Shown: in pieces, positions 1-64,000 of the stretch
Numbering within the stretch: the stretch's first letter is position 1
How the letters are laid out: each line of letters begins with the position of its first letter
DNA from: Winogradskyella sp. PC-19
GTDB taxonomy: Bacteria > Bacteroidota > Bacteroidia > Flavobacteriales > Flavobacteriaceae
Assembly (NCBI RefSeq): GCF_002163855.1
Contig: NZ_CP019332.1
Coordinates: 595,213 to 659,212, forward strand
Direction of reading: 5' to 3'
Length of the DNA stretch: 64,000 bases
Translations under genes and position numbers: made by a program
The notes under the pieces: model-generated
What the model was told of the DNA's origin: nothing
Database searches by the model: none
The model's input: the letters and a program-made list of their open reading frames with translations, nothing else

Positions 1-271
1 TAGCGATTACGAAAACGGAAAGCTTGAGTTAGATAAAATTAAAGACGAAAAACTCCCAGAAAACCTGAAAGGCAAAACGCTTAAGGAGAAAGAGCAATTG
101 GTAAAAGAGTTATCCGAAAAACGCAAAGCAGATAACAAAAAGCTAAAAGCACTTTTACTACAAAAAAGAGGTTATATCGCTGATAAAGCTGCTGAGGACA
201 AAAGCAAACTATCTTTTAGTAAAGAGGTCTTAAAAGTGATGAAAAAACAGGCGAATAAAACGAAGCTTTAA
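1..271 (+). CDS. C-terminal fragment of an unidentified protein (5' end outside window)
   Basis: An open frame runs in from the left edge (first full codon at base 2) and stops with TAA at 269-271, giving the last 89 residues of a larger protein. They are strongly charged and lysine-rich, predicted helical, with a motif LPENLKGKTLKEKEQL near residue 19 of the fragment and a basic tail. Tails of this kind occur at the end of some Bacteroidota von Willebrand factor A-type proteins, but the domain that would decide this lies outside the window, so I do not assign a function. Its stop codon overlaps that of the small minus-strand ORF by four bases. Confidence 0.65.
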   Translation, partial: SDYENGKLELDKIKDEKLPENLKGKTLKEKEQLVKELSEKRKADNKKLKALLLQKRGYIADKAAEDKSKLSFSKEVLKVMKKQANKTKL

Positions 272-405
272 AGCACATTAATTTTGAAAACTATTAATAT
301 TAAGATGACAATGAGACCAAGAATAACAAGACCTACAATAATAGAAAGCAAACACCCAATGTTTTTCCAAATACCTGTGTAACCTTCATTTTGTTTGTTT
401 TTCAT
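268..405 (-). CDS. Tiny predicted membrane protein (45 aa)
   Basis: A 45-codon ORF starts at ATG 405-403 and stops at TAA 270-268. The product has a short polar N-terminus (MKNKQNEGYTGIWKNIGC) and then one long hydrophobic segment of about 24 residues (residues 19-42), so it should be a single-span or hairpin inner-membrane peptide. It overlaps the stop of the convergent upstream gene by four bases, an arrangement repeated elsewhere in this window. There is no recognisable family. The hairpin at 419-453 lies between it and the nuclease-like gene, so it would need its own promoter. The main alternative is a chance ORF. Confidence 0.4.
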   Translation of the reverse strand: MKNKQNEGYTGIWKNIGCLLSIIVGLVILGLIVILILIVFKINVL

Positions 406-418
406 AGTAGCAATTTAT

Positions 419-453
419 AAAAATCCCAAACATTGATTTGTTTGGGGTTTTTT
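419..453. terminator. Stem-loop terminator, downstream of the nuclease-like gene
   Basis: The arms AAAATCCCAAAC and GTTTGGGGTTTT pair around an 8-base loop, and both strands carry a T-run after the stem. On the minus strand it lies about 50 bases past the stop of the gene at 500-1834. Its sequence closely resembles, in reverse orientation, the hairpin at 1965-2002. Confidence 0.6.
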
Positions 454-499
454 ATTTAGTAGTAATTAAATTGGTTAATACAACTGTAATGACTTCTAT

Positions 500-1834
500 T
501 TAATCCATTTCTGTTTTTACAATTTTAGGTGTTGGCCTAGTCCAAGTACTTACATATTGTACAATTCCCTCATAATATTCTAATACCATATTATCAATAA
601 GAACTATAAACTTTTTCACACTAGCAAAACCTGCTCCAAATCCTCTATTTAAAGTGATTTTGAACGCTTGAATTTCTTTATCTTTAGTCAATTCAATCAG
701 CTCATCTAATTCTGATAGCTTAACTTTAATATTAGCTTTAGCGTATTTAATATCTGCCTCGATTATCAAGTCTTTTTCTAATTTAGAAAATAAAATATCA
801 TTCTCCTTTTTACAATTTTCTAGTTGCTTTCCAATCCAAGTAATTTTTGCTTTATTACCTCTATCTAAAGGTGGAGTTAACTTAACAGACATTGATACAA
901 TTCTTCTTTCAAATTCAGCAATAAGTTTAATATCAGAAGCTGCATTTTTGATAATCAATTCTCCAGTAATGCAATTATCCTTTATTACTTTTTTTATGTC
1001 GTTTTTGACACTGTCTTTATTTTTCGAGGAAGATTTTACTAAAACACCTAGTTTTCTACTTAAAAGTAAAGCCATATCTTTTTCTTCTTCATACCAACTC
1101 AAAACAGCTTCCTCAATAAAGTAGTCGGATTGTTTCAATGCTTTTTGTGCGCGAATGCTTTCCGCAAGTTCTTTCCAACCTGCTTTCATTTGTATGAAGC
1201 CAGAAATCCCAGATACTGAGCTTTCAAAATAATGCAAAGCTTCTGACATTATTTCTACTTGGTCGTTATCTTGTATTCTTAAATCATTTTTAAAGAGTAG
1301 TAATCTGCCTTTAGTTATTAAATATGTCCAGGAAAAATGATATAATGATATATTTCTTGGAACTTTTACTTTTACAGGTGAATGTGTCGAATCAGCAACA
1401 AATTCATTTGAGACAGTTACTAACTTATTAACCTTTAAACTTTTTGATATCAAAAGATAACCCTCAACTTGTTGTTGGTCAATTCCGTTGTTTTTATTCT
1501 TCATTTCAAAGAAGACTGCATCAGCAATTATTCCTTTTGTTACAACTATAATTAAGCCATCAATTCTGGATGAACTGATGTCTGGAAATGAAGCCTCAGT
1601 ATAATAATATGCTTTACCAGCTCTACTTAGCTTAATACTTTTAAAAATACCGTCTCTATATTCTTTAACTAACCTAACAGTTGCTAAGAAAATTGACGTT
1701 AATGCCATTTCGTCGCCAGTTTTCAAAGTCGGGATTAATTTTGCTTGTTGCAATTTGACTTGACCACTTTGTACGAATAAATCAAAATCAGTTTTTTTTA
1801 GTCCGACAAGCTTGTTAAGTTTCTTTTGAATCAT
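500..1834 (-). CDS. PD-(D/E)XK nuclease-like protein, possible defence gene
   Basis: The 444-residue cytoplasmic protein has no signal peptide. Residues 88-126 show the arrangement of a PD-(D/E)XK nuclease core: Asp92 in SRIDGLIIV, then Glu110-x-Lys112 in FFEMKNK at the end of a hydrophobic strand, then a Gln-rich stretch (Gln120-122) with Tyr126. That order (D, ExK, QxxxY) is what restriction-like and repair nucleases use to bind metal and cut DNA. The remaining 300 residues are mixed helical and unfamiliar. The gene stands alone on its strand with about 200 bases of AT-rich leader, and a hairpin lies on each side. Nuclease activity and any defence role are inferences from the motif; it could also be a degenerate, non-catalytic member. 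Confidence 0.6.
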   Translation of the reverse strand: MIQKKLNKLVGLKKTDFDLFVQSGQVKLQQAKLIPTLKTGDEMALTSIFLATVRLVKEYRDGIFKSIKLSRAGKAYYYTEASFPDISSSRIDGLIIVVTKGIIADAVFFEMKNKNNGIDQQQVEGYLLISKSLKVNKLVTVSNEFVADSTHSPVKVKVPRNISLYHFSWTYLITKGRLLLFKNDLRIQDNDQVEIMSEALHYFESSVSGISGFIQMKAGWKELAESIRAQKALKQSDYFIEEAVLSWYEEEKDMALLLSRKLGVLVKSSSKNKDSVKNDIKKVIKDNCITGELIIKNAASDIKLIAEFERRIVSMSVKLTPPLDRGNKAKITWIGKQLENCKKENDILFSKLEKDLIIEADIKYAKANIKVKLSELDELIELTKDKEIQAFKITLNRGFGAGFASVKKFIVLIDNMVLEYYEGIVQYVSTWTRPTPKIVKTEMD

Positions 1835-1964
1835 TTTTGTAAGTTTTCCTTGATTATTTACGTTTAAAACTAATCATTGAATAAGTTAAATTGTAATTTA
1901 CTTTATCATCGATGAGCTAATTTATAACTAAAAACCCAATCCTACAATGCGTATAAATACGTAA

Positions 1965-2002
1965 GAAAAACCCCCAAACAAATACATTGCTTGGGGATTT
2001 TT
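1965..2002. terminator. Stem-loop terminator of the ferredoxin gene
   Basis: The arms AAAAACCCCCAA and TTGGGGATTTTT are separated by a loop of about a dozen bases. On the minus strand the stem ends in a T-run about 40 bases past the ferredoxin stop codon. Just beyond lies a small perfect hairpin, CGTATAAATACG at 1950-1961. Confidence 0.6.
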
Positions 2003-2034
2003 AAATATCTTTTTTGCCAAATTTTGCTTAGCCA

Positions 2035-2388
2035 CTAGCCATCGGGATGCATAAATTTTTGCTTGGCTAGTAGTTCTTCTTCAGTTTCAACAACGTTTTC
2101 ATCAGGCACACAGCAATCTACTGGGCAAACCTCGGCACATTGTGGTGTTTCATGAAAGCCCATACATTCTGTACACTTATCTGGTGCAATGTAATAGACC
2201 TCGTCGCTAATTGGCTCTTGTGTTTCGTCGGCATCAACTTCTTTACCATCTGGTAATACAATTTTACCTTCTAGACTTGTGCCGTCTTTGTAGCGCCAAT
2301 CGTCTGCACCTTCATATATCGCTGTATTTGGGCATTCTGGCTCGCATGCGCCACAATTAATACATTCGTCTGTTATTATAATTGCCAT
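2035..2388 (-). CDS. 4Fe-4S dicluster ferredoxin
   Basis: A 117-residue soluble electron carrier. The N-terminal cluster motif [12 protein letters not shown] and a second set of cysteines in [18 protein letters not shown] would ligate two 4Fe-4S clusters; the longer spacing in the second motif and the roughly 45-residue insert between them are typical of the YfhL-like branch. The reading frame stays open to 2451, but I place the start at ATG 2388-2386 because the protein family begins [10 protein letters not shown] and because a good promoter lies inside the extended part. It is divergent from the acyl-CoA reductase with overlapping promoter regions. The electron partner is not visible here. 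Confidence 0.92.
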
Positions 2389-2420
2389 AATCGTTTTTCT
2401 TTTCCGTAATTTTGCAGTTG

Positions 2421-2452
2421 CAAAAATAAAGCCAAAACACATTATTACCAAA
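2421..2452 (-). promoter_or_regulatory. Promoter of the ferredoxin gene
   Basis: On the minus strand a -33 box TTTG (2452-2449) is followed after 20 bases by the -7 box TATTTTTG (2428-2421), matching the Bacteroidota sigma consensus. Transcription should start near 2415, leaving a leader of about 27 bases before the ATG at 2388. On the plus strand TAATTTTG at 2407-2414 may serve the divergent reductase gene. Confidence 0.6.
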
Positions 2453-2458
2453 CCTTAT

Positions 2459-3505
2459 ATGGAATTACAACAAAGAGTTAACGCTTTTGTGAAATTAGGA
2501 GAATTTCTGAGTCAGTTTACAGAGTCGCCAAAGACGATTGATATTGACAATGCTTTGGTAGATGGTTTTAAGCATCAACTAAAGTTAGCAAAAGAACATA
2601 ACGGTTGGTTTAGTAAAAACAATTTGGATTTTTCTTTAACTTCATGGACAGATTGTTTGTCTTTAGAGAACTTAAATCAATGGACAAGTCACTATGACTT
2701 TGACCTAAAAACGCCAAAAACCGTTGCCATTATAATGGCTGGGAATATTCCGTTGGTTGGCTTTCATGATTTTTTGAGTGTACTGATTAGTGGGCATTCG
2801 GTTTTGATCAAACAATCGTCTAACGATAAGCATCTACTGCACTATTTGGCTAAATATTTAGAGCATGTTGAACCTGGTTTTAAAGGAAAAATAAAGTTCA
2901 CAGAAGAAAAACTTGACGGTTTTGATGCCGTTATTGCTACAGGAAGTAATAATACGGCTCGTTATTTTGAATACTACTTTAAAGACCAACCTTCAATAAT
3001 CAGAAAGAACAGAAATTCTGTTGCCATTTTAACCGGTAACGAAACAGAAGCACAATTAAGCGGTTTATCTGACGATATTTTTAGATATTATGGATTAGGA
3101 TGCCGTAATGTGTCTAAACTATACATCCCTGAAAATTATAATTTTGATGCCTTTTTTAATGCGGTTTACAAATGGAAAGACATTATTAACGAAAGTAAAT
3201 ACGCCAACAACTACGATTATAACAAAGCCGTCTACATCATGAGCGAGTTTGATATGCTCGAAAATGGTTTCTTGATGATTAAGGAAGATAAAAGCTTTGG
3301 CTCGCCAATAGCAACAGTCTTTTATGAGAAATATTCAGATATAGAAGCATTAAAATCTAATTTAAAATCTGAAGAAGATAACATTCAGTGTGTTGTTGCT
3401 AATGGATTTGATAGCTCGGAAATAGCATTTGGACAAACGCAAGAACCTAAATTATGGGATTATGCAGATAATGTCGACACTGTTGATTTCTTGTTGAAAT
3501 TATAG
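2459..3505 (+). CDS. LuxC-type acyl-CoA reductase family protein
   Basis: The 348-residue protein belongs to the fatty acyl-CoA reductase family typified by LuxC, which reduces acyl-CoA or acyl-enzyme to aldehyde with NADPH. Visible marks are the Rossmann-side motif AGNIPLVGFHD (94-104), ATGSNNTARYF (160-170), and YGLGCRNVSK (211-220), where Cys215 is the expected acyl-accepting nucleophile. It is shorter than LuxC of luminous bacteria (about 480 residues). It stands between a ferredoxin and serC and no luciferase or LuxDE partner is present, so a role in bioluminescence is not indicated; the natural substrate is unknown. Confidence 0.82.
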   Translation: MELQQRVNAFVKLGEFLSQFTESPKTIDIDNALVDGFKHQLKLAKEHNGWFSKNNLDFSLTSWTDCLSLENLNQWTSHYDFDLKTPKTVAIIMAGNIPLVGFHDFLSVLISGHSVLIKQSSNDKHLLHYLAKYLEHVEPGFKGKIKFTEEKLDGFDAVIATGSNNTARYFEYYFKDQPSIIRKNRNSVAILTGNETEAQLSGLSDDIFRYYGLGCRNVSKLYIPENYNFDAFFNAVYKWKDIINESKYANNYDYNKAVYIMSEFDMLENGFLMIKEDKSFGSPIATVFYEKYSDIEALKSNLKSEEDNIQCVVANGFDSSEIAFGQTQEPKLWDYADNVDTVDFLLKL

Positions 3506-3612
3506 GGTAAAAATTATCATTTTCTTAATGGAAATTGTTCTTTAAATATTCATCTTTGTAGTGGTTGAAAATTAAATACTGCATCTAAGTCAATATAATT
3601 AAATATATAGTA

Positions 3613-4674
3613 ATGAAACGTCACAACTTTAGCGCAGGTCCTTGCGTACTTCCAAAATCAGTAATGAAACAAGCTTCAGAGGCTTTAATTGACTTTGACA
3701 ACGGCTTATCCTTAATAGAGATTTCACATCGTAGCAAACCATTTGTAGATGTTATGGAGCAAGCGCGTTCATTAGCTTTAGAGTTATTAGGACTAGAAGG
3801 CAAAGGTTACAAAGCTTTATTTTTGCAAGGTGGTGCAAGTACACAGTTTTTGATGGTGGCTTTAAATCTTTTAGAAAAAAGAGCGGGTTACCTTAATACA
3901 GGTACATGGTCTGATAAAGCGATTAAAGAAGCAAAAATATATGATGATATCTACGAAGTAGGTTCTTCAAAATCTGCTGGTTTCAACTATATACCAAAAG
4001 GTTACGAAATTCCAGAAGATTACGATTATTTTCACTGTACTTCTAACAATACCATTTTTGGTACACAGATGAAACACTTTCCAGATTCGCCAATACCAAT
4101 GGTTTGCGATATGAGTAGTGATATCTTTTCAAGAACTTTAGATTTTACAAAATTTGATTTAATCTACGCAGGTGCTCAGAAAAATATGGGACCAGCTGGT
4201 ACGACTTTAGTTATCGTTAAAGAAGATATTTTAGGTAAAGTATCACGTAAGATACCATCAATGATGGATTACAAAATACATATTGGTAAAGGCAGTATGT
4301 TTAATACACCACCAGTATTTGCCGTGTACACATCAATGTTAACGATGCAATGGTTAAAAGATTTTGGAGGTATTAAAGCTATTGAAGAAGAAAACGAAAA
4401 GAAGGCACGTTTAATGTATTCTGAGATTGATTTAAATCCATTATTCAAAGGCTATTCGGTAAAAGAAGACCGTTCTAATATGAATGCAACTTTTACTCTA
4501 GAAAACGAAAATCTTAAAGAAACTTTTGAATCTATGGTTGATGAAGCTGGTATAAACGGCATCAATGGTCACAGAAGTGTTGGTGGTTATCGTGCATCAA
4601 TGTATAATGCTTTGACTTTAGATAGTGTAAAAGTATTGGTCGAAGTTATGAGCGAATTAGAAAGCAAAGCTTAA
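3613..4674 (+). CDS. serC: Phosphoserine aminotransferase
   Basis: Converts 3-phosphohydroxypyruvate and glutamate to phosphoserine, the second step of serine synthesis; the enzyme also serves pyridoxine synthesis in some bacteria. The 353 residues are full length for this family. NFSAGP opens the protein, LQGGASTQF (71-79) binds the cofactor phosphate, and Lys190 in AGAQKNMGPAG is the lysine that holds pyridoxal phosphate. serA follows 17 bases downstream, so the two are almost certainly one transcript. The 107-base gap upstream leaves room for a promoter, though I see no strong match to the consensus. Confidence 0.96.
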   Translation: MKRHNFSAGPCVLPKSVMKQASEALIDFDNGLSLIEISHRSKPFVDVMEQARSLALELLGLEGKGYKALFLQGGASTQFLMVALNLLEKRAGYLNTGTWSDKAIKEAKIYDDIYEVGSSKSAGFNYIPKGYEIPEDYDYFHCTSNNTIFGTQMKHFPDSPIPMVCDMSSDIFSRTLDFTKFDLIYAGAQKNMGPAGTTLVIVKEDILGKVSRKIPSMMDYKIHIGKGSMFNTPPVFAVYTSMLTMQWLKDFGGIKAIEEENEKKARLMYSEIDLNPLFKGYSVKEDRSNMNATFTLENENLKETFESMVDEAGINGINGHRSVGGYRASMYNALTLDSVKVLVEVMSELESKA

Positions 4675-4691
4675 TAAAATATAAAAGGAAA

Positions 4692-5642
4692 ATGAAAGTA
4701 TTAGCAAACGACGGTGTTTCACAAAGCGGAATCGATGCTTTAGAAACTGCAGGTTTTGAAGTATCTACAACTACCGTTGCACAAGAGCAATTAGAAAACT
4801 ACATCAACGATAAAGAGATTAGTGTACTTTTAGTTAGAAGTGCAACAACAGTTCGTAAAAATATAATTGACAACTGCCCTAGCCTAAAAATTATCGGTCG
4901 TGGTGGCGTTGGTATGGATAATATTGATGTTGATTATGCACGTAGTAAAGGATTGCATGTCATTAATACGCCTGCTGCATCTTCACATTCCGTTGCAGAA
5001 TTGGTATTTGGACATTTTTATGGATTAGCCCGTTTTTTACATAACTCTAATCGTGATATGCCATTAGAAGGCGATTCTAACTTCAAAAAATTAAAAAAGG
5101 CATACGCCAAAGGTACTGAACTTAAAGGGAAAACTTTAGGTGTTTTGGGCTTTGGACGTATCGGACAAGCTACAGCGAAAGTTGCTATTGGTGCAGGTAT
5201 GAAAGTCGTTGCATTTGACCCATTTATGGAAGCAGCTGATTTAGAACTTGATTTTTTTGATGGTCAGAAAGTGAATTTTAATATCAAAACAATTTCAAAA
5301 GAAGATGTTTTAAAACAAGCTGACTTTTTAACATTACACGTTCCAGCACAAAAGGACTATGTGATTGACGAAGCAGAATTCAAACAAATGAAAGATGGTG
5401 TTATCATAGCAAACGCTGCTCGTGGTGGTGTAGTCAATGAAGTTGCTTTAGTCAAAGCGATTGAAAGCGGAAAAGTAGCACGTGCTGCATTAGATGTTTT
5501 TGAAAAAGAGCCACAACCAGAAATGGGATTATTAATGAATCCTGCTTTATCCTTAACTCCACATACTGGTGCTGCTACTAATGAAGCGCAGGATAGAATC
5601 GGCACAGAGTTAGCCACACAAATTATAAGCATTTTAAAGTAA
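4692..5642 (+). CDS. serA: D-3-phosphoglycerate dehydrogenase (short form)
   Basis: Oxidises 3-phosphoglycerate to 3-phosphohydroxypyruvate with NAD, the first committed step to serine. The 316-residue protein has the D-isomer 2-hydroxyacid dehydrogenase layout: substrate domain, NAD-binding GFGRIG (153-158), ARGGVVNE with the catalytic arginine, and TPHTGAAT with the catalytic histidine near the end. It lacks the C-terminal ACT domain used for serine feedback in longer forms, so allosteric control by serine is not expected from this subunit. It lies directly behind serC, which supports the assignment over other hydroxyacid dehydrogenases. A terminator follows at 5671. Confidence 0.94.
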   Translation: MKVLANDGVSQSGIDALETAGFEVSTTTVAQEQLENYINDKEISVLLVRSATTVRKNIIDNCPSLKIIGRGGVGMDNIDVDYARSKGLHVINTPAASSHSVAELVFGHFYGLARFLHNSNRDMPLEGDSNFKKLKKAYAKGTELKGKTLGVLGFGRIGQATAKVAIGAGMKVVAFDPFMEAADLELDFFDGQKVNFNIKTISKEDVLKQADFLTLHVPAQKDYVIDEAEFKQMKDGVIIANAARGGVVNEVALVKAIESGKVARAALDVFEKEPQPEMGLLMNPALSLTPHTGAATNEAQDRIGTELATQIISILK

Positions 5643-5670
5643 AACTTTCAAAATCGTATTTATATCAAAA

Positions 5671-5697
5671 GGTCTCGGCATAAGTTGAGACTTTTTT
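5671..5697 (+). terminator. Terminator after serA
   Basis: A GTCTC/GAGAC stem around a 10-base loop is followed by six T residues, 29 bases past the serA stop. Confidence 0.65.
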
Positions 5698-5728
5698 GTA
5701 CATTGGAAATCAATTTTAAATTAAAATA

Positions 5729-6364
5729 ATGGCAGGGATTTTAGACTTACTAAATAGCGACTTAGGAAAAACAATTATCAGTGGTGTTTCTGGTTCTACA
5801 AACACAGATCAAGGAAAAACAAGTAGCGTATTAACAATGGCGTTACCCGTTTTAATGAAAGCTATGGAACGTAATGCTTCAACTCCAGAAGGTGCAGAAG
5901 GACTTATGGGCGCATTAAATGGAAAACACGATGGTAGTATACTAGATAATCTTAGCGGACTATTTGGTGGTGGTGTTGATGACAATGTAAAAACTGATGG
6001 GTCTAAGATTTTAGGCCATATTTTAGGTCAAAAACAACAAGGTGTAGAACAAGTAATTGGTCAAAAGGCAGGTTTAGACTCAGGTTCTGTTGGCGAAATA
6101 CTTAAGGTTGCAGCACCTATACTTATGGGTGTTCTAGGAAAACAAAAAAAGCAGAACAATGTAAGTTCTCAAAGTGACTTAGGTGGTCTATTAGGTGGAT
6201 TACTTGGCGGTAGTGGTGCTAAACAAGAACAAAGCTTTTTAGAGCAAATACTAGATGCAGACGGTGATGGTAGTGTTGTAGATGATGTTGCTGGAATGGT
6301 ATTAGGTGGTACTAAGAAAAAAGGCGGACTAGGCGGATTGCTTGGCGGTTTGTTTGGTAGATAA
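5729..6364 (+). CDS. DUF937 family protein with glycine-rich tail
   Basis: A 211-residue cytoplasmic protein. The first 145 residues match the pattern of DUF937 proteins (function unknown): repeated small helical units with conserved glycines and LMKAMERN- and ILGHILG-type segments. The last 60 residues contain two LGGLLGG-type glycine/leucine stretches that flank a loop DADGDGSVVDD with the spacing of a calcium-binding EF-hand or dockerin loop. The gene follows serA by 86 bases, separated by a terminator, so it probably has its own promoter. Function is not known. Confidence 0.8.
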   Translation: MAGILDLLNSDLGKTIISGVSGSTNTDQGKTSSVLTMALPVLMKAMERNASTPEGAEGLMGALNGKHDGSILDNLSGLFGGGVDDNVKTDGSKILGHILGQKQQGVEQVIGQKAGLDSGSVGEILKVAAPILMGVLGKQKKQNNVSSQSDLGGLLGGLLGGSGAKQEQSFLEQILDADGDGSVVDDVAGMVLGGTKKKGGLGGLLGGLFGR

Positions 6365-6387
6365 CAAATCACCCATCTTATAAAATC

Positions 6388-6416
6388 AAGGCGTCTCGAT
6401 AGAGTCGCTTTTTTTG
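6388..6416 (+). terminator. Terminator after the DUF937 gene
   Basis: An imperfect stem, AAGGCGTCTC pairing with GAGTCGCTT, ends in seven T residues, 24 bases past the stop codon. The rest of the 6365-6651 gap is AT-rich and shows no other clear signal. Confidence 0.6.
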
Positions 6417-6651
6417 TTACTCATTAAGAAGTAGCATTAACCAAACAAACGATTAGTGTCACTCATTTTACCTTTTAAAATTTTGGAAATGTTCAGTTAT
6501 TTGAAGTGTTAAATCGAAACTAAAACTAATAAACAAATTCAATATTTAATACTTTTATATTATGAAACGAGCATGTTTAAAAATTTATCACCTAAGAAGA
6601 ATGTCTAATAGCAAACAACATGTGACATATGAAAACAATAAATATGTACAC

Positions 6652-7089
6652 ATGAAAAACATTATTCCAATTCTACTGCTTTTATTCATGATGTCTAGTT
6701 GCAAAACAATAGACGGACCAAAACCAACTACAGACGAGCGAGAAAATGCTTTAGTAGAAAATGATACCGTTTATATCAATAGTGATGAAAACACCTATGA
6801 GATTATAATTATAGATCCTGGTTTTAACTCTTGGTTAATAACTACTGCTAGACCAAGACGTTATTATACTCAAGAATTTATGGAAGCTCGTAACCAAATC
6901 TACGTTACAAATTGGAATATTAGAGTTAATCAACCACAGCAATTTGACCCAAGTCTTTACGAGCTAAGAATTGATTATAGCCGTTTTGAGGATTATGGTT
7001 ATGAAATCAACTACAAACTATACAACTACTTTATATACTTTCAGTTAAAATACAATCAAAAATTAGGGCCATTTGTTCCAAGAATTTAA
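6652..7089 (+). CDS. DUF6146-like lipoprotein
   Basis: The frame is open from ATG 6562, but I choose ATG 6652 because it gives a proper lipoprotein signal: MKNIIPILLLLFMMSSCK, a charged start, hydrophobic core and lipobox SSC, with Cys18 as the lipidated residue. The mature part (about 127 residues) is rich in Tyr, Asn and acidic residues and ends in a region dense in aromatics (YEINYKLYNYFIYFQLKY). It resembles the DUF6146 family of Flavobacteria, whose function is unknown. It should sit at the outer membrane. The next gene is 27 bases downstream and probably cotranscribed. Confidence 0.72.
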   Translation: MKNIIPILLLLFMMSSCKTIDGPKPTTDERENALVENDTVYINSDENTYEIIIIDPGFNSWLITTARPRRYYTQEFMEARNQIYVTNWNIRVNQPQQFDPSLYELRIDYSRFEDYGYEINYKLYNYFIYFQLKYNQKLGPFVPRI

Positions 7090-7116
7090 TTTAAATTTGT
7101 AGCGTTGAAAAACGCT

Positions 7117-7611
7117 ATGGAAAAATTTAAAAAACACTGGGAAATAACCCAAAATTGGCAGCTTTTGTTTCCTTTTTTTGGAATTGTATCTCTTGGTTAC
7201 AGCTCTTATAAAATTTCTAATGCTATTGTTAGCGGTTTTGGCACTAGTGCCATAATCCTGCTAACGATAGTTTTATTTTTTGTGTTATTAAAATTTATAT
7301 TATTTCTATTTAAAAAATTAGAGAAAAAATGGATTTTGGATGCCAAATGGGAAATGATACGAGTATTCATAGTATTTGCAATTACCGGTAGCTCATCTAT
7401 GTTTGTTAGCAGACCAATTATAAAATTTATAGGAATTACTAAAGAAAACCTAAACCCCTTTATTTATTGGGTTTTATTTATTATCATTGGGCTTATTTTT
7501 TATCAAATTTTATTAGTTACATTTGGATGGTTATTTGGGCAATTCAAATTCTTTTGGAACTTTGAAAAGAAAATGCTTAGACGCTTTGGATTAGGAAGAT
7601 TTATAGGTTGA
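7117..7611 (+). CDS. DUF6787-like inner-membrane protein
   Basis: A 164-residue protein with four hydrophobic segments (about 18-35, 43-66, 84-102 and 115-140) separated by basic loops. It begins MEKFKKHWEITQNWQL at ATG 7117; an upstream in-frame TTG at 7105 is less likely. The pattern, including a KWEMIRVFIVFAITGS segment in the middle, resembles the DUF6787 family of Bacteroidota, whose function is unknown. Its stop overlaps the TTG start of the next gene within a TTGA tetranucleotide, which suggests translational coupling to the metal-uptake cluster downstream. Confidence 0.7.
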   Translation: MEKFKKHWEITQNWQLLFPFFGIVSLGYSSYKISNAIVSGFGTSAIILLTIVLFFVLLKFILFLFKKLEKKWILDAKWEMIRVFIVFAITGSSSMFVSRPIIKFIGITKENLNPFIYWVLFIIIGLIFYQILLVTFGWLFGQFKFFWNFEKKMLRRFGLGRFIG

Positions 7612-7940
7612 AAATTAATACAGAACATAACATCTTTAGGGTTATAGCATTAACGCTTGTTTTTGCTATACTAACACCTGCTATAGTTAAGTTTTCTCAT
7701 GGGTTTCAAAATCACGAACATGAAGTCTGTTTTGGTGAGTCAACTTCCCACCTACATGAAATAGATATCGATTGTGATTTTTATAAATTTAAACTCAATA
7801 CTTCATATTACTTCAATATTCCGCCTTTTGAAACAATTTCGAATGTTGAAGTTAAGACTCTAAACATATCTTATTATTTCTTTTTAAGAATACATCAGCA
7901 AAATTCTTCTTATTTACGTGGACCACCATCTTTGGTATAA
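7608..7940 (+). CDS. Small exported His/Cys-containing protein, putative metal-binding
   Basis: A 110-residue protein starting at TTG 7608, which overlaps the previous stop codon. Residues 10-28 form one membrane span or uncleaved signal. The part after it carries a cluster of potential metal ligands: HGFQNHEHEVC, then SHLHEIDIDCDF. The remainder is aromatic-rich and ends in SYLRGPPSLV. Small proteins of this kind often stand directly upstream of TonB-dependent receptors in Flavobacteria. I infer a periplasmic metal-binding or chaperone role, most plausibly zinc or copper, from the ligands and the neighbour; no family name is certain. Confidence 0.62.
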   Translation: MKINTEHNIFRVIALTLVFAILTPAIVKFSHGFQNHEHEVCFGESTSHLHEIDIDCDFYKFKLNTSYYFNIPPFETISNVEVKTLNISYYFFLRIHQQNSSYLRGPPSLV

Positions 7941-8021
7941 TTTCACAAACCCTATATTTTAAATAACTCTGTAAAAAATGACTAATTCATTGTCATGCTT
8001 TTATAATATTCATTATTAATA

Positions 8022-10421
8022 ATGAAATACTATCTATTAGTAGTTTTTTCTGTATTTAGCTTTACAGGATTCTCACAACAATGTGACAATATCTTTTTAG
8101 GCGAATTGTCTGATTTTCATGACAAAACACCTATTTCAGGAGCGACTGTATTTATTCAGAATTTGAATAAATATGTTTCGTCAGATGTTGACGGCAAATT
8201 TAAGATTGAAAATCTTTGTGATGGCGAAATTACCTTAGTCATATCTCATATCAGTTGCGAAACAAAAACTGTAACGTTTTTAGTCAAAGGTGATACCTAT
8301 AAGTCAATTGCACTAGAGCATCATATAGAAGCTTTAAATGAAGTATCTATTAAAGGAAATGCTTCAAAAAAGGAAACTTCAACTGGTCAAGAGACCGTTT
8401 TAAAATCCGCTGACTTAAAACGCTATACAAGTTTAAGCCTTGGTGATGCATTAAAGGAAGTACCTGGTGTTTCCTCTATTAATACTGGTAATTCTATTGT
8501 AAAGCCAATGATAAATGGTCTATACGGAAGCCGTTTGCTAATCATGAATAATAATGTAAGGCTGCAAGACCAAGAATGGGGAATCGAACATGCGCCTAAT
8601 GTAGATATTAACTCGGCTGGTCAGATTTCAGTTATCAAAGGTTCTGGTGCTTTAGCTTATGGTGGTGATGCCGTTGGTGGCGTTGTAGTTATGAACCCGC
8701 GTCGTGTGCTATTAAAAGATACCTTATATGGAAAAACAACAGTTGGCGGACAAACTAATGGTAGAGGTTATAATATAAGTACTTCATTAAATAAAACCTT
8801 TGAATCTGGTTGGTTTGCTAATATTCAAGGTGCATTAAAACAAAATGGTGATTTTAATGCTCCTGATTATAATTTAACCAATACAGGACTAAAGTCTAAT
8901 AGCTTTACACTTCAAGGTGGGAAAAGAACTTTTGAATCTGGTTTTGAACTGTTTTATAGCTATATCGATAATGAAATTGGCATCTTAAGAGCATCCCATA
9001 TTGGTAGTATTTTTGATTTAGAGCGTGCTATTAATGCAGGGCAACCTCTTGTCGTAAATGATTTTAGTTATGATATTAATGTGCCAAAGCAAGAAGTAAC
9101 ACATCATCTTGCCAAAGCAAGTTATTATAAAAGATTTCAAAACTTCGGAAAAGTGAGTTTGCAATATGATTACCAAAACAATCAGCGTTTAGAATTTGAT
9201 GTTAGAATTGGTGATAGAAGACTAATTCCTGCAGTTGATTTAAGGCTACAAACACATACTGTTACTGCGGACGTAAACTTAGATTCAAATTTAGACCGAA
9301 AAATTAATTTTGGAATCATGGGTCGTTTTCAAGATAACTTTGCAAACCCAGATACAGGAGTAAGACGCTTAATACCAGATTATGATAAATATGATTTTGG
9401 AGCTTACACTACAGCAGAATGGCAGTTAAATGATGATGTGATCATTGACGCAGGAGTTCGATATGATTTTAATAGAATTGATGCAAAAAAATTCTATTTA
9501 AAATCTCGATGGAATGAACGTGGATACAATGCAGATTTTTCAGATATCATAAAACAAGAGTTTGCTACACAATTTTTAACCAATCCTGTTTTTAATTACC
9601 ATAATTTTTCTGCTTCTGCTGGGATAAAGTATAGTATTAATGAGAAGAATGAAGTCCTATTTAACTATAGTCTATCAAGTAGACCTCCAAATGTATCAGA
9701 GTTATTTAGCGATGGACTACACCACTCTGCTGCTAGGTTTGAAATAGGAGATTTAAGATTTAATCAAGAAATTTCAAACAGAATTTCGGCAACTTATCAG
9801 TATAGTTCATCAAAATTTAATTTTTTAGGGGAAGTATTTTATAATAGGGTTGCAAATTTTATGTATTTAAGACCATTTGACTTTATAAGTACTATTAGAG
9901 GTCCTTTTCCTTTGTGGGAATATCAACAAACAAATGCAGAACTTTTTGGTATTGATATAACTGCTAAATATGATATTTTAAATAGCATACAATTACTTAA
10001 CAAAACCTCTTTTATTAGAGGTAATGATTTAGAGACCGGTTTAGCGCTAATAGATATACCTTCTTTTAATACTACAAATCAAATTACGTACAATAACGAA
10101 GATTGGTATAACTTCTCAGCAAGTCTAAAATCAGAATGGGTTTTTGAACAAAACGAATTTCCGGATTTTAATTTTGATGTAGAAAATCAACTTACTGGTG
10201 AAATGCTTACTATAGATATTAGTACGCCACCACCAGCTTATCATTTATTACATTTTTATAGTGAAGCTACTTTCTCTTTAAGTGAAAAAACCAATTTAAA
10301 TGTAGCATTAGGAGTAAATAATATTTTTGATACTTCTTACAGAAATTATTTAAATCGCCTAAGATATTTTGCTGATGACTTAGGAAGAAATATAACATTA
10401 CAATTACAACTTAATTATTAA
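8022..10421 (+). CDS. TonB-dependent receptor with carboxypeptidase-regulatory-like domain
   Basis: The 799-residue outer-membrane transporter has a cleavable signal (1-19), a carboxypeptidase-regulatory-like beta domain (about 25-105), a plug domain (about 125-230, with LKEVPGVSSINTG and IKGSGALAYGGDAVGGVV) and a long beta-barrel ending in the aromatic strand LQLQLNY. The plug segment with GLYGSRLLIMNNNVRLQDQEW resembles receptors for metal ions such as ZnuD-type zinc receptors, more than the SusC family, and no SusD gene is present. It is followed by an acidic lipoprotein and preceded by a His/Cys-rich small protein, which together suggest metal uptake. The ligand is an inference. Confidence 0.88.
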   Translation: MKYYLLVVFSVFSFTGFSQQCDNIFLGELSDFHDKTPISGATVFIQNLNKYVSSDVDGKFKIENLCDGEITLVISHISCETKTVTFLVKGDTYKSIALEHHIEALNEVSIKGNASKKETSTGQETVLKSADLKRYTSLSLGDALKEVPGVSSINTGNSIVKPMINGLYGSRLLIMNNNVRLQDQEWGIEHAPNVDINSAGQISVIKGSGALAYGGDAVGGVVVMNPRRVLLKDTLYGKTTVGGQTNGRGYNISTSLNKTFESGWFANIQGALKQNGDFNAPDYNLTNTGLKSNSFTLQGGKRTFESGFELFYSYIDNEIGILRASHIGSIFDLERAINAGQPLVVNDFSYDINVPKQEVTHHLAKASYYKRFQNFGKVSLQYDYQNNQRLEFDVRIGDRRLIPAVDLRLQTHTVTADVNLDSNLDRKINFGIMGRFQDNFANPDTGVRRLIPDYDKYDFGAYTTAEWQLNDDVIIDAGVRYDFNRIDAKKFYLKSRWNERGYNADFSDIIKQEFATQFLTNPVFNYHNFSASAGIKYSINEKNEVLFNYSLSSRPPNVSELFSDGLHHSAARFEIGDLRFNQEISNRISATYQYSSSKFNFLGEVFYNRVANFMYLRPFDFISTIRGPFPLWEYQQTNAELFGIDITAKYDILNSIQLLNKTSFIRGNDLETGLALIDIPSFNTTNQITYNNEDWYNFSASLKSEWVFEQNEFPDFNFDVENQLTGEMLTIDISTPPPAYHLLHFYSEATFSLSEKTNLNVALGVNNIFDTSYRNYLNRLRYFADDLGRNITLQLQLNY

Positions 10422-10488
10422 AAAAATGAACACAAATAACTCAAACTTTAAAACAAAAATGAAAACCAATTTTTTAAATATTAATTCT

Positions 10489-11061
10489 ATGAAAACAAGT
10501 AAATTATTTTTTGCAGCGATTTTTTGCCTAACGTTACTTACATCATGTTCTGATGACGATGATCCAGTAATCGTTAATGAAGAAGAGTTAATCACAGACG
10601 TGACGCTTACTTTTACTAATACTGGTAATGCAACGGATGTTGTTACAATGACAAGTGTTGCCCCAGATGGTCAAGATGGTACTTTTACCAACACTGTTGT
10701 AGGTAGTTTTACGTCTGGCGAAACTTATGCTTTAAGCTTAGCCATTACTAACGAAAGTGAATCTCCAGCTGATGATGTATTAAATGATGACATTATTCCT
10801 GAAGCAGATGAGCATTTCTTTGTATATGACGTTAACGGTGTAAATTTCACAATGTCTAGAGACGCAAGTGATGTAGATGGACCTAATGGTGATAAATTAG
10901 GAGTTAACACAACTTGGATTGCTGGTGCTGTTAGTAATGGAAGTGTAAATATTACTTTAGTACACGAACCTGTTACAACTGATGACTCTAATAATTTCGG
11001 AACTACAACTGGTGGTGAAGAAGATTTTAATATTACATTTTCTGGTGTATCAATAAACTAG
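10489..11061 (+). CDS. Acidic outer-membrane lipoprotein partner of the TonB receptor
   Basis: I choose ATG 10489 over the upstream in-frame ATGs because it yields a lipoprotein signal, MKTSKLFFAAIF...LLTSC, followed by the acidic run SDDDD typical of Bacteroidota surface lipoproteins. The 190-residue product has repeated beta-strand character and conserved-looking features: an EADEHFFVYDV segment, a GDKLGVNTTW turn, and LVHEP followed by Asp-rich residues. Similar lipoproteins are found beside receptors of this type. The acidic and histidine residues could bind a metal, consistent with a substrate-capture role, but this is inferred from position. A terminator at 11081 ends the unit. Confidence 0.68.
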   Translation: MKTSKLFFAAIFCLTLLTSCSDDDDPVIVNEEELITDVTLTFTNTGNATDVVTMTSVAPDGQDGTFTNTVVGSFTSGETYALSLAITNESESPADDVLNDDIIPEADEHFFVYDVNGVNFTMSRDASDVDGPNGDKLGVNTTWIAGAVSNGSVNITLVHEPVTTDDSNNFGTTTGGEEDFNITFSGVSIN

Positions 11062-11080
11062 ATTAGACATAATATTTTTT

Positions 11081-11109
11081 ACAAAGGCTACTTTAAAGTA
11101 GCCTTTTGT
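11081..11109. terminator. Terminator of the TonB receptor cluster
   Basis: CAAAGGCTACTTT and AAAGTAGCCTTTTG form a near-perfect stem with almost no loop, followed by a T-rich stretch, 20 bases past the lipoprotein stop. Confidence 0.75.
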
Positions 11110-11137
11110 TTTTAAATGATATTTTTATAAAATATAT

Positions 11138-11617
11138 ATGATTACAAAAATGACTGAAATAGATTTTGCCCTAAGCCAAAATAGTGATACAGATAAAATT
11201 GAATTGGTTGGTACAGTTCTTTGGAATAAATCTCACGAAGCAGGTCATTTTACTAAATTATCTGAGGCCGAACAAACCTTCGTTTTTATTGATATTTTTG
11301 AAAGTGAAATCAATAGAAACGGTTTATTTGGATTTTTTTACAACACTTCAGGAGAATACGCACATGAGGTTTTACAGGCTTTTCAAAATGTAAAGGCAGA
11401 GAATTCTGCCGCTATTATAAATGATGCTATTCGTGTTTTTAAAGCACTCCCCATTTCAAAAGATATTTTGCAACGCAGACAACAAATTTCCAAGCTTAAA
11501 CAAGAGGAATTAGAAGTTTGGTCAGAGCTAGAATTTCAATTAATAGAAAGTAAAGAAGATATCATTACGTTATTAATTAACTATATTGCGCTCCATAAAA
11601 CAGATTTCGAATATTGA
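11138..11617 (+). CDS. DMP19 family protein
   Basis: A 159-residue acidic, all-helical soluble protein. Residues such as FIDIFESEINRNGLFGFFYNTSG and LQAFQNVKAENSAAIINDAI match the DMP19 (DUF4375) fold, in which the N|D-GG-F-F-N segment and acidic helices are characteristic. The founding Neisseria protein is a DNA mimic that sequesters a transcription factor; most other members have no tested function, so DNA mimicry here is only a family-based possibility. ATG 11138 is used; ATG 11150 is an alternative. Confidence 0.75.
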   Translation: MITKMTEIDFALSQNSDTDKIELVGTVLWNKSHEAGHFTKLSEAEQTFVFIDIFESEINRNGLFGFFYNTSGEYAHEVLQAFQNVKAENSAAIINDAIRVFKALPISKDILQRRQQISKLKQEELEVWSELEFQLIESKEDIITLLINYIALHKTDFEY

Positions 11618-11651
11618 TATATTTCTACATAACTGATTCTGTTATTTTTAC

Positions 11652-12413
11652 ATGTCCAAATTACCTAAAGAGTTCAAATTCGTAGACCTTTCTGACTACG
11701 GGAGACCAATCGCAAGAGTCATATCACAATCCCTTAAAAATACTAGATTTACACCAATTCATGTAACTATAGCTTTTATAGTATCAGGATTACTAGCTGT
11801 ATTTTTCATACTTAAAGGCGCCTATTTTTTGGCTGCATTTTTTTTAATTTTAAAATCTATTTTAGATGCTGCTGATGGCGAATTAGCGCGTATTAAAAAC
11901 ACACCATCATACACAGGTCGTTATCTAGACTCGGTTGCAGATATAATACTTAATGCTATATTTTTATTAAGCATTTGGTATATATCGGAAGCCAGTATTT
12001 GGCTTACCATAATTGCGTTTTTAGGTATACAATTACAAGGTACTCTCTATAATTACTACTACGTAATTCTAAGAAACAGACATAATGGAGATACCACTAG
12101 CCGTGTTTTTGAAAATAAAACACCAAAGGCTTTACCGGGTGAAAGTCAAAAAAGTGTAACTATTTTATTCAAACTCTACAAAACCATGTATGGTAGTTTT
12201 GATAAAATTATTTATTGGTTAGACCATAAAGCTTCAGGTGGAAAAACATTACCTAGTTATTTAATGACTATACTATCCATATTTGGATTAGGGTTCCAGC
12301 TTCTAATGATTGCTATTTTCTTAGTAATAGGACTCAAAGATTATATCATTCCGTATTTTATAACGACTTCAATATTTATTTTTGGCTTTATAGCTATCCG
12401 AAAATCACTATAA
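11652..12413 (+). CDS. CDP-alcohol phosphatidyltransferase family membrane protein
   Basis: The 253-residue inner-membrane enzyme would transfer a phosphatidyl group from a CDP-activated donor to an alcohol in phospholipid synthesis. The family signature is complete: Asp72-x-x-Asp75-Gly76-x-x-Ala79-Arg80, then Gly89, Asp93 and Asp97 (LDAADGELAR and YTGRYLDSVAD). About six membrane spans follow the usual pattern. The alcohol substrate (glycerol phosphate, inositol, serine or another) cannot be read from the sequence, and no pathway neighbours narrow it. It is convergent with the next gene, with three bases between the stops. Confidence 0.85.
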   Translation: MSKLPKEFKFVDLSDYGRPIARVISQSLKNTRFTPIHVTIAFIVSGLLAVFFILKGAYFLAAFFLILKSILDAADGELARIKNTPSYTGRYLDSVADIILNAIFLLSIWYISEASIWLTIIAFLGIQLQGTLYNYYYVILRNRHNGDTTSRVFENKTPKALPGESQKSVTILFKLYKTMYGSFDKIIYWLDHKASGGKTLPSYLMTILSIFGLGFQLLMIAIFLVIGLKDYIIPYFITTSIFIFGFIAIRKSL

Positions 12414-12416
12414 ACA

Positions 12417-12683
12417 CTATACAATTTCAGTTTTATTTGTAGATTTTATGAGATAAGTATATACCCACATTATAGAAAATGTAGGAATAACATCTGTAAA
12501 TGGTAATGCTTCTTCTAAAAAAGCAACGACACCAGCAATTTTTCCAGCTTTACCTTTATATAATTTTGTCATAATTAGCCCAGAAAGTGGCGCCCAAACA
12601 AAATCAAACGGCGGAAAAATGATTGAAACGTATCCTAATGCATCTAGCAAAAGACTTAAAAATAATTTAGGGTATTTATTCAT
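12417..12683 (-). CDS. Small conserved membrane protein (88 aa)
   Basis: An 88-residue protein with two to three hydrophobic stretches: residues 8-38 (including a PPFDFVWAPLSGLI segment), 46-56, and 66-78. The FPPFDFVWAPLS motif followed by an amphipathic LYKGKAGKIAG segment and a loop with ALPFTDVIPTF is a pattern I associate with short Bacteroidota inner-membrane proteins of unknown function. It stops three bases from the convergent phosphatidyltransferase gene. Confidence 0.68.
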   Translation of the reverse strand: MNKYPKLFLSLLLDALGYVSIIFPPFDFVWAPLSGLIMTKLYKGKAGKIAGVVAFLEEALPFTDVIPTFSIMWVYTYLIKSTNKTEIV

Positions 12684-12798
12684 GTAATTTTTATTAATAA
12701 TAAAGCAATAAGTATTCCAAATTCTAAAGGCGCCAAATTGACAATTGTACTTTTTGATATTTAACTTTTAATTAAGAGCACTCACGCTAATGGCTTAG

Positions 12799-12806
12799 TA
12801 GATTTG
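12799..12806 (+). promoter_or_regulatory. Probable -7 box for the DUF5916 gene
   Basis: TAGATTTG matches the Bacteroidota -7 consensus TAnnTTTG and lies 39 bases before the start codon. No good -33 box stands at the expected distance, so this is tentative. Confidence 0.4.
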
Positions 12807-12844
12807 CACCATCAAAATCACAAGTTATTATTTCAATAAAAAAC

Positions 12845-15289
12845 ATGTATCCAAAAGCGCTTTTTATAAGTTTCTTTTCCCTTTGTATCGCTACAATAAG
12901 CTTTGCTCAGACTAAAAAAGTACATAATATTGAAAGAACTAATAAATCACCCAAAATTGATGGTATTTTAGACGATACAGCTTGGCGATCTGCAGAGATA
13001 GCTACAGATTTTATATCATTTCAACCAGAAATAGGTTTAAAAGCACCAAATTCAGAACGTACCGAGGTCAAAATGACTTATGATGACCAAGCTATTTATG
13101 TATCTGCATATATGTACGATGACCCAAGTAAAATAATGAAGCAATTGACTAACAGAGATGATTTTGGTCAATCCGATTTTTTCCTATTAGTTCTAAATCC
13201 AAATAACGATGCTCAAAATGATATAACATTTTTTGTATTTGCCTCTGGTCAACAAGCCGATGCTATTGTAAATCCAACTATCGGAGAAGATTTTGGTTGG
13301 AATGCAGTTTGGCAAAGTGCAGTAAAGATTAATGATGACGGTTGGACTGTTGAAATGAAAATACCATATCGCGCTTTACGTTTTCCTGAGCAAGAGACAC
13401 CAACTTGGGGAATCCAATACCACAGAGAAGTAAGACGGACACGAACACGTTTCACATGGAATCCTATCGACCCAACACAAGGAAATATAGGTCTATATCA
13501 TGGTGAATTGAAAGGTTTAGATAATATTAAGCCACCTGTAAGATTAAACCTGTATCCTTTTATGACAGGTATTGCTAGTGAATTTGACGGAGAATCTGAA
13601 ACTGATTTACGTTTTGGTCTAGACGTAAAATATGGTATTACAGACAACTTTACTTTAGATGCTACTTTAGTTCCTGACTTTAGTCAAGTTGGCTTTGATA
13701 ATTTAGAATTAAACCTTGGTCCTTTTGAGCAAACTTTTAGAGAACAACGTCAATTTTTTACTGAAGGTGTAGATTTATTTAGTAAAGGAGGCTTATTCTT
13801 TTCAAGACGAATTGGTAGTGCCCCAATCGGAAATGTTGATTTAGCCGATGGTGAAAATCTAAACAGGCCAAATACAACTAAAGTTTTAAATGCTATAAAA
13901 GTCTCTGGACGAACTAAGAGTGGTTTAGGTATTGGAATTTTAAATGCCATTACCGAGAAAACAACAGCCACAGTTACCGACGATAACGATGTTGTATTAC
14001 GCGACGAAGTTGTAGAACCACTCGCAAATTATAGCGTATTAGCTATAGACCAACAATACAATGGCAACTCATCCATTAGTTTAATCAATACTAATGTACT
14101 AAGAGAAGGAAGTTTTAGAGATGCTAATGCTACGGCTTTGGTAAGCAACTTTCAAAACAAAAGAAATACATTTAGAGTTGATACTGAGTTAAGAATGAGT
14201 TATGTCGATTTTCAGGGTGCTGAAGCTGAAACGGGTTTTAGCAGCTTTCTTTTTGTTGGAAAAACACACGGTAATTGGCGTTATAGCTTTGATCACAGGT
14301 TTGCTGATACTAAATACAATATTAATGACTTAGGATTAAACTTAAGAAACAATCTTAATAACTTTGGAGCAGATTGGTCTTATGAGATCTTTGAGCCTAC
14401 AGAAAAATTAAATAGATACAGGATTAATGGTTTCATTAATTATGAACGTCTTGCTAGCCCAAATACATTTACTGGTTTAAGTATAGGTATCAATTATTTT
14501 GCTATTGCAAAAAGAACACTTGATGCTTATGGATTTAATTTTAGAATAAGACCCGGTAAGCAGTTTAATTATTTTGAGTCACGTGATGGTCGACCATTTA
14601 TTTTTGAAAATTTCGCTCGTGTTGGTGGTTTTATTTCAACTAATTACGACCGTCCATTTGCATATGATATTAGAGCATCAGTAGGCGCTATTTTTGAAGA
14701 TGGTCGTGATTTTACGTCTGTAAATCTCGAATTAGAACCAAGATATCGCTTTAACGATAAATTTCTTTTAATTTATAACGTTGAATACGATAAGCGTAAA
14801 GGAGAACGTGGTTTTGCTACTAGAGAAAATGACGAAACAATTTTTGGAGAACGCGATAGGCGTCGTGTTACTAATACAATAACAGCAAATTATACATTTA
14901 ACCCATTACATACTGTCTCATTAAACTTAAGACATTATTGGGATACTGTTGATTATGACCAGGATTTATTTACTCTTTTAGATAATGGGCGATTGACAAC
15001 AGCATCTGGTTATAATTTAGATAATATATCTAGTGACCCTAACGTGAATTTTAGCACGTGGAATGTAGATTTGAGTTATCAATGGCAATTTGCTCCAGGC
15101 AGTTTCTTAACAGCGTTATATCGTAATCAGTTATTCAACGTTAATGATGATGCTTTTGATACATTCTCAGGAAGCTTAAACAATCTTTTTGAGCAGCCTG
15201 CATTACATCAATTTTCCTTAAGACTACAGTACTTTATAGATTTTAATGGTATAAAATCTGTCTTCAAAAAAAATAATAGTAGTAGCTAA
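12845..15289 (+). CDS. DUF5916 outer-membrane protein with CBM9-like N-terminal domain
   Basis: An 814-residue exported protein. After a signal peptide (1-21) comes a carbohydrate-binding-module-9-like beta domain (about 30-215), marked by PKIDGILDDTAW, VKMTYDDQAIYVSAYMYDD and GWTVEMKIPYRALRFPE. The rest (about 235-805) is the DUF5916 region, rich in alternating aromatic and polar strands, and probably forms an outer-membrane beta-barrel. Bacteroidota encode several such proteins, and the function is not established. The CBM9-like domain suggests ligand or glycan contact, but no sugar-utilisation genes are adjacent. A -7-like box lies 39 bases upstream. Confidence 0.85.
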   Translation: MYPKALFISFFSLCIATISFAQTKKVHNIERTNKSPKIDGILDDTAWRSAEIATDFISFQPEIGLKAPNSERTEVKMTYDDQAIYVSAYMYDDPSKIMKQLTNRDDFGQSDFFLLVLNPNNDAQNDITFFVFASGQQADAIVNPTIGEDFGWNAVWQSAVKINDDGWTVEMKIPYRALRFPEQETPTWGIQYHREVRRTRTRFTWNPIDPTQGNIGLYHGELKGLDNIKPPVRLNLYPFMTGIASEFDGESETDLRFGLDVKYGITDNFTLDATLVPDFSQVGFDNLELNLGPFEQTFREQRQFFTEGVDLFSKGGLFFSRRIGSAPIGNVDLADGENLNRPNTTKVLNAIKVSGRTKSGLGIGILNAITEKTTATVTDDNDVVLRDEVVEPLANYSVLAIDQQYNGNSSISLINTNVLREGSFRDANATALVSNFQNKRNTFRVDTELRMSYVDFQGAEAETGFSSFLFVGKTHGNWRYSFDHRFADTKYNINDLGLNLRNNLNNFGADWSYEIFEPTEKLNRYRINGFINYERLASPNTFTGLSIGINYFAIAKRTLDAYGFNFRIRPGKQFNYFESRDGRPFIFENFARVGGFISTNYDRPFAYDIRASVGAIFEDGRDFTSVNLELEPRYRFNDKFLLIYNVEYDKRKGERGFATRENDETIFGERDRRRVTNTITANYTFNPLHTVSLNLRHYWDTVDYDQDLFTLLDNGRLTTASGYNLDNISSDPNVNFSTWNVDLSYQWQFAPGSFLTALYRNQLFNVNDDAFDTFSGSLNNLFEQPALHQFSLRLQYFIDFNGIKSVFKKNNSSS

Positions 15290-15326
15290 TTGTGTAGCTA
15301 GACTTTAAATATTATTTTCACAGTCT

Positions 15327-15998
15327 ATGACAGCTATCATTTCAGCAAAAAAAATATTTAAAGCATACAAGAATTTACAAGTCCTAAAAGGTGTAAACAT
15401 TTCTATCAATGAAAGTGAAATTATTTCTATAGTAGGAAGTTCTGGTGCTGGAAAAACTACCCTACTTCAAATATTAGGAACTTTAGATAAACCAGATTAT
15501 AAAGACGAAACACAACTTGTAATTAATGGCACTGCTATTAATCAACTAAACGATAAAGCTTTAGCAAAATTCAGAAATACTAATATTGGTTTTATATTTC
15601 AGTTTCACCAGTTGTTACCAGAATTTACAGCATTAGAAAATGTTTGTATCCCTGCTTTTATCAATAAAACACCAAAAGCCGAAGCTGAGAAACGTGCAAA
15701 AGAACTACTCTCCTATTTAGGATTATCAGAACGTATACATCATAAACCAAACGCCATGTCTGGAGGAGAACAACAACGTGTTGCTGTTGCACGTGCATTG
15801 ATAAACAACCCGAAAATTATCTTTGCAGATGAACCTTCGGGTAATTTAGATAGCGAATCTGCTGAGCAGCTTCATAGTTTATTTTTTAAACTTAGAGATG
15901 AGTTTAAACAAACGTTTGTCATTGTGACTCATAACCAAGAATTAGCCAATATGGCTGATAGAAAATTGACTATGGTTGATGGGAATATAACTGACTAA
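15327..15998 (+). CDS. lolD: Lipoprotein-releasing ABC transporter ATPase
   Basis: The 223-residue ATPase of the LolCDE/MacB class energises extraction of lipoproteins from the inner membrane. Walker [10 protein letters not shown] (about 38-46), a Q-loop [15 protein letters not shown], the signature [14 protein letters not shown] and Walker [11 protein letters not shown] followed by VTHN are all intact; the [14 protein letters not shown] segment is typical of LolD. No permease (LolC/E) is adjacent, which is common in Bacteroidota. Its TAA stop overlaps by four bases (CTAA) the stop of the convergent serine hydrolase. The general family is certain; LolD rather than another MacB-like ATPase is likely. 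Confidence 0.85.
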
Positions 15999-17800
15999 TC
16001 ATTCTTTTTTGTTGCTGAAAAAACACCGTTTGGCTGAATAAATTTCACAGTAGTAATTTTACCTTCAGACTCAACAAATTCAACTTTATAGCCATCTAAA
16101 ATTTTAAGATTGAATTTATGTTCTGCAGTTGGAACTAACTCGTATTCAGGTTGTCCTTTTAAGAAAGCATAAAGTACATTTTCATCTTTAATATAAAACT
16201 TAACTTCTTGTCCGACTAAATCATAACTACCAACATATTGTTTTAAAGTTTCTGCATCTACTACAATTGTATTTGGAGTTCTCTTAAAAACTATAGCATC
16301 TGTAGCTGGTTCAATCGATGTGGTTAAAGATTCTATGTCTCCTGATTCATTAGTTTTAAAATTAATTTTTAGTGAACTACCAATTTCTGTAGAATCTACT
16401 TTACCGTCACTGTAATCAATTAATTCAAAAGTATCATAATGAAAATGGTTTATAAAAATCTTATTTTCATTCAATGTTGTCATTAAGGAGTCATTTTCAA
16501 CTATAATTTCAAACTTACCATAACCTTCATTTTCATAAAAACCGGTATAATCTAGTTTTGCGTGAGATGGACGTGTGTTTTTTACATTAGACATTTCTTT
16601 GTCTTCCATTACTTTGTCTTGAGCTTCCAGAGCTTTTTCAAGGTCTTCTTTATGCTTTTTTGCCCATTCAGTTTTTTCAACTTTAAGCATATGATCTGCC
16701 ACTGTATTTCTAACCAAACGTGGTACAGCCGAGCCATTTTGGTTAGCCAGAACTACTACACCTATGTTATCTGATGGATAAAAGCCAACACTAGCTGAAA
16801 AACCATCGATATTCCCACCATGTTCTACCATGTAATGGCCTTTATAAGAATGTAAAAACCAACCGTAGCCATAATTTGCGAAATGAACACCAGGCAACTC
16901 TTCACTAGGATTTCCGCCTGCTACAACTGCTTGAGAACTCATAGCTTCTTTAATATAGTTTTCAGGAATAATTTGTTTATCATTAAATTTTCCGTTATTA
17001 ATCCAAATAATTAACCACTGACTCATATCATTTACACTACTATTAATGCTTCCTGCTGGTGACATACCAGCAATATCATAGTAGTCCATTTTTTCAATAT
17101 TTCTATCCGTATCCAAAGTATAACCAAACGCCTTATTAGTACTCTCTTTCATACCGCTTATCATTGTTTTTGAACGATTCATTCCAAGTGGCTTAAAGAA
17201 TTTTTCTTCGATATTTTCTTCCCAAGTTTTACCAGTCAATTTTTCTGTTATAACACCTTGCAGCAAAAATCCGAAGTTATTGTAATACCATTTTTGTCTT
17301 AATCCGGTAAATGGTTCGTGGTATTTTAAGCGTTTAGTCAAACTATCCTTATCATGACTTGGGAAAAAATACCACGCACCGTCATGTCTTGGTAATCCTG
17401 TAGTATGGCGCATTAAATCTTTAATTATAATGCCATTATTCATTTCGTCATTATAAAATTCTAATCCTTGAATATATTTTCTTGGGCTATCATTAAAGGA
17501 CAGCTTATCGTCTTCTCTAAGTAGACCTAATAAAGATGAAGTAAACGCTTTTGTAGAAGAACCAATTGCAAACAATGTATTTGCGTCAGCAGCAACTTTA
17601 TTTTCGTAATCGGCATAACCAAAACCTTTCGCATAAATGATTTTATCTCCTTCGACAATTGCTACTGCAAAACCTGGCGCTTTTGTACTTTCTAATATAG
17701 AATTAAATTGCTTTTCAATACCTTTTAAGCGTTTGTCAACTTGCGCATAAGAATATATAGTGACGAGTAGAAGTAAAACTGAAAGAATACGGATTTTCAT
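15995..17800 (-). CDS. Exported serine hydrolase, beta-lactamase/penicillin-binding fold
   Basis: A 601-residue protein with a signal peptide (1-20) and a class C beta-lactamase-like domain (about 25-370). The nucleophile motif SxxK is Ser81-Ser-Thr-Lys84, the second motif is Tyr-Asn-Asn in [13 protein letters not shown], and the third is His-Gly-Gly in [10 protein letters not shown]. The C-terminal 200 residues form a separate beta-rich domain like those found after many Bacteroidota serine hydrolases. It acts in the periplasm on a peptide, ester or amide; nothing shows antibiotic resistance. It is convergent with lolD and overlaps it by four bases. Confidence 0.88.
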
Positions 17801-17889
17801 GAGGATTGGTTTTTATTTACATTAATTGAGTTGTATAAATTAGTGTATTAAAACCAAAAAATGTTACTTATAAAGCAAAATAAATTATG

Positions 17890-19167
17890 CTATTCAATAG
17901 TTTCACCATGCTGACTTAAATCTAATCCTCTTTCTTCTTGGTCTTCACGAACACGCATTTTTAATAGTTTATCTACAATAAAAAATAATAAATAACTACC
18001 TCCGAAAGTAAAGACTGCTGTTAAAACTAATGCAATGATGTGGTAATAAAACGTTTCTGTTTCTCCGTAAACTAATCCAACCTTAGCTGCAAAAACTGCT
18101 GTTAAAATCATACCAACAACGCCTCCAATTCCGTGAGAAGGAAAAACATCTAAAGTATCATCAATACTAGTTTTATTCTTTAAATGTATCATCCAATTAG
18201 AAATTATAGAAGCTACAAAACCTATCAATACAGATTGCCCAATATTTACAAAACCAGCAGCTGGTGTAATTGCTACTAAACCTACGACTGCTCCAATACA
18301 GGCCCCAATAGCTGACATTTTACGTCCCATAAAACGTTCATAAAACAACCAAGTTATCATTGCTGTTGCAGAGGCTACGTTTGTGTTTGCAAAAGCTATA
18401 ACTGCATCACCATTTGCTCCTAAAGCTGAGCCAGCATTAAAACCAAACCAACCAAACCATAATAATCCTGTTCCTAAAATTACGTAAGGTACATTAGCAT
18501 GAGTTTCTAATGCTTTTTTACGTTTTCCTAAATAAATTGCACCAGCTAAAGCAGCAAAACCTGCTGACATATGTACCACGGTTCCTCCTGCAAAATCGAG
18601 TACTCCCCAATTTCTAAGTAAACCATCTGGATGCCAAGTCATATGTGCCAGAGGACTATATATCAAAAGACTAAACAATACCATAAACAAAATATAACTT
18701 CGAAAACGAATACGTCCTGCAAAACTTCCTGTAATTAGAGCTGGTGTTATTATGGCAAACTTTAATTGAAATAAAGCATATAAAAGAAACGGAATTGTCT
18801 CAGAAAAGTCTGGGTTTGGCTCGATACCAACGTTTTTAAAATTTAGGAACGTCAAAGGATTACCAATAATACCTCCGATACTGTCTCCAAAAGCCAAACT
18901 AAAACCAACTAAAACCCAAAGAACACTAATTACACCTAGCGCTACAAAACTTTGAAGCATCGTAGAAATCACATTCTTTTTATTTATCATTCCTCCATAA
19001 AAAAAAGATAAACCTGGTGTCATTAAAAGAACAAACGCACTTGCAACTAGCATCCAAGCAGTATCTGCTTTATCAATTACAGAAGTTAATTCTTGATAAC
19101 TTGTTGCAGTAAAAGCACAAAAAATGACGATAATTGTAAGGACAATAAAGTTGATTTTTTTTCCCAT
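17890..19167 (-). CDS. amt: Ammonium transporter
   Basis: A 425-residue inner-membrane channel of the Amt/MEP/Rh family. It has an N-terminal signal-like span and the conserved segments TPGLSFFYGGM, DFAGGTVVHMSAG, GWFGFNAGSA and DVFPSHGIGGVVGM. The two pore histidines are in SPLAHMTWH and FPSHG, in the order expected. The C-terminus ends in an acidic cytoplasmic tail that usually contacts a PII protein, but no glnK gene is adjacent. It is divergent from fumC; a TAACTTTG box on the minus strand at 19311-19304 may be part of its promoter. Confidence 0.94.
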   Translation of the reverse strand: MGKKINFIVLTIIVIFCAFTATSYQELTSVIDKADTAWMLVASAFVLLMTPGLSFFYGGMINKKNVISTMLQSFVALGVISVLWVLVGFSLAFGDSIGGIIGNPLTFLNFKNVGIEPNPDFSETIPFLLYALFQLKFAIITPALITGSFAGRIRFRSYILFMVLFSLLIYSPLAHMTWHPDGLLRNWGVLDFAGGTVVHMSAGFAALAGAIYLGKRKKALETHANVPYVILGTGLLWFGWFGFNAGSALGANGDAVIAFANTNVASATAMITWLFYERFMGRKMSAIGACIGAVVGLVAITPAAGFVNIGQSVLIGFVASIISNWMIHLKNKTSIDDTLDVFPSHGIGGVVGMILTAVFAAKVGLVYGETETFYYHIIALVLTAVFTFGGSYLLFFIVDKLLKMRVREDQEERGLDLSQHGETIE

Positions 19168-19339
19168 GGTGGTGAAAATAATTAAGTTAGAATTTGGATT
19201 AAAATCGATGACAAATTATGATTTATCTATCTGAATTTCAATGTAGAATTCGTAAAAATGTCCCTTTTAAAATTAGATATTCGCAAAATTCTGTCACATA
19301 AATCAAAGTTAATTACTTTATAAAAAGGGCTTTAAGTTG

Positions 19340-19347
19340 TAAATTTG
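19340..19347 (+). promoter_or_regulatory. Probable -7 box for fumC
   Basis: TAAATTTG fits the TAnnTTTG consensus and lies 28 bases before the fumC start, giving a leader of about 20 bases. The -33 position 20 bases upstream reads TTTA rather than TTTG. Confidence 0.45.
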
Positions 19348-19375
19348 CAGAATACAAAAAAAATCTAGATTTAAC

Positions 19376-20773
19376 ATGACATATAGAATAGAAAAAGATA
19401 CGATGGGAGACGTAAAAGTCCCTTCTGATAAGCTTTGGGGCGCACAAACTGAACGTTCTAGAAACAACTTTAAAATTGGTGCACCAGCATCTATGCCACT
19501 TGAAGTTGTTTATGGCTTTGCTTATCTTAAAAAAGCAGCTGCTTATACCAATTGTGAATTAGGTGTTTTGCCCGAAGAGAAACGCGATTTAATCGCTCAG
19601 GTTTGTGATGAGATTTTAGATGGAAAACATGATGACCAATTTCCTTTGGTTATCTGGCAAACTGGTTCTGGTACTCAGAGTAACATGAATGTAAATGAAG
19701 TTGTTGCAAATCGTGCACATCAAATTGCAGGAAAAGTTATTGGTGAAGGTGAAAAAACCATTCAGCCAAATGATGATGTTAATAAATCACAATCATCAAA
19801 TGACACATTTCCAACAGGAATGCATATTGCGGGATATAAAAAAATTGTTGAAACGACGATTCCTGGAATCATTCAATTACGAAATACACTTCATAAAAAA
19901 TCAATAGAATTCAATAATGTTGTAAAAATTGGTCGTACGCACTTAATGGATGCTACACCTTTAACTTTAGGACAAGAATTTTCGGGTTATGTATCTCAAT
20001 TAGATCATGGCATTATAGCTTTAGAAAATACATTAAAGCATTTAAGCGAACTAGCATTAGGTGGTACAGCAGTTGGTACTGGCTTAAATACTCCAGAAGG
20101 TTATGACGTTTTAGTAGCAAAATACATTGCAGAATTTACAAACTTACCATTCATCACTGCAAAAAATAAGTTTGAAGCCCTAGCTGCTCATGATGCTATC
20201 GTAGAAACACATGGCGCTTTGAAGCAAGTTGCTGTATCTCTAAATAAAATTGCAAACGATATTCGTATGATGGCATCTGGTCCTCGTTCTGGTATTGGAG
20301 AAATAATTATTCCTGCTAACGAACCAGGAAGCTCAATCATGCCAGGTAAAGTAAATCCAACACAGTGTGAGGCTTTGACCATGGTATGCGCACAAGTTAT
20401 GGGTAACGATATCGCAGTTACTGTTGGTGGTACACAAGGTCATTACGAGCTTAATGTATTTAAACCAATGATGGCAGCTAACTTATTACAATCAGCACAG
20501 TTAATTGGAGATGCTTGTGTAAGCTTCGATGAACATTGTGCTTCTGGTATCGAACCAAATCACGCTGTAATTAAAGAATTACTTAATAATTCTTTAATGT
20601 TAGTTACTGCTTTGAATACTAAGATTGGTTATTATAAAGCTGCAGAAATTGCAAATACAGCCCACAAAAACGGAACAACCTTAAAAGAAGAAGCTATCAA
20701 TTTGGGGTATGTTACTGCCGAAGATTATGACGAATGGGTAAAACCTGAAGATATGGTTGGAAGTCTAAAGTAA
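19376..20773 (+). CDS. fumC: Class II fumarate hydratase
   Basis: Interconverts fumarate and malate in the TCA cycle without an iron-sulfur cluster. The 465-residue length is typical. Visible motifs are [16 protein letters not shown] (substrate site), [17 protein letters not shown], and the superfamily signature [15 protein letters not shown], which also carries the mobile catalytic serine loop. It is a single-gene unit with its own promoter-like box and a strong terminator, transcribed away from amt. Confidence 0.96.
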
Positions 20774-20795
20774 TTATTTATTCAAAAACACTTTT

Positions 20796-20831
20796 AAACT
20801 GCCATTTCAATTTAATTTGAAATGGCAGTTT
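20796..20831. terminator. Strong terminator after fumC
   Basis: A perfect 15-bp stem (AAACTGCCATTTCAA pairing with TTGAAATGGCAGTTT) around a 6-base loop, ending in a T-run, 22 bases past the fumC stop. Confidence 0.85.
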
Positions 20832-20895
20832 TTCTTTTCTAATAGTTTGATTTTTTTGTAAATTGATTTCTTTCTAAACCAAAACCTATATCTCA

Positions 20896-22131
20896 TTGTC
20901 TATTCTTATAAAAAATATAAAACAACTTGTCCAAGTACACGAAAATAGTGTAACTATAGTAAAAGGTGCAGATATGAATAAGCTTCCTGTGATAGAGAAT
21001 GCTTATTTATACATACAAGACGACACTATTGTAGAGTTTGGTACTATGGATTTTTGTGAAGGTATTGATGCCGAAACAGAAATTGATGCTACAGGGAAAA
21101 TTGTTTTGCCTTCTTGGTGTGACTCACATACACACATCGTTTATGCAGGTAATCGCGTTCCTGAATTTGTTGACAGAATTAATGGGTTGACGTATGCGGA
21201 GATTGCAAATCGTGGTGGAGGAATTTTAAATTCTGCAAAACAACTAAAAGATGCTTCTGAAGCTGAATTATATGAGCAATCCATGAAACGATTGGACGAA
21301 ATGATTGCCATGGGAACAGGAGCAGTAGAAATTAAGACTGGTTATGGTTTAACCGTTGAAACTGAGCTAAAAATGCTCAAAGTCATAAGACGTATTAAAC
21401 AGGATACTTTAGCTAAAATCGCACCAACTTTATTGGCTGCACATGCAATTCCGGCTGAATTTAAAGACAACAAAAAAGAATATATAGATAAGATTATTAA
21501 TGAGTTAATACCTAAAGCCTCAGCACTACGTATTGCAAAATATATCGACGTGTTTTGTGAAGATGGTTATTTCTCTGTTGAAGATACTGAAGCTATTTTA
21601 AAAGCTGGAAAAAAACACAATCTCACTCCAAAAATACACGTCAATCAATTTAATATTCTTGGTGGTGTAAAACTTGGTGTTGATTATAAAGCCTTATCTG
21701 TTGATCACTTAGAAGAACTAGATGACAATGATATTGAAGCTTTAAAAGAGAGTGATGCCATGCCAGTTTCCTTACCTGCTTGCTCATACTTTTTGGGAAT
21801 CCCATACACACCTGCTAGACAGATAATTGATGCCGGATTACCGTTAGCTATCGCTACAGATTACAATCCTGGTTCTACACCAAGTGGCAACATGAATTTT
21901 GTTGTAAGCACTGCATGTATAAAGTTAAAAATGACACCAGAAGAAGCTATAAATGCAGCAACTATAAATGGCGCCTATGCAATGGGTTTCAGTAATATGT
22001 ATGGCAGTATAACTCGTGGTAAAAAAGCAAATATTATCATTACAAAACAAATGGAAAGTTATGCTCAAATACCGTATGAATTTGCTCACAATCCAATCGA
22101 TACAGTAATTGTCAATGGACAAGTCCTTTAA
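20896..22131 (+). CDS. hutI: Imidazolonepropionase
   Basis: Hydrolyses 4-imidazolone-5-propanoate to formiminoglutamate, the third step of histidine degradation. The 411-residue amidohydrolase carries the metal-binding CDSHTHIVYAGNR (His78, His80), followed by HAIP, HVNQF and the late ATDYNPGSTPSGN segment. I accept the TTG start at 20896 because the first in-frame ATG (residue 27) would remove the conserved LIKNIKQLVQV strand. hutG lies 1.6 kb downstream in the same direction; hutH and hutU are not in the window. Its end overlaps the next gene by 17 bases. Confidence 0.94.
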   Translation: MSILIKNIKQLVQVHENSVTIVKGADMNKLPVIENAYLYIQDDTIVEFGTMDFCEGIDAETEIDATGKIVLPSWCDSHTHIVYAGNRVPEFVDRINGLTYAEIANRGGGILNSAKQLKDASEAELYEQSMKRLDEMIAMGTGAVEIKTGYGLTVETELKMLKVIRRIKQDTLAKIAPTLLAAHAIPAEFKDNKKEYIDKIINELIPKASALRIAKYIDVFCEDGYFSVEDTEAILKAGKKHNLTPKIHVNQFNILGGVKLGVDYKALSVDHLEELDDNDIEALKESDAMPVSLPACSYFLGIPYTPARQIIDAGLPLAIATDYNPGSTPSGNMNFVVSTACIKLKMTPEEAINAATINGAYAMGFSNMYGSITRGKKANIIITKQMESYAQIPYEFAHNPIDTVIVNGQVL

Positions 22132-22693
22132 TTTTAGACTCTCGAAAGATAAACCACTATCGAAGATTGCAATTGGTCATGGAATCCTAAGATTTAATGA
22201 TTTGTATAACCATGTACATCAATTACAATATGGGCGGAATTCTAATAGGAAAAATTTAGAACTAATAATTACTGAAGCCAAAGGCACTTGCTCTTCAAAG
22301 CACGCTTTTTTAAAACAAGTTGCAATTGAAAACGATTTTGAGGCTTTATCCTTATGGATTGGTATTTATAAAATGAATGCCGAAAACACAAAAAGTATCC
22401 ATTCTGTGTTAGAAAAATATGAAATAGTATATATACCTGAAGCACATTGCTACTTAAAGTATAAAGGCAAACGTTACGATATTACATTCCCGAATAGTCA
22501 GAATGTAAAATTTGAAGATTATCTTTTAGAAGAGGAAGAAATAATTCCTGAACAGGTAAACACTTATAAGGTTCAAATGCACAGAAATTACATTAAGAAT
22601 TGGCTTAAAACAGGTATTATTCCATATAGTTTTGAAGAAGTTTGGAACATTAGAGAGACCTGTATCTTGGCTTTACAAAACAAAAAAGTCTGA
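22115..22693 (+). CDS. Predicted transglutaminase-like cysteine enzyme
   Basis: A 192-residue soluble protein starting at ATG 22115, inside the end of hutI (17-base overlap), so its translation is probably coupled. I do not recognise a named family. It shows the order of a transglutaminase/cysteine-protease triad: Cys59 in EAKGTCSSKHAFLKQ, His111 in PEAHCYLKY, and Asp122 in KGKRYDITFP. The GTCSSKH segment is the typical start of the helix that carries the nucleophile. Coupling to hutI hints at a role near histidine or formiminoglutamate metabolism, but this is inference. Its stop codon lies inside a terminator stem. Confidence 0.6.
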   Translation: MDKSFNFRLSKDKPLSKIAIGHGILRFNDLYNHVHQLQYGRNSNRKNLELIITEAKGTCSSKHAFLKQVAIENDFEALSLWIGIYKMNAENTKSIHSVLEKYEIVYIPEAHCYLKYKGKRYDITFPNSQNVKFEDYLLEEEEIIPEQVNTYKVQMHRNYIKNWLKTGIIPYSFEEVWNIRETCILALQNKKV

Positions 22694-22718
22694 TGTGTTC
22701 ATCTGCATCAGACTTTTT
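22683..22718. terminator. Bidirectional terminator between convergent genes
   Basis: AAAAAGTCTGATG and CATCAGACTTTTT form a perfect 13-bp stem with a 10-base loop. It contains the stop codon of the + strand gene and lies 30 bases past the stop of the minus-strand gene at 22748. Confidence 0.85.
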
Positions 22719-22747
22719 CTATAAACTAACCAACCAATTTATATTTT

Positions 22748-23632
22748 CTACCTAAGCGTAAACTCAGAAGTAGAAATTAATGTGTTTTCATTAAATACAT
22801 TAACTACATAACGACCTTTTTCAAATTTCTCATCACCTGTAGGTGCTACAAATTCGCAAATATTTAGATTTCTGTTTTCGTAGTTAAAACGACTAATTAA
22901 ACTATAATTAAGTATTTGCTCTTCAAATTCAACTTGATTATTAGCACCTAAAACATTACTCTGTGGATCAATAATCTGAACATACAATTCTTTGTCGCCA
23001 GCATCTGCTAAAGTGTTTCTAGCAACTGTGTAGCAAACTTTAATCTTATCACTACGTCTAGCGCGCTCTGTTGGGATTTGCTTCCCACTACTTCTTTCTA
23101 TTACCCCAAAACCTTTAAGTCCTGTTGTTTGTAAGGCTCCAGCATCTTTAACAACATCTGCTAATTCAATATTCTGAACTAAAAGCGAATCAGTAAATGC
23201 AGAACGCTCAGCCAATTGAATCTGTGTACTATCTAGTGAAGTCGCTAATAATTCATTTTCTACTTTTAAACGGTCGTTTTCTACTAACAGTACGTCCATT
23301 TCTTTTTGCAAAGCCAAATATTTCTTTTTGTATCTCCATAAGCTACCAACACTATTTTGAGATACTTTTAAAGAATCCATCAAACCTTGAATACGCTCTC
23401 TAGCTTCTACTAATTTCGCATTAGAAACCTCATTTTCTCCAATCGCAGCATCGTACTGCTTAGCCATGACATTTAAGTCATTCATCACTTGTTTCTTTTC
23501 GTTAACTAGTGTTGCCTCAGTTTCTTTTTTCTCGCTGTATAATTTAGAAGCATAAAATCCTGTTCCTAAAAATAAGGCGAGTAGGATTCCTAAACCTACC
23601 TTTAAACCGATATTATTATTTGTTCCACTCAT
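22748..23632 (-). CDS. Membrane-anchored coiled-coil protein
   Basis: A 294-residue protein: short N-terminus, one membrane span (about 9-28), a long coiled coil (about 35-165, with heptad-like leucines such as LLVENDRLKVENELLATSL), then a C-terminal beta-rich domain (about 170-294) with SDKIKVCYTVARN and GRYVVNVFNENTLI. The topology suggests anchoring in the inner membrane with the coiled coil and beta domain in the periplasm. Proteins of this architecture are common in Flavobacteria without known function. It stands alone between hutI and hutG, on the opposite strand. Confidence 0.75.
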   Translation of the reverse strand: MSGTNNNIGLKVGLGILLALFLGTGFYASKLYSEKKETEATLVNEKKQVMNDLNVMAKQYDAAIGENEVSNAKLVEARERIQGLMDSLKVSQNSVGSLWRYKKKYLALQKEMDVLLVENDRLKVENELLATSLDSTQIQLAERSAFTDSLLVQNIELADVVKDAGALQTTGLKGFGVIERSSGKQIPTERARRSDKIKVCYTVARNTLADAGDKELYVQIIDPQSNVLGANNQVEFEEQILNYSLISRFNYENRNLNICEFVAPTGDEKFEKGRYVVNVFNENTLISTSEFTLR

Positions 23633-23727
23633 AGTTCTTGTTTTTAAGTTATTATTAATTCTTGTTTTTAAGTTTAATTCAAGTTTGATATCATATTAAA
23701 CATTAATTTTATTCAAAATTAACAAGG

Positions 23728-24747
23728 ATGCAAAATCTCATTCTATTTACGTCTAATGACCTTAAGTTGTGTATTAACACTCGAAAAGGCGAAACCAAAT
23801 TTGGCGAACATGTTCAGTTGATTAACAACCTCACTAACATATACGACGATATTTTAGCATTGGACGTTGACTATGTCATTTTTGGTATTTCAGAAGATAT
23901 AGGTGTAATTGCAAACTATGGAAAATCAGGCACATACAAGGCTTGGGAAGCTACTATAAAAGTTTTGTTAAATACTCAAAGTAATGCTTTTATCAACCCA
24001 AAACGCATCTTAATTTTAGGTCATTTAGACTATTCTGAAACTAGAAAATCATTAAAAGACCAACAGCTATCTTCTAAAAAACAAATTACTCTAGCCAGAA
24101 AACTTACTGGAACAGTTGATGCAGATGTATCTCATTTAATGTTTTCTATAATTAAGGCTGGTAAAACACCTATAGTTATTGGCGGCGGACATAATAATGC
24201 ATACGGAAACATAAAAGGTACATCTTTAGCACTAAATAAGCCTATAAATGCCGTAAACTTCGATGCACATCACGATTTTAGACCCGAAGAAGGCAGACAT
24301 AGTGGTAATGGCTTTAGTTATGCATATAACGAAGGTTTTTTGAAGAATTATTTCATTTTTGGGTTACATGAAAATTATATTTCCCAGAATAGTCTTGATA
24401 CACTAAATAAGATTAAAACTGTTGAATTTAATACGTTTGAAGATATATGCGTTAGAAAAAAACTGACCTTTAAATCTGAAGTTAAACGTGCAATATCTCA
24501 CGTATCTTCTTCCAACTTTGGTATAGAAATAGACTGCGATGCTATTAAAAATATGCCGAGTAGCGCAATGACGCCAAGTGGATTTAGTACTAACCAAGCG
24601 AGACGCTTTATAAGTCATATTGGTAATCATAAAAACGCAACATATTTGCATATTTGTGAAGCTGCACCGAAGAAAAAGACCGAAACTAAAGTGGGGAAAT
24701 TTATTTCTTATCTCATTACAGATTTTATAAAAGCACATGGACGTTAA
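23728..24747 (+). CDS. hutG: Formimidoylglutamase (arginase family)
   Basis: Hydrolyses N-formimino-glutamate to glutamate and formamide, the last step of histidine degradation in this route. The 339-residue protein has the binuclear manganese site of the ureohydrolase family: His155 in GGGHNNAYG, Asp179, His181 and Asp183 in NFDAHHDFR, and Asp269 and Asp271 in EIDCDAI. The nearby hutI supports formiminoglutamase over arginase or agmatinase. The next gene starts inside its 3' end (11-base overlap). Confidence 0.87.
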   Translation: MQNLILFTSNDLKLCINTRKGETKFGEHVQLINNLTNIYDDILALDVDYVIFGISEDIGVIANYGKSGTYKAWEATIKVLLNTQSNAFINPKRILILGHLDYSETRKSLKDQQLSSKKQITLARKLTGTVDADVSHLMFSIIKAGKTPIVIGGGHNNAYGNIKGTSLALNKPINAVNFDAHHDFRPEEGRHSGNGFSYAYNEGFLKNYFIFGLHENYISQNSLDTLNKIKTVEFNTFEDICVRKKLTFKSEVKRAISHVSSSNFGIEIDCDAIKNMPSSAMTPSGFSTNQARRFISHIGNHKNATYLHICEAAPKKKTETKVGKFISYLITDFIKAHGR

Positions 24748-25201
24748 AATAATAGGTTACGACTCTCAATACGCAAAGTATTTCTATGACTATAATATTG
24801 AATGGTTAGAAACTTTCTTTTACGTAGAACCATATGATAAAGAGGTTTTAAGCAAACCAGAGACTTATATTATTAATAAAGGTGGTTTTATATTCTTTGC
24901 AAAAAATGAAGGCAAAGTTTTAGGAACCGTTGCATTGATGCCAACTGAAAAAGAAGGTGTTTTAGAACTTACTAAAATGGCTGTTTTACCAGATGCGCGT
25001 GGTCAAAAAATTGGTCAGAAATTATTGCAACATTGTATCGATTTTGCCAAACAAAAAGAACTTAAAGCACTCATGCTCTATTCTAACACCAAACTAGAGA
25101 ATGCCATATATCTCTATCGCAAATATGGTTTTAAAGAACAAGTGTTAGAAAAAGACAATCCTTATCAGCGTGCGGATATTAAGATGCTGATAGAGTTTTA
25201 G
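24737..25201 (+). CDS. GNAT family N-acetyltransferase
   Basis: A 154-residue acetyltransferase. The acetyl-CoA binding motif appears as VLPDARGQKIGQKLLQHCIDFA (Q/R-x-x-G-x-G/A), preceded by strand ELTKMAV, with a C-terminal YRKYGFKE segment typical of the fold. The acceptor is unknown. It begins within the last 11 bases of hutG, so the two are cotranscribed, and its stop shares four bases (TTAG) with the convergent gene. A role in modifying an amino acid or amine made during histidine breakdown is possible but not shown. Confidence 0.85.
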   Translation: MDVKIIGYDSQYAKYFYDYNIEWLETFFYVEPYDKEVLSKPETYIINKGGFIFFAKNEGKVLGTVALMPTEKEGVLELTKMAVLPDARGQKIGQKLLQHCIDFAKQKELKALMLYSNTKLENAIYLYRKYGFKEQVLEKDNPYQRADIKMLIEF

Positions 25202-25677
25202 TCATCGATGTCAAACATATTATGTGTTTCACAGTTTAAACCATGATTATAGCATGTAAAAATAACTGTTTCCTTAAGTAGTTCTTCTATTTCACTGTTA
25301 TTCGGATAAATTGCTTGAGCTAACTTAAATTCAGAATAAGCACCAATATAATTTTGTTTTTCTAATCTGTATTTACCTGACTTCATTAAAAAATTGAAAG
25401 CCCATAAATCATTACTTTTTTTTGCCTCTATTTGATGATTATAATGATTTTGTTCATAAACCATCCATCTTGGGAGCATTATAAAAATGATTAACCCAAA
25501 AGATAAAAGAATTACAATACTTATAATGAAACTATTACTTCGTTTAGATGGTTGTAACTTAAATTCACGATTATTCTTAGGTAGCGAGGTGAATGAGCCT
25601 TTTCGTTGCATAGAAAATGGCTTACGAGGTCGCATCGTATATATCCATTTTTGCATTCCCATACCCATATAACCCAT
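25198..25677 (-). CDS. One-TM protein with short repeat-like C-terminus
   Basis: A 159-residue protein. The basic N-terminus (MGYMGMGMQKWIYTMRPRKPFS...) precedes one membrane span at about 48-70. The C-terminal part contains an amphipathic helical pair, KSGKYRLEKQNYIGAYSEF followed by AQAIYPNNSEIEELLKE, with the spacing of one tetratricopeptide-like unit, and ends in an acidic tail with two cysteines. No named family. It is the last gene of the minus-strand group 28765-25198, 63 bases after its neighbour. Confidence 0.6.
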   Translation of the reverse strand: MGYMGMGMQKWIYTMRPRKPFSMQRKGSFTSLPKNNREFKLQPSKRSNSFIISIVILLSFGLIIFIMLPRWMVYEQNHYNHQIEAKKSNDLWAFNFLMKSGKYRLEKQNYIGAYSEFKLAQAIYPNNSEIEELLKETVIFTCYNHGLNCETHNMFDIDD

Positions 25678-25740
25678 TGAAAGACTTTACATTATAAGTC
25701 TAAAACCTTATAGAATTGTTACAAAATATTAGTTATAATA

Positions 25741-26505
25741 TTAATTCTTATTGGGTTCTCTACTTTTAAAATCTTTGATGATTTCTTTAGCTAAAGCTTT
25801 ATAAAAGTATTTATATTCATAATTATTATGAAAAAGGTCATTATCGGTTTCATTAAGCAACTGATGTTGCATATTCATTCTAGGGATATAAATTTCTTTA
25901 ACTTTAATCTGATAATCGTCTATATAACCCATAAATTTTTTCTCTTTATAAATATGTATCCATGAAAATTTATTTGAATACTCTCTAAGAGTTTTTATCA
26001 TAAATGCTTTGGAAGGATTGTCATAAACACCATACTTATAAATAATTTTATTAATTATAACTTTTATGTAATCTGACAATGTGGGAAAGTTTAAACAATT
26101 AACCTCATTTATAGATTTATAGATAAGTACTGATAGCCAATCTTTGTCTAATTGTAAATCAATAACTTTAAAATAATAGTCTGTTTTTTGATTTTTATAA
26201 GTATTGAACAAATATGAGGTTGTATTTTGAGTTTTATATACCTCAATAACCCTATTATTTATAAGATTAAGTATAGTAAGTCTCAATGTAGCTATTGAAT
26301 GCCATAGCCAGTTAAAATCTTGATTGAAAGAGGATGTTGAATATTTAAATCTTGGATATTTACCAATAACATATAGACCAATATCATCGCAGTTAACAAA
26401 TTCAAAATCAAAATCAATTTTTAAATTTTGGTGCTGTTTTTTCTCATATAAACTAAAACCAAAAAATTTGTGAGATTTAATAATTCGACTCGAATCATCG
26501 TTCAT
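25741..26505 (-). CDS. Uncharacterised 254-aa protein
   Basis: I recognise no family. The 254 residues contain no signal peptide or clear membrane span and are very rich in Lys, Asn, Tyr, Phe and Ile. A WLWHSIATLRLTILNLINNRVIEVYK segment near residues 67-92 is the most hydrophobic. It starts two bases after the stop of the large membrane protein 28205-26508, so the two are almost certainly translated from one message, which points to a partner role with it. Low complexity and high AT content may mean fast evolution or recent acquisition. Confidence 0.55.
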   Translation of the reverse strand: MNDDSSRIIKSHKFFGFSLYEKKQHQNLKIDFDFEFVNCDDIGLYVIGKYPRFKYSTSSFNQDFNWLWHSIATLRLTILNLINNRVIEVYKTQNTTSYLFNTYKNQKTDYYFKVIDLQLDKDWLSVLIYKSINEVNCLNFPTLSDYIKVIINKIIYKYGVYDNPSKAFMIKTLREYSNKFSWIHIYKEKKFMGYIDDYQIKVKEIYIPRMNMQHQLLNETDNDLFHNNYEYKYFYKALAKEIIKDFKSREPNKN

Positions 26506-26507
26506 AA

Positions 26508-28205
26508 TTAATTTCCCAAAGACTTAAGAGAATCCAACTTACGTTGAAGTATCTCTATCTCTTTAGATTTATCATTAATTTCAGGAATAATACTTAACGA
26601 ATCTATAGCTTGCTGAATATCTCTGTCTTCTTGTGGTTCTTTCTCATTAAAATAATACCCAATACCTTCACTAGAGCGCCATGCTTCGTTTAGTTGACTG
26701 TACACCATTTCGTCCCAAGTACTTGGATGTTTTACATCTATCCAAATAACATCTCTGTATTCACTGTCAATAACCACTAAATCTGGAGTTGCCGATCCAT
26801 CAAACTGTTCAGCATTAGTGTCACTAATTGAAGATATCGTTCCTAAAAAGAACATACGTTTACGACCTGCAATTTCTTTTATATATGGCCTAAACTCGAC
26901 TGGTGTACTTGCTTTCCAATCGTACTCTTTACGAGATTCCTTAACCTTTAATGGCATCGCCGAAACACCAGCATAGCCTTGCTTTTTACTTGCATGGTCG
27001 TAATAAAATAATTTATCAGAGCCATCTGCCGGAATAAAAACACTGTAACTTAAGCTTGTACGTTCTACTCCAATTGGCTCTAAGCCAAACCAATGGTATA
27101 AACCACTGTAAGCATTTGTATTGCTATCCACAAAATCAAAATCTGTAACATATGGTTGCTGATTTTGGTCTTTTGGCATATCTGGTATCTTTACAGCTGT
27201 TTCCATATTCCATGGTAATGGATCACTAAAACCTCCAAGGAATTTTAAAGATTCAGCTTGTAGTTGCGATACTTTTTCAGACAATGTGTTTTGCTTATTT
27301 AAAAATGGATAGTCCTTAATACTCTCTGGACCAACGAATGTGCCTTTACCGATAGTAATACGCTCTATATAATCATTAAAATCATGTTCACCATTATCTA
27401 CAATCATTACACCACCAAATGTAGGATACGGAAAGAAAAAACCTTTCCATTTAATTAAACTCACCACTTGTACCCAATCACCGTTATCATTCTTCATATA
27501 AAAGGTATCACTTGGTTCGTAATTAAATAACATCCAAGGATTAAACCTTTGAACTACTGCATTATAAGTGTTTCTACTGAACTTTAAAGTTTCGCCTATT
27601 GAAAACGTAACAGGAATTCTATTTTCATTAGAGAAACGTGGGAATGGCGTTGTACTACTTACCGAAAATACTTCCTCAGTATTATCGCTAATTCGTTGCA
27701 TTATGTATTTCTCTGAAGGCTGTATTGCCATTGTCCATTTATTTTCATCATCTACTCTTACTAAGTGTGGTAATGAAACATCTTTTGTTTCTCCTACACT
27801 TTCGTTAGCCATTGAAAATATATTACGTAATGGTTGAATACGTTCGTTTTGTGTTAATGGCAATTCATGGATTTCAACTTTATTCAAGTTGTTGAATACG
27901 TTATAGGTCTTCATATAATCGTACATCCCATAATGCCAACCAAATATATATAATACACCAAAAAAGAGAATGAGTAAACCTAGGATTCCTAAACGCCCAC
28001 CTGTACTCGCTGTTTTACGAAATTTACGCAATCCTAAAAACAATAGGATAAGACAAACTACGATAACAAAAAGGTATTTTCTGAAGAATAACAGTGCTGG
28101 TTGGTAGTCGTCTCGTAAAACAAATAATAGAATAAGCAATACTAAACTTAGTAATACAGTAATTATTCTTTGCTTTCGTCCTTTTTTCCAGTAAGATTTT
28201 ATCAT
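26508..28205 (-). CDS. Large membrane-anchored protein with three N-terminal spans (565 aa)
   Basis: Three membrane spans (about 14-30, 44-59 and 71-90) are followed by about 450 residues of soluble, mostly beta-rich sequence and a final short coiled coil (EIEILQRKLDSLKSL). With a basic first loop, the large domain would face the periplasm. Segments such as FRPYIKEIAGRKRMFFLGTIS and PDLVVIDSEYRDVIWIDVKHP look like structured strands rather than disorder. I know of no function for this family. It is 11 bases after the small membrane protein gene and 2 bases before the next, so it lies in the middle of a tight operon. Confidence 0.6.
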   Translation of the reverse strand: MIKSYWKKGRKQRIITVLLSLVLLILLFVLRDDYQPALLFFRKYLFVIVVCLILLFLGLRKFRKTASTGGRLGILGLLILFFGVLYIFGWHYGMYDYMKTYNVFNNLNKVEIHELPLTQNERIQPLRNIFSMANESVGETKDVSLPHLVRVDDENKWTMAIQPSEKYIMQRISDNTEEVFSVSSTTPFPRFSNENRIPVTFSIGETLKFSRNTYNAVVQRFNPWMLFNYEPSDTFYMKNDNGDWVQVVSLIKWKGFFFPYPTFGGVMIVDNGEHDFNDYIERITIGKGTFVGPESIKDYPFLNKQNTLSEKVSQLQAESLKFLGGFSDPLPWNMETAVKIPDMPKDQNQQPYVTDFDFVDSNTNAYSGLYHWFGLEPIGVERTSLSYSVFIPADGSDKLFYYDHASKKQGYAGVSAMPLKVKESRKEYDWKASTPVEFRPYIKEIAGRKRMFFLGTISSISDTNAEQFDGSATPDLVVIDSEYRDVIWIDVKHPSTWDEMVYSQLNEAWRSSEGIGYYFNEKEPQEDRDIQQAIDSLSIIPEINDKSKEIEILQRKLDSLKSLGN

Positions 28206-28216
28206 AATAAGTAAAA

Positions 28217-28765
28217 TTACATTAAGCCTTTATCTTTCAATCGCTCACGTGCAGATTTCTCTTTGGCTTTAAAATCGTTCTTTGGCTCAGCTTCTATTTC
28301 TTTTTTTGCCACTTCTACAACTTTAGCATCTTTAGTTTTTAAGTCTTCGATAAAATCTTTCCCCTTTTCTACAGCGTCACCAACTGTATCACTTATAGAA
28401 TCACTTTTTTCTTCAATAACCTCAGAAGATTTTATGACAAAACTCGCTAAGTATGTTCCAAGTAGTGTTCCTACTGCAAATGAAGCAAAAGCTGAAATAC
28501 CGTTATAACTTGAAAATACAGCTAATGGCGTTAAAAATTCAACAATTAAGGCAGCAATTAAAACTAAACTTACTACAAAAATTATACGGGGTAATATACC
28601 TTGTTTGTAAACAAAGCCTTTTTGGTCATCAGGAGACATCTGTAGTTCTTTGCTATTTACAATTTTATTTAATGTTCGATATAAGCCATTTCCATTAGAT
28701 TCTCTCCAATAAAGAAAAATCCCAAAAAGGATGGCTGAAATAAATATTACGAGTTCTAGTCCCAT
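28217..28765 (-). CDS. Three-span membrane protein with charged cytoplasmic tail (182 aa)
   Basis: Hydrophobic segments at about 1-16, 54-76 and 83-108 are followed by a highly charged, predicted helical tail (residues 112-182) rich in Lys and Glu that includes a SISDTVGDAVEKGKDFIEDL stretch. The product should sit in the inner membrane with the tail in the cytoplasm. No named family. It is the first gene of the minus-strand unit, and a -7-like box lies about 55 bases upstream. It is divergent from the secreted protease gene. Confidence 0.6.
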   Translation of the reverse strand: MGLELVIFISAILFGIFLYWRESNGNGLYRTLNKIVNSKELQMSPDDQKGFVYKQGILPRIIFVVSLVLIAALIVEFLTPLAVFSSYNGISAFASFAVGTLLGTYLASFVIKSSEVIEEKSDSISDTVGDAVEKGKDFIEDLKTKDAKVVEVAKKEIEAEPKNDFKAKEKSARERLKDKGLM

Positions 28766-28817
28766 TTTTTATTTTATTTTATTAGTCATTAAAATTATGC
28801 TAATGTTACGCTAAGCA

Positions 28818-28825
28818 CAAATTTA
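28818..28825 (-). promoter_or_regulatory. Probable -7 box for the three-span membrane protein operon
   Basis: On the minus strand TAAATTTG matches TAnnTTTG and would start transcription about 45 bases before the first ATG. No convincing -33 box is visible. Confidence 0.4.
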
Positions 28826-28890
28826 TTTTTTTATGCTATATAAATAATAATTACTAGTTTTATCAAATTGAAAAAATTATTCACATAATT

Positions 28891-31701
28891 ATGAAAAAAC
28901 ATCTACTTTTTCTAGTACTTTTTACTGGTTTATTTGCCTATTCACAAGAAATATCTGCACCATTAAAAGTTGGAGATGAAATTGAAGTTAACTTTACCTC
29001 TAGCTTAGATTATAGCAATAATGACTCTGGAATCGTATATTCTAAAGAATTTAGGTCAACAGGTTCTGGGTATATAAAGTTATATTTTGAAAATTTTGAC
29101 TTAAACACGGGTGACTTTCTTAAAATATATGGAGCTGTATCAGGAGAAGAAATTATATACACTGGCTCTGGTAAAGTGATCAACAGCAACCAAACCTTAG
29201 ATAAATTTTGGTCAAAAACTATTTGGGAAGACCATATTATTGTTGAGTTACATAGTCAAAATGGTAATGGTAATCATTATGGTTTTGATATTACAAAAGT
29301 TGCTTATGGTTATCCTATTGATAAAATTTCTGGTGCTTTTGAAATCAGTTCTCAGCAATTAGAAACTGTTTGTAGTGGTGATGAAAGAGAACAAGCTGCT
29401 TGTTATGATGGCACTGAAATTGGTCGTAAATCTAATGCCATATGTAGACTACTCATCGGAGGTGCCAGTCTTTGCACAGGTTGGTTAATCGGAACTGAAG
29501 GACATATAATGACAAATAATCATTGTATAGGTGATGCTGCTAGTGCTGCAAATACTGAATTTTTATTCAACTTTCGTAATAGTGATTGTTCAGGCCTAAA
29601 TTCAGATGTATCAGATTTGGTAGCATCTTCATCAACTTTTATACAAACAAATAATGCTCTTGATTTTACACTTGTTCAGTTACCTGTTAACCCAACAAAT
29701 ACATACGGTTATCTTAGTTTAGCTTCAACTCCTCCAGCAGTTGGTGAACGTATCTATCATCCTCAACATCCAGGTGGTAGACGAAACGAAATTGCTGTTT
29801 TTACTGATACAAATCCAGGTCCTAATGGATACACTGTTGTAACAAATGCTGGTGATGGTGGAGCAAGAGTAGAATACTTTCATGATACTGAAGGAGGAAG
29901 TTCTGGCTCTCCTGTATTAAGATATAGTGATCATTTGGTGATTGGGCTTCATAATACTGGTGGTTGCCCTAATGGTGCAGCAGGTAGATCTGATGAGATA
30001 ATTAATGCTCTTGGAAGTATTATAACTAATATAGACGGTGCTATTGATGATCCTAACCCAGATTCTCCTAGAATTAGTTTTAGCACTATTCCAAGTGATA
30101 GCTCAGAAGGTTCAGATTGTACTTTTCAAGAAATTATTTTTGACCTTAGGATAGCTTTACCTCCATCTGAAAATGCAGATGTAACTATAAACACTTCTGG
30201 TACAGCAACTGAAGGAACTGATTTTGAAATATTAAGCCCTAATCCAATTACTTTTTTAGCTGGCGAGGATGAAGACAAACAGATTACTCTGAGAATTTAT
30301 AATGATGCATATGTTGAAGGAAATGAGGATTTTACATTGAGTTTATCTCTAGATGCAAATGATGGAGATGCAAATTTAGATCAGAATAGTAGTTTTACGC
30401 ATACAATAATGGATGATGATTATGGACCAGAGATAGGCAGTGAAACATCGCTAATGACTGAGGATTTTGAGTCAGATTTATCAAATTGGGTAGTAACTGG
30501 AAATGGTACAAGTAACTTTCAGATTGGTAATGCTACTGATGCATCATCTGCAAATTGGAGTGCCAATGGAAATACAACTAACTTCATTTTTGTAAACGAC
30601 GATGCCTGTAATTGTGATATGAGCGAAGAGCGACTACGATATGCAAATAATATAGATTTATCTCAATTAAATAGTGCCTTTCTAAATTTTGATATAAAAT
30701 ATTTAGATTCCAACGATCAGTACGCATCTGATTTATATGTACAAACTTCAATAGACAATGGTGTTTCTTGGCAAAATGCGGGTAGTGAAATCCCAACATT
30801 TAATAATTGGGGAAATATGAGTGTAGACTTATCATCGGTAATAGGTCAGTCTAATGTACTTGTATCATTTTTATATAATGATTTATCAAATTGGTCTTAT
30901 GCTTTAGCACTTGACAACATATCCTTGATTGGTCTAGGTGAAGCACAAATACAAACGACAATTAATTCTGGCGCAAGTAACACACAATCTTTAATTAACG
31001 GTTTAGGGACAATGTATGCATACGATTCGTTATCAGGTAATATTATGGCAAATTTCACAAACAATGCTAATAATAACTTTGGTTGTACAGGGATATCTGT
31101 GACAAGAGAAGGTACTAATGGTGTGAGTCATAATGGTTCTACTGGTGTAGATTTAGCAATGGAGAAGCAGTTTACAATCTCATCTACTGAGGAAAATGTA
31201 AATGGTAATATAAATGTTACATTCTACTTTACTGAAGCAGAAATAGCTGGCTGGGAAAATGCAGTTAGTGCAGCAGGTGGATCTAGTACAAGGTCTGATT
31301 TATTTATGGAGAGAAATTTAAGAACAGGAACTCGGGAGATAAGTTCTGTTACTTTAGGCACATATGATAATGGAGTAACGCTTACCGGAAATTTTGCTGA
31401 GATTGGTGGTAAATATACTTTTGCGCCTAATAAAGTTCTAAGTAATTCAGAAAATGACTTAGTGAATTTTACAGTTTATCCAAACCCTACTCGTGATTAT
31501 ATTAATATTCAATCAAAAGTAAATTTTAACAAGGTTGAATTATATAGTATTACTGGAAAAAAGATAAATACAATTAGCAACACTGATAATTTGCGTTCAA
31601 CGCAAATAGATATGACTAATTTAGATATTGGGATTTACTTTATAAAAATTCAAAATAGTGATACTAATCTTACATCTGTTATTAAAATAATAAAGAATTA
31701 A
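28891..31701 (+). CDS. Secreted trypsin-like serine protease with T9SS sorting domain
   Basis: A 936-residue secreted protease. In order: signal peptide (1-18), a CUB-like beta domain (about 22-140), a trypsin-fold peptidase (about 175-375) with triad His211 (TNNHCIG), Asp258 (NALDFTLVQ) and Ser338 (GGSSGSP), a Calx-beta-like domain (about 390-510), a MAM/anchor-J-like beta domain (about 520-690), and a C-terminal type IX sorting domain (about 860-936) opening with VYPNPTRDYINI. The GSSGSP form of the serine loop is that of glutamyl endopeptidase and lysyl endopeptidase relatives. It is a single + strand gene between two minus-strand operons and ends at a strong shared terminator. Confidence 0.92.
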   Translation: MKKHLLFLVLFTGLFAYSQEISAPLKVGDEIEVNFTSSLDYSNNDSGIVYSKEFRSTGSGYIKLYFENFDLNTGDFLKIYGAVSGEEIIYTGSGKVINSNQTLDKFWSKTIWEDHIIVELHSQNGNGNHYGFDITKVAYGYPIDKISGAFEISSQQLETVCSGDEREQAACYDGTEIGRKSNAICRLLIGGASLCTGWLIGTEGHIMTNNHCIGDAASAANTEFLFNFRNSDCSGLNSDVSDLVASSSTFIQTNNALDFTLVQLPVNPTNTYGYLSLASTPPAVGERIYHPQHPGGRRNEIAVFTDTNPGPNGYTVVTNAGDGGARVEYFHDTEGGSSGSPVLRYSDHLVIGLHNTGGCPNGAAGRSDEIINALGSIITNIDGAIDDPNPDSPRISFSTIPSDSSEGSDCTFQEIIFDLRIALPPSENADVTINTSGTATEGTDFEILSPNPITFLAGEDEDKQITLRIYNDAYVEGNEDFTLSLSLDANDGDANLDQNSSFTHTIMDDDYGPEIGSETSLMTEDFESDLSNWVVTGNGTSNFQIGNATDASSANWSANGNTTNFIFVNDDACNCDMSEERLRYANNIDLSQLNSAFLNFDIKYLDSNDQYASDLYVQTSIDNGVSWQNAGSEIPTFNNWGNMSVDLSSVIGQSNVLVSFLYNDLSNWSYALALDNISLIGLGEAQIQTTINSGASNTQSLINGLGTMYAYDSLSGNIMANFTNNANNNFGCTGISVTREGTNGVSHNGSTGVDLAMEKQFTISSTEENVNGNINVTFYFTEAEIAGWENAVSAAGGSSTRSDLFMERNLRTGTREISSVTLGTYDNGVTLTGNFAEIGGKYTFAPNKVLSNSENDLVNFTVYPNPTRDYINIQSKVNFNKVELYSITGKKINTISNTDNLRSTQIDMTNLDIGIYFIKIQNSDTNLTSVIKIIKN

Positions 31702-31720
31702 GGATTAATAAATAAACAGT

Positions 31721-31750
31721 AAAAAGCCTCATGAGTACATGAGGCTTTTT
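31721..31750. terminator. Strong bidirectional terminator
   Basis: A perfect 13-bp stem (AAAAAGCCTCATG pairing with CATGAGGCTTTTT) around a 4-base loop AGTA. It ends the protease gene on one strand and the five-gene AAA+ operon on the other; the latter's stop codon lies one base beyond the stem. Confidence 0.9.
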
Positions 31751-31751
31751 T

Positions 31752-32987
31752 TTATATATTTTTAGTAATAGTCATAATCACCCAATCCCTGAACGAGTCA
31801 TCCCATGTATCATAACTCTTATAAAACTGGTCTTTGTTATACCAATATAAAAACAATACATCTTTTGGGGCTACATTAATCAAAAGCCTCCAGATTAAAT
31901 CTTGATGCTGTACAGATAATGAAGAATGTGGTTTATGTAGTGCAAAATACATTTGTTCGTCTACCATATCTTCTAATTTAAAAGCGTTACTACGCTCTAA
32001 TTTTTCAAGATATAACTCAACACTCATAACTTGCTTACGAGATTTAATATCAATCTTATTGAGATAACTCTTAAACAACATAGAGTCTGAAAGTATGTCA
32101 TTAATTGGATGTTGTGTCTCAGTCAATAGTTGTGCAAATTCGAATTTCTTAATTCTATCATATTTACTTGTATTGACAATATCTTCGAGATTTACCTCGA
32201 TAATAATGTGATCACGAAGTTTCTCGATTAATTCAGGTTGAGAAATATGATAAATTAAAACATCATGTATTGTGTCTTTTATGGCTTCTTTATAAGATTC
32301 CATATCCTCAAAAACAACAATTGTTTTTATAAAATCTCTTAAAACATAAACACCATTGAATGCCTTAGTATAAAAGGAACCAGACTTAAATTTTAGATTT
32401 GGTAATTCTAAGTCTCTACCTCTTAAATCTCCATATTGCTTTGCTGATTCTAGAATTTGATTTTGTAATTCTTCGTTTATAAAATTATGATTGGTTTTAA
32501 ACTTTTCAATCAACTGAAATTGCTCGCGCTGTTGATGGTATAGATTATCCATTAGATGAAAATTAATGGTAATCTCATCATACTTAAGTACATCTAAAGG
32601 TTCATAAAACGTATCAATTTTTTGGTCAAAATCTATAATTATAGCAGAATCCCTAGTAATGTCATTAATCTTTTTCGAATAACTCTTGAAAATTAATTGC
32701 ATCATATCTCTGTCAAAAGAATGATACGGCGAATACACTGGTTTTCTATTCTGTAATGGTGAAATAATAATACCATGAGGGTTTGAAGCACCGTTACATA
32801 AATAATTTTCGTCTTTTTTTTCTTCTGCAACTTCTGGACTCCAACCTACACCATCAATTGAAAACTTTTTGAGCTTGGTAGCTGTAAAACCCAACTTAAC
32901 TAAACATTTGTTATAACGTTCGACGAGTTTTCCACTTACTGGAATAAGTTCACTTCTGTATAAATTTGCTTGTTTTAGTTTTTGCAT
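31752..32987 (-). CDS. DUF6638-like protein
   Basis: A 411-residue soluble protein, last gene of the five-gene operon and 13 bases after its neighbour. It has a short N-terminal region with VERYNKCLVKLGF, then an extended helical region, and ends with an aromatic-rich part (LFLYWYNKDQFYKSYDTWDDSFRDW). The length and sequence style fit the Bacteroidota family DUF6638, whose function is unknown; I make this match from memory, so it is tentative. No catalytic motif or membrane span is visible. Its place beside the AAA+ ATPase suggests it is a component or substrate adaptor of that machine. Confidence 0.62.
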   Translation of the reverse strand: MQKLKQANLYRSELIPVSGKLVERYNKCLVKLGFTATKLKKFSIDGVGWSPEVAEEKKDENYLCNGASNPHGIIISPLQNRKPVYSPYHSFDRDMMQLIFKSYSKKINDITRDSAIIIDFDQKIDTFYEPLDVLKYDEITINFHLMDNLYHQQREQFQLIEKFKTNHNFINEELQNQILESAKQYGDLRGRDLELPNLKFKSGSFYTKAFNGVYVLRDFIKTIVVFEDMESYKEAIKDTIHDVLIYHISQPELIEKLRDHIIIEVNLEDIVNTSKYDRIKKFEFAQLLTETQHPINDILSDSMLFKSYLNKIDIKSRKQVMSVELYLEKLERSNAFKLEDMVDEQMYFALHKPHSSLSVQHQDLIWRLLINVAPKDVLFLYWYNKDQFYKSYDTWDDSFRDWVIMTITKNI

Positions 32988-33000
32988 AAATTGCTATTCT

Positions 33001-33417
33001 TCAATTAAACCAACCGATAAGCTCAAAAATTCCTATTAATGTGAAAAAAATTATAATGACAAGAAAAATAACAAAAATGATTCCTTTAATTTTTTCTTTT
33101 AGAGCTGATGGCTTTTCACGGCTTTTTAGAAATTCATATCTATTATCATATACAGGGATGACATTTTCTAAAGCACCATATAAATAGCACCAATTGCCTT
33201 TATTAATTGGAATAGATTCATTATTATTTAATTTTCGATCCTCAAATAATTTAACTGCTTTTAGCAATTGACGGGCAAAAGGTATTAATCCATCTTCATT
33301 TGCTTGTATATCAGGAAAATCATTCCCTGTTATCCCAAAATAAGCTTCGTTTTGATGAGCACTTTCACCTAAAATTTTTATTATTTGATCTAATTTTATG
33401 TTATCAATCCTTGACAT
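33001..33417 (-). CDS. Tail-anchored small protein (138 aa)
   Basis: The first 105 residues are soluble and helical. Residues 110-134 are one strongly hydrophobic span (GIIFVIFLVIIIFFTLIGIF) at the C-terminus, so it looks like a tail-anchored protein with its main domain in the cytoplasm. No named family. It lies between the AAA+ ATPase (23 bases) and the DUF6638-like gene (13 bases), and could tether the ATPase complex to the membrane. That role is inferred from topology and position. Confidence 0.6.
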   Translation of the reverse strand: MSRIDNIKLDQIIKILGESAHQNEAYFGITGNDFPDIQANEDGLIPFARQLLKAVKLFEDRKLNNNESIPINKGNWCYLYGALENVIPVYDNRYEFLKSREKPSALKEKIKGIIFVIFLVIIIFFTLIGIFELIGWFN

Positions 33418-33440
33418 CGCAATTTCATAATTATCTGTTA

Positions 33441-35402
33441 TTATTTTCCTTCAAACTGATTTCTGGCTTCAGTTTCAATGTTTAACTGATTAATTCTAGC
33501 ATCAACTTTACGTTTAAAGTCAGTATCTGCTATAGTTGCAACGTTATCTAGATAACGAATCACTTCTTGACGTCTAATATCAGAGAAATTTAAACCTTTC
33601 ATATTCGCCTTCATTAATTCTTGTAGCATATTGAATTTGGTATCGTAGTCTTTTTTAAAATACTTATCAGGATTTTCGAACCAATCTTGCTCCAAGTCAA
33701 AATCCGTTAGGCGCAATGATATTGCAGATTGTATGTTTCTAACATCACGTGATGAAAAGAATGGAAATATTTTCTGAATCTCTTTGTATAATGTTGCATA
33801 GAACATGTGATCTGTCGCTTGGTGTAATTTTTCAACTTTATCAAACGTATCGTGAACTCTCTCTTCTGTTGGTTTTTCAACAGCATTCAAAATTTCACCC
33901 ATACTTTTTGCCAAGCCTTGGTCTGCCAAATACTGATAACCCTCAGGATTATTCATATTTATAAATTCTGGCATCGTATCCTGAAGCTTCCTCCACCACA
34001 AATGGTCTTGATCTAAAAAATCATGCTCTGTACGTGCGCCATCTATTTTGAAACGACCTTGCACACGAGAAATCACAGCTTTATCTAGCATTTCGGGTAA
34101 GTTTGTAAATAAACCTACCGAACTATTACCATAATTTACGGCATAAGCACCTTCTGTATATCTTAAAAACACACCAATAACTTCTTTGACACCAGCAGAA
34201 ACACCTTGAGCTGTTCTTTCCTGCAAGTTATTTTCAGCATCATCAATTGGTGCAAAAATAAGTTTTGTTGGGTCTTGTAATGGTTTCATCCATTCTACCA
34301 TTTTTTCAGCAGAACCGCCTTGAAATGTGCTTATAAGCGTATCAGGCATTGGATGAAATAGAAATGGAATATCCAAATTATCGCAATGTTCCTTTAAACG
34401 TGTGGCAATTGCAGCAATTAGCATACTTTTTCCAGTTCCTGGAATACCGTAACCCATAAAAACAGGCATGAAACCACCTAACTCTTGAAAAGGATTTTTC
34501 TTAGCTTCAAAATCATAACTCAACATACGTTCAGTCAAACGACGTGCAAAATGCTTGGCGTCACGATTACCAACAATTTGCTCAAATTGAATTTTATTGA
34601 ATTCTACACTTTTTGCTGTGCCTTCAAAAGTGTTACTCCAACCATCTATTGCAAAGTCACTATTCTCTAATTTATATGCTCTATCAACTATAGTCCCTGT
34701 ATACTCTAGAGTACTTTTTCTAAGTTGTATTTCTGAAATTAATGCTTCAAAATAAACAACTGTAAAGTCAATTACATCCTTATCGGATTTAATAATTTCT
34801 GGGTGGCCAAGGTACTTATCATAATAGAATAAGCTACAAGAAATTCCTTTTAAAGGTGTTAATAATGATACTTCTGGAATACCAGCAAACTTCTGTTTCA
34901 TGACACTTAAGTCGTCAGAAGCTGTAGGTTTTAAATCATGTAATATTTTATAAGATAATGCGAATAACATAAACGCTGTTGCTGTATGCATTTTGCTTTC
35001 GTATTCACGCTTTCCATTACTATCTAGTGCAGATTTGTTTTCAACTAAAGAAGACAAACCTGAGGCGTCGTAATAGCTTTCTCGTATCCATAAGCCCAAG
35101 CCAATACCTTCTTGTACTGCATAAAGCGTACTATTAAGATGAACAGGAAGTGCTACAGACTCAGGTAATAAACGTTTTTTTAGTTCTAAAATAGTTTTAG
35201 AAACTGAAGTAACTTCTGCACTGCCACCATTTCCTTTTGCACGAGATAAGTACAAAAGAATGGATTCGTCTTTAGCGTCTTTATCTTTATTACGTGCACG
35301 TTCGCCTTGCTCCCATTGGATACTTTTAATATAAGATGTAGCTTCATCACGAAGCATATCAAGCTCGGTTTGTTTTATAGGGAAAGTTGAATTGTGTTCC
35401 AT
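33441..35402 (-). CDS. AAA+ ATPase, core of an uncharacterised operon
   Basis: A 653-residue cytoplasmic ATPase. The N-terminal 270 residues are helical and unfamiliar. The AAA+ module spans about 275-470: Walker A GIPGTGKS (319-326), a pore-loop-like FQGGSAEKMVEW (360-371), Walker B LIFAPIDDAE (381-390), sensor Asn434 in GLFTN, and arginine-finger candidates Arg446 and Arg450 in ISRVQGRF. A helical C-terminus follows to residue 653. The two-asparagine-free Walker B (PIDDAE instead of hhhhDE) is unusual but keeps the Asp/Glu pair. It is the third of five genes, with short gaps. Members of this class remodel or disassemble protein assemblies; the target here is unknown. Confidence 0.75.
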   Translation of the reverse strand: MEHNSTFPIKQTELDMLRDEATSYIKSIQWEQGERARNKDKDAKDESILLYLSRAKGNGGSAEVTSVSKTILELKKRLLPESVALPVHLNSTLYAVQEGIGLGLWIRESYYDASGLSSLVENKSALDSNGKREYESKMHTATAFMLFALSYKILHDLKPTASDDLSVMKQKFAGIPEVSLLTPLKGISCSLFYYDKYLGHPEIIKSDKDVIDFTVVYFEALISEIQLRKSTLEYTGTIVDRAYKLENSDFAIDGWSNTFEGTAKSVEFNKIQFEQIVGNRDAKHFARRLTERMLSYDFEAKKNPFQELGGFMPVFMGYGIPGTGKSMLIAAIATRLKEHCDNLDIPFLFHPMPDTLISTFQGGSAEKMVEWMKPLQDPTKLIFAPIDDAENNLQERTAQGVSAGVKEVIGVFLRYTEGAYAVNYGNSSVGLFTNLPEMLDKAVISRVQGRFKIDGARTEHDFLDQDHLWWRKLQDTMPEFINMNNPEGYQYLADQGLAKSMGEILNAVEKPTEERVHDTFDKVEKLHQATDHMFYATLYKEIQKIFPFFSSRDVRNIQSAISLRLTDFDLEQDWFENPDKYFKKDYDTKFNMLQELMKANMKGLNFSDIRRQEVIRYLDNVATIADTDFKRKVDARINQLNIETEARNQFEGK

Positions 35403-35445
35403 TTATTTTGCTTTTGGCTTTTAGTTATTGGCTGTTAGCTATAGG
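35403..35445 (-). repeat. Degenerate short tandem-like intergenic sequence
   Basis: The stretch reads, on the minus strand, as variants of AGCC/AACAGCC/AATAACT/AAAAGCC in tandem and covers the stop codon of the upstream gene. Similar loose repeats appear in intergenic regions of other Flavobacteria. The match is by eye and weak. Confidence 0.3.
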
Positions 35446-36473
35446 TCCGAAACTTGGATTGGTGGTTTTGCCAATTTGTCAATCACTTCGGGTGTTTTGT
35501 TATATAGTAGTTGAATGATACGATGTGGTGCTAAAACATATTTCTGTTTTATAACATCGCTCCAACGTTGAAATGTTTGCTTACTAAAAAAGCTACCTTC
35601 TTTAAATTCTGATGTTGATTTAATTTCATCAATTTTTAATGAAAACGCATAACTCTCTAGTGGAATTTCTTTTTTTGAAATCGCATCTAAAATAGTATGC
35701 GTAATATCATTTTCGTCTTTTGCAAAGACATTATGCAAAGGACCTAAATCTATACGTTTTACATGCTTTGGCAGCAATTCTGGTAATTTTCGGTCAATTG
35801 CATAAGCCATAGCATCTAAATTCATCTTTCGATCTGCCGATTGTTTTATCGCTTGATAAATCTCTTCCTTATCTTTAATAGGATCTCTACCGTCATAGTT
35901 GAAATACATAAAGCATACAAAAGGTCTGTTATGAGAGACATCATAAAAACTCCAACTTGTCATGTACTCTCCTATTTTAGGCTTTGGTGATTTTAAAATC
36001 TTGCCTTGTACAAAACGATTAAAAATAAATTGCTGTTTTACATTGGTATAATACACAATTGATGCAGCTTGAAATAAACGTGATTTTTTAATGGGTTCTT
36101 TCTTTCGCATTAAGGTATCTAAGAACTCATCTTGTAAAACATTAATATCTGTAAGTCTATTAAGATATTCTTCACGCAATGCTAAGTCATTAAACAAATA
36201 CCTAAACTCCAAATAATTTGGAAACCCAGAATCTGTTAAATCAATTTTCATATTATCCTCATCGTCATACATGTATTTTACACGCATAGCTTCGATTGAA
36301 TACAACAATAAATCGCAGTATTGTTTAAAAAACACCAGTTCTTGCTCAGCGCACAACTGCTGCTGTTGCATTTTTACAATCAATTCTTTCACTGTAAAAT
36401 CTACCATACGATGGTAGAATTCATATTGCTGCTTTGAATCTAATTGTGCTGAATCTAGTGGGGTTACAATCAT
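35439..36473 (-). CDS. Uncharacterised 344-aa operon protein
   Basis: I recognise no family. The soluble 344-residue protein is mainly helical, with a N-terminal half (1-150) rich in Glu, Gln and Leu and a middle segment (KPKIGEYMTSWSFYDVSHNRPFVCFMYFNYDGRDPI, about 175-210) that looks like a beta-hairpin core. No signal peptide, membrane span or catalytic motif is visible. It is the second gene of the five-gene operon, between the coiled-coil protein and the AAA+ ATPase. An adaptor or structural role in that complex fits its place, but only by position. Confidence 0.6.
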   Translation of the reverse strand: MIVTPLDSAQLDSKQQYEFYHRMVDFTVKELIVKMQQQQLCAEQELVFFKQYCDLLLYSIEAMRVKYMYDDEDNMKIDLTDSGFPNYLEFRYLFNDLALREEYLNRLTDINVLQDEFLDTLMRKKEPIKKSRLFQAASIVYYTNVKQQFIFNRFVQGKILKSPKPKIGEYMTSWSFYDVSHNRPFVCFMYFNYDGRDPIKDKEEIYQAIKQSADRKMNLDAMAYAIDRKLPELLPKHVKRIDLGPLHNVFAKDENDITHTILDAISKKEIPLESYAFSLKIDEIKSTSEFKEGSFFSKQTFQRWSDVIKQKYVLAPHRIIQLLYNKTPEVIDKLAKPPIQVSDL

Positions 36474-36569
36474 TTTTTACTATTGAGTAGTCAGTAAATA
36501 GTAAGCAGTCTATAATATGAACAAATAATCATACTGTAAACTGCCAACTAATTACTGTGTACTTATTTA
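36474..36569. repeat. Intergenic stretch of loose CAGT/ACTG-type repeats
   Basis: This gap holds several degenerate copies of a motif close to CAGTnnAnAGT on the plus strand (TCAGTAAATAGTAAGCAGTC, then ACTGTAAACTGCCAACTAAT and ACTGTGTAC). Such loose repeats are common between genes in Flavobacteria and have no assigned role. Confidence 0.35.
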
Positions 36570-37922
36570 TTATCCTAATAAATCGTCTTCTGTTTCTGGT
36601 TTTGGCCCTGGGTTACTATCACCAGAGTTATCATCTTCAGGATTATTTGGTACGGTATTGTCAGAGTTATAATACTCATCAAAAATTTCTTTCATATCAA
36701 TACCATAGCGGTCAGCGAAGTTTTTCTGAATTTCAGAATCTTTATTTCTAATTTCTTTTAAAGCTTCAGCGTAACTACCGTAAACACCTTGCATCACTTT
36801 TTCATGAACTGGAATGTTATCCATCATCTCTTGACGTGCTCTTGCACTAGCTGTATGCATTGCTGCTAAAGTTTCGCCAATGTGCTCATCAGTTTTGACA
36901 CCTAAATGTTCTAAGATTGCAGCAAATTCTTGATCTGTACGCGCTTTTAAAGCCACGATATAGCCATCATAATACTTTAACCTTTCATCTGTGTCACTTT
37001 TTAATTTAGCACGGTGAGTTTGCAAATTACTTCTTAAAGAGGTTAATACTTTAATAGTTAAATTATGTTTGTGTACAAAGCTATCTTTTGACGCAGCAAG
37101 AGTCGTATACGCATTTTTAAGGCCTTCTAACTCTTCTACCGATTGTTCTAGTTTTGTTACTTTAGATAATGCTTCGGAATATTCTGTAGACTGCTTATCT
37201 GCAACATCTGTTAAAGCTTGTCTGGCTTGTTTGAGTAATGCATACTCTGCTTCTAACTTACCTTCAACCTCTGCTTTCTTTTCTAAAGCTTTAGTATGGT
37301 TTTTACTAGCTTCGACAATAGCATCTTGTAATTTATCTTCTACTTCTTTAATTTCGACTTCTCTGTCTTTTAAACGCTTAACTGCTGCCTGACTTTTAAA
37401 AGATAACTCATTTAATAAAGTTTGAACATCAGCAGTTTCGATGCGTTCCTGAAACATAGCTTTTGCTTTATTATCAGCAGCATCACGCTCTTTTTGTGCA
37501 GATACTAATTCGCTTTCGGCATCTTTGATTTTTCCTTTGCGTCCCCAAAGATTATTCCACCATGTGTCTGGCTTATTTTTAGCATCTTCTAATTCTACTT
37601 TCGCACGTTCTAAACGTTTGATAGCGTCATCAATGATTTTTTGTTCGTTTTTATTTAATGCAGAAAAACCTTCAAACATAATACCAACTTCATCTTGGTA
37701 ATCTGTCAAGTCTTTAATAGCATCAAGAAGGGTTGACCTATCTTTTTCTGCCATATCAACGACATTATCTAAGGTTGCATTCAAGATTTTTTGACGACTT
37801 TCTGGATCATCTTCTTGTGCAAGTTTAGATTTCATTTGGTCAATGGCTTTGCCCCAATTGACATCAACTTTTTCAGCTTTTTCTTGTGAATTGGTTTCTA
37901 GTAAGTCAAAATCATCAGACAT
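36570..37922 (-). CDS. Coiled-coil protein, first gene of the AAA+ operon
   Basis: A 450-residue cytoplasmic protein with predicted helix over most of its length and coiled coils at about 90-160 and 165-280, rich in Lys, Glu and Ala. A conserved-looking loop with tryptophans (KPDTWWNNLWGRKG) interrupts the first coil. The tail (about 415-450) is disordered and acidic (NNPEDDNSGDSNPGPKPETEDD). Database entries for such proteins are sometimes labelled microtubule-binding, a coiled-coil artefact. It leads the operon and could be the filament or scaffold on which the AAA+ ATPase acts, comparable in outline to ESCRT-III/Vps4 or PspA systems; that comparison is inference only. Confidence 0.65.
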   Translation of the reverse strand: MSDDFDLLETNSQEKAEKVDVNWGKAIDQMKSKLAQEDDPESRQKILNATLDNVVDMAEKDRSTLLDAIKDLTDYQDEVGIMFEGFSALNKNEQKIIDDAIKRLERAKVELEDAKNKPDTWWNNLWGRKGKIKDAESELVSAQKERDAADNKAKAMFQERIETADVQTLLNELSFKSQAAVKRLKDREVEIKEVEDKLQDAIVEASKNHTKALEKKAEVEGKLEAEYALLKQARQALTDVADKQSTEYSEALSKVTKLEQSVEELEGLKNAYTTLAASKDSFVHKHNLTIKVLTSLRSNLQTHRAKLKSDTDERLKYYDGYIVALKARTDQEFAAILEHLGVKTDEHIGETLAAMHTASARARQEMMDNIPVHEKVMQGVYGSYAEALKEIRNKDSEIQKNFADRYGIDMKEIFDEYYNSDNTVPNNPEDDNSGDSNPGPKPETEDDLLG

Positions 37923-38173
37923 ATTTTATAATTTGTTTTAAGGTTGTACAATTATTGGATAAGCAATTTCGGTAATTTTTGTGAGTATAAAAACTTTACC
38001 ATCAAAATATAAGTATGAGATATAGTTAAAATGTTACAATTCCTTTTTTTACTCTATAAATAAAGAATATTTATGTAGTTTGTCAGACTTTATAAACACT
38101 TAATCGTTTAAATGTTAACAACTAAATTGTAAAATATTTATTATGAATAAGTTAATACATTGGTCTTTTTTAT

Positions 38174-38181
38174 TATATTCG
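38174..38181 (+). promoter_or_regulatory. Possible -7 box for the small membrane gene at 38211
   Basis: TATATTCG is one base off the TAnnTTTG consensus and lies 29 bases before the start codon. The remaining part of the 37923-38210 gap is AT-rich, with no other clear signal apart from a TATATTTTG stretch on the minus strand near 38003-38011 that may serve the AAA+ operon. Confidence 0.35.
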
Positions 38182-38210
38182 CACTGTATCCAAATCTAAA
38201 TTAATATAAA

Positions 38211-38435
38211 ATGAAGGGATTATTCCTACTTAATTCTTCAGCAGTAAGCACTCATCAGCTTACACTTATACTACTAACTGTATGCTTTGTATTTATTGTT
38301 CTTATAGCAATAGCGGTGGTTAAGATGTATAAATTGAAAGCACAGAACAAAAAGCTCATGGAGACTAATGCTTTTAAAGATGTTGATGAATCCTATAAAG
38401 ATTTCACAAGTGGTCATCTGTATGATGATGCATAA
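38211..38435 (+). CDS. Small single-span membrane protein (74 aa)
   Basis: One hydrophobic span (about 19-41) is followed by a basic stretch (KMYKLKAQNKKL) and an acidic tail (KDVDESYKDFTSGHLYDDA), so the C-terminus should be cytoplasmic. No named family. It is a lone gene with its own leader and ends at a clear terminator shared with ettA. Confidence 0.62.
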   Translation: MKGLFLLNSSAVSTHQLTLILLTVCFVFIVLIAIAVVKMYKLKAQNKKLMETNAFKDVDESYKDFTSGHLYDDA

Positions 38436-38453
38436 ATTATTATAACATTAAAT

Positions 38454-38483
38454 AAAAAAACCAGCTAAAAAGCTGGTTTTTTT
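38454..38483. terminator. Bidirectional terminator between the 74-aa gene and ettA
   Basis: AAAAAAACCAGCT and AGCTGGTTTTTTT form a perfect stem around a 4-base AAAA loop, 18 bases past the + strand stop and 21 bases past the ettA stop. Confidence 0.85.
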
Positions 38484-38504
38484 ATTTCCGTAAATTGTTT
38501 AGAC

Positions 38505-40196
38505 TTATCTCACTAACTTTTTATACTTAATACGTTTAGGCATCAAATCACCACCTAGACGCTTTTTCTTGTTCTCTTCATATTCACTGAATCCACCTTC
38601 AAAGAAATAGACTTGTGAATCACCTTCAAAAGCAAGTATGTGTGTACATATTCTATCTAAAAACCATCTATCGTGACTAATAACAACTGCACAACCTGCA
38701 AAGTTTTCTAAACCTTCTTCTAATGCTCGTAATGTATTGACATCTAAATCATTAGTTGGCTCATCTAAAAGTAACACATTACCTTCTTCTTTTAATGTCA
38801 TTGCCAAGTGTAGGCGGTTACGTTCACCTCCTGATAATAAATCTACTTTTTTATTCTGCTCGCTTCCTGAAAAATTAAAGCGACTTAAATACGCTCTAGA
38901 ATTGACTTGTTTTCCGCCCATCATCACCAATTCTTGCTCATCACTAAAGTTTTGCCAAATCGTTTTGTTTGGGTCAATATTAGAGTGTGCTTGATCCACG
39001 TAAGCAATTTTAGCAGTTTCGCCTAAAGTAAACTCACCTTTATCTGGAGTTTCCTCTCCCATAATCATTCTAAAAATTGTTGTTTTACCAGCACCATTAG
39101 GTCCAATTACACCAACAATTCCTGCTTGTGGAAGATTAAAGTTTAAATCCTCGTACAATAATTTATCATCATAAGCTTTGCTTACACCTTTAGCTTCAAT
39201 AACATTAGTTCCTAAACGCGGTCCGTTTGGTATATAAATCTCCAGCTTCTCGTCCAATTGTTTTTGGTCTTGACTCATGAGTTTATCATAATTCTTCAAA
39301 CGCGCTTTTTGCTTGGTTTGGCGACCTTTTGCACCTTGACGAACCCAATCCAACTCTCGCTCTAATGTTTTTTGACGTTTTGAAGCAGTCTTACTTTCTT
39401 GTGCCATACGTTTAGATTTTTGATCTAACCAAGATGAATAGTTTCCTTTCCAAGGAATACCTTCTCCTCTATCGAGTTCCAAAATCCAACCTGCTACATT
39501 ATCTAAGAAATATCTATCGTGAGTTACAGCAATAACAGTTCCTTTATATTGCGCTAAATGATGCTCTAGCCAATGTACAGATTCTGCATCTAAATGGTTT
39601 GTTGGCTCATCTAATAACAATACGTCTGGTTCTTTCAATAATAAGCGACATAAAGCTACACGTCTACGTTCACCACCAGAAAGTACACCAATTTTTTTAT
39701 CACCATCAGGAGTTCTTAATGCATCCATTGCAATTTCTAGCTTGGTATCTAATTCCCAAGCATTAGAAGCATCTATTTGATCCTGCAGCTCAGCTTGACG
39801 GTTCATAAGCTTTTCCATCTTGTCTGGGTCGCTATAAACTTCTTCTAAACCAAACTGGTCATTAATTTTATTGTATTCATCAAGAATTGCTACAGTTTCT
39901 GCAGCCCCTTCTTTTACAACTTCTAAAACTGTCTTTTCTGGATCTAATTTAGGCTCTTGTTCAAGATAACCGACTGAATAATCCTGTGAGAAAACAACAT
40001 CTCCTTGATAGTTTTTATCAACACCAGCAATAATCTTTAGTAAAGTTGATTTACCAGAACCATTAAGACCTAGAATACCAATCTTAGCACCATAGAAGAA
40101 ACTTAGATAAATATTTTTTAAAACTGGTGTATTAGCAGATTGAAATGTCTTAGTAACACCAGACATTGAAAAAATTATTTTTTTATCATCACTCAT
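38505..40196 (-). CDS. ettA: Energy-dependent translational throttle protein (ABC-F)
   Basis: A 563-residue soluble ABC-F protein that binds the ribosomal E site and gates entry into elongation according to the ATP/ADP ratio. Two ATPase domains are complete: Walker A GLNGSGKST (43-51) and GPNGAGKTT, signatures LSGGERRRVALCRLL and LSGGERNRLHLAM, Walker B LLLDEPTNHLD and LLLDEPTNDLD. A charged linker with the RELDWVRQGAKGRQTKQKAR arm lies between them, and the length fits EttA rather than Uup or YheS. Its ATG overlaps the stop of the preceding small membrane gene by one base (TAATG), so the two are coupled. Confidence 0.94.
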   Translation of the reverse strand: MSDDKKIIFSMSGVTKTFQSANTPVLKNIYLSFFYGAKIGILGLNGSGKSTLLKIIAGVDKNYQGDVVFSQDYSVGYLEQEPKLDPEKTVLEVVKEGAAETVAILDEYNKINDQFGLEEVYSDPDKMEKLMNRQAELQDQIDASNAWELDTKLEIAMDALRTPDGDKKIGVLSGGERRRVALCRLLLKEPDVLLLDEPTNHLDAESVHWLEHHLAQYKGTVIAVTHDRYFLDNVAGWILELDRGEGIPWKGNYSSWLDQKSKRMAQESKTASKRQKTLERELDWVRQGAKGRQTKQKARLKNYDKLMSQDQKQLDEKLEIYIPNGPRLGTNVIEAKGVSKAYDDKLLYEDLNFNLPQAGIVGVIGPNGAGKTTIFRMIMGEETPDKGEFTLGETAKIAYVDQAHSNIDPNKTIWQNFSDEQELVMMGGKQVNSRAYLSRFNFSGSEQNKKVDLLSGGERNRLHLAMTLKEEGNVLLLDEPTNDLDVNTLRALEEGLENFAGCAVVISHDRWFLDRICTHILAFEGDSQVYFFEGGFSEYEENKKKRLGGDLMPKRIKYKKLVR

Positions 40197-40378
40197 TATA
40201 CACGACCTTTTAATGCATTAAACACCCATGCAATACAAAAGAATCCACCACCAACAGCAGCAAATCCCCAACCAGCAACATCATCATACCTGAATGCTCC
40301 TAAGCCTATTAAACATAGTCCTACTATAATCATTATTGTAGTGGCCCAAGCCAATACAGTATTTTTATTCATTGCCAT
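40196..40378 (-). CDS. CAL67264-type small membrane protein (60 aa)
   Basis: Two hydrophobic spans (about 9-28 and 36-55) are linked by RYDDVAGWGF; length and sequence match the CAL67264 family of short Bacteroidota membrane proteins, function unknown. An alternative start lies two codons inside (MNKN). The gene overlaps ettA by one base (TAATG), so it is cotranscribed and probably translationally coupled with a ribosome-associated ATPase. Confidence 0.78.
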   Translation of the reverse strand: MAMNKNTVLAWATTIMIIVGLCLIGLGAFRYDDVAGWGFAAVGGGFFCIAWVFNALKGRV

Positions 40379-40422
40379 ATTATAATTTTTAAGGGAAAAA
40401 CAAATATCGGACTTTTAACTGA

Positions 40423-40451
40423 AAAAAGCATCCTTAATAAGAATGCTTTTT
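40423..40451 (-). terminator. Terminator of the redox/pirin operon
   Basis: AAAAAGCATCCTTA and TAAGAATGCTTTTT pair with one mismatch. On the minus strand it follows the second pirin stop by about ten bases and ends in a T-run. Confidence 0.75.
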
Positions 40452-40460
40452 AGCTTGTAA

Positions 40461-41189
40461 TTAATTCGAATTTAATTGCATCGGAACTTCGATTATTATC
40501 AATTCTGAATTCTGATTAGCACTTATATCGATGGCATCAGTTTCATATACGCCTAAAGCATCTCTCTTCTTTAAATTAGTATCTGCTGCTATTATATCTC
40601 CTTCAATATTCAAAATGTAAAAGCCATTATTTTTTGACTTTGGTTTTAAATTGATTGTTTTATTTGCCTCAATACTTGCCCTATATATGTATGCTTGCTG
40701 ACTAATCGGTAAAGCATTTCCTTCTAAATTGTTTTTTGGAGCAACTACAGTTTGTGGCTTGTTATTTTCTACTTCTGCAGAAAAATCACGTTGTTCATAA
40801 TTAGGTTCAACATTCATTTCTTCAGGGATTATCCAAAGTTGAAGAAAATTTACTTCGTCAGTTTTACTATCGTTAAACTCTGAATGTGTTAGGCCAGTTC
40901 CGGCACTCATAACTTGTACTTCACCAACTTCAATGGCGCGCTTATTCCCCATACTATCTTTATGAGACAGTGCACCTTTAAGTGGTATAGAAATGATTTC
41001 CATATTTTGGTGTGGATGCGTCCCAAACCCCATATTTGGCTGAACTAAGTCATCGTTTAGTACTCGCAATGCTCCAAAATTCATTCTGTTTGGATTTTGA
41101 TAACTCGCAAAACTAAATGTATGATGAGATTTTAACCAACCATGGTCAACATATCCTCTAGTATCTGCTTTATGAAATATTGTTTTCAT
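40461..41189 (-). CDS. Pirin family protein (YhhW-like)
   Basis: A 242-residue double-cupin protein. The N-terminal cupin holds the full metal site: His58 and His60 in GTHPHQNMEI, His102 and Glu104 in GTGLTHSEF. Pirins bind iron; some, such as YhhW, act as quercetin 2,3-dioxygenase in vitro, others as redox-sensing regulators. It is the last gene of a four-gene operon (FMN reductase, MarR, pirin, pirin), 14 bases after the longer pirin, so a role in quinone or aromatic-compound stress is likely. Confidence 0.87.
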   Translation of the reverse strand: MKTIFHKADTRGYVDHGWLKSHHTFSFASYQNPNRMNFGALRVLNDDLVQPNMGFGTHPHQNMEIISIPLKGALSHKDSMGNKRAIEVGEVQVMSAGTGLTHSEFNDSKTDEVNFLQLWIIPEEMNVEPNYEQRDFSAEVENNKPQTVVAPKNNLEGNALPISQQAYIYRASIEANKTINLKPKSKNNGFYILNIEGDIIAADTNLKKRDALGVYETDAIDISANQNSELIIIEVPMQLNSN

Positions 41190-41203
41190 AGTATTTTGTT
41201 TTA

Positions 41204-42079
41204 TTAATAATTTGCAGGAAGAAATCCCATTTTACCCATTTGGTAATCACGCATCGCTTCCATTAATTCTGTTTGATTATTCATTACATATGGTCCATAA
41301 GTTGCAACTGGTTCATTTAAAGGCTCTCCAGAAATAAATAATAACATGCTCTCTTCTAAAGCTTCTAAATCAAATCCAACACCATCTTGATTGAACTGTA
41401 CAAATTGATTTTGATTTAATTCTAAAACTTCAGAATCATTAACCGTAACTTTTCCATTAATTAAGTACAGTAAACCCTGATGTTGAATAGGAAACGTAGT
41501 TGTTTGTTTTCCTCCTGTTTTTGCTTCAATCATAAAAGCATTTACAGGTGTTTGAGTTTGTATTTTTCCATATTTATTTTGAAATTCTCCAGCTACAATT
41601 CTTGTATCTACTTTTTTATCGTCTGAAGTAATCACATTAAAATCATCATAAACTACATGCTGATAATTAGGCTGTATCATTTTCCTTTCTGCTGGTAGAT
41701 TAAGCCAAAGCTGAATACCTTCTATTATTCCGCCTTTAGCTACAAAATCCTTTGTTGGTGCTTCGGCATGAATTATACCTCGACCAGCTGTTGTCCATTG
41801 CACATCTCCTGCTTTTACTATACTTTCATTTCCTAATGAATCACGATGCAATTGCTCGCCTTGAAATAAAAAGGTTACAGGCTCAAAACCACGATGCGGA
41901 TGCGGTCCTAAATCAAATGGATTATTCGCTTCACTAATTTCATATGGACCATAATGATGTAGTAAAACAAATGGGTCTGCCATTTCTATATTTTGAGTCG
42001 GTAAAGGTTGACGTAAACGAATTGGTCCCATGTTTATAAAGTCACTTCTACCTATAGTTTTAATTGTATTATGCTTCAT
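41204..42079 (-). CDS. Pirin family protein (longer paralogue)
   Basis: A 291-residue pirin with the complete metal site: His60 and His62 in GPHPHRGFEP, His104 and Glu106 in GRGIIHAE. It has a longer C-terminal cupin (about 160-270) than its neighbour, ending in ATYGPYVMNN, typical of the pirin C-terminal domain. Third gene of the redox operon, 48 bases after the MarR gene. The substrate is unknown; quercetinase or regulatory roles are both known in the family. Confidence 0.89.
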   Translation of the reverse strand: MKHNTIKTIGRSDFINMGPIRLRQPLPTQNIEMADPFVLLHHYGPYEISEANNPFDLGPHPHRGFEPVTFLFQGEQLHRDSLGNESIVKAGDVQWTTAGRGIIHAEAPTKDFVAKGGIIEGIQLWLNLPAERKMIQPNYQHVVYDDFNVITSDDKKVDTRIVAGEFQNKYGKIQTQTPVNAFMIEAKTGGKQTTTFPIQHQGLLYLINGKVTVNDSEVLELNQNQFVQFNQDGVGFDLEALEESMLLFISGEPLNEPVATYGPYVMNNQTELMEAMRDYQMGKMGFLPANY

Positions 42080-42127
42080 GATTATTTTGTTTTATATTTT
42101 CCATGGAAAATATCTACTGAAAAATTT

Positions 42128-42565
42128 TTATCTCATTTTATCTAATAAATTACTGAGCGTTTCAGCTTCTGAGTCCGTTAGATTTTTTAATAATTCTCTA
42201 TTTAAATCTTTTGGAATTGATTTCAATAAATCCAATCCATTATCAGTAATTGCAATTTTCACTACGCGTCTATCGTGTTCTGATGGTAAACGTTCTATAT
42301 AATCTTTAGCGCACAATTTATCCATTAAACGAGTTGCATTTGGTGAACGCTCTAGCATCCTATCTTTAATTGTTTGGACCTTTAAAGGTGCATTAGCACC
42401 TTTCAAAATCCTAAGAATGTTATACTGTTGTGGTGAAATACCAAAAGGTTTAAAAAATTCTGTTTGACAACTAGAAACCCAATTTGCTGTATAAATGATA
42501 TTAAGCAAAGCTTTGATTTTATTGCTTTCAAAGGTTGAATTGATGTCTTTTGATAAATCTCCCAT
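42128..42565 (-). CDS. MarR family transcriptional regulator
   Basis: A 145-residue winged-helix regulator. The DNA-binding part (about 45-110) includes QQYNILRILKGANAPLKVQTIKDRM, the recognition helix ERSPNATRLMDKLCAKDYIERL and the wing SEHDRRVVKIAITDNG, the DxRxxxxxLT/I pattern typical of MarR proteins. It sits between the FMN reductase and the pirins and probably represses its own operon; a perfect dyad GGAATATAATTCC lies just upstream of the operon's -33 box. Cys18-type redox or phenolic ligand sensing is possible but unproven (one Cys lies in SSCQTEF). Confidence 0.9.
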   Translation of the reverse strand: MGDLSKDINSTFESNKIKALLNIIYTANWVSSCQTEFFKPFGISPQQYNILRILKGANAPLKVQTIKDRMLERSPNATRLMDKLCAKDYIERLPSEHDRRVVKIAITDNGLDLLKSIPKDLNRELLKNLTDSEAETLSNLLDKMR

Positions 42566-42592
42566 GTTTCAGTATTGAGTTATAATATGTAA

Positions 42593-43123
42593 CTACAGAC
42601 TATCTTGAAGTTGCTTCACTTCTTCTAATAAATCATTATTTAAATCATCATTAATGATTTTTCTATCTCGAAAATTATCATTGAAACTTGGAAGCGAAAA
42701 TTTACCAACTATATTTCCTCCCATATACTGAAAACGGTCTGCTGCTATATTTAATCCAGTCTGTCCACCTCTTGCTCCTGGAGATGTTGCCATTAATAAC
42801 ATTGGTTTTTCACTCCATAATTTACCGTCAATACGAGACATCCAATCAAATAAGTTTTTAAAAACCGTTGCATATGTACCATTGTGTTCAGCAAGTGACA
42901 ATACAATACCATCAGTAGATTTAATTAAATCTAAGAATTTATATGCATTATCTGGAATACCGTGAGCCAACTCATAGTCCATTCCATATAAAGGTAATTC
43001 AAATTCATTTAAATCTAATATACTTACGTCTGCTCCATCTACTAAAGATGCTGCGTAAGTTGCTAATTGTTTATTTATTGAAGTGGTGCTGTCACTTCCT
43101 GCAAATGCTATAATAGTTTTCAT
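42593..43123 (-). CDS. NADPH-dependent FMN reductase / flavodoxin-fold oxidoreductase
   Basis: A 176-residue flavoprotein of the NADPH-dependent FMN reductase family. The phosphate-binding GSDSTTSINKQL loop (near residue 9) and SPGARGG turn fit FMN binding. It probably reduces quinones or other electrophiles in the cytoplasm. ATG 43123 is chosen because the -7 box of the operon promoter lies inside the longer in-frame extension up to 43147. It is the first gene of the operon with MarR and two pirins, so expression should respond to the MarR ligand. Confidence 0.85.
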   Translation of the reverse strand: MKTIIAFAGSDSTTSINKQLATYAASLVDGADVSILDLNEFELPLYGMDYELAHGIPDNAYKFLDLIKSTDGIVLSLAEHNGTYATVFKNLFDWMSRIDGKLWSEKPMLLMATSPGARGGQTGLNIAADRFQYMGGNIVGKFSLPSFNDNFRDRKIINDDLNNDLLEEVKQLQDSL

Positions 43124-43144
43124 ATCTGTTTGTTTTTGATGGTA

Positions 43145-43175
43145 CAAATATAAGTCAAAATAATTTACATTCCAA
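43145..43175 (-). promoter_or_regulatory. Promoter of the redox operon
   Basis: On the minus strand TTG (43175-43173) is followed by 20 bases and TATATTTG (43152-43145), an exact fit to the Bacteroidota consensus. Transcription should start near 43139, about 16 bases before the ATG at 43123. Confidence 0.62.
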
Positions 43176-43188
43176 GGAATATAATTCC
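43176..43188. promoter_or_regulatory. Candidate MarR operator dyad
   Basis: GGAAT-ATA-ATTCC is a perfect dyad directly upstream of the -33 box of the redox operon; outer bases ACAT (43167-43170) and ATGT (43189-43192) also pair. A further GGAATTAT lies at about 43217. MarR proteins bind dyads of about this size over promoters; assignment to the MarR gene of this operon is inference. Confidence 0.45.
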
Positions 43189-43279
43189 ATGTAATTAATA
43201 TTTAACATTTCATTTGGAATTATTACTAAAAACTAAAGCGTTAAGTTTTGTAAATTCGTGCCAAACTATAACTATAGCA

Positions 43280-44926
43280 ATGGATTTAGATTTCAATAAA
43301 AACGAAGACCACAATAAACTACTCCTTTCTACCCTAAAAAAACGCTTTGCAAAAGTAAAGCTTGGTGGTGGGCAAAAAAGTATTGATAAGCATCACTCTA
43401 AAGGTAAAATGACCGCGCGTGAACGTATTGATTACCTTTTAGATTCAAAAAAAGAAAGCATAGAAATTGGTGCATTTGCAGGAGAAGATATGTATCCTGA
43501 GTATGGCGGGTGTCCTTCTGGCGGTGTGGTTATCAAGATTGGTTACGTTAAAGGCAAACAGTGTATTGTTGTTGCTAATGATGCTACAGTAAAAGCTGGC
43601 GCTTGGTTTCCTATTACAGGTAAAAAGAATTTAAGAGCCCAAGAAATTGCTATTGATAATCGTTTACCAATCATATATCTGGTAGATAGTGCAGGCGTAT
43701 TTTTACCTATGCAAGATGAAATTTTCCCAGATAAAGAACATTTTGGTCGCATTTTTAGAAATAATGCTGTAATGAGCTCAATGGGAATAACACAAATCTC
43801 TGCCGTTATGGGTAGTTGTGTTGCTGGTGGTGCTTACTTACCTATTATGAGTGACGAAGCATTAATAGTAGATAAAACAGGTAGTATTTTTTTAGCAGGT
43901 AGCTACTTAGTTAAAGCAGCTATTGGCGAATCTATAGATAATGAAACGCTTGGTGGTGCGACAACTCATTGTGAAATATCTGGTGTTACTGATTACAAAG
44001 CTAAAGATGATAAAGATGCTTTAGATAAAATAAAAAACATCGTTGATAAAATTGGTGATTTTGATAAAGCTGGTTTTAACCGTACAGATGCAAAAAAACC
44101 AAAAGAAAATCCTGAAGATATTTATGGAATACTTCCAAAAAGTCGTTCTGACCAATATGACATGAATGCTATCATTAGCCGTTTGGTAGATAATTCGGAA
44201 TTTGAAGAATATAAAAAAGGGTACGGACAAACTATAATTACAGGTTATGCACGTATTGATGGTTGGGCTGTTGGTATTGTTGCCAACCAACGTCAGTTAG
44301 TTAAAACTAAAGGTGCCAAAACAAAGTCTGCAGAAATGCAATTCGGTGGTGTTATATATAATGATTCTGCTGATAAAGCCACACGTTTTATTGCGAATTG
44401 TAATCAGAAAAAAATTCCGTTAGTTTTCTTACAAGATGTGACTGGTTTTATGGTGGGCAGTAAATCCGAACATAGTGGTATTATTAAAGATGGTGCCAAA
44501 ATGGTAAATGCTGTTAGTAATTCCGTTGTACCAAAATTTACAATTGTTATTGGAAATAGTTATGGCGCAGGAAATTACGCCATGTGTGGGAAAGCTTATG
44601 ACCCAAATTTAATCGTCGCTTGGCCAAGTGCTGAATTGGCGGTTATGAGTGGAAAATCTGCCGCAAAAGTGTTACTACAAATCGAAAAAGCATCGCTTAA
44701 AAAGAAAGGTGAAACTATTACACCAGAAAAAGAAGAAGAAGAACTTTTCAATAAAATAAAATCCAGATATGATGACCAAGTCTCTCCGTATTATGCTGCA
44801 GCACGCTTATGGACAGATGGCATCATTGACCCATTAGACACTAGGACATGGATTAGTTTAGGAATTGAGGCCGCAAACCATGCTCCTATCGAAAAACCTT
44901 TTAACTTAGGGGTTTTACAAGTTTAA
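43280..44926 (+). CDS. Acyl-CoA carboxylase, carboxyltransferase (beta) subunit
   Basis: A 548-residue carboxyltransferase that moves CO2 from biotin to an acyl-CoA (acetyl-, propionyl- or methylcrotonyl-CoA type). Both halves of the crotonase-like fold are present: an N-terminal GGVVIKIGYVKGKQC...GGAYLPIMSDE region and a C-terminal GIIKDGAKMVNA...GNSYGAGNYAMCGKAYDP...MSGKSAAKVL region. ATG 43280 gives MDLDFNKNEDH; the longer frame to 43214 lacks family resemblance. The biotin-carboxylase partner is not in the window. The MFS gene follows after one base, so they share a message. The exact substrate cannot be read from the sequence. Confidence 0.9.
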   Translation: MDLDFNKNEDHNKLLLSTLKKRFAKVKLGGGQKSIDKHHSKGKMTARERIDYLLDSKKESIEIGAFAGEDMYPEYGGCPSGGVVIKIGYVKGKQCIVVANDATVKAGAWFPITGKKNLRAQEIAIDNRLPIIYLVDSAGVFLPMQDEIFPDKEHFGRIFRNNAVMSSMGITQISAVMGSCVAGGAYLPIMSDEALIVDKTGSIFLAGSYLVKAAIGESIDNETLGGATTHCEISGVTDYKAKDDKDALDKIKNIVDKIGDFDKAGFNRTDAKKPKENPEDIYGILPKSRSDQYDMNAIISRLVDNSEFEEYKKGYGQTIITGYARIDGWAVGIVANQRQLVKTKGAKTKSAEMQFGGVIYNDSADKATRFIANCNQKKIPLVFLQDVTGFMVGSKSEHSGIIKDGAKMVNAVSNSVVPKFTIVIGNSYGAGNYAMCGKAYDPNLIVAWPSAELAVMSGKSAAKVLLQIEKASLKKKGETITPEKEEEELFNKIKSRYDDQVSPYYAAARLWTDGIIDPLDTRTWISLGIEAANHAPIEKPFNLGVLQV

Positions 44927-44927
44927 T

Positions 44928-46208
44928 ATGGATGATATAAAAAATCAAAAACAGCCACTGTACGTTATTCTTTTATTGATATTTGCTGCAGAGGCTGTTT
45001 TTATTTTGCCTTTTGTTCTACAACGTATTTTTAGAACCACCTTTTTAGAATCTTTTGATATTAGCCAAACCCAACTTGGCAGTTGTTTTTCCATTTACGG
45101 AATAGTAGCTCTGTTTTCTTATTTATTTGGCGGTCCATTGGCAGACAGATATAAACCTAATATGTTGATGTCAGTTGCTCTAATTTTGACTGGTTTAGGT
45201 GGAATTTATCTAGCAACCTATCCAAATTTAGTTAACCTTCATATTCTTTATGGTTTTTGGGGATTCACCACTATTTTTTTGTTTTGGGCACCAATGATTA
45301 AAGCTACACGAATTTGGGGTGGTTCATCTAAACAAGGTATTGCCTTTGGATTTTTAGATGGTGGTCGTGGTTTGGTTGCTGCTTTATTTGGTTCTGTTGG
45401 CGTGCTTATTTTCTCTTTATTTATTACAAAAGATATCGAATTGACGTCTGTAGTAGAACGTCGTATCGCATTTAAACAAGTCATTTTGTATACTTCTTTT
45501 GCGGTTATGACTGTTGGTGTGATTGTGTTCTTCTTCTTAAAGTTAAATTTTGATACAACTGAAAAAACTGAAAAAAATGCGAATCTAATTACGCTGAACA
45601 ACTTCAAAATTGTCATGAAATATAAAGCCGTTTGGTTATTGATGATAATTATTTTATGCGCGTATTATGGTTATAAAATGACGAATCTTTTTAGCCAATA
45701 TGCAGAACAAGTGATGCATTACGATAAAATTGAAGCTGCAAAAGTCGGCACTTATTTATTATATATGCGACCTATTATTGGTGTTGTTATTGGCTTATTA
45801 GCAGATAGAACAAAATCAAGTCTTTGGTGGATTATTATTGGTTTCTTTTTCATGGCAATTACAAGTCTCGTATTTGCTACTGGGATTGTAGATGATTCTA
45901 CTAATATGATGTTTATGCTGTCCATTGGACTTATGGCTATTGGTGTCTATTCGGCTAGAGTACTATATTTTGCAACATTAGAAGAAGCTAAAATTCCGAT
46001 TGCGGTAACTGGTACAGCTGTTGGTTTTATTTCAGTAGTTGGCTACACACCAGATATTTTTACAGGTCTGATAAATGGTTACTTTTTAGATAAGTATAAT
46101 GAAGTAGTTGGGCATCAAATTGTATTTGGGATTATGGCCGGTTTTGCTGTAATTGGTTGTATAGCTTCATATTATTTGTACAAGAATTCTAAATCAAATT
46201 CAGGTTAA
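44928..46208 (+). CDS. MFS transporter
   Basis: A 426-residue carrier with about twelve spans. The cytoplasmic loop-2 motif appears as GGPLADRYKPNML, and a second copy as GLLADRTKSS between spans eight and nine. An ATRIWGGSSKQGIAFGFLDGGRGL segment in span four/five resembles the glycerol-3-phosphate/nitrate porter branch. The gene starts one base after the acyl-CoA carboxylase stop, which suggests import of a substrate that feeds that pathway, but the substrate is not known. Its stop shares four bases (TTAA) with the convergent peptidase. Confidence 0.87.
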   Translation: MDDIKNQKQPLYVILLLIFAAEAVFILPFVLQRIFRTTFLESFDISQTQLGSCFSIYGIVALFSYLFGGPLADRYKPNMLMSVALILTGLGGIYLATYPNLVNLHILYGFWGFTTIFLFWAPMIKATRIWGGSSKQGIAFGFLDGGRGLVAALFGSVGVLIFSLFITKDIELTSVVERRIAFKQVILYTSFAVMTVGVIVFFFLKLNFDTTEKTEKNANLITLNNFKIVMKYKAVWLLMIIILCAYYGYKMTNLFSQYAEQVMHYDKIEAAKVGTYLLYMRPIIGVVIGLLADRTKSSLWWIIIGFFFMAITSLVFATGIVDDSTNMMFMLSIGLMAIGVYSARVLYFATLEEAKIPIAVTGTAVGFISVVGYTPDIFTGLINGYFLDKYNEVVGHQIVFGIMAGFAVIGCIASYYLYKNSKSNSG

Positions 46209-47542
46209 TTTCCTTGATAGTCTTTTACTCTAGGAATAGTCAACAATTTAGTTTGTCTACCATTTACATATCTAAAACCATTTGCTCCCCAAAAACCAGC
46301 TTCTTCAAGCATGATTCGGATGTCCCTTTTCCATTCAGGGATTGTTACTGTTGTATTTAATTCTATAGCATAAACTGTATTTTCATGTAATGGATAATCT
46401 CCATTAACAGGAACACCACCTTGAGAATCCCACATACCCAATGTTGTACCAGAAGAATGGCCATAAGTACCCAATGGATGCGTATAGATTGATGGTCTTA
46501 AACCTTCTGACTTTCCTTGAGATAGTGATTCAGCTAGAATTTTATTACCAGTTTTTCCTGTTTCAAAATTATTAGTGAAAATATCTTGAACACGATTGCC
46601 ATCCTTTAACGCATCTTGCAAGTATTTAGGTGGCCCTTTTTCATTTGGTTTTAGTACGTAAGCTAGTTCTTGGCAATCGGTATTTAATCTTAAATAAGTT
46701 ATTCCAAAATCACAATGCAATAAATCTCCAGGTAAAATAACCATATTCGCTGGTCGGTTTGAAAACGCATATAAATGATTACCTAACTCTTCGGCAGTCC
46801 TTTGAACATCGACTGTTGGGTGAAACCATGTTTCTAATCCCAATTGGGTAACTTTATCACGCATCCACCATTCTACATCTGTCGTTGTTGTGACTCCTGG
46901 TGTAATCACTTTTTCTGAAAAAGCTTCGGCTATAATATCGTGTGTAATGTCAACAAGTTGATTATAAGTGACCATTTCTAATTCTGTCCGAGTTTCAATC
47001 CAACCAATGGCTAATTTTTCAGCAGATTTAACCTTTTTTTTATAATCTGAAGACAAATGATTCATAAATGCTTCGTAATCAGTTTTTACGATACCATCAC
47101 AAATATTAAAGCTATCAGAGTAATTTAATCCTATTGATTTAGGCTTTCGTTCTTCAATTAACTGCATTAATCTGTTCCATTGATTGGGTTCTTTTTCTTT
47201 ATCCCAAGCAGAGATTATATTTTCACCAAAATTATATCTCGCAACTGCTAAATTCTCAATAGTGTTTTCTTCTTTATTTCTGTAAAATACAAGAATTGTT
47301 CGGCGTCTTGCATTTAGCCAAGTTGCTGGAAGCATTGTCTTTAAAACTGGGTCTTCGTTATACTCCCTAGAAATCAAAATCCACATATCAAAACCAGTGT
47401 CATCCATCAGTTTTGGTAACAAATTGTTGAATCTATTTTTTAAAATATTGTCTACAACCTCAGCACGTTGACGCTCTGGTAAAATTTGTTGCGCGTTAAG
47501 ATTAATGAAAAATAAGAATAGAAATATATAAACTGCTTTCAT
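46205..47542 (-). CDS. Exported M24 family metallopeptidase (Xaa-Pro aminopeptidase-like)
   Basis: A 445-residue protein with a signal peptide (1-17), so it acts in the periplasm. The C-terminal pita-bread domain carries five metal ligands: two Asp in LHCDFGITYLRLNTDCQ, His in TYGHSSGT, Glu in YAIELNT and Glu in MLEEAGFW. The N-terminal creatinase-like half (about 25-180) fits aminopeptidase P relatives. The substrate would be a peptide with proline in the second position, by family. It is transcribed alone behind a terminator and overlaps the MFS stop by four bases. Confidence 0.88.
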   Translation of the reverse strand: MKAVYIFLFLFFINLNAQQILPERQRAEVVDNILKNRFNNLLPKLMDDTGFDMWILISREYNEDPVLKTMLPATWLNARRRTILVFYRNKEENTIENLAVARYNFGENIISAWDKEKEPNQWNRLMQLIEERKPKSIGLNYSDSFNICDGIVKTDYEAFMNHLSSDYKKKVKSAEKLAIGWIETRTELEMVTYNQLVDITHDIIAEAFSEKVITPGVTTTTDVEWWMRDKVTQLGLETWFHPTVDVQRTAEELGNHLYAFSNRPANMVILPGDLLHCDFGITYLRLNTDCQELAYVLKPNEKGPPKYLQDALKDGNRVQDIFTNNFETGKTGNKILAESLSQGKSEGLRPSIYTHPLGTYGHSSGTTLGMWDSQGGVPVNGDYPLHENTVYAIELNTTVTIPEWKRDIRIMLEEAGFWGANGFRYVNGRQTKLLTIPRVKDYQGN

Positions 47543-47584
47543 AATAATTATTTGAGATGTCTAATTTACCTAAATATTAGGCAT

Positions 47585-47618
47585 AAAAAAAGAGTTCCAA
47601 AATTGGAACTCTTTTTTT
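47585..47618. terminator. Terminator after the 60-aa membrane gene
   Basis: AAAAAAAGAGTTCCAA and TTGGAACTCTTTTTTT form a perfect 16-bp stem around a 2-base centre. On the minus strand it follows the 47816-47634 gene by 15 bases. Confidence 0.85.
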
Positions 47619-47633
47619 AAATATATTTTAAAC

Positions 47634-47816
47634 TTAGTGAGCCGCAGCTTCACGCTCTGCTTTCTTTTCTGCTTTTATTTCTTTAAAACGTTCGATTGCT
47701 GATCCAAATACCCAGTAAGGTATTACAAAGGTTAAAAGAAAAATCATTAACCAAAAACCAATAGTCAAAATGGTTAAGAATGCTAAAAAACCTAAATATT
47801 GATCAAATTCGAACAT
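47634..47816 (-). CDS. Small single-span membrane protein (60 aa)
   Basis: A 60-residue protein with one or two hydrophobic segments (about 8-34) and a strongly charged C-terminal helix (IERFKEIKAEKKAEREAAAH). No named family. It has an excellent promoter 26 bases upstream and a strong terminator, which argues for a real, independently transcribed gene. Confidence 0.72.
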   Translation of the reverse strand: MFEFDQYLGFLAFLTILTIGFWLMIFLLTFVIPYWVFGSAIERFKEIKAEKKAEREAAAH

Positions 47817-47841
47817 AACTGTTTTTGTTTATAATATTTGA

Positions 47842-47872
47842 CAAAGATAAAACCAAAATATGTGTTTTACAA
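47842..47872 (-). promoter_or_regulatory. Promoter of the 60-aa membrane gene
   Basis: On the minus strand TTG (47872-47870), 20 bases, then TATCTTTG (47849-47842): exact consensus and the same 20-base spacing as the ferredoxin and redox-operon promoters. The start codon lies 26 bases beyond. Confidence 0.65.
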
Positions 47873-47911
47873 CAACAAACTTGAGATTTATTAACAGTGA
47901 ATAAACATTTT

Positions 47912-48274
47912 TCAAACGGCTTTAATAAGAAGTTTTGCTGTCGCAAGATTTGTTGCCAATGGTACATTGTGAACATCACAAAGCCTCATAAGCATTAAAA
48001 TGTCTGGTTCATGAGGATGCTTGTCTAATGGGTCTCTGAAAAACAAGACCATTTGACATTTACCTTCAGCTACACGAGAAGCAATTTGTGCGTCTCCTCC
48101 TAACGGTCCAGATAATAAGGCTTCTACCTTTAAACCAGCAGATTTAACACGTTGCCCAGTTGTCCCAGTGGAAACTAATGTTACATTTTTTTGATGCAAA
48201 ACATCGATATGCTCATTTAAAAACTGAACCATCTCCGCTTTTTTTCCATCGTGAGCTATAAGTGCAATTTCCAT
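47912..48274 (-). CDS. mgsA: Methylglyoxal synthase
   Basis: Converts dihydroxyacetone phosphate to methylglyoxal and phosphate, bypassing lower glycolysis when phosphate is low. The 120-residue length is slightly short of E. coli MgsA (152). The active-site pattern is intact: HDGKK (Asp9), the phosphate loop STGTTG, SGPLGGDAQIA (Asp61), and HPHEPDI (His88, Asp91). Its ATG overlaps by one base (TAATG) the stop of the kinase gene, so the two are coupled, and gap and pfkA lie just upstream. Confidence 0.94.
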   Translation of the reverse strand: MEIALIAHDGKKAEMVQFLNEHIDVLHQKNVTLVSTGTTGQRVKSAGLKVEALLSGPLGGDAQIASRVAEGKCQMVLFFRDPLDKHPHEPDILMLMRLCDVHNVPLATNLATAKLLIKAV

Positions 48275-49134
48275 TATAAATTATTTACATGATAATCTAC
48301 TAAACCATCAATTGGTCTCCTTACAAAATTTCCAACTGTGTATCCGTATTCTTTAGCAACTTCTTTTATTTCGTCTTGTGCAAAAAAAGCAATAGAACCA
48401 GCAAAATGAACTGGTACCGTTTTTATTTCTTCTTTAAACTGTAGAATCATGCTTTCTGTAAATACTCTAAGTCCTTTTTTAATTAACTCGTGTATATATT
48501 CAGAATCTTTATTTAAAAACATAAATTCAGCAAAGTTTGCTAAATAAGCGTTAGGGTTTGCTTGTTTATATAAGTTATACTTTATGTAATCTGGCTCTAA
48601 ATTGTACTTATGTTCAAATGCAAGTCTGATAGTATCTGGCATCTTATTGAAATAATAATCTCTTATAAGCTGTTTTCCGTAATAATTACCACTAGCATCA
48701 TCCATAATTGTATACCCAAGACTTTTTACCCTTTGGTGCAACTTTTTTCCATCAAAATAACTGCAATTAGAACCAGTACCCATTATACAAACAATAGCTG
48801 CTTCTTTATTATGATTTAAAGATGACCTTACTGCTGCCATAGTATCTTCTTGAACTTCGATTTTTGCATTAACAAATACATCTTGCAAAACCTCAGTTAA
48901 AGTTTGTCTTGGCTTGTCTGTACCACAACCAGCGCCATAGAAAAAGACATGAGATACGTCTCGTCTAAGTTCTTGAATTTCGTCACTCTTTTTTAATATT
49001 TTTCTTAGTTTTCTCTCTTCAAGAATTGCTGGATTAAGACCTTTAGTTCTTATTTTATTTGTTGCTATTTGTCCATCGTTTTTGATTGCTATCCAATCAC
49101 ACTTTGTAGAACCTCCATCTGTAATTAAAATCAT
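48274..49134 (-). CDS. BadF/BadG-type ATPase, N-acetylglucosamine kinase-like
   Basis: A 286-residue ASKHA-fold kinase. The phosphate-1 loop ITDGGSTKCDW opens the protein, followed by FFYGAGCG, then the phosphate-2 motif CIMGTGSNCSYFDG and the adenosine-side segment VHFAGSIAFFAQDE. Relatives phosphorylate N-acetylglucosamine or activate dehydratases; the length and motif set fit the sugar-kinase branch, but the sugar is uncertain. It is translationally coupled to mgsA. Confidence 0.83.
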   Translation of the reverse strand: MILITDGGSTKCDWIAIKNDGQIATNKIRTKGLNPAILEERKLRKILKKSDEIQELRRDVSHVFFYGAGCGTDKPRQTLTEVLQDVFVNAKIEVQEDTMAAVRSSLNHNKEAAIVCIMGTGSNCSYFDGKKLHQRVKSLGYTIMDDASGNYYGKQLIRDYYFNKMPDTIRLAFEHKYNLEPDYIKYNLYKQANPNAYLANFAEFMFLNKDSEYIHELIKKGLRVFTESMILQFKEEIKTVPVHFAGSIAFFAQDEIKEVAKEYGYTVGNFVRRPIDGLVDYHVNNL

Positions 49135-49153
49135 ATTTTTTATTTTAAAAACA

Positions 49154-49193
49154 AAATTCCGTAGGTGAAGTAGATACTAATCCTACGGAATTT
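49154..49193. terminator. Strong terminator after gap
   Basis: AAATTCCGTAGG and CCTACGGAATTT form a perfect 12-bp stem around a 16-base loop, about 20 bases past the gap stop on the minus strand. Confidence 0.85.
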
Positions 49194-49214
49194 AATATTA
49201 TTAATAATCTGAGA

Positions 49215-50219
<1,005 letters not shown>

Positions 50220-50238
50220 CTATCTTATTTTTATTGTA

Positions 50239-51228
50239 TTAAATTGTCATTATATCTGAAACTCGAATAAGTTCCATGTTTATTTTTGATTTTCCTTTTA
50301 CGGCTTGGTCAAAAGGTGTTAAATCCATAATATCATTTTTAAGACCGACCATGTAATTACTTTTTCCTTCTAGCAAACTTTCTACAGCCTTTACACCCAT
50401 TCTACTAGCTAAAACACGATCAAAACAACTCGGTGAACCACCACGTTGCATATGTCCAACTACGGATACTCTAACTTCATACTCAGTCATATTCTCTTCT
50501 ACATAGTCAGCAAGTTCAAATACGTTTTTACCTATACGGTCACCTTCTGCTACAACGACTATACTCGATGATTTACCAGATTGTTTACTTCGTCTTAAAG
50601 ACTCTAACAATCTGTCTAAACCTAAATCTTCTTCGGGTATAAGAATTTCCTCTGCACCAGCACCAACACCAACATTTAAAGCTATATGTCCAACATCACG
50701 GCCCATGACCTCTATAAAGAAAAGTCTATTATGAGAACTTGCAGTATCTCTAATTTTATCAATAGCTTCGACAGCCGTATTAAGTGCTGTATCATAACCT
50801 AAAGTATGTGTAGTGCCGAAAATATCGTTGTCAATTGTTCCTGGAATACCCATTACTGGAAAGCCAAATTCTTGATTAAAAACCATTGCCCCAGTAAAAC
50901 TACCATCACCGCCAATAACTACAAAAGCACCAATACCGGCACTTTTTAAATGTTCGTGTGCTTTTTGTCTACCTTCCTTTGTTCGGAATTCTTTTGAACG
51001 TGCAGACTTTAAAATAGTTCCACCTTTATTTATAATTCCTTTTACACTTCTGGCATCCATTTTAACGAAGTCGCCTTCCATCATGCCTTCATATCCGCGA
51101 TAGATTCCATAACATTCTATATCATGAAAAGCACAAGCTCTAACTACTGAACGAATAGCTGCATTCATTCCTGGAGAATCTCCTCCAGATGTCATTACAC
51201 CTATTTTTTTTATTTGATTTTGCATCAA
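50239..51228 (-). CDS. pfkA: ATP-dependent 6-phosphofructokinase
   Basis: Phosphorylates fructose-6-phosphate. The 329-residue protein shows the ATP-binding GGDSPGMNAAIRSVVR and GGDGSFTGA segments, the catalytic GIPGTIDNDI loop, and FFIEVMGRDVGHIAL with VVVAEGDR for substrate contact. The Gly in GGDGS marks ATP rather than pyrophosphate use. It leads the pfkA-gap pair, behind the terminator of the tamB gene. Confidence 0.95.
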   Translation of the reverse strand: MMQNQIKKIGVMTSGGDSPGMNAAIRSVVRACAFHDIECYGIYRGYEGMMEGDFVKMDARSVKGIINKGGTILKSARSKEFRTKEGRQKAHEHLKSAGIGAFVVIGGDGSFTGAMVFNQEFGFPVMGIPGTIDNDIFGTTHTLGYDTALNTAVEAIDKIRDTASSHNRLFFIEVMGRDVGHIALNVGVGAGAEEILIPEEDLGLDRLLESLRRSKQSGKSSSIVVVAEGDRIGKNVFELADYVEENMTEYEVRVSVVGHMQRGGSPSCFDRVLASRMGVKAVESLLEGKSNYMVGLKNDIMDLTPFDQAVKGKSKINMELIRVSDIMTI

Positions 51229-51287
51229 GATTATTTGTTTACAGTAAAATTATGAAACTAAAGACATAATATTATGACTAAAATCAT

Positions 51288-51312
51288 AAAAAAAAGATGC
51301 TAAAAGCATCTC
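51288..51312 (-). terminator. Terminator of the tamB-like gene
   Basis: On the minus strand GAGATGC, a TTTTA loop and GCATCT form the stem, followed by eight T residues, 60 bases past the stop codon and about 60 bases before pfkA. Confidence 0.75.
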
Positions 51313-51371
51313 AAACGTTATAGTTAATAAATAATTAAGGTTTTTATTATAGATATAATATTATAAGAGTC

Positions 51372-54300
51372 TTAATTTTTCTTTTCCTTAATAGACATAA
51401 ATTCTTGAGTCAAATCTTCTTCAGCGTCTTTACTCACTTTTTTAGCTTCTTCTTTTTTTCTTTTCTTTTCGTTCGTGAAAATTTTCTGAATTAACTCTTT
51501 GAAGTTGTCAAATTCAACATTATAAGAAATTCCAAGTCCTTGAGTAAATCCGACTCTATCTCCGAAATTACGAATTGTATTTTCTCTGTTAAATACTGTG
51601 GCTTTAAGTGTACCATCGTCATTTAAAAGCCAATCAATTTGAACATCACCAGCAATTGTGGTTTGTGTTGTACTACCGAACGGCACTCCAAATTTACCAT
51701 TAATGATTACTTTGTCTGTAAGTTTAGTTTGGAGTGTAAGTCCTACTCTGCTCTCTGTTTCAAAATCAGGATTGTTTTGAGCTAAGTCTAAGTCAACACC
51801 TATCTTAAAGTTGTCATTATCATCGCCAAAAATACTACCAATAATTCCATTTATTCGTTCTGAAATAGTTCCAGTAAAATCCAATGAACCACCAAAAAAA
51901 CTACCAGATGTTAATAAAAATATGGCCTGGTTACTGCGTTGTTCTTTTGAAGACAATCTGTAATCTAACTCTGCCCTAATTGTCGACTCTACACTTGGGA
52001 AATTGAATGTGAAATCGGGGTCCGGTTTTTCTAGTCGTCCAGTTAAATTTATCTCTAAGTCTACTGGTATGGTTCTATTAATAGGTGCGTCTAATAAAGC
52101 TGAAGGATTTGTTGTTGTACTATATAATGCCTTCAAATTAATTTGTGCATTTAATGGAGCACCATCCCAAGTAATATTTCCGCCACGTTCTACAGTAAAC
52201 AACTTTTCAATAATTGCACCATATTTAAATTTATAAGTTCCTTCATAAACAACAAAGTCACCATACATTTCAAACTTACCATTTGTATTTATAAAAATTC
52301 CTAAGTTGCCTTCGCCCCTACCTTTTATGGTACTGCCAGAATTCTTATCTATAACTATCTCTATAAGAGCGTTTGGTTTTACATCGAGGTTAAATTCAAG
52401 ATTTAAACCTTTAATTTCGGTTTGTGAAGCAATCTCACCTTTGGCGCGTTTTGCTTTGTCCTCAGGACTTAAAAATTTAATGTATGAGTTGTCACCAAAA
52501 CTCTCTGCATCATTAAGAGGAATATTAAACACAGTTCCTTCTTCAGTTTTTCCTTCTACTGCAATTGTGAGGTTATCTGTGTATCCTTTTATCTGGGCTT
52601 CACCAGAGACAAATCCAGTACCGTAATACAACTCTTCTTCAGACTCTTTAGTATTTAAAACCAATAACCTATCGGTTGTTAGGTCTAATCCTAATTGCCA
52701 ATCACTAAAATTATTATGCTCTATATAACCATTTAAAAATCCTGTAGAAAAGTACTTAGAATCTGTCAGTTCAACATTATTAAAGATAAATTGTTGATTT
52801 TTTAAAGTAACTTTAGAATCAAAATCAAAACTATAATCAACATTAAGGTATGGTATTCCTAAACCGGCTTTATCAAGTAATAATTCGCCATCAACACTTG
52901 GTTTTTTAAGGCTTCCACTAACTTTTGCATTACCAGATACTAATCCTCTAATATTACTAATAACACCTTCACCTAAAGGATTAAGAGGGTCTATCAGAAA
53001 ATCTTCAAAAGCAACATCTACATTAATATTTGGATTTCTTTTATTGACGTCAACAAAACCTGTAGCATCTAATGTCTTAACACTTGTATTTTGAAGCTCT
53101 ACATCTATATTATATTTGGTTAGAGAGTTATCGCCTTTCACAATTGCTTTTAGATTACCCAAATTATATTGGTTAACATTAAATTGCTCTATCTCAATAT
53201 CTGATTTAGGTAAGTAAACACCTTCGTTTTGAAGTAAAGCCAATTTTCCATTAACTCGTCCTGCAAGTGCTAAACTATCTATTCTTGGAGTAATCTTTAC
53301 AAGTTGTACGTTTTTAAAATCTAGATTTAAATCTTTATAAGTAGAATCCCTTAAAACACCAGCTAATAGAATTTCTTCTTCACCCTGATTGACTCTAATA
53401 TCATCAATTTTGAAATTATTAAAATTTCTATCAAAAGTTATTTTATTGAGATTATCCTTGTTATAATTTACAAACCAATCAAAACCTTTAAACTTTAATT
53501 CAGACTTTCTAAATCCTATTACAGATTTGTTTTCTTCACTTATAGTGTAGAAAAGATTCATATCGTAATCATCGGCATAATCGACGCCTCCTTTAAATTC
53601 TGACTTTATAAAAAGTGTATCTCGCTTCGTAACATTAATCAAGCTAAAATCTGAAACATCATAGACATCAGAATTTAGATTCTGAATTTCTAAATACGTG
53701 TTGTATACTGGATTATTGTTATCTACTTCTAGATTAATATTAGTAGCAATGTAATCTTTGAATGAAATTTTAGGTGAATTAAACTCTAGTTCAAAACCTT
53801 TTTCATCTGTCTCTATACGACCCTTGACTTTAGTATTCTGAGCAAGATTTAAGTTTTTATCAAAAACAGCCGCAATTTGATTATATATTTTAAAGTTAAA
53901 ATCTAGATATTGTCCTTCTGAAATTTCATGAGGTTTGTAATTGGTATATATACTACCAAGAGAATTTTCAGCTAGTTTGACAATTTCTTCAATTTTAAAT
54001 TTCCCTTCAACTTGACCGTTAATAATATCAGGAGAGTTAACTTTTATGGTTCTCACATTATTATCATTAAAAGTAGATACAATCGCAAAATCTTGAAAGG
54101 CATAGCGTTTATCTTGATTCTTATAGCTAGTGTTTTTTACATTTATCTTTCCTCGAAGATTATCATAATTAGAGCCAGTGACAGCCATATCAACTAATCC
54201 TCTAAACTCAGCTATATCGTCACGATTTACAAAATTTAAAGCCCTAAGATTAGCATAAGTTACATTGGCTTTGAAATCAAATTTTCTGATTTCTTCGGTC

Positions 54301-55760
54301 ATATCGGCAAGACCACTAAAGTCTAGTATTATGTTTGGGTCTTTAGTATTAAGTTTTCCGTTAAAAATATTCTTTCCTACATCTCCAGAGACATCAATAC
54401 CAGTGTATCTATAGCCATTATAATCCAAATAGGTTACATTCCCTTTGACATTAGTTTCTAGATTTTCTAGTGCAAAACTTTTTCCCTTTACGTCAAGGTT
54501 TAAAGAAGTTTCTCCAACAAGTGGATCATTTAGAATAGTACCAATATCAAAATCTTCTAAAACAATATTTCCTTCATAATTTGCATTATCTATATCTCCA
54601 ATATTAGTTAATTTTAAATCTGATTGGACATAACCAAGCTCTGTAATAATCTTTAAATCGGCATCTATATCCTTATTTGTAATTACCGAAGTTCCATTAA
54701 GTCTAAAATTACCAATTTTAGCAAATACCGATGGTATTGAACTACCTAACACATTAGGTAACAAGGCTGTTAAGTCTCTATAATTTGAAGATAAATTTCT
54801 GTAGCGCCCTTCTAAGATAAAATTATCATCTGCACCATTGAATAAGTTTTTAAACTTTATATCTCCAATAATTCTAGTATTTCTTGTAGTACTTATATTT
54901 AAATTTTCTGCAAATAAATCATTTAAAGTGCCTGATAAGTCTACATTAAGACTTGCTTTTTGATTTGTACCAAACTCATCATAAAAAGCGTTAAGCTCAC
55001 TTAATTGGACATATGAATCCTTGAAACTAGCAGAGACTTTTACTTTATCTGTAAATTGCTTAAAATCCTTGCGATCATAATCAAAACGAAGCTTACCAAT
55101 AAGATTTGAAGCTTTAGTCTTAATGTTTAATTGCTCAAAACTCATATAGTCCAGTGTGTATTCAAAATTGGCCATGAGATTTTCTATCCTAAAACCTCGT
55201 GCGTCCAAAAAACTAAAGGTGTTTATGCGAGTTCTAACTTCTGGTCCGTTGATTAAAAAATCAGTTGCATTTGCATTGAGTTCTGTAAACTCTATAATTT
55301 TTGGCGTTTCTTTATTTTGGTCTATTAAACGAAAAATTCCATTAGAAATAGAAATATCACTAGAGGATAATAAAAAGTCACTTGGTCCTTGTCGAGGATT
55401 ATCATCTTCGAATCTATCTACAAAAACATCTAAATTTGTATCTATTGAACCTTCGTATGTTTTAAGGTTAAAAACTAAGTCTTCAATATCTACATCTCCA
55501 AAAGTCAGTTTACCATTGTAAAGATTATTTACACTAATAATGGATGTGTTTAGTTCTTTTATTGCAAATAGGGTATCTAACTTATAATCTCTAATTAAAA
55601 TTTCTTTTAGTTCTACATCACCATTAAACTGAAGTCCAACCTTACCAATGTTAATATTGGTTTTATAGTCTTCATTTATCTTCTTTGTTGCGTATTTACC
55701 AAGCTTTGTCTGTACTGCAGGTATTGACAGTACCAATACCAAAATAGTAAAAAGCAGCAC
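51372..55760 (-). CDS. TamB-like translocation and assembly module protein
   Basis: An at least 1462-residue inner-membrane-anchored protein with a long periplasmic beta-rich body. It has the N-terminal hydrophobic anchor and SIPAVQTKLGKYATKKI segment of Bacteroidota TamB proteins, repeated AsmA/TamB-type beta strands, and the C-terminal TamB (DUF490) domain (about 1020-1400) followed by a charged, Lys/Glu-rich tail. TamB relatives work in envelope biogenesis and lipid traffic. The GTG at 55760 lies inside the membrane span; the frame extends upstream without ATG to about 55838 and encodes the expected basic flank IIIKRVLKIIGK, so a rare ATT (55808) or ATA start is likely. tsaD is divergent. 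Confidence 0.9.
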   Translation of the reverse strand: MLLFTILVLVLSIPAVQTKLGKYATKKINEDYKTNINIGKVGLQFNGDVELKEILIRDYKLDTLFAIKELNTSIISVNNLYNGKLTFGDVDIEDLVFNLKTYEGSIDTNLDVFVDRFEDDNPRQGPSDFLLSSSDISISNGIFRLIDQNKETPKIIEFTELNANATDFLINGPEVRTRINTFSFLDARGFRIENLMANFEYTLDYMSFEQLNIKTKASNLIGKLRFDYDRKDFKQFTDKVKVSASFKDSYVQLSELNAFYDEFGTNQKASLNVDLSGTLNDLFAENLNISTTRNTRIIGDIKFKNLFNGADDNFILEGRYRNLSSNYRDLTALLPNVLGSSIPSVFAKIGNFRLNGTSVITNKDIDADLKIITELGYVQSDLKLTNIGDIDNANYEGNIVLEDFDIGTILNDPLVGETSLNLDVKGKSFALENLETNVKGNVTYLDYNGYRYTGIDVSGDVGKNIFNGKLNTKDPNIILDFSGLADMTEEIRKFDFKANVTYANLRALNFVNRDDIAEFRGLVDMAVTGSNYDNLRGKINVKNTSYKNQDKRYAFQDFAIVSTFNDNNVRTIKVNSPDIINGQVEGKFKIEEIVKLAENSLGSIYTNYKPHEISEGQYLDFNFKIYNQIAAVFDKNLNLAQNTKVKGRIETDEKGFELEFNSPKISFKDYIATNINLEVDNNNPVYNTYLEIQNLNSDVYDVSDFSLINVTKRDTLFIKSEFKGGVDYADDYDMNLFYTISEENKSVIGFRKSELKFKGFDWFVNYNKDNLNKITFDRNFNNFKIDDIRVNQGEEEILLAGVLRDSTYKDLNLDFKNVQLVKITPRIDSLALAGRVNGKLALLQNEGVYLPKSDIEIEQFNVNQYNLGNLKAIVKGDNSLTKYNIDVELQNTSVKTLDATGFVDVNKRNPNINVDVAFEDFLIDPLNPLGEGVISNIRGLVSGNAKVSGSLKKPSVDGELLLDKAGLGIPYLNVDYSFDFDSKVTLKNQQFIFNNVELTDSKYFSTGFLNGYIEHNNFSDWQLGLDLTTDRLLVLNTKESEEELYYGTGFVSGEAQIKGYTDNLTIAVEGKTEEGTVFNIPLNDAESFGDNSYIKFLSPEDKAKRAKGEIASQTEIKGLNLEFNLDVKPNALIEIVIDKNSGSTIKGRGEGNLGIFINTNGKFEMYGDFVVYEGTYKFKYGAIIEKLFTVERGGNITWDGAPLNAQINLKALYSTTTNPSALLDAPINRTIPVDLEINLTGRLEKPDPDFTFNFPSVESTIRAELDYRLSSKEQRSNQAIFLLTSGSFFGGSLDFTGTISERINGIIGSIFGDDNDNFKIGVDLDLAQNNPDFETESRVGLTLQTKLTDKVIINGKFGVPFGSTTQTTIAGDVQIDWLLNDDGTLKATVFNRENTIRNFGDRVGFTQGLGISYNVEFDNFKELIQKIFTNEKKRKKEEAKKVSKDAEEDLTQEFMSIKEKKN

Positions 55761-55820
55761 TATTATTGCTGCAATTTTTCCTATTATTTTTAAGACCCTT
55801 TTGATAATTATGTTTATTAA

Positions 55821-55847
55821 TTGATGTGCGTAAAACCTTTATATTTG
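55821..55847 (+). promoter_or_regulatory. Promoter of tsaD
   Basis: The -7 box TATATTTG (55840-55847) fits the consensus; TTG at 55821-55823 with a 16-base gap is a short-spaced -33 candidate. The leader to the tsaD ATG would be about 70 bases. The region overlaps the possible upstream start of the tamB-like gene. Confidence 0.45.
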
Positions 55848-55924
55848 CACTTGTTTGTACGATTTATTTAAGGTTTTAGACTATGTGTTTCAAAATTAAC
55901 AATTATTGTGCCTAATCATAATTA

Positions 55925-56947
55925 ATGACCAAAGAAAATATATACATTTTAGGAATCGAATCATCTTGTGATGACACATCTGCTGCCATACTTTGTAACG
56001 ACCAAATTTTGAGCAATGTTGTTGCAAGTCAAAAGATACATGCAGAATATGGTGGTGTGGTTCCAGAATTGGCATCAAGAGCTCACCAATCGAATATCGT
56101 TCCTGTTGTCCATCAGGCTTTAAAAGAAGCTAATATTACTAAAGACCAGCTACATGCTATTGCCTTTACACGTGGACCAGGTCTAATGGGCTCGCTTTTA
56201 GTCGGTACCTCTTTTGCAAAGTCATTAGCTTTTGGTCTAGACATACCTCTTATAGACGTAAACCATATGCAAGGTCATATCTTGGCGCATTTTATTGAAG
56301 AAGATGATTACAAAAAACCACCATTCCCGTTTTTGGCAATGACTATTTCTGGCGGACATACTCAAATAGTCAAAGTAACCAACTATTTTGAAATGGAAGT
56401 TATTGGCGAAACTATTGATGATGCCGTTGGTGAAGCTTATGATAAAAGCGGAAAAATTCTTGGATTGGGTTACCCAGCTGGCCCACAAATTGATAAGCTT
56501 GCACAAATTGGAAATCCAAAAGCATTTCAATTTACTAAACCCAAAGTTGATGGTTTAAATTTTAGCTTTTCGGGTTTAAAAACAGGTATACTTTATTTTG
56601 TTCAGAGGGAAACTAAAAAAAACTCTGATTTTGTAAAGGAAAATTTAAATGATATTTGTGCTTCTATACAATATACCATTATTGGTATTTTGATGGATAA
56701 ACTAAAGTTAGCCATAAAACAAACCGGAATTAAGCATATAGCTATTGGTGGTGGTGTTTCGGCAAATTCGGGTATTAGGTCTGCACTAAAAAATGCAGAG
56801 CAAAAACACGGTTGGTCAACTTATGTGCCAAAATTTGAATATACCACAGATAATGCAGCTATGATTGCAATCGTTGGATATTTAAAATATCTAAAAAAAG
56901 ATTTTTCTGATTTTGACGTAATGGCTACCGCTAGATTGAAGATTTAA
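55925..56947 (+). CDS. tsaD: tRNA N6-adenosine threonylcarbamoyltransferase
   Basis: Transfers the threonylcarbamoyl group to A37 of ANN-decoding tRNAs, with TsaB and TsaE as partners. The 340 residues are full length. Visible are the ASKHA-fold opening LGIESSCDDTSAA (9-21), FTRGPGLMGSLLVG, the metal-binding HMQGH (His114, His118), and ATP-site segments SGGHTQIVK and GGGVSANSGIR. It is the first gene of a + strand core block and is divergent from the tamB-like gene. Confidence 0.96.
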   Translation: MTKENIYILGIESSCDDTSAAILCNDQILSNVVASQKIHAEYGGVVPELASRAHQSNIVPVVHQALKEANITKDQLHAIAFTRGPGLMGSLLVGTSFAKSLAFGLDIPLIDVNHMQGHILAHFIEEDDYKKPPFPFLAMTISGGHTQIVKVTNYFEMEVIGETIDDAVGEAYDKSGKILGLGYPAGPQIDKLAQIGNPKAFQFTKPKVDGLNFSFSGLKTGILYFVQRETKKNSDFVKENLNDICASIQYTIIGILMDKLKLAIKQTGIKHIAIGGGVSANSGIRSALKNAEQKHGWSTYVPKFEYTTDNAAMIAIVGYLKYLKKDFSDFDVMATARLKI

Positions 56948-56994
56948 AGGCATAATATTTGATTAACTTATTTGAAATAAAAAACGATTAAATA

Positions 56995-57624
56995 ATGAGA
57001 ATTAAATACATATTCATTTTTCTTATTTCATTCACTTCCTTTTCTCAATCTAATTATGAAAATATGTTAGAAAGGGTAAGCTCAAAAACACAAGCAAACG
57101 TTTTTATAAAGCGTTTCAAGTCTGAGGTTAAAGCAGAAGTTATTAATATAACATCAGAAGACACACTTTATGGCACTTTAAATCTTTCAGAGTCAAAAAA
57201 AGGTGATACGAAATCAATAGATTCAGTATCTGGAAAGATAATTTATAAAATCCTCGGTAAAACAGAAAAAAAATCAACAAGTTATAATGCTAGTATCATG
57301 GAATTTGACAGTAATAAAATAACAATTTCTGAAATTAATTCTTTGCGTTCTTTTATTCTAAAAGGTATTAAAAATGGTGAGCATAAATTCGAGAATTTAG
57401 CGCGTGTTTATTCTTCTCATCCATCTGCCAAAACTGGTGGTGGATTAGGTTGGACAAAAGAAGGTACATTCTCAAAAAGGTTTGAAAAAGCAATTGCAGA
57501 TAAAAGAGTTGGTCAAGTTTTTAGTTTTGATGAACACCGCGAGAATAAACACTATGTTATTGTAAAAACAGAAGAGAGTAAAAATTTAGAGAGTATAACC
57601 GTTTTAAAAGTAACTGACCTATAA
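56995..57624 (+). CDS. Exported parvulin-type peptidyl-prolyl isomerase
   Basis: A 209-residue protein with a signal peptide (1-17). Its second half (about 100-205) is a PpiC/parvulin domain: LKGIKNGEHKFENLARVYSSHPSAKTGGGLGW, then VGQVFSFDEHRENKHYVIVKTEE. The N-terminal 80 residues are unlike SurA. Parvulins catalyse proline cis-trans isomerisation and help fold periplasmic proteins. It lies between tsaD and rsmE, 2 bases before the latter, so it is cotranscribed with it. Confidence 0.82.
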   Translation: MRIKYIFIFLISFTSFSQSNYENMLERVSSKTQANVFIKRFKSEVKAEVINITSEDTLYGTLNLSESKKGDTKSIDSVSGKIIYKILGKTEKKSTSYNASIMEFDSNKITISEINSLRSFILKGIKNGEHKFENLARVYSSHPSAKTGGGLGWTKEGTFSKRFEKAIADKRVGQVFSFDEHRENKHYVIVKTEESKNLESITVLKVTDL

Positions 57625-57626
57625 AA

Positions 57627-58331
57627 ATGCAATTGTTTTATAATCAAAATATTACAGAAAGTGATGCTATTATCAATTTTGATAAAGATGAAAGTCGTCA
57701 TATTACAAGAGTGCTACGTAAGTCCGTTGGTGATATTTTACAAATTACAAATGGTAAAGGCTGGCTTTTTACTTCTGAATTAATTTCTGCAGAACCAAAA
57801 CATTGTTTAGCCAAAATTATTTCAAAAAAAGAATATAAAAAGCGTAACTATAAATTACATCTAGCCGTTGCCCCTACTAAAATGAATGATCGCTTTGAAT
57901 GGTTTTTAGAAAAAGCAACTGAAATAGGTATAGATACTATTACTCCTATCGTTTGTGACCACAGCGAACGTAAAGTCATAAAGACTGAACGTTTTGAAAA
58001 GATTATTCAATCGGCTATGAAACAGTCTTTGCAATATCATTTACCTGTATTAAAGCCACTAACCACTTTTCAAGATTTTATAAAACAAGATTTTAGTGGT
58101 CAACAATTTATTGCACACTGTGAAGACACTGACCGTAAATCGTTAAAGTCAAAAATCAAAAGCAATAAAGACATCACTATTCTTATTGGGCCTGAAGGCG
58201 ATTTTTCTGTTAAAGAAATTAAAGAAGCGCTACAGTATAAATTTATTCCTGTAACTTTGGGTAACACTCGTTTAAGGACAGAAACAGCAGCAATAGTTGC
58301 TTGTCATACAGCTGTTTTTAATAATGAATAA
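57627..58331 (+). CDS. rsmE: 16S rRNA (uracil1498-N3)-methyltransferase
   Basis: Methylates U1498 of 16S rRNA using SAM. The 234-residue protein has an N-terminal PUA-like domain (HITRVLRKSVGDIL) and a SPOUT knotted domain with KATEIGIDTITPIVCDHS, TILIGPEGDFSVKE and LGNTRLRTETAAIVA, the SAM-binding signature of this family. The reading frame overlaps the DUF4159 gene by 8 bases. Confidence 0.95.
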   Translation: MQLFYNQNITESDAIINFDKDESRHITRVLRKSVGDILQITNGKGWLFTSELISAEPKHCLAKIISKKEYKKRNYKLHLAVAPTKMNDRFEWFLEKATEIGIDTITPIVCDHSERKVIKTERFEKIIQSAMKQSLQYHLPVLKPLTTFQDFIKQDFSGQQFIAHCEDTDRKSLKSKIKSNKDITILIGPEGDFSVKEIKEALQYKFIPVTLGNTRLRTETAAIVACHTAVFNNE

Positions 58332-58977
58332 ATTAATGAAAAAACTAATTTATATTTTTTGTTTTCTATTTCCAATGTTCATTTTTACACAAAATGTTGC
58401 TGTGTTAAAATATGAAGGTGGCGGTGACTGGTATAGCAATCCTACGGCTCTACCAAATTTGGTGAAATTTTGTAACGATACTATTGAAACCAACATTAAC
58501 GAAAATATTGAGACCGTAGAAGTTGGTAGTATTGATATTTTTCAATATCCATTTTTACATATGACAGGTCATGGTAATGTTTTTTTCAGCGATGAAGACA
58601 GTGAGAACTTGAGAAAATACTTATTATCTGGCGGCTTTTTGCATATTGATGATAATTACGGAATGGAGCCTTATATAAAAAAAGAACTTAACAAGATTTT
58701 TCCAAACAAAGAGTTGGTAGAAATACCAAAAACCCATCCAATTTTTAATTCGGCATTTGACTTTCCAAATGGTTTACCTAAAATACATGAGCATGATGCT
58801 AAAGCTCCACAAGCTTTAGGTATTTTTGATGAAGGTCGATTAATATTACTATTTACTTTTGAAAGCGATTTGGGTGATGGCTGGGAAGACCCAGAAGTAC
58901 ATAACGACCCAGGAGATGTGCGTCAAAAAGCACTTAAAATGGGTGCAAATATTATGAAGTATGTCTTTATTAATTAA
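58324..58977 (+). CDS. DUF4159 family exported protein
   Basis: ATG 58324 gives MNKLMKKLIYIFCFLF..., a signal peptide; ATG 58336 is an alternative, and both are downstream of the frame's first ATG-like codon. The mature part (about 195 residues) is the DUF4159 domain: GGGDWYSNPTALPNLVKFC, FLHMTGHGN, LLSGGFLHIDDNYG and IHEHDAKAPQALG. The family resembles class-I glutamine-amidotransferase-like folds with unknown function. It overlaps rsmE by 8 bases and belongs to the same transcript. Confidence 0.9.
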   Translation: MNKLMKKLIYIFCFLFPMFIFTQNVAVLKYEGGGDWYSNPTALPNLVKFCNDTIETNINENIETVEVGSIDIFQYPFLHMTGHGNVFFSDEDSENLRKYLLSGGFLHIDDNYGMEPYIKKELNKIFPNKELVEIPKTHPIFNSAFDFPNGLPKIHEHDAKAPQALGIFDEGRLILLFTFESDLGDGWEDPEVHNDPGDVRQKALKMGANIMKYVFIN

Positions 58978-58985
58978 GCCTTAAG

Positions 58986-59186
58986 ATGATAGAAAATAAA
59001 CTAGAGAGCATAGAAAGTTCAAGAGAATTTTCATTAGTATTTAAGCTATTAGCTTTTATTTTGGTTATGACTTTTACTTTTCAATCATTGCATTCAATAA
59101 ATGAACACACCTATTCTACTAAAGGTGCTAGTATTCATAGACATGATTGTACAACTCCAATTCATCTTTCATATTTTTGTCAATAA
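58986..59186 (+). CDS. Small single-span His-containing protein (66 aa)
   Basis: A 66-residue ORF with one membrane span (about 17-37) after an acidic, serine-rich start (MIENKLESIESSREFS), and a short C-terminal tail with ligand-like residues IHRHDCTTPIHLSYFC. No named family. It lies 8 bases after the DUF4159 stop and 15 bases before the zinc-ribbon gene, so position supports a real gene. The His/Cys tail recalls the 110-aa protein at 7608, though the two are not clearly homologous. Confidence 0.5.
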   Translation: MIENKLESIESSREFSLVFKLLAFILVMTFTFQSLHSINEHTYSTKGASIHRHDCTTPIHLSYFCQ

Positions 59187-59201
59187 TTAAGTGAAAATAA
59201 T

Positions 59202-59534
59202 ATGAAATTAAGTTACCGTTGCTCGTCTTGTAAAAAAGATAACCATATCAAAACTAAAGCTACAAACAGACATGAACTTTTGATGGAACTTGGTAAAGAG
59301 GAGTTTAACGAGCGTTGCAGGTATTGCGGTAATTTTACAAAAAAACATATCAATAGACTATATGCAGACGATAATTACATGTTTGTATTAGTTGGTTTTA
59401 TTGCTGCTGCTATTGCGACTTACTTTCTTTGGGATTTTGGTTATGTGTCTACGCTTACAGGTGCAATACCTCTATATTTTTGGATTGAAATGAAGAAAAA
59501 GTCAAGTATGTTCAATCGAACTATGGTAAAGTAA
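59202..59534 (+). CDS. Zinc-ribbon membrane protein (110 aa)
   Basis: The N-terminal part carries two CxxC pairs (CSSCKKDN at residues 7-10 and CRYCGN at 39-42), a zinc ribbon, followed by two hydrophobic spans (about 60-76 and 80-96) and a basic tail. It should sit in the inner membrane with the zinc ribbon in the cytoplasm. Function unknown. It is two bases before the TrmH-type methyltransferase gene. Confidence 0.78.
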   Translation: MKLSYRCSSCKKDNHIKTKATNRHELLMELGKEEFNERCRYCGNFTKKHINRLYADDNYMFVLVGFIAAAIATYFLWDFGYVSTLTGAIPLYFWIEMKKKSSMFNRTMVK

Positions 59535-59536
59535 AT

Positions 59537-60040
59537 ATGCAACTCAACCATTACAACTCCACTTTCAAAAAACAGAAATTCTCAATCACTTTAGTTTGTG
59601 ACAATGTGACTAATGCACCGAACATTGGTAGTTTGTTACGTATATCTGATGCCTTAGGTGTTAAAGAACTTGTTTTTTGTGGTGATAATGTTCAGTTAGG
59701 TAAGCGCATAAAAAAGACATCTCGTGCTACAGAAAAATACGTATCGCATAAAATACAACCAGATATTCTTGAAGTTGTCAAAGACTTAAAAGCAAAAGAC
59801 AATTTTATAATCGCCTTAGAAATTACCGATAGTAGTATTTCTCTCAATGATTTTAAACTGAATACTGAGCAACCCATAACCTTGATAATTGGCAATGAGA
59901 GTTTCGGCATTTCAGAAGATATCTTAATACTTACAGATGCTACAATACATATCAATATGTACGGTGAAAACACAAGTATGAATGTTGTGCAAGCGACGTC
60001 AATAGCCCTTTACGAAATGACCAAGCAACTAAAGTCATAA
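59537..60040 (+). CDS. TrmH-family RNA 2'-O-methyltransferase
   Basis: A 167-residue SPOUT methyltransferase without an extra N-terminal domain. The three family motifs are present: NAPNIGSLLRISDALGV (motif 1, with the catalytic Arg), LIIGNESFGIS (motif 2) and INMYGENTSMNVVQATSIALYEM (motif 3). It methylates a 2'-OH of tRNA or rRNA; the exact site is not evident. It is close behind the zinc-ribbon gene. Confidence 0.92.
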   Translation: MQLNHYNSTFKKQKFSITLVCDNVTNAPNIGSLLRISDALGVKELVFCGDNVQLGKRIKKTSRATEKYVSHKIQPDILEVVKDLKAKDNFIIALEITDSSISLNDFKLNTEQPITLIIGNESFGISEDILILTDATIHINMYGENTSMNVVQATSIALYEMTKQLKS

Positions 60041-60075
60041 AATTTGTCCCACAATAATTTGTTTCTCTTACTACT

Positions 60076-60102
60076 CCTGCAAGGTTTTAAAAACCTTGTA
60101 GG
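60076..60102. repeat. REP-like palindrome
   Basis: CCTGCAAGGTTTT and AAAACCTTGTAGG form a 27-base near-perfect dyad (one mismatch) in the gap between the methyltransferase and transporter genes. Close variants of this palindrome are, from memory, common in intergenic regions of Flavobacteria and behave like repetitive extragenic palindromes. It is not followed by a T-run, so it is not a standard terminator. Confidence 0.55.
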
Positions 60103-60133
60103 TATAAAACATCAATTTGTCTATATTTAGACC

Positions 60134-61222
60134 ATGAATTCAAAAATTATCGCAAACGGTATTTTAAGAGCTGTAGGTATTTTACTCGCTGTAGCATTGG
60201 TTTTATTTTTTATTTATAAAATCCAGTCTGTTATAGTATATATTGCTGTAGCGGCAGTTATATCGCTTATTGGAAGACCTTTAGTTTTATTTTTAAGACG
60301 AAAATTAAAATTTAACAACACCATTGCTGTAGTTTTTACCATGGTTTTATTTATGGCTATTTTAGTTGGCTTAGTTGGTTTATTTATTCCGCTTATTACC
60401 GAGCAAGGACAGAACTTAGCGCTATTGAACATTGACAAACTTCAGGATAATGTTCAGGATTTATATAATCAAATCGTCACTTATTTTGAGTTTAACAATA
60501 TTGATGTAGAACAATCTATCAAAGATTCTGGTATGTTATCTAAAATTGATTTTGCGCTGATTCCAGATTATTTGAACAAGGTTGTCAGCGGTTTAGGTAG
60601 TTTTAGTATAGGATTATTTTCTGTGTTATTTATTGCTTTCTTCTTTTTAAAAGATAGCAAACTTTTTGAAGACGGCATCTTGACACTAGTTCCTAAAGGT
60701 AATGAGTCGCGATCAAAACGCTCTTTCAATAAAATTAAAGATTTATTATCGCGCTACTTCGGTGGATTATTACTTCAAATTTTGATTTTATTTATAATCT
60801 ACACTATAGTATTGTTAATTTTCGGGATTGACAATGCAGTTGTTATTGCTTTTTTGTGTGCATTATTAAACCTTATACCATATGTCGGACCATTAGTTGG
60901 TGCTTTTCTAATGATTTTATTAAGCATGTCTAGTAATTTAGGCGAAAGTTTTAGTGAGGTTATATTACCAAAGACTACGTACGTCATGATTGGTTTTATA
61001 ATTGCGCAATTAGTAGATAACTTCTTCAGTCAGCCATATATCTTTTCAAAAAGTGTAAAATCACATCCTTTAGAAATCTTTTTAATTATCATCATTGCTG
61101 GAATTTTATTTGGTATTGTTGGAATGATAATAGCTGTACCAACATATACAGCAATAAAGGTGATTCTAAAAGAGTTTATGTCGGAGTACAAAGTGGTTAA
61201 AAAGCTCACAAAAGGATTATAA
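60134..61222 (+). CDS. AI-2E family transporter
   Basis: A 362-residue membrane protein of the AI-2 exporter family (PF01594). It has about seven to eight spans, a large soluble loop in the middle (about 95-165), and the segments FGIDNAVVIAFLCALLNLIPYVGPLVG and PYIFSKSVKSHPLEIFLIIIIAG, which are typical of the family. Members are linked to transport of autoinducer-2 or other small molecules, but most have no tested substrate. The next gene starts 6 bases after its stop. Confidence 0.9.
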   Translation: MNSKIIANGILRAVGILLAVALVLFFIYKIQSVIVYIAVAAVISLIGRPLVLFLRRKLKFNNTIAVVFTMVLFMAILVGLVGLFIPLITEQGQNLALLNIDKLQDNVQDLYNQIVTYFEFNNIDVEQSIKDSGMLSKIDFALIPDYLNKVVSGLGSFSIGLFSVLFIAFFFLKDSKLFEDGILTLVPKGNESRSKRSFNKIKDLLSRYFGGLLLQILILFIIYTIVLLIFGIDNAVVIAFLCALLNLIPYVGPLVGAFLMILLSMSSNLGESFSEVILPKTTYVMIGFIIAQLVDNFFSQPYIFSKSVKSHPLEIFLIIIIAGILFGIVGMIIAVPTYTAIKVILKEFMSEYKVVKKLTKGL

Positions 61223-61228
61223 CACGTC

Positions 61229-62407
61229 TTGAATCTTTCAATTCTAAATACCGAAGTTCAGGCTTATATTGCTGAAAATCTAAAACAAGATATTTCAAAA
61301 TTACTTTTAAAAAGTATTTCTTTTCCAAATGTTGGAACAAAAAAAGTAATTGAACAAATCGAAGCCAAAAAACGCTCTGAAAAGAAATTACCCACTTGGT
61401 TTCATACTAAAAATATTTACTACCCTAATAAGCTAAATATTGAGCAAACATCTTCTGAAGTAACAGCAAACTATAAAGCCAGTTTGGTTTCAGGAAAATC
61501 TCTGATTGATTTAACCGGCGGCTTTGGTGTTGATGCTTTTTACTATTCAAAACAAATAAATAAAGTTACCCATTGCGAAATAAACGCTGAACTTTCAGAA
61601 CTTGTTAAACATAACTATAAAGCATTAAATATATCTAATATTGAATGTATCAATGACAACGGTATTGATACATTAAAACGCTTAGATAATCCATTTGATT
61701 GGATATATCTAGACCCATCGCGTCGCGATGACTCTAAGAAAAAAGTGTTTTTATTGTCCGACTGTTCACCAAACGTAAAGACGTTTCAAGGACTATTTTT
61801 AAAATATGCGAAGCAGGTGATGATTAAAACTTCGCCCTTACTAGATATTAAGGCTACGCATTACGACTTAAAGTTTGTGAAAGAATTACATATCGTTGCT
61901 GTTGATAATGAAGTAAAAGAGCTTCTGTGGATTTTAGAACGTGACTATGAATCTGATTTTAGAATTATAACTGTTAATTTGAGTAAAGATATTGAGCAGA
62001 AATTTGAGTTTAATTTTGAAAATGAGTCTAGCTCATTAGCAGAATATTCAGAACCACTCACCTATCTCTACGAACCCAATTCGGCAATATTAAAAGCAGG
62101 TGCTTTTAATTCTATTAGTACGAATTTAAATCTACCTAAACTTCACAAACATTCTCACCTATACACTTCAGAGAAGTTAGTGGATTTTCCTGGAAGACGT
62201 TTTAAAATTGAAAATATTATCCCTTTCAACAAAAAACAATTTGCCAAAGAAAAGATTAGTAAGGCAAATGTAACGACAAGAAATTTTCCTTTATCAGTTG
62301 GTGATATTCGTAAAAAGTTAAAAATTAAAGATGGTGGAAACACGTATTTATTCTTCACGACTAATAAAGATGAAGAAAAAGTAATCATTATCTGTTCTAA
62401 AACTTAA
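61229..62407 (+). CDS. SAM-dependent methyltransferase with THUMP-like domain
   Basis: A 392-residue soluble protein. The first 230 residues are a Rossmann-type methyltransferase: DLTGGFGVDAFYYSK (motif I), HCEINAELSELV, and DWIYLDPSRRD (motif IV, DPSRR). The C-terminal part (about 285-390) with FPGRRFKIENIIPFNKKQ and TTRNFPLSVGDIRKKLKI is the THUMP-like RNA-binding domain that follows such methyltransferases. It starts at TTG 61229, in a position that keeps the expected N-terminus. The substrate RNA is not known. Its last 11 bases overlap the stop region of pdeM. Confidence 0.87.
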   Translation: MNLSILNTEVQAYIAENLKQDISKLLLKSISFPNVGTKKVIEQIEAKKRSEKKLPTWFHTKNIYYPNKLNIEQTSSEVTANYKASLVSGKSLIDLTGGFGVDAFYYSKQINKVTHCEINAELSELVKHNYKALNISNIECINDNGIDTLKRLDNPFDWIYLDPSRRDDSKKKVFLLSDCSPNVKTFQGLFLKYAKQVMIKTSPLLDIKATHYDLKFVKELHIVAVDNEVKELLWILERDYESDFRIITVNLSKDIEQKFEFNFENESSSLAEYSEPLTYLYEPNSAILKAGAFNSISTNLNLPKLHKHSHLYTSEKLVDFPGRRFKIENIIPFNKKQFAKEKISKANVTTRNFPLSVGDIRKKLKIKDGGNTYLFFTTNKDEEKVIIICSKT

Positions 62408-63053
62408 AAATAGAAGTATCAGTAAATGCAAAACAGGTAGCATCTTCAGGTTTTGACTTTGTATTTAGGCCTGTAAACAAACTAAAAGCAGGTAAAATCA
62501 ACTGTTTTGAGTTGATTTGATAACAAGGTAATTTCAATTTTTGCTTCCCTTTACCTTTAATGAGAACACCAGGATGTGTATGTCCTGAAAGGGTAAAAGA
62601 ATCAGAGTTACCATCTTCAGATTCATGAATTAAAATAAATGGTCCAATGTTCATTGTCGTTATAACTTCAATACCTAAATCATCCATCAGTTGATTAGAC
62701 TGCATATCGTGATTTCCTTTGATTAGCACCAATTTTAAATTTTCAAACTGACGCAACCACAATTTAAAAGTAGACATATCGCTATTCGTTTCAGCATGAA
62801 ATAAATCACCAACTATCAATAACTGATTCACTTCAAAATGTGTAATCAATGCTTTTAATCGCTCTAAATCTTTCTGAAGAATACCATCTGGCATTGGTAT
62901 ACCATGACGCCTAAAGTGTGCTGTTTTACCAATATGAATATCAGATAAAATCAAAGCATTCTTATTTTTCCAATAAATAGCACGTTGATTAGTTAAGGTT
63001 AATTCCTCTTGTTTTATGGTGATATGTTTAACTACAATATTCAATTTAATCAA
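62397..63053 (-). CDS. pdeM: Ligase-associated DNA damage response endonuclease PdeM
   Basis: A 218-residue calcineurin-like metallophosphatase. All metal motifs are present: ILSDIHIGKTAHFR, LLIVGDLFHAETNSD, IKGNHDM and LSGHTHPG. Family members sit with a LigD-type DNA ligase, an exonuclease and a DEXH helicase in a DNA-repair module. Here the helicase gene lies directly upstream and overlaps by 8 bases; ligase and exonuclease would lie outside the window. The convergent methyltransferase overlaps its 3' end by 11 bases. Confidence 0.92.
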   Translation of the reverse strand: MIKLNIVVKHITIKQEELTLTNQRAIYWKNKNALILSDIHIGKTAHFRRHGIPMPDGILQKDLERLKALITHFEVNQLLIVGDLFHAETNSDMSTFKLWLRQFENLKLVLIKGNHDMQSNQLMDDLGIEVITTMNIGPFILIHESEDGNSDSFTLSGHTHPGVLIKGKGKQKLKLPCYQINSKQLILPAFSLFTGLNTKSKPEDATCFAFTDTSIFKF

Positions 63054-64000
63054 CTTTAAACGCTTGTTCTTTAATACGTTGAATCCTTTTATCTAAATTC
63101 TCATTACTCATTGTACCGCGTAAGCTATCTACTTTAAGCGGAAAACTCAAAGGTGTAAACGATTTAGCACGCTTTACTATAATTCTACTTTTTGAGATAC
63201 GCTCAAAAGCTTGTTGCAAGCGTGCTTCTTCTAGTTGTTGATTAAAAACTTCTGTATATGCTTGACGCAATAATAAATTATCAGGTTCATAATCTTCAAG
63301 AACCCTAAAAATAAGTCCTGATGAGGATTGTAAGCTTTTGTTATTCTTTCGAGTTCCTGGTTGAGATTGTACCACCAAACCTGCGATTACTGCAATATCT
63401 CTAAACTTACGCGATGCCATTTCTGAAGAATTAATACTGGCAATAACATCATCCATAAGATTTTCTTTACTCAATAAGGCGCTAATATTTTCTTCTGAAA
63501 TTGGTATCGGTTGGTCACTCAATAATTCAAAACCATAATCATTCATGGCAATTGTAAATGTGATAGGCTTTAGTTTACTGATACGATACGCCATTAATGC
63601 AGAAAAAACCTCATGTACCAATCGGCCTTCAAATGGATACATAAATAAATGATAGCCATCTCTAGTCTCTATCAATTCAACCAAAAACTCATCCGCTTTT
63701 GGAATATGAGAATGTGCATCTTGCCTGCTTACCAAAGGATTCAAAAAACGCAATTCTTTTTCTAAACGTCCTGGCTCTAAGGCATCCGATAATTTTAATC
63801 TCAAATAATGACTTAAATGAGAAGTCAGCGGTAATCGTCCACCTAGCCAACTTGGTGAGACCGCTTTCTTCGCTTTACTGCGTCTTACTAATACAGTCAT
63901 ATCCTTAATTTGAACTAATTCTAATACGCGACCTGCTAAAATAAAACTCTCACCGGGTTTCAATTTTGAAACAAAGAACTCTTCAATCATCCCAATATAA
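63046..64000 (-). CDS. Ligase-associated DNA damage response DEXH helicase, C-terminal part
   Basis: The last 317 codons of a longer gene whose 5' end is beyond the window; the frame remains open to base 64000 (YIGMIEEFF...), so the ATG at 63990 is internal. Lhr-type helicases of this module (about 800 residues) have a C-terminal winged-helix and accessory region; the segments FVSKLKPGESFILAGRVLEL, RLVHEVFSALMAYRISKLKP and YTEVFNQQLEEARLQQAFERI match it. The helicase motor motifs are outside the window. It overlaps pdeM by 8 bases and is cotranscribed with it. Confidence 0.88.
   Translation of the reverse strand, partial: YIGMIEEFFVSKLKPGESFILAGRVLELVQIKDMTVLVRRSKAKKAVSPSWLGGRLPLTSHLSHYLRLKLSDALEPGRLEKELRFLNPLVSRQDAHSHIPKADEFLVELIETRDGYHLFMYPFEGRLVHEVFSALMAYRISKLKPITFTIAMNDYGFELLSDQPIPISEENISALLSKENLMDDVIASINSSEMASRKFRDIAVIAGLVVQSQPGTRKNNKSLQSSSGLIFRVLEDYEPDNLLLRQAYTEVFNQQLEEARLQQAFERISKSRIIVKRAKSFTPLSFPLKVDSLRGTMSNENLDKRIQRIKEQAFKVD

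Follow-up and report, generated by a model that had tools for sequence, protein, structure and literature searches.

The window analysed here, a stretch of 64,000 nucleotides from Winogradskyella sp. PC-19, carries a gene for an AAA ATPase that is preceded by a gene for a coiled-coil protein and accompanied by genes for several further proteins. Two questions follow: which of these genes form a unit with the ATPase, and what that unit does.

Extent of the conserved unit

The first-pass annotation had proposed a self-contained operon of five genes at positions 31752..37922. The ORF listing bears out the five ORFs, all on the minus strand, the gaps of 13 to 96 bases (96, 36, 23 and 13 between CC, Y, AAA, TM138 and DUF6638, in this order) and the Walker A motif at residues 319-326 of the ATPase. 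The proposed terminator 3' of the last gene is also present, in the form of a 13-pair stem. The genes and signals of the region are as follows.

26508..28205, minus strand: M565, membrane protein in which three N-terminal hydrophobic segments precede a large soluble domain (78/81 loci)
28217..28765, minus strand: M182, membrane protein with three hydrophobic segments and a soluble C-terminal tail ending in KDKGLM (77/81 loci)
28891..31701, plus strand: gene for a secreted trypsin-like protease (Trypsin_2, Por_Secre_tail), not part of the unit
31721..31750, no strand assigned: terminator-like hairpin of 13 pairs (5 G-C) between convergent genes
31752..32987, minus strand: DUF6638 protein, 411 aa (PF20343, 3.4e-30; detected in 83/83 loci)
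33001..33417, minus strand: TM138, accessory protein of 138 aa with a C-terminal hydrophobic helix (2/83 loci)
33441..35402, minus strand: AAA, classical AAA ATPase of 653 aa, whose N-terminal ~265 residues belong to no family
35439..36473, minus strand: Y, 344 aa, N-terminal part helical, C-terminal part beta-sheet
36570..37922, minus strand: CC, coiled-coil protein of 450 aa whose gene opens the unit (81/81 loci)

The conserved unit is composed of six genes, CC, Y, AAA, DUF6638, M182 and M565, and 77 of 81 loci carry them in this order on a single strand. It runs past the terminator as far as position 26508, and the operon as first drawn is not self-contained, since two conserved membrane genes, M182 and M565, lie beyond it. 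The convergent protease gene, which sits between DUF6638 and M182, interrupts the unit in the window and in two relatives; the cluster of this protease gene comprises the window, L001 and L003 only. As the hairpin lies between convergent genes, it may serve both; four terminator-like sites were found in the region vs 2.6 expected in shuffles. The loci compared are the best 80 of 300 relatives, all labelled flavobacterial, and they are thus the closest ones. In flavobacteria, the unit is mostly at one chromosomal place, and an ABC-F-type gene adjoins it in 73 of the 81 loci. The name NUDIX given to one gene cluster is based on one tested member of 61.

The proposal of a five-gene operon holds for four of its genes: order and presence or absence indicate a real unit, and the neighbourhood survey found CC, Y, AAA and DUF6638 kept together, but TM138 occurs in only two loci (L039 and L064). 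TM138 had been described as tail-anchored, and hydropathy analysis does predict a single strong hydrophobic segment near its C terminus (residues 113-131), although the protein falls outside the conserved core. TM138 and several further small genes vary in their presence within the block.

Co-occurrence was surveyed for CC, Y, AAA, DUF6638 and M565 (M182 was left out) in 149 Flavobacteriaceae genomes, some of which may be incomplete. The ATPase was counted as present only when the match was strong (at least 476 bits, the next best being ~26), as some match at E 0.001 is found in 143 of the 149 genomes on the common AAA core. CC, Y and AAA are present in the same 48 genomes. DUF6638 and M565 accompany them in 47 of these, the exception being G438, a contig-end case in which the ATPase is broken off at 327 aa. 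Bar that genome, the five genes are all present in 48 and all absent from 101, in counts uncorrected for kinship; the unit is thus whole in about a third of the sampled genomes and lacking in the rest. In G383, one contig has it dispersed over three places, 1.83 Mb (CC-Y-AAA), 2.58 Mb (DUF6638) and 2.68 Mb (M565), without loss of any of the five genes. This all-or-none presence, together with an ATPase identity of 85-97% among the best 80 of 300 relatives, points to what would be a steady cellular job.

Proteins of the unit

Pfam scans gave no curated family match for four of the six core proteins. The ATPase does have one: its AAA domain scores above the curated cut-off in the window (36.5 bits vs 21.2; 7.7e-9), and its relatives reach 50.1 (Vibrio), 41.8 (Sinorhizobium) and 45.9 bits (phage). 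Profile searches match it to CDC48/VCP-like, Rpt, Vps4 and katanin ATPases. Its main motifs, all on the minus strand, are the following.

34425..34448, minus strand: Walker A, GIPGTGKS, residues 319-326 (G.PGTGK[ST] in 86/86 family members)
34311..34334, minus strand: pore loop 1, ISTFQGGS, residues 357-364, with aromatic F360 (IS.[FYW]QG[GK][ST] in 86/86)
34239..34247, minus strand: Walker B, IDD, residues 386-388 (Asp-Asp in 85/86 by pattern)

Pore loop 1 aligns with the pore-loop region of a VCP-like ATPase, and we take F360 to be the threading residue. The sensor-1 Asn and both SRH arginines were each detected by pattern in 85 of the 86 members. The Walker B context PIDDAE, initially singled out as unusual, is indeed so, and throughout the family: the form with a catalytic Glu (DE) is absent, Asp-Asp replacing Asp-Glu in all members, including the one that escapes the pattern, which we take as the phage protein and which reads LFDDVD by eye. 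The substitution may slow hydrolysis. Because the other features of the group are present, the protein, first labelled AAA+, keeps its place on sequence grounds among the classical AAA ATPases, the group of Vps4, katanin and CDC48. Its median identity to the window copy is 87%.

CC is nearly as conserved (86% on the same measure) and ranges from 359 to 450 aa; no Pfam family scored above the cut-off in the Pfam scan. Three of its segments stand out.

37899..37916, minus strand: N-terminal acidic-dileucine motif DDFDLL, residues 3-8
37530..37568, minus strand: tryptophan-rich basic loop DTWWNNLWGRKGK, residues 119-131
36573..36587, minus strand: C-terminal acidic-dileucine motif DDLLG, closing a variable acidic tail

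The pattern [DE][DE].[DE]LL is found within the first 40 residues of 80 of 81 flavobacterial CC proteins, the start being that of the longest ORF, and [DE]DLL within the final eight residues of 78 of 81, vs 6 of the 1094 remaining ORFs in these loci. The acidic tail that precedes the latter is variable, with a positional conservation of 0.62 vs 0.80-1.00 in the remaining 30-residue blocks. The loop, of which WNNLWG is present in 69 of the 81 proteins, might form a hairpin tip or possibly contact a membrane. In the five non-flavobacterial CC proteins aligned, the loop insertion is replaced by a short hydrophobic-basic stretch, e.g. IVGIFFKKK, and both end motifs are absent; any recruitment of the ATPase must therefore differ there.

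Structure prediction covered Y and DUF6638 as single chains. The AlphaFold2 model of Y (pLDDT 85.9, pTM 0.83) has no clear fold match; the T-fold was considered as a candidate for its C-terminal part. The DUF6638-like protein of the first-pass annotation is a true member of PF20343, with 105.7 bits in the window vs a curated cut-off of 27, and 199.1, 256 and 335.6 bits for the Vibrio, Sinorhizobium and phage proteins, respectively. The alignments comprised all 35 Y rows with the window and phage proteins (A8), 35 of 44 non-redundant DUF6638 rows with the same two additions (A9) and 19 of 29 M565 rows with the window protein (A10).

Hydropathy analysis predicts three hydrophobic segments in each of M182 and M565, in agreement with the earlier suggestion of membrane-anchored partners, and the soluble domain of M565 is very conserved.

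Distant relatives on plasmids and in a phage

Distant counterparts of the CC-Y-AAA-DUF6638 arrangement were found on megaplasmids of Vibrio and rhizobia and in a single T4-like huge phage, in most cases along with a gene for the membrane protein DUF2333. The proteobacterial survey covered plasmids. The viral scans used a few short conserved patterns, and further phages may therefore exist. DUF2333 is also encoded on nine of the 10 AAA-carrying plasmids, far from the other genes in the four Vibrio plasmids. The order in Sinorhizobium meliloti is tdk-CC-Y-AAA-DUF6638-DUF2333-fhs. At the corresponding place of Rhizobium leguminosarum pSK03, CC and DUF2333 remain adjacent (identity to the S. meliloti proteins: CC 32%, tdk 74%, DUF2333 61%), and Y, AAA and DUF6638 were not detected on that plasmid. 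The unit thus splits into one half with CC and the membrane anchor and another with Y, AAA and DUF6638, each of which is open to separate testing.

In rhizobia, Vibrio and the phage, the role of membrane partner likely falls to DUF2333. The Pfam matches listed for M565 and M182, at up to E 1, include none to the DUF2333 family (PF10095), and a profile comparison of M565 with DUF2333, represented by three sequences, gave a probability of 0.5%. In the absence of a detectable relation between M565 and DUF2333, 'membrane anchor' is therefore a role assigned by position only. On four plasmid records (two of Skermanella, one of Rhodobacteraceae and one of Photobacterium), DUF2333 is found with neither CC nor AAA detected on the same record, and it can therefore have other work.

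Proposed mechanism and rival explanations

We tentatively propose, giving it somewhat less than an even chance, that the unit is a membrane-tethered, ATP-driven remodelling machine in which a threading ATPase with two adaptors remodels a CC scaffold. CC would form an elongated coiled-coil scaffold at the inner membrane, held there by a membrane protein dedicated to it: M182/M565 in flavobacteria, DUF2333 in the phage and in proteobacteria. The ATPase would assemble as a ring with aromatic pore loops and, in the flavobacterial version, be recruited by the acidic-dileucine ends of CC, with Y and DUF6638 serving as adaptor or docking subunits. By threading or pulling CC, or a cargo of CC, it would dismantle or reset a membrane assembly; we infer that the unit remodels the envelope or a polymer. 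In support of the proposal we count the gene order, the joint presence or absence of five of the six genes and their retention when scattered in G383, the conserved AAA motifs, the predicted membrane segments, the end motifs of CC, the arrangement on pSK03 and the DUF2333 genes of the AAA-carrying plasmids. The lack of the end motifs in the five non-flavobacterial CC proteins, the Walker B substitution and the plasmid records with DUF2333 but neither CC nor AAA speak against it. CC might also be a passive tether, the pulled substrate being something else.

A more speculative extension, which we consider unlikely, is that of an ESCRT-like membrane machine whose origin is independent of ESCRT-III/Vps4. 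It would combine a non-homologous scaffold, lineage-specific anchors and disassembly by the ATPase through end motifs; megaplasmids would have spread it across phyla, and the huge phage would use it on the host envelope or on its own membrane-linked structures. If the unit does remodel membranes or polymers, it would be built from parts without visible relation to ESCRT-III or PspA.

Among the rivals, taken here in decreasing order of probability, the first is the extraction or quality control of membrane proteins, which we regard as unlikely. The ATPase would pull clients from the inner membrane in the manner of Msp1, Bcs1 or FtsH minus the protease, Y and DUF6638 being client adaptors and CC a spacer to the membrane partners. 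The invariant aromatic residue of the pore loop, the conserved motifs of the AAA domain, the strong conservation of M565 (median identity to the window copy 79%), the lack of a listed peptidase domain in the core genes and the absence of Y-AAA-DUF6638 as a block from pSK03 are all consistent with it. However, conservation is similar for CC and the ATPase, and CC keeps its end motifs past a variable linker, which exceeds the needs of a spacer.

The remodelling machine that we favour also has to be weighed against an anti-phage or conflict system, a very unlikely reading although the unit is present in a huge phage and on megaplasmids. In PADLOC, weak matches link the ATPase to IetA models (1.6e-5, 22.5 bits) and CC to those of JetC, JetA and LmuB (1.8e-4 and 17.5 bits at best), but these low scores fall on the AAA core and the coiled coil; with the curated IetA model, the ATPase reaches 14.7 bits vs a cut-off of 510. 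IetS is a protease, and unlike IetAS, with which it shares a similar AAA core, the unit has no protease partner domain listed among its core genes, nor a nuclease or toxin domain. The high identity of the flavobacterial ATPases among the best 80 of 300 relatives and the mostly constant chromosomal place next to the ABC-F-type gene also argue against this reading.

Very unlikely, too, is true membership of the ESCRT-III/Vps4 or PspA families, to which the first-pass annotation had likened the unit. In ESCRT-III and Vps4, the coiled-coil partner ends in a motif that follows a tail of variable sequence. The unit shares with it and with archaeal CdvBC a classical AAA ATPase with an aromatic pore loop, a coiled-coil partner whose variable tail ends in a motif and, by our inference, action at a membrane. 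It differs from Vps4/ESCRT-III by the N-terminal region of its ATPase, which belongs to no known family, by two extra conserved soluble subunits, by the DD Walker B and by its dedicated membrane partners. Among the Pfam matches listed up to E 10, a range in which HMMER filters discard most matches above ~0.1, there was no MIT domain in the window, Vibrio and Sinorhizobium ATPases and neither PspA_IM30 nor Snf7 in the coiled-coil partner. The CC profile matched no ESCRT-III/Vps4 or PspA protein among PDB sequences, and its comparison with five PspA proteins gave a probability of 0.7-0.8% (reversed control 0.2%). PspA ORFs, usable in five of eight loci, are of 232-251 aa and hence shorter than CC. 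Of 80 Flavobacteriaceae genomes, eight have a PspA that scores above the cut-off, and none of these eight is among the 31 that bear the unit (P 0.016, uncorrected for kinship), which would fit replacement. In extracts of PMC11237479, the AAA partners of some PspA/Vipp1 systems are Vps4-like, two-AAA-domain proteins or AAA proteins fused to a coiled coil and a beta-propeller; the unit's ATPase is not among the partners described in those extracts, although these systems likewise combine a coiled-coil protein, an AAA ATPase and membrane proteins in one operon (PMC11237479). The unit may act in an ESCRT-like manner, but the proposed family tie is unsupported.

A relationship to TelA (PF05816; toxic anion or tellurite stress) is barely tenable. 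TelA is all-helical, comparable in length to CC (361-389 aa in four Bacteroidota loci) and similar by eye in helix arrangement, and a global comparison of thin profiles gave 1.5-3.7% vs 0.3% for the reversed control. However, the local comparison of the same thin profiles gave 0.2-0.5% (reversed control 0.4%), no TelA match was listed for CC among Pfam matches up to E 10, and TelA operons differ, with no AAA, Y or DUF6638 gene seen by eye in stretches of 1.5-4 kb around eight TelA genes; we thus see no convincing sequence relation to CC.

Finally, a chance operon of unrelated genes, to which the variation of TM138 and other small genes within the block would lend itself, is ruled out for the core genes by their order, their co-occurrence and the retention of the scattered parts in G383.

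The conserved gene block

The first-pass annotation placed a five-gene AAA+ ATPase and coiled-coil operon at 31752-37922. Its five ORFs are indeed present at those positions on the minus strand, with gaps of 96, 36, 23 and 13 bases. They encode a 450-aa coiled-coil protein (CC), a 344-aa protein (Y), the 653-aa ATPase (AAA), a 138-aa protein (TM138) and a 411-aa protein. The Walker A motif of the ATPase (GIPGTGKS, residues 319-326) and the predicted anchor of TM138 (one hydrophobic segment, residues 113-131) are as described, and the last gene codes for a DUF6638 protein (PF20343; 105.7 bits, cut-off 27). CC, Y and TM138 matched no Pfam family above its cut-off. The surroundings are as follows.

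26508-28205, minus strand: M565, membrane protein
28217-28765, minus strand: M182, membrane protein
28891-31701, convergent to the unit: secreted trypsin-like protease (Trypsin_2, Calx-beta and a Por_Secre_tail type IX sorting domain)
31721-31750: stem-loop of 13 pairs
31752-37922, minus strand: DUF6638, TM138, AAA, Y and CC genes

A scan with the ATPase yielded 300 relatives, and the best 80 of these 300 loci (hereafter top-80 loci), all flavobacterial, were taken on. Together with one Vibrio and two rhizobial loci, they were compared with the window proteins (83 loci), and ORFs were clustered over 81 loci, i.e. the top-80 loci and the window. CC, Y, AAA and DUF6638 keep their order and strand in 81 of the 83 loci, while TM138 occurs in two. 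The former four thus nearly always occur together; TM138 does not, and belongs among the variable inserts of the block. In the two rhizobial loci, tblastn with the window CC detected no coiled coil; a 362-aa protein occupies its place, and the Sinorhizobium meliloti one has 20% identity to CC when aligned.

The clustering of the top-80 loci and the window also identified M182 (77/81) and M565 (78/81), both encoded on the same strand as the other genes. The conserved unit therefore has six rather than five genes, CC-Y-AAA-DUF6638-M182-M565, and 77 of these 81 loci show all six collinear on a single strand. Three of the exceptions (L007, L018 and L025) are short loci that break off just past AAA or DUF6638, and in the fourth (L055) the clustering found no M182. 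In the same set, the median DUF6638-M182 gap is 48 bases (at most 150 in 54/77 loci), and the median M182-M565 gap is 95 bases. In the window the DUF6638-M182 gap reaches 2986 bases because the protease gene stands in between, an insertion that among the 81 loci is otherwise shared by L001 and L003 alone. Thus, the proposed terminator exists as a stem-loop, but the operon end drawn there is a local break, with the unit resuming past the inserted gene. Median identities to the window copy are 87% for AAA, 86% for CC, 79% for M565, 71% for Y, 70% for DUF6638 and 65% for M182; in flavobacteria, conservation of CC thus comes close to that of the ATPase. The C terminus of M182 reads KDKGLM or KDKGLL in 68 of 77 copies (window 28220-28237) and is another conserved terminal tail within the unit.

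A ~196-aa gene of one cluster, absent from the window, lies between AAA and DUF6638 in 61 of the top-80 loci, and its one tested member is a NUDIX hydrolase (41.5 bits). An excerpt of PMC5256989 places a gene for DUF2333, a membrane protein family (PF10095), next to a NUDIX gene in a Pseudomonas fluorescens type VI secretion locus. Alternative inserts in the top-80 loci include small membrane proteins, a 442-aa membrane protein (5 loci) and a 120-aa protein (16 loci), among others. In two Flavivirga loci (L076 and L079), a 726-aa gene, secreted-peptidase-like by eye, separates Y and AAA.

Strong AAA matches occur in 48 of 149 Flavobacteriaceae genomes, the other matches (~26 bits or less) reflecting the common AAA core and not being counted as presence. 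CC and Y were detected in 48 genomes each, DUF6638 and M565 in 47 each. These sets are identical except for genome G438, devoid of DUF6638 and M565, whose AAA frame is open for 327 aa and ends near contig position 5400. All five genes are kept in G383, split over three places on one contig (~1.83, 2.58 and 2.68 Mb). In a phylum-wide sample of 296 genomes, strong AAA and DUF6638 matches fall in the same four.

The ATPase, the coiled coil and possible functions

The ATPase itself is of a known kind. Its PDB profile matches (CDC48/VCP-like, Rpt, Pch2, Vps4, katanin and FtsH) make it a classical AAA protein without a close solved relative. Walker A and an aromatic pore loop, IS.[FY]QG[GK][ST], are present in 86/86 members, sensor-1 Asn and the SRH arginines each in 85/86, and Walker B is Asp-Asp. 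The conserved loop, whose aromatic residue, placed by alignment, we take to be the threading residue of AAA unfoldases, argues for an enzyme that pulls on a polypeptide.

The tail of CC is variable and acidic, yet 78 of 81 copies close with DDLL, usually plus a G or S, and 80 of 81 have a similar DD.DLL near the N terminus (top-80 loci and window); DDLL-type endings are found in only 6 of 1094 other ORFs of the same loci. ESCRT-III recruits Vps4 through C-terminal motifs, which the layout of CC recalls. However, the motifs were not found in five aligned non-flavobacterial CC proteins, a point against their general role.

We tentatively favour a model, somewhat short of an even chance as a whole, in which CC would form a membrane-tethered scaffold that a threading AAA ring pulls apart or resets, Y and DUF6638 possibly acting as adaptors of the ring. 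Its strongest competitor, that AAA extracts membrane clients and CC is not a substrate, is possible but doubtful. A defence role is unlikely on the evidence. Membership of the ESCRT/PspA family and kinship with TelA are likewise unlikely; comparisons of CC with PspA, Snf7 and TelA gave no convincing link. Of 80 family genomes searched for PspA, 8 passed its cut-off, and all 8 lie outside the 31 that carry the unit (P of no overlap 0.016, uncorrected for kinship), at most a hint. No system combining AAA, CC, Y and DUF6638 with exchangeable membrane partners turned up in the literature searched, including an excerpt of PMC11237479.

Copies on a phage contig and on plasmids

Among 2.9 million viral contigs, one of 359 kb (IMGVR_UViG_3300035698_035310) carries DUF2333, CC, Y, AAA and DUF6638 consecutively. 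We scanned ten proteins, picked by eye from five of six fetched stretches spread over the contig. Two topoisomerase II subunits, an RIIA lysis inhibitor, a PhoH-like protein, a helicase and a translation elongation factor were named; the other four matched nothing or only families without a function. From RIIA and the split topoisomerase we read this as a T4-like huge phage; the single terminase model tried had no match. In 50,697 deposited phage records, the window AAA found no unit member, and neither did the phage AAA, which gave weak AAA-core matches in six records. Adjacent FliG-middle and FliM domain genes, flagellar switch parts that are unusual cargo for a phage, lie ~2.3 kb upstream of DUF2333 (L134, 113-1020). 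The elongation factor (L145, 1618-3735) is joined by two proteins that are tRNA-synthetase-like by eye and without function in PHROGs (L148, 7236-8537 and 14236-15507).

AAA was also found on 10 of 72,556 plasmid records (four Vibrio, four Sinorhizobium, one Shinella and one Rhizobium) at 28-31% identity, or 24-26% over the whole alignment. Nine of them carry DUF2333, which was not found on the tenth, R. leguminosarum pRlX5. The four Vibrio records carry it apart from the other unit genes, ~375 kb from AAA in NZ_CP015514.1. Four further plasmid records have DUF2333, with neither CC nor AAA detected by the same searches. Two gene orders were compared.

S. meliloti pSymB: tdk - CC - Y - AAA - endonuclease-domain gene - IS4-type transposase - DUF6638 - DUF2333 - fhs
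R. leguminosarum pSK03: tdk - CC - DUF2333 - ... - fhs

Identities between the two are 32% for CC, 74% for tdk and 61% for DUF2333. Y, AAA and DUF6638 had no match at E 1 in the 15-kb pSK03 stretch, nor had AAA on the whole plasmid. As pSK03 keeps CC and DUF2333, we read it as a natural cut of the unit into two halves, CC with a putative membrane anchor and Y with AAA and DUF6638. Downstream of the unit on pRlX5 lies a gene resembling, by eye, a housekeeping-type sigma factor (L136, 10401-12437).
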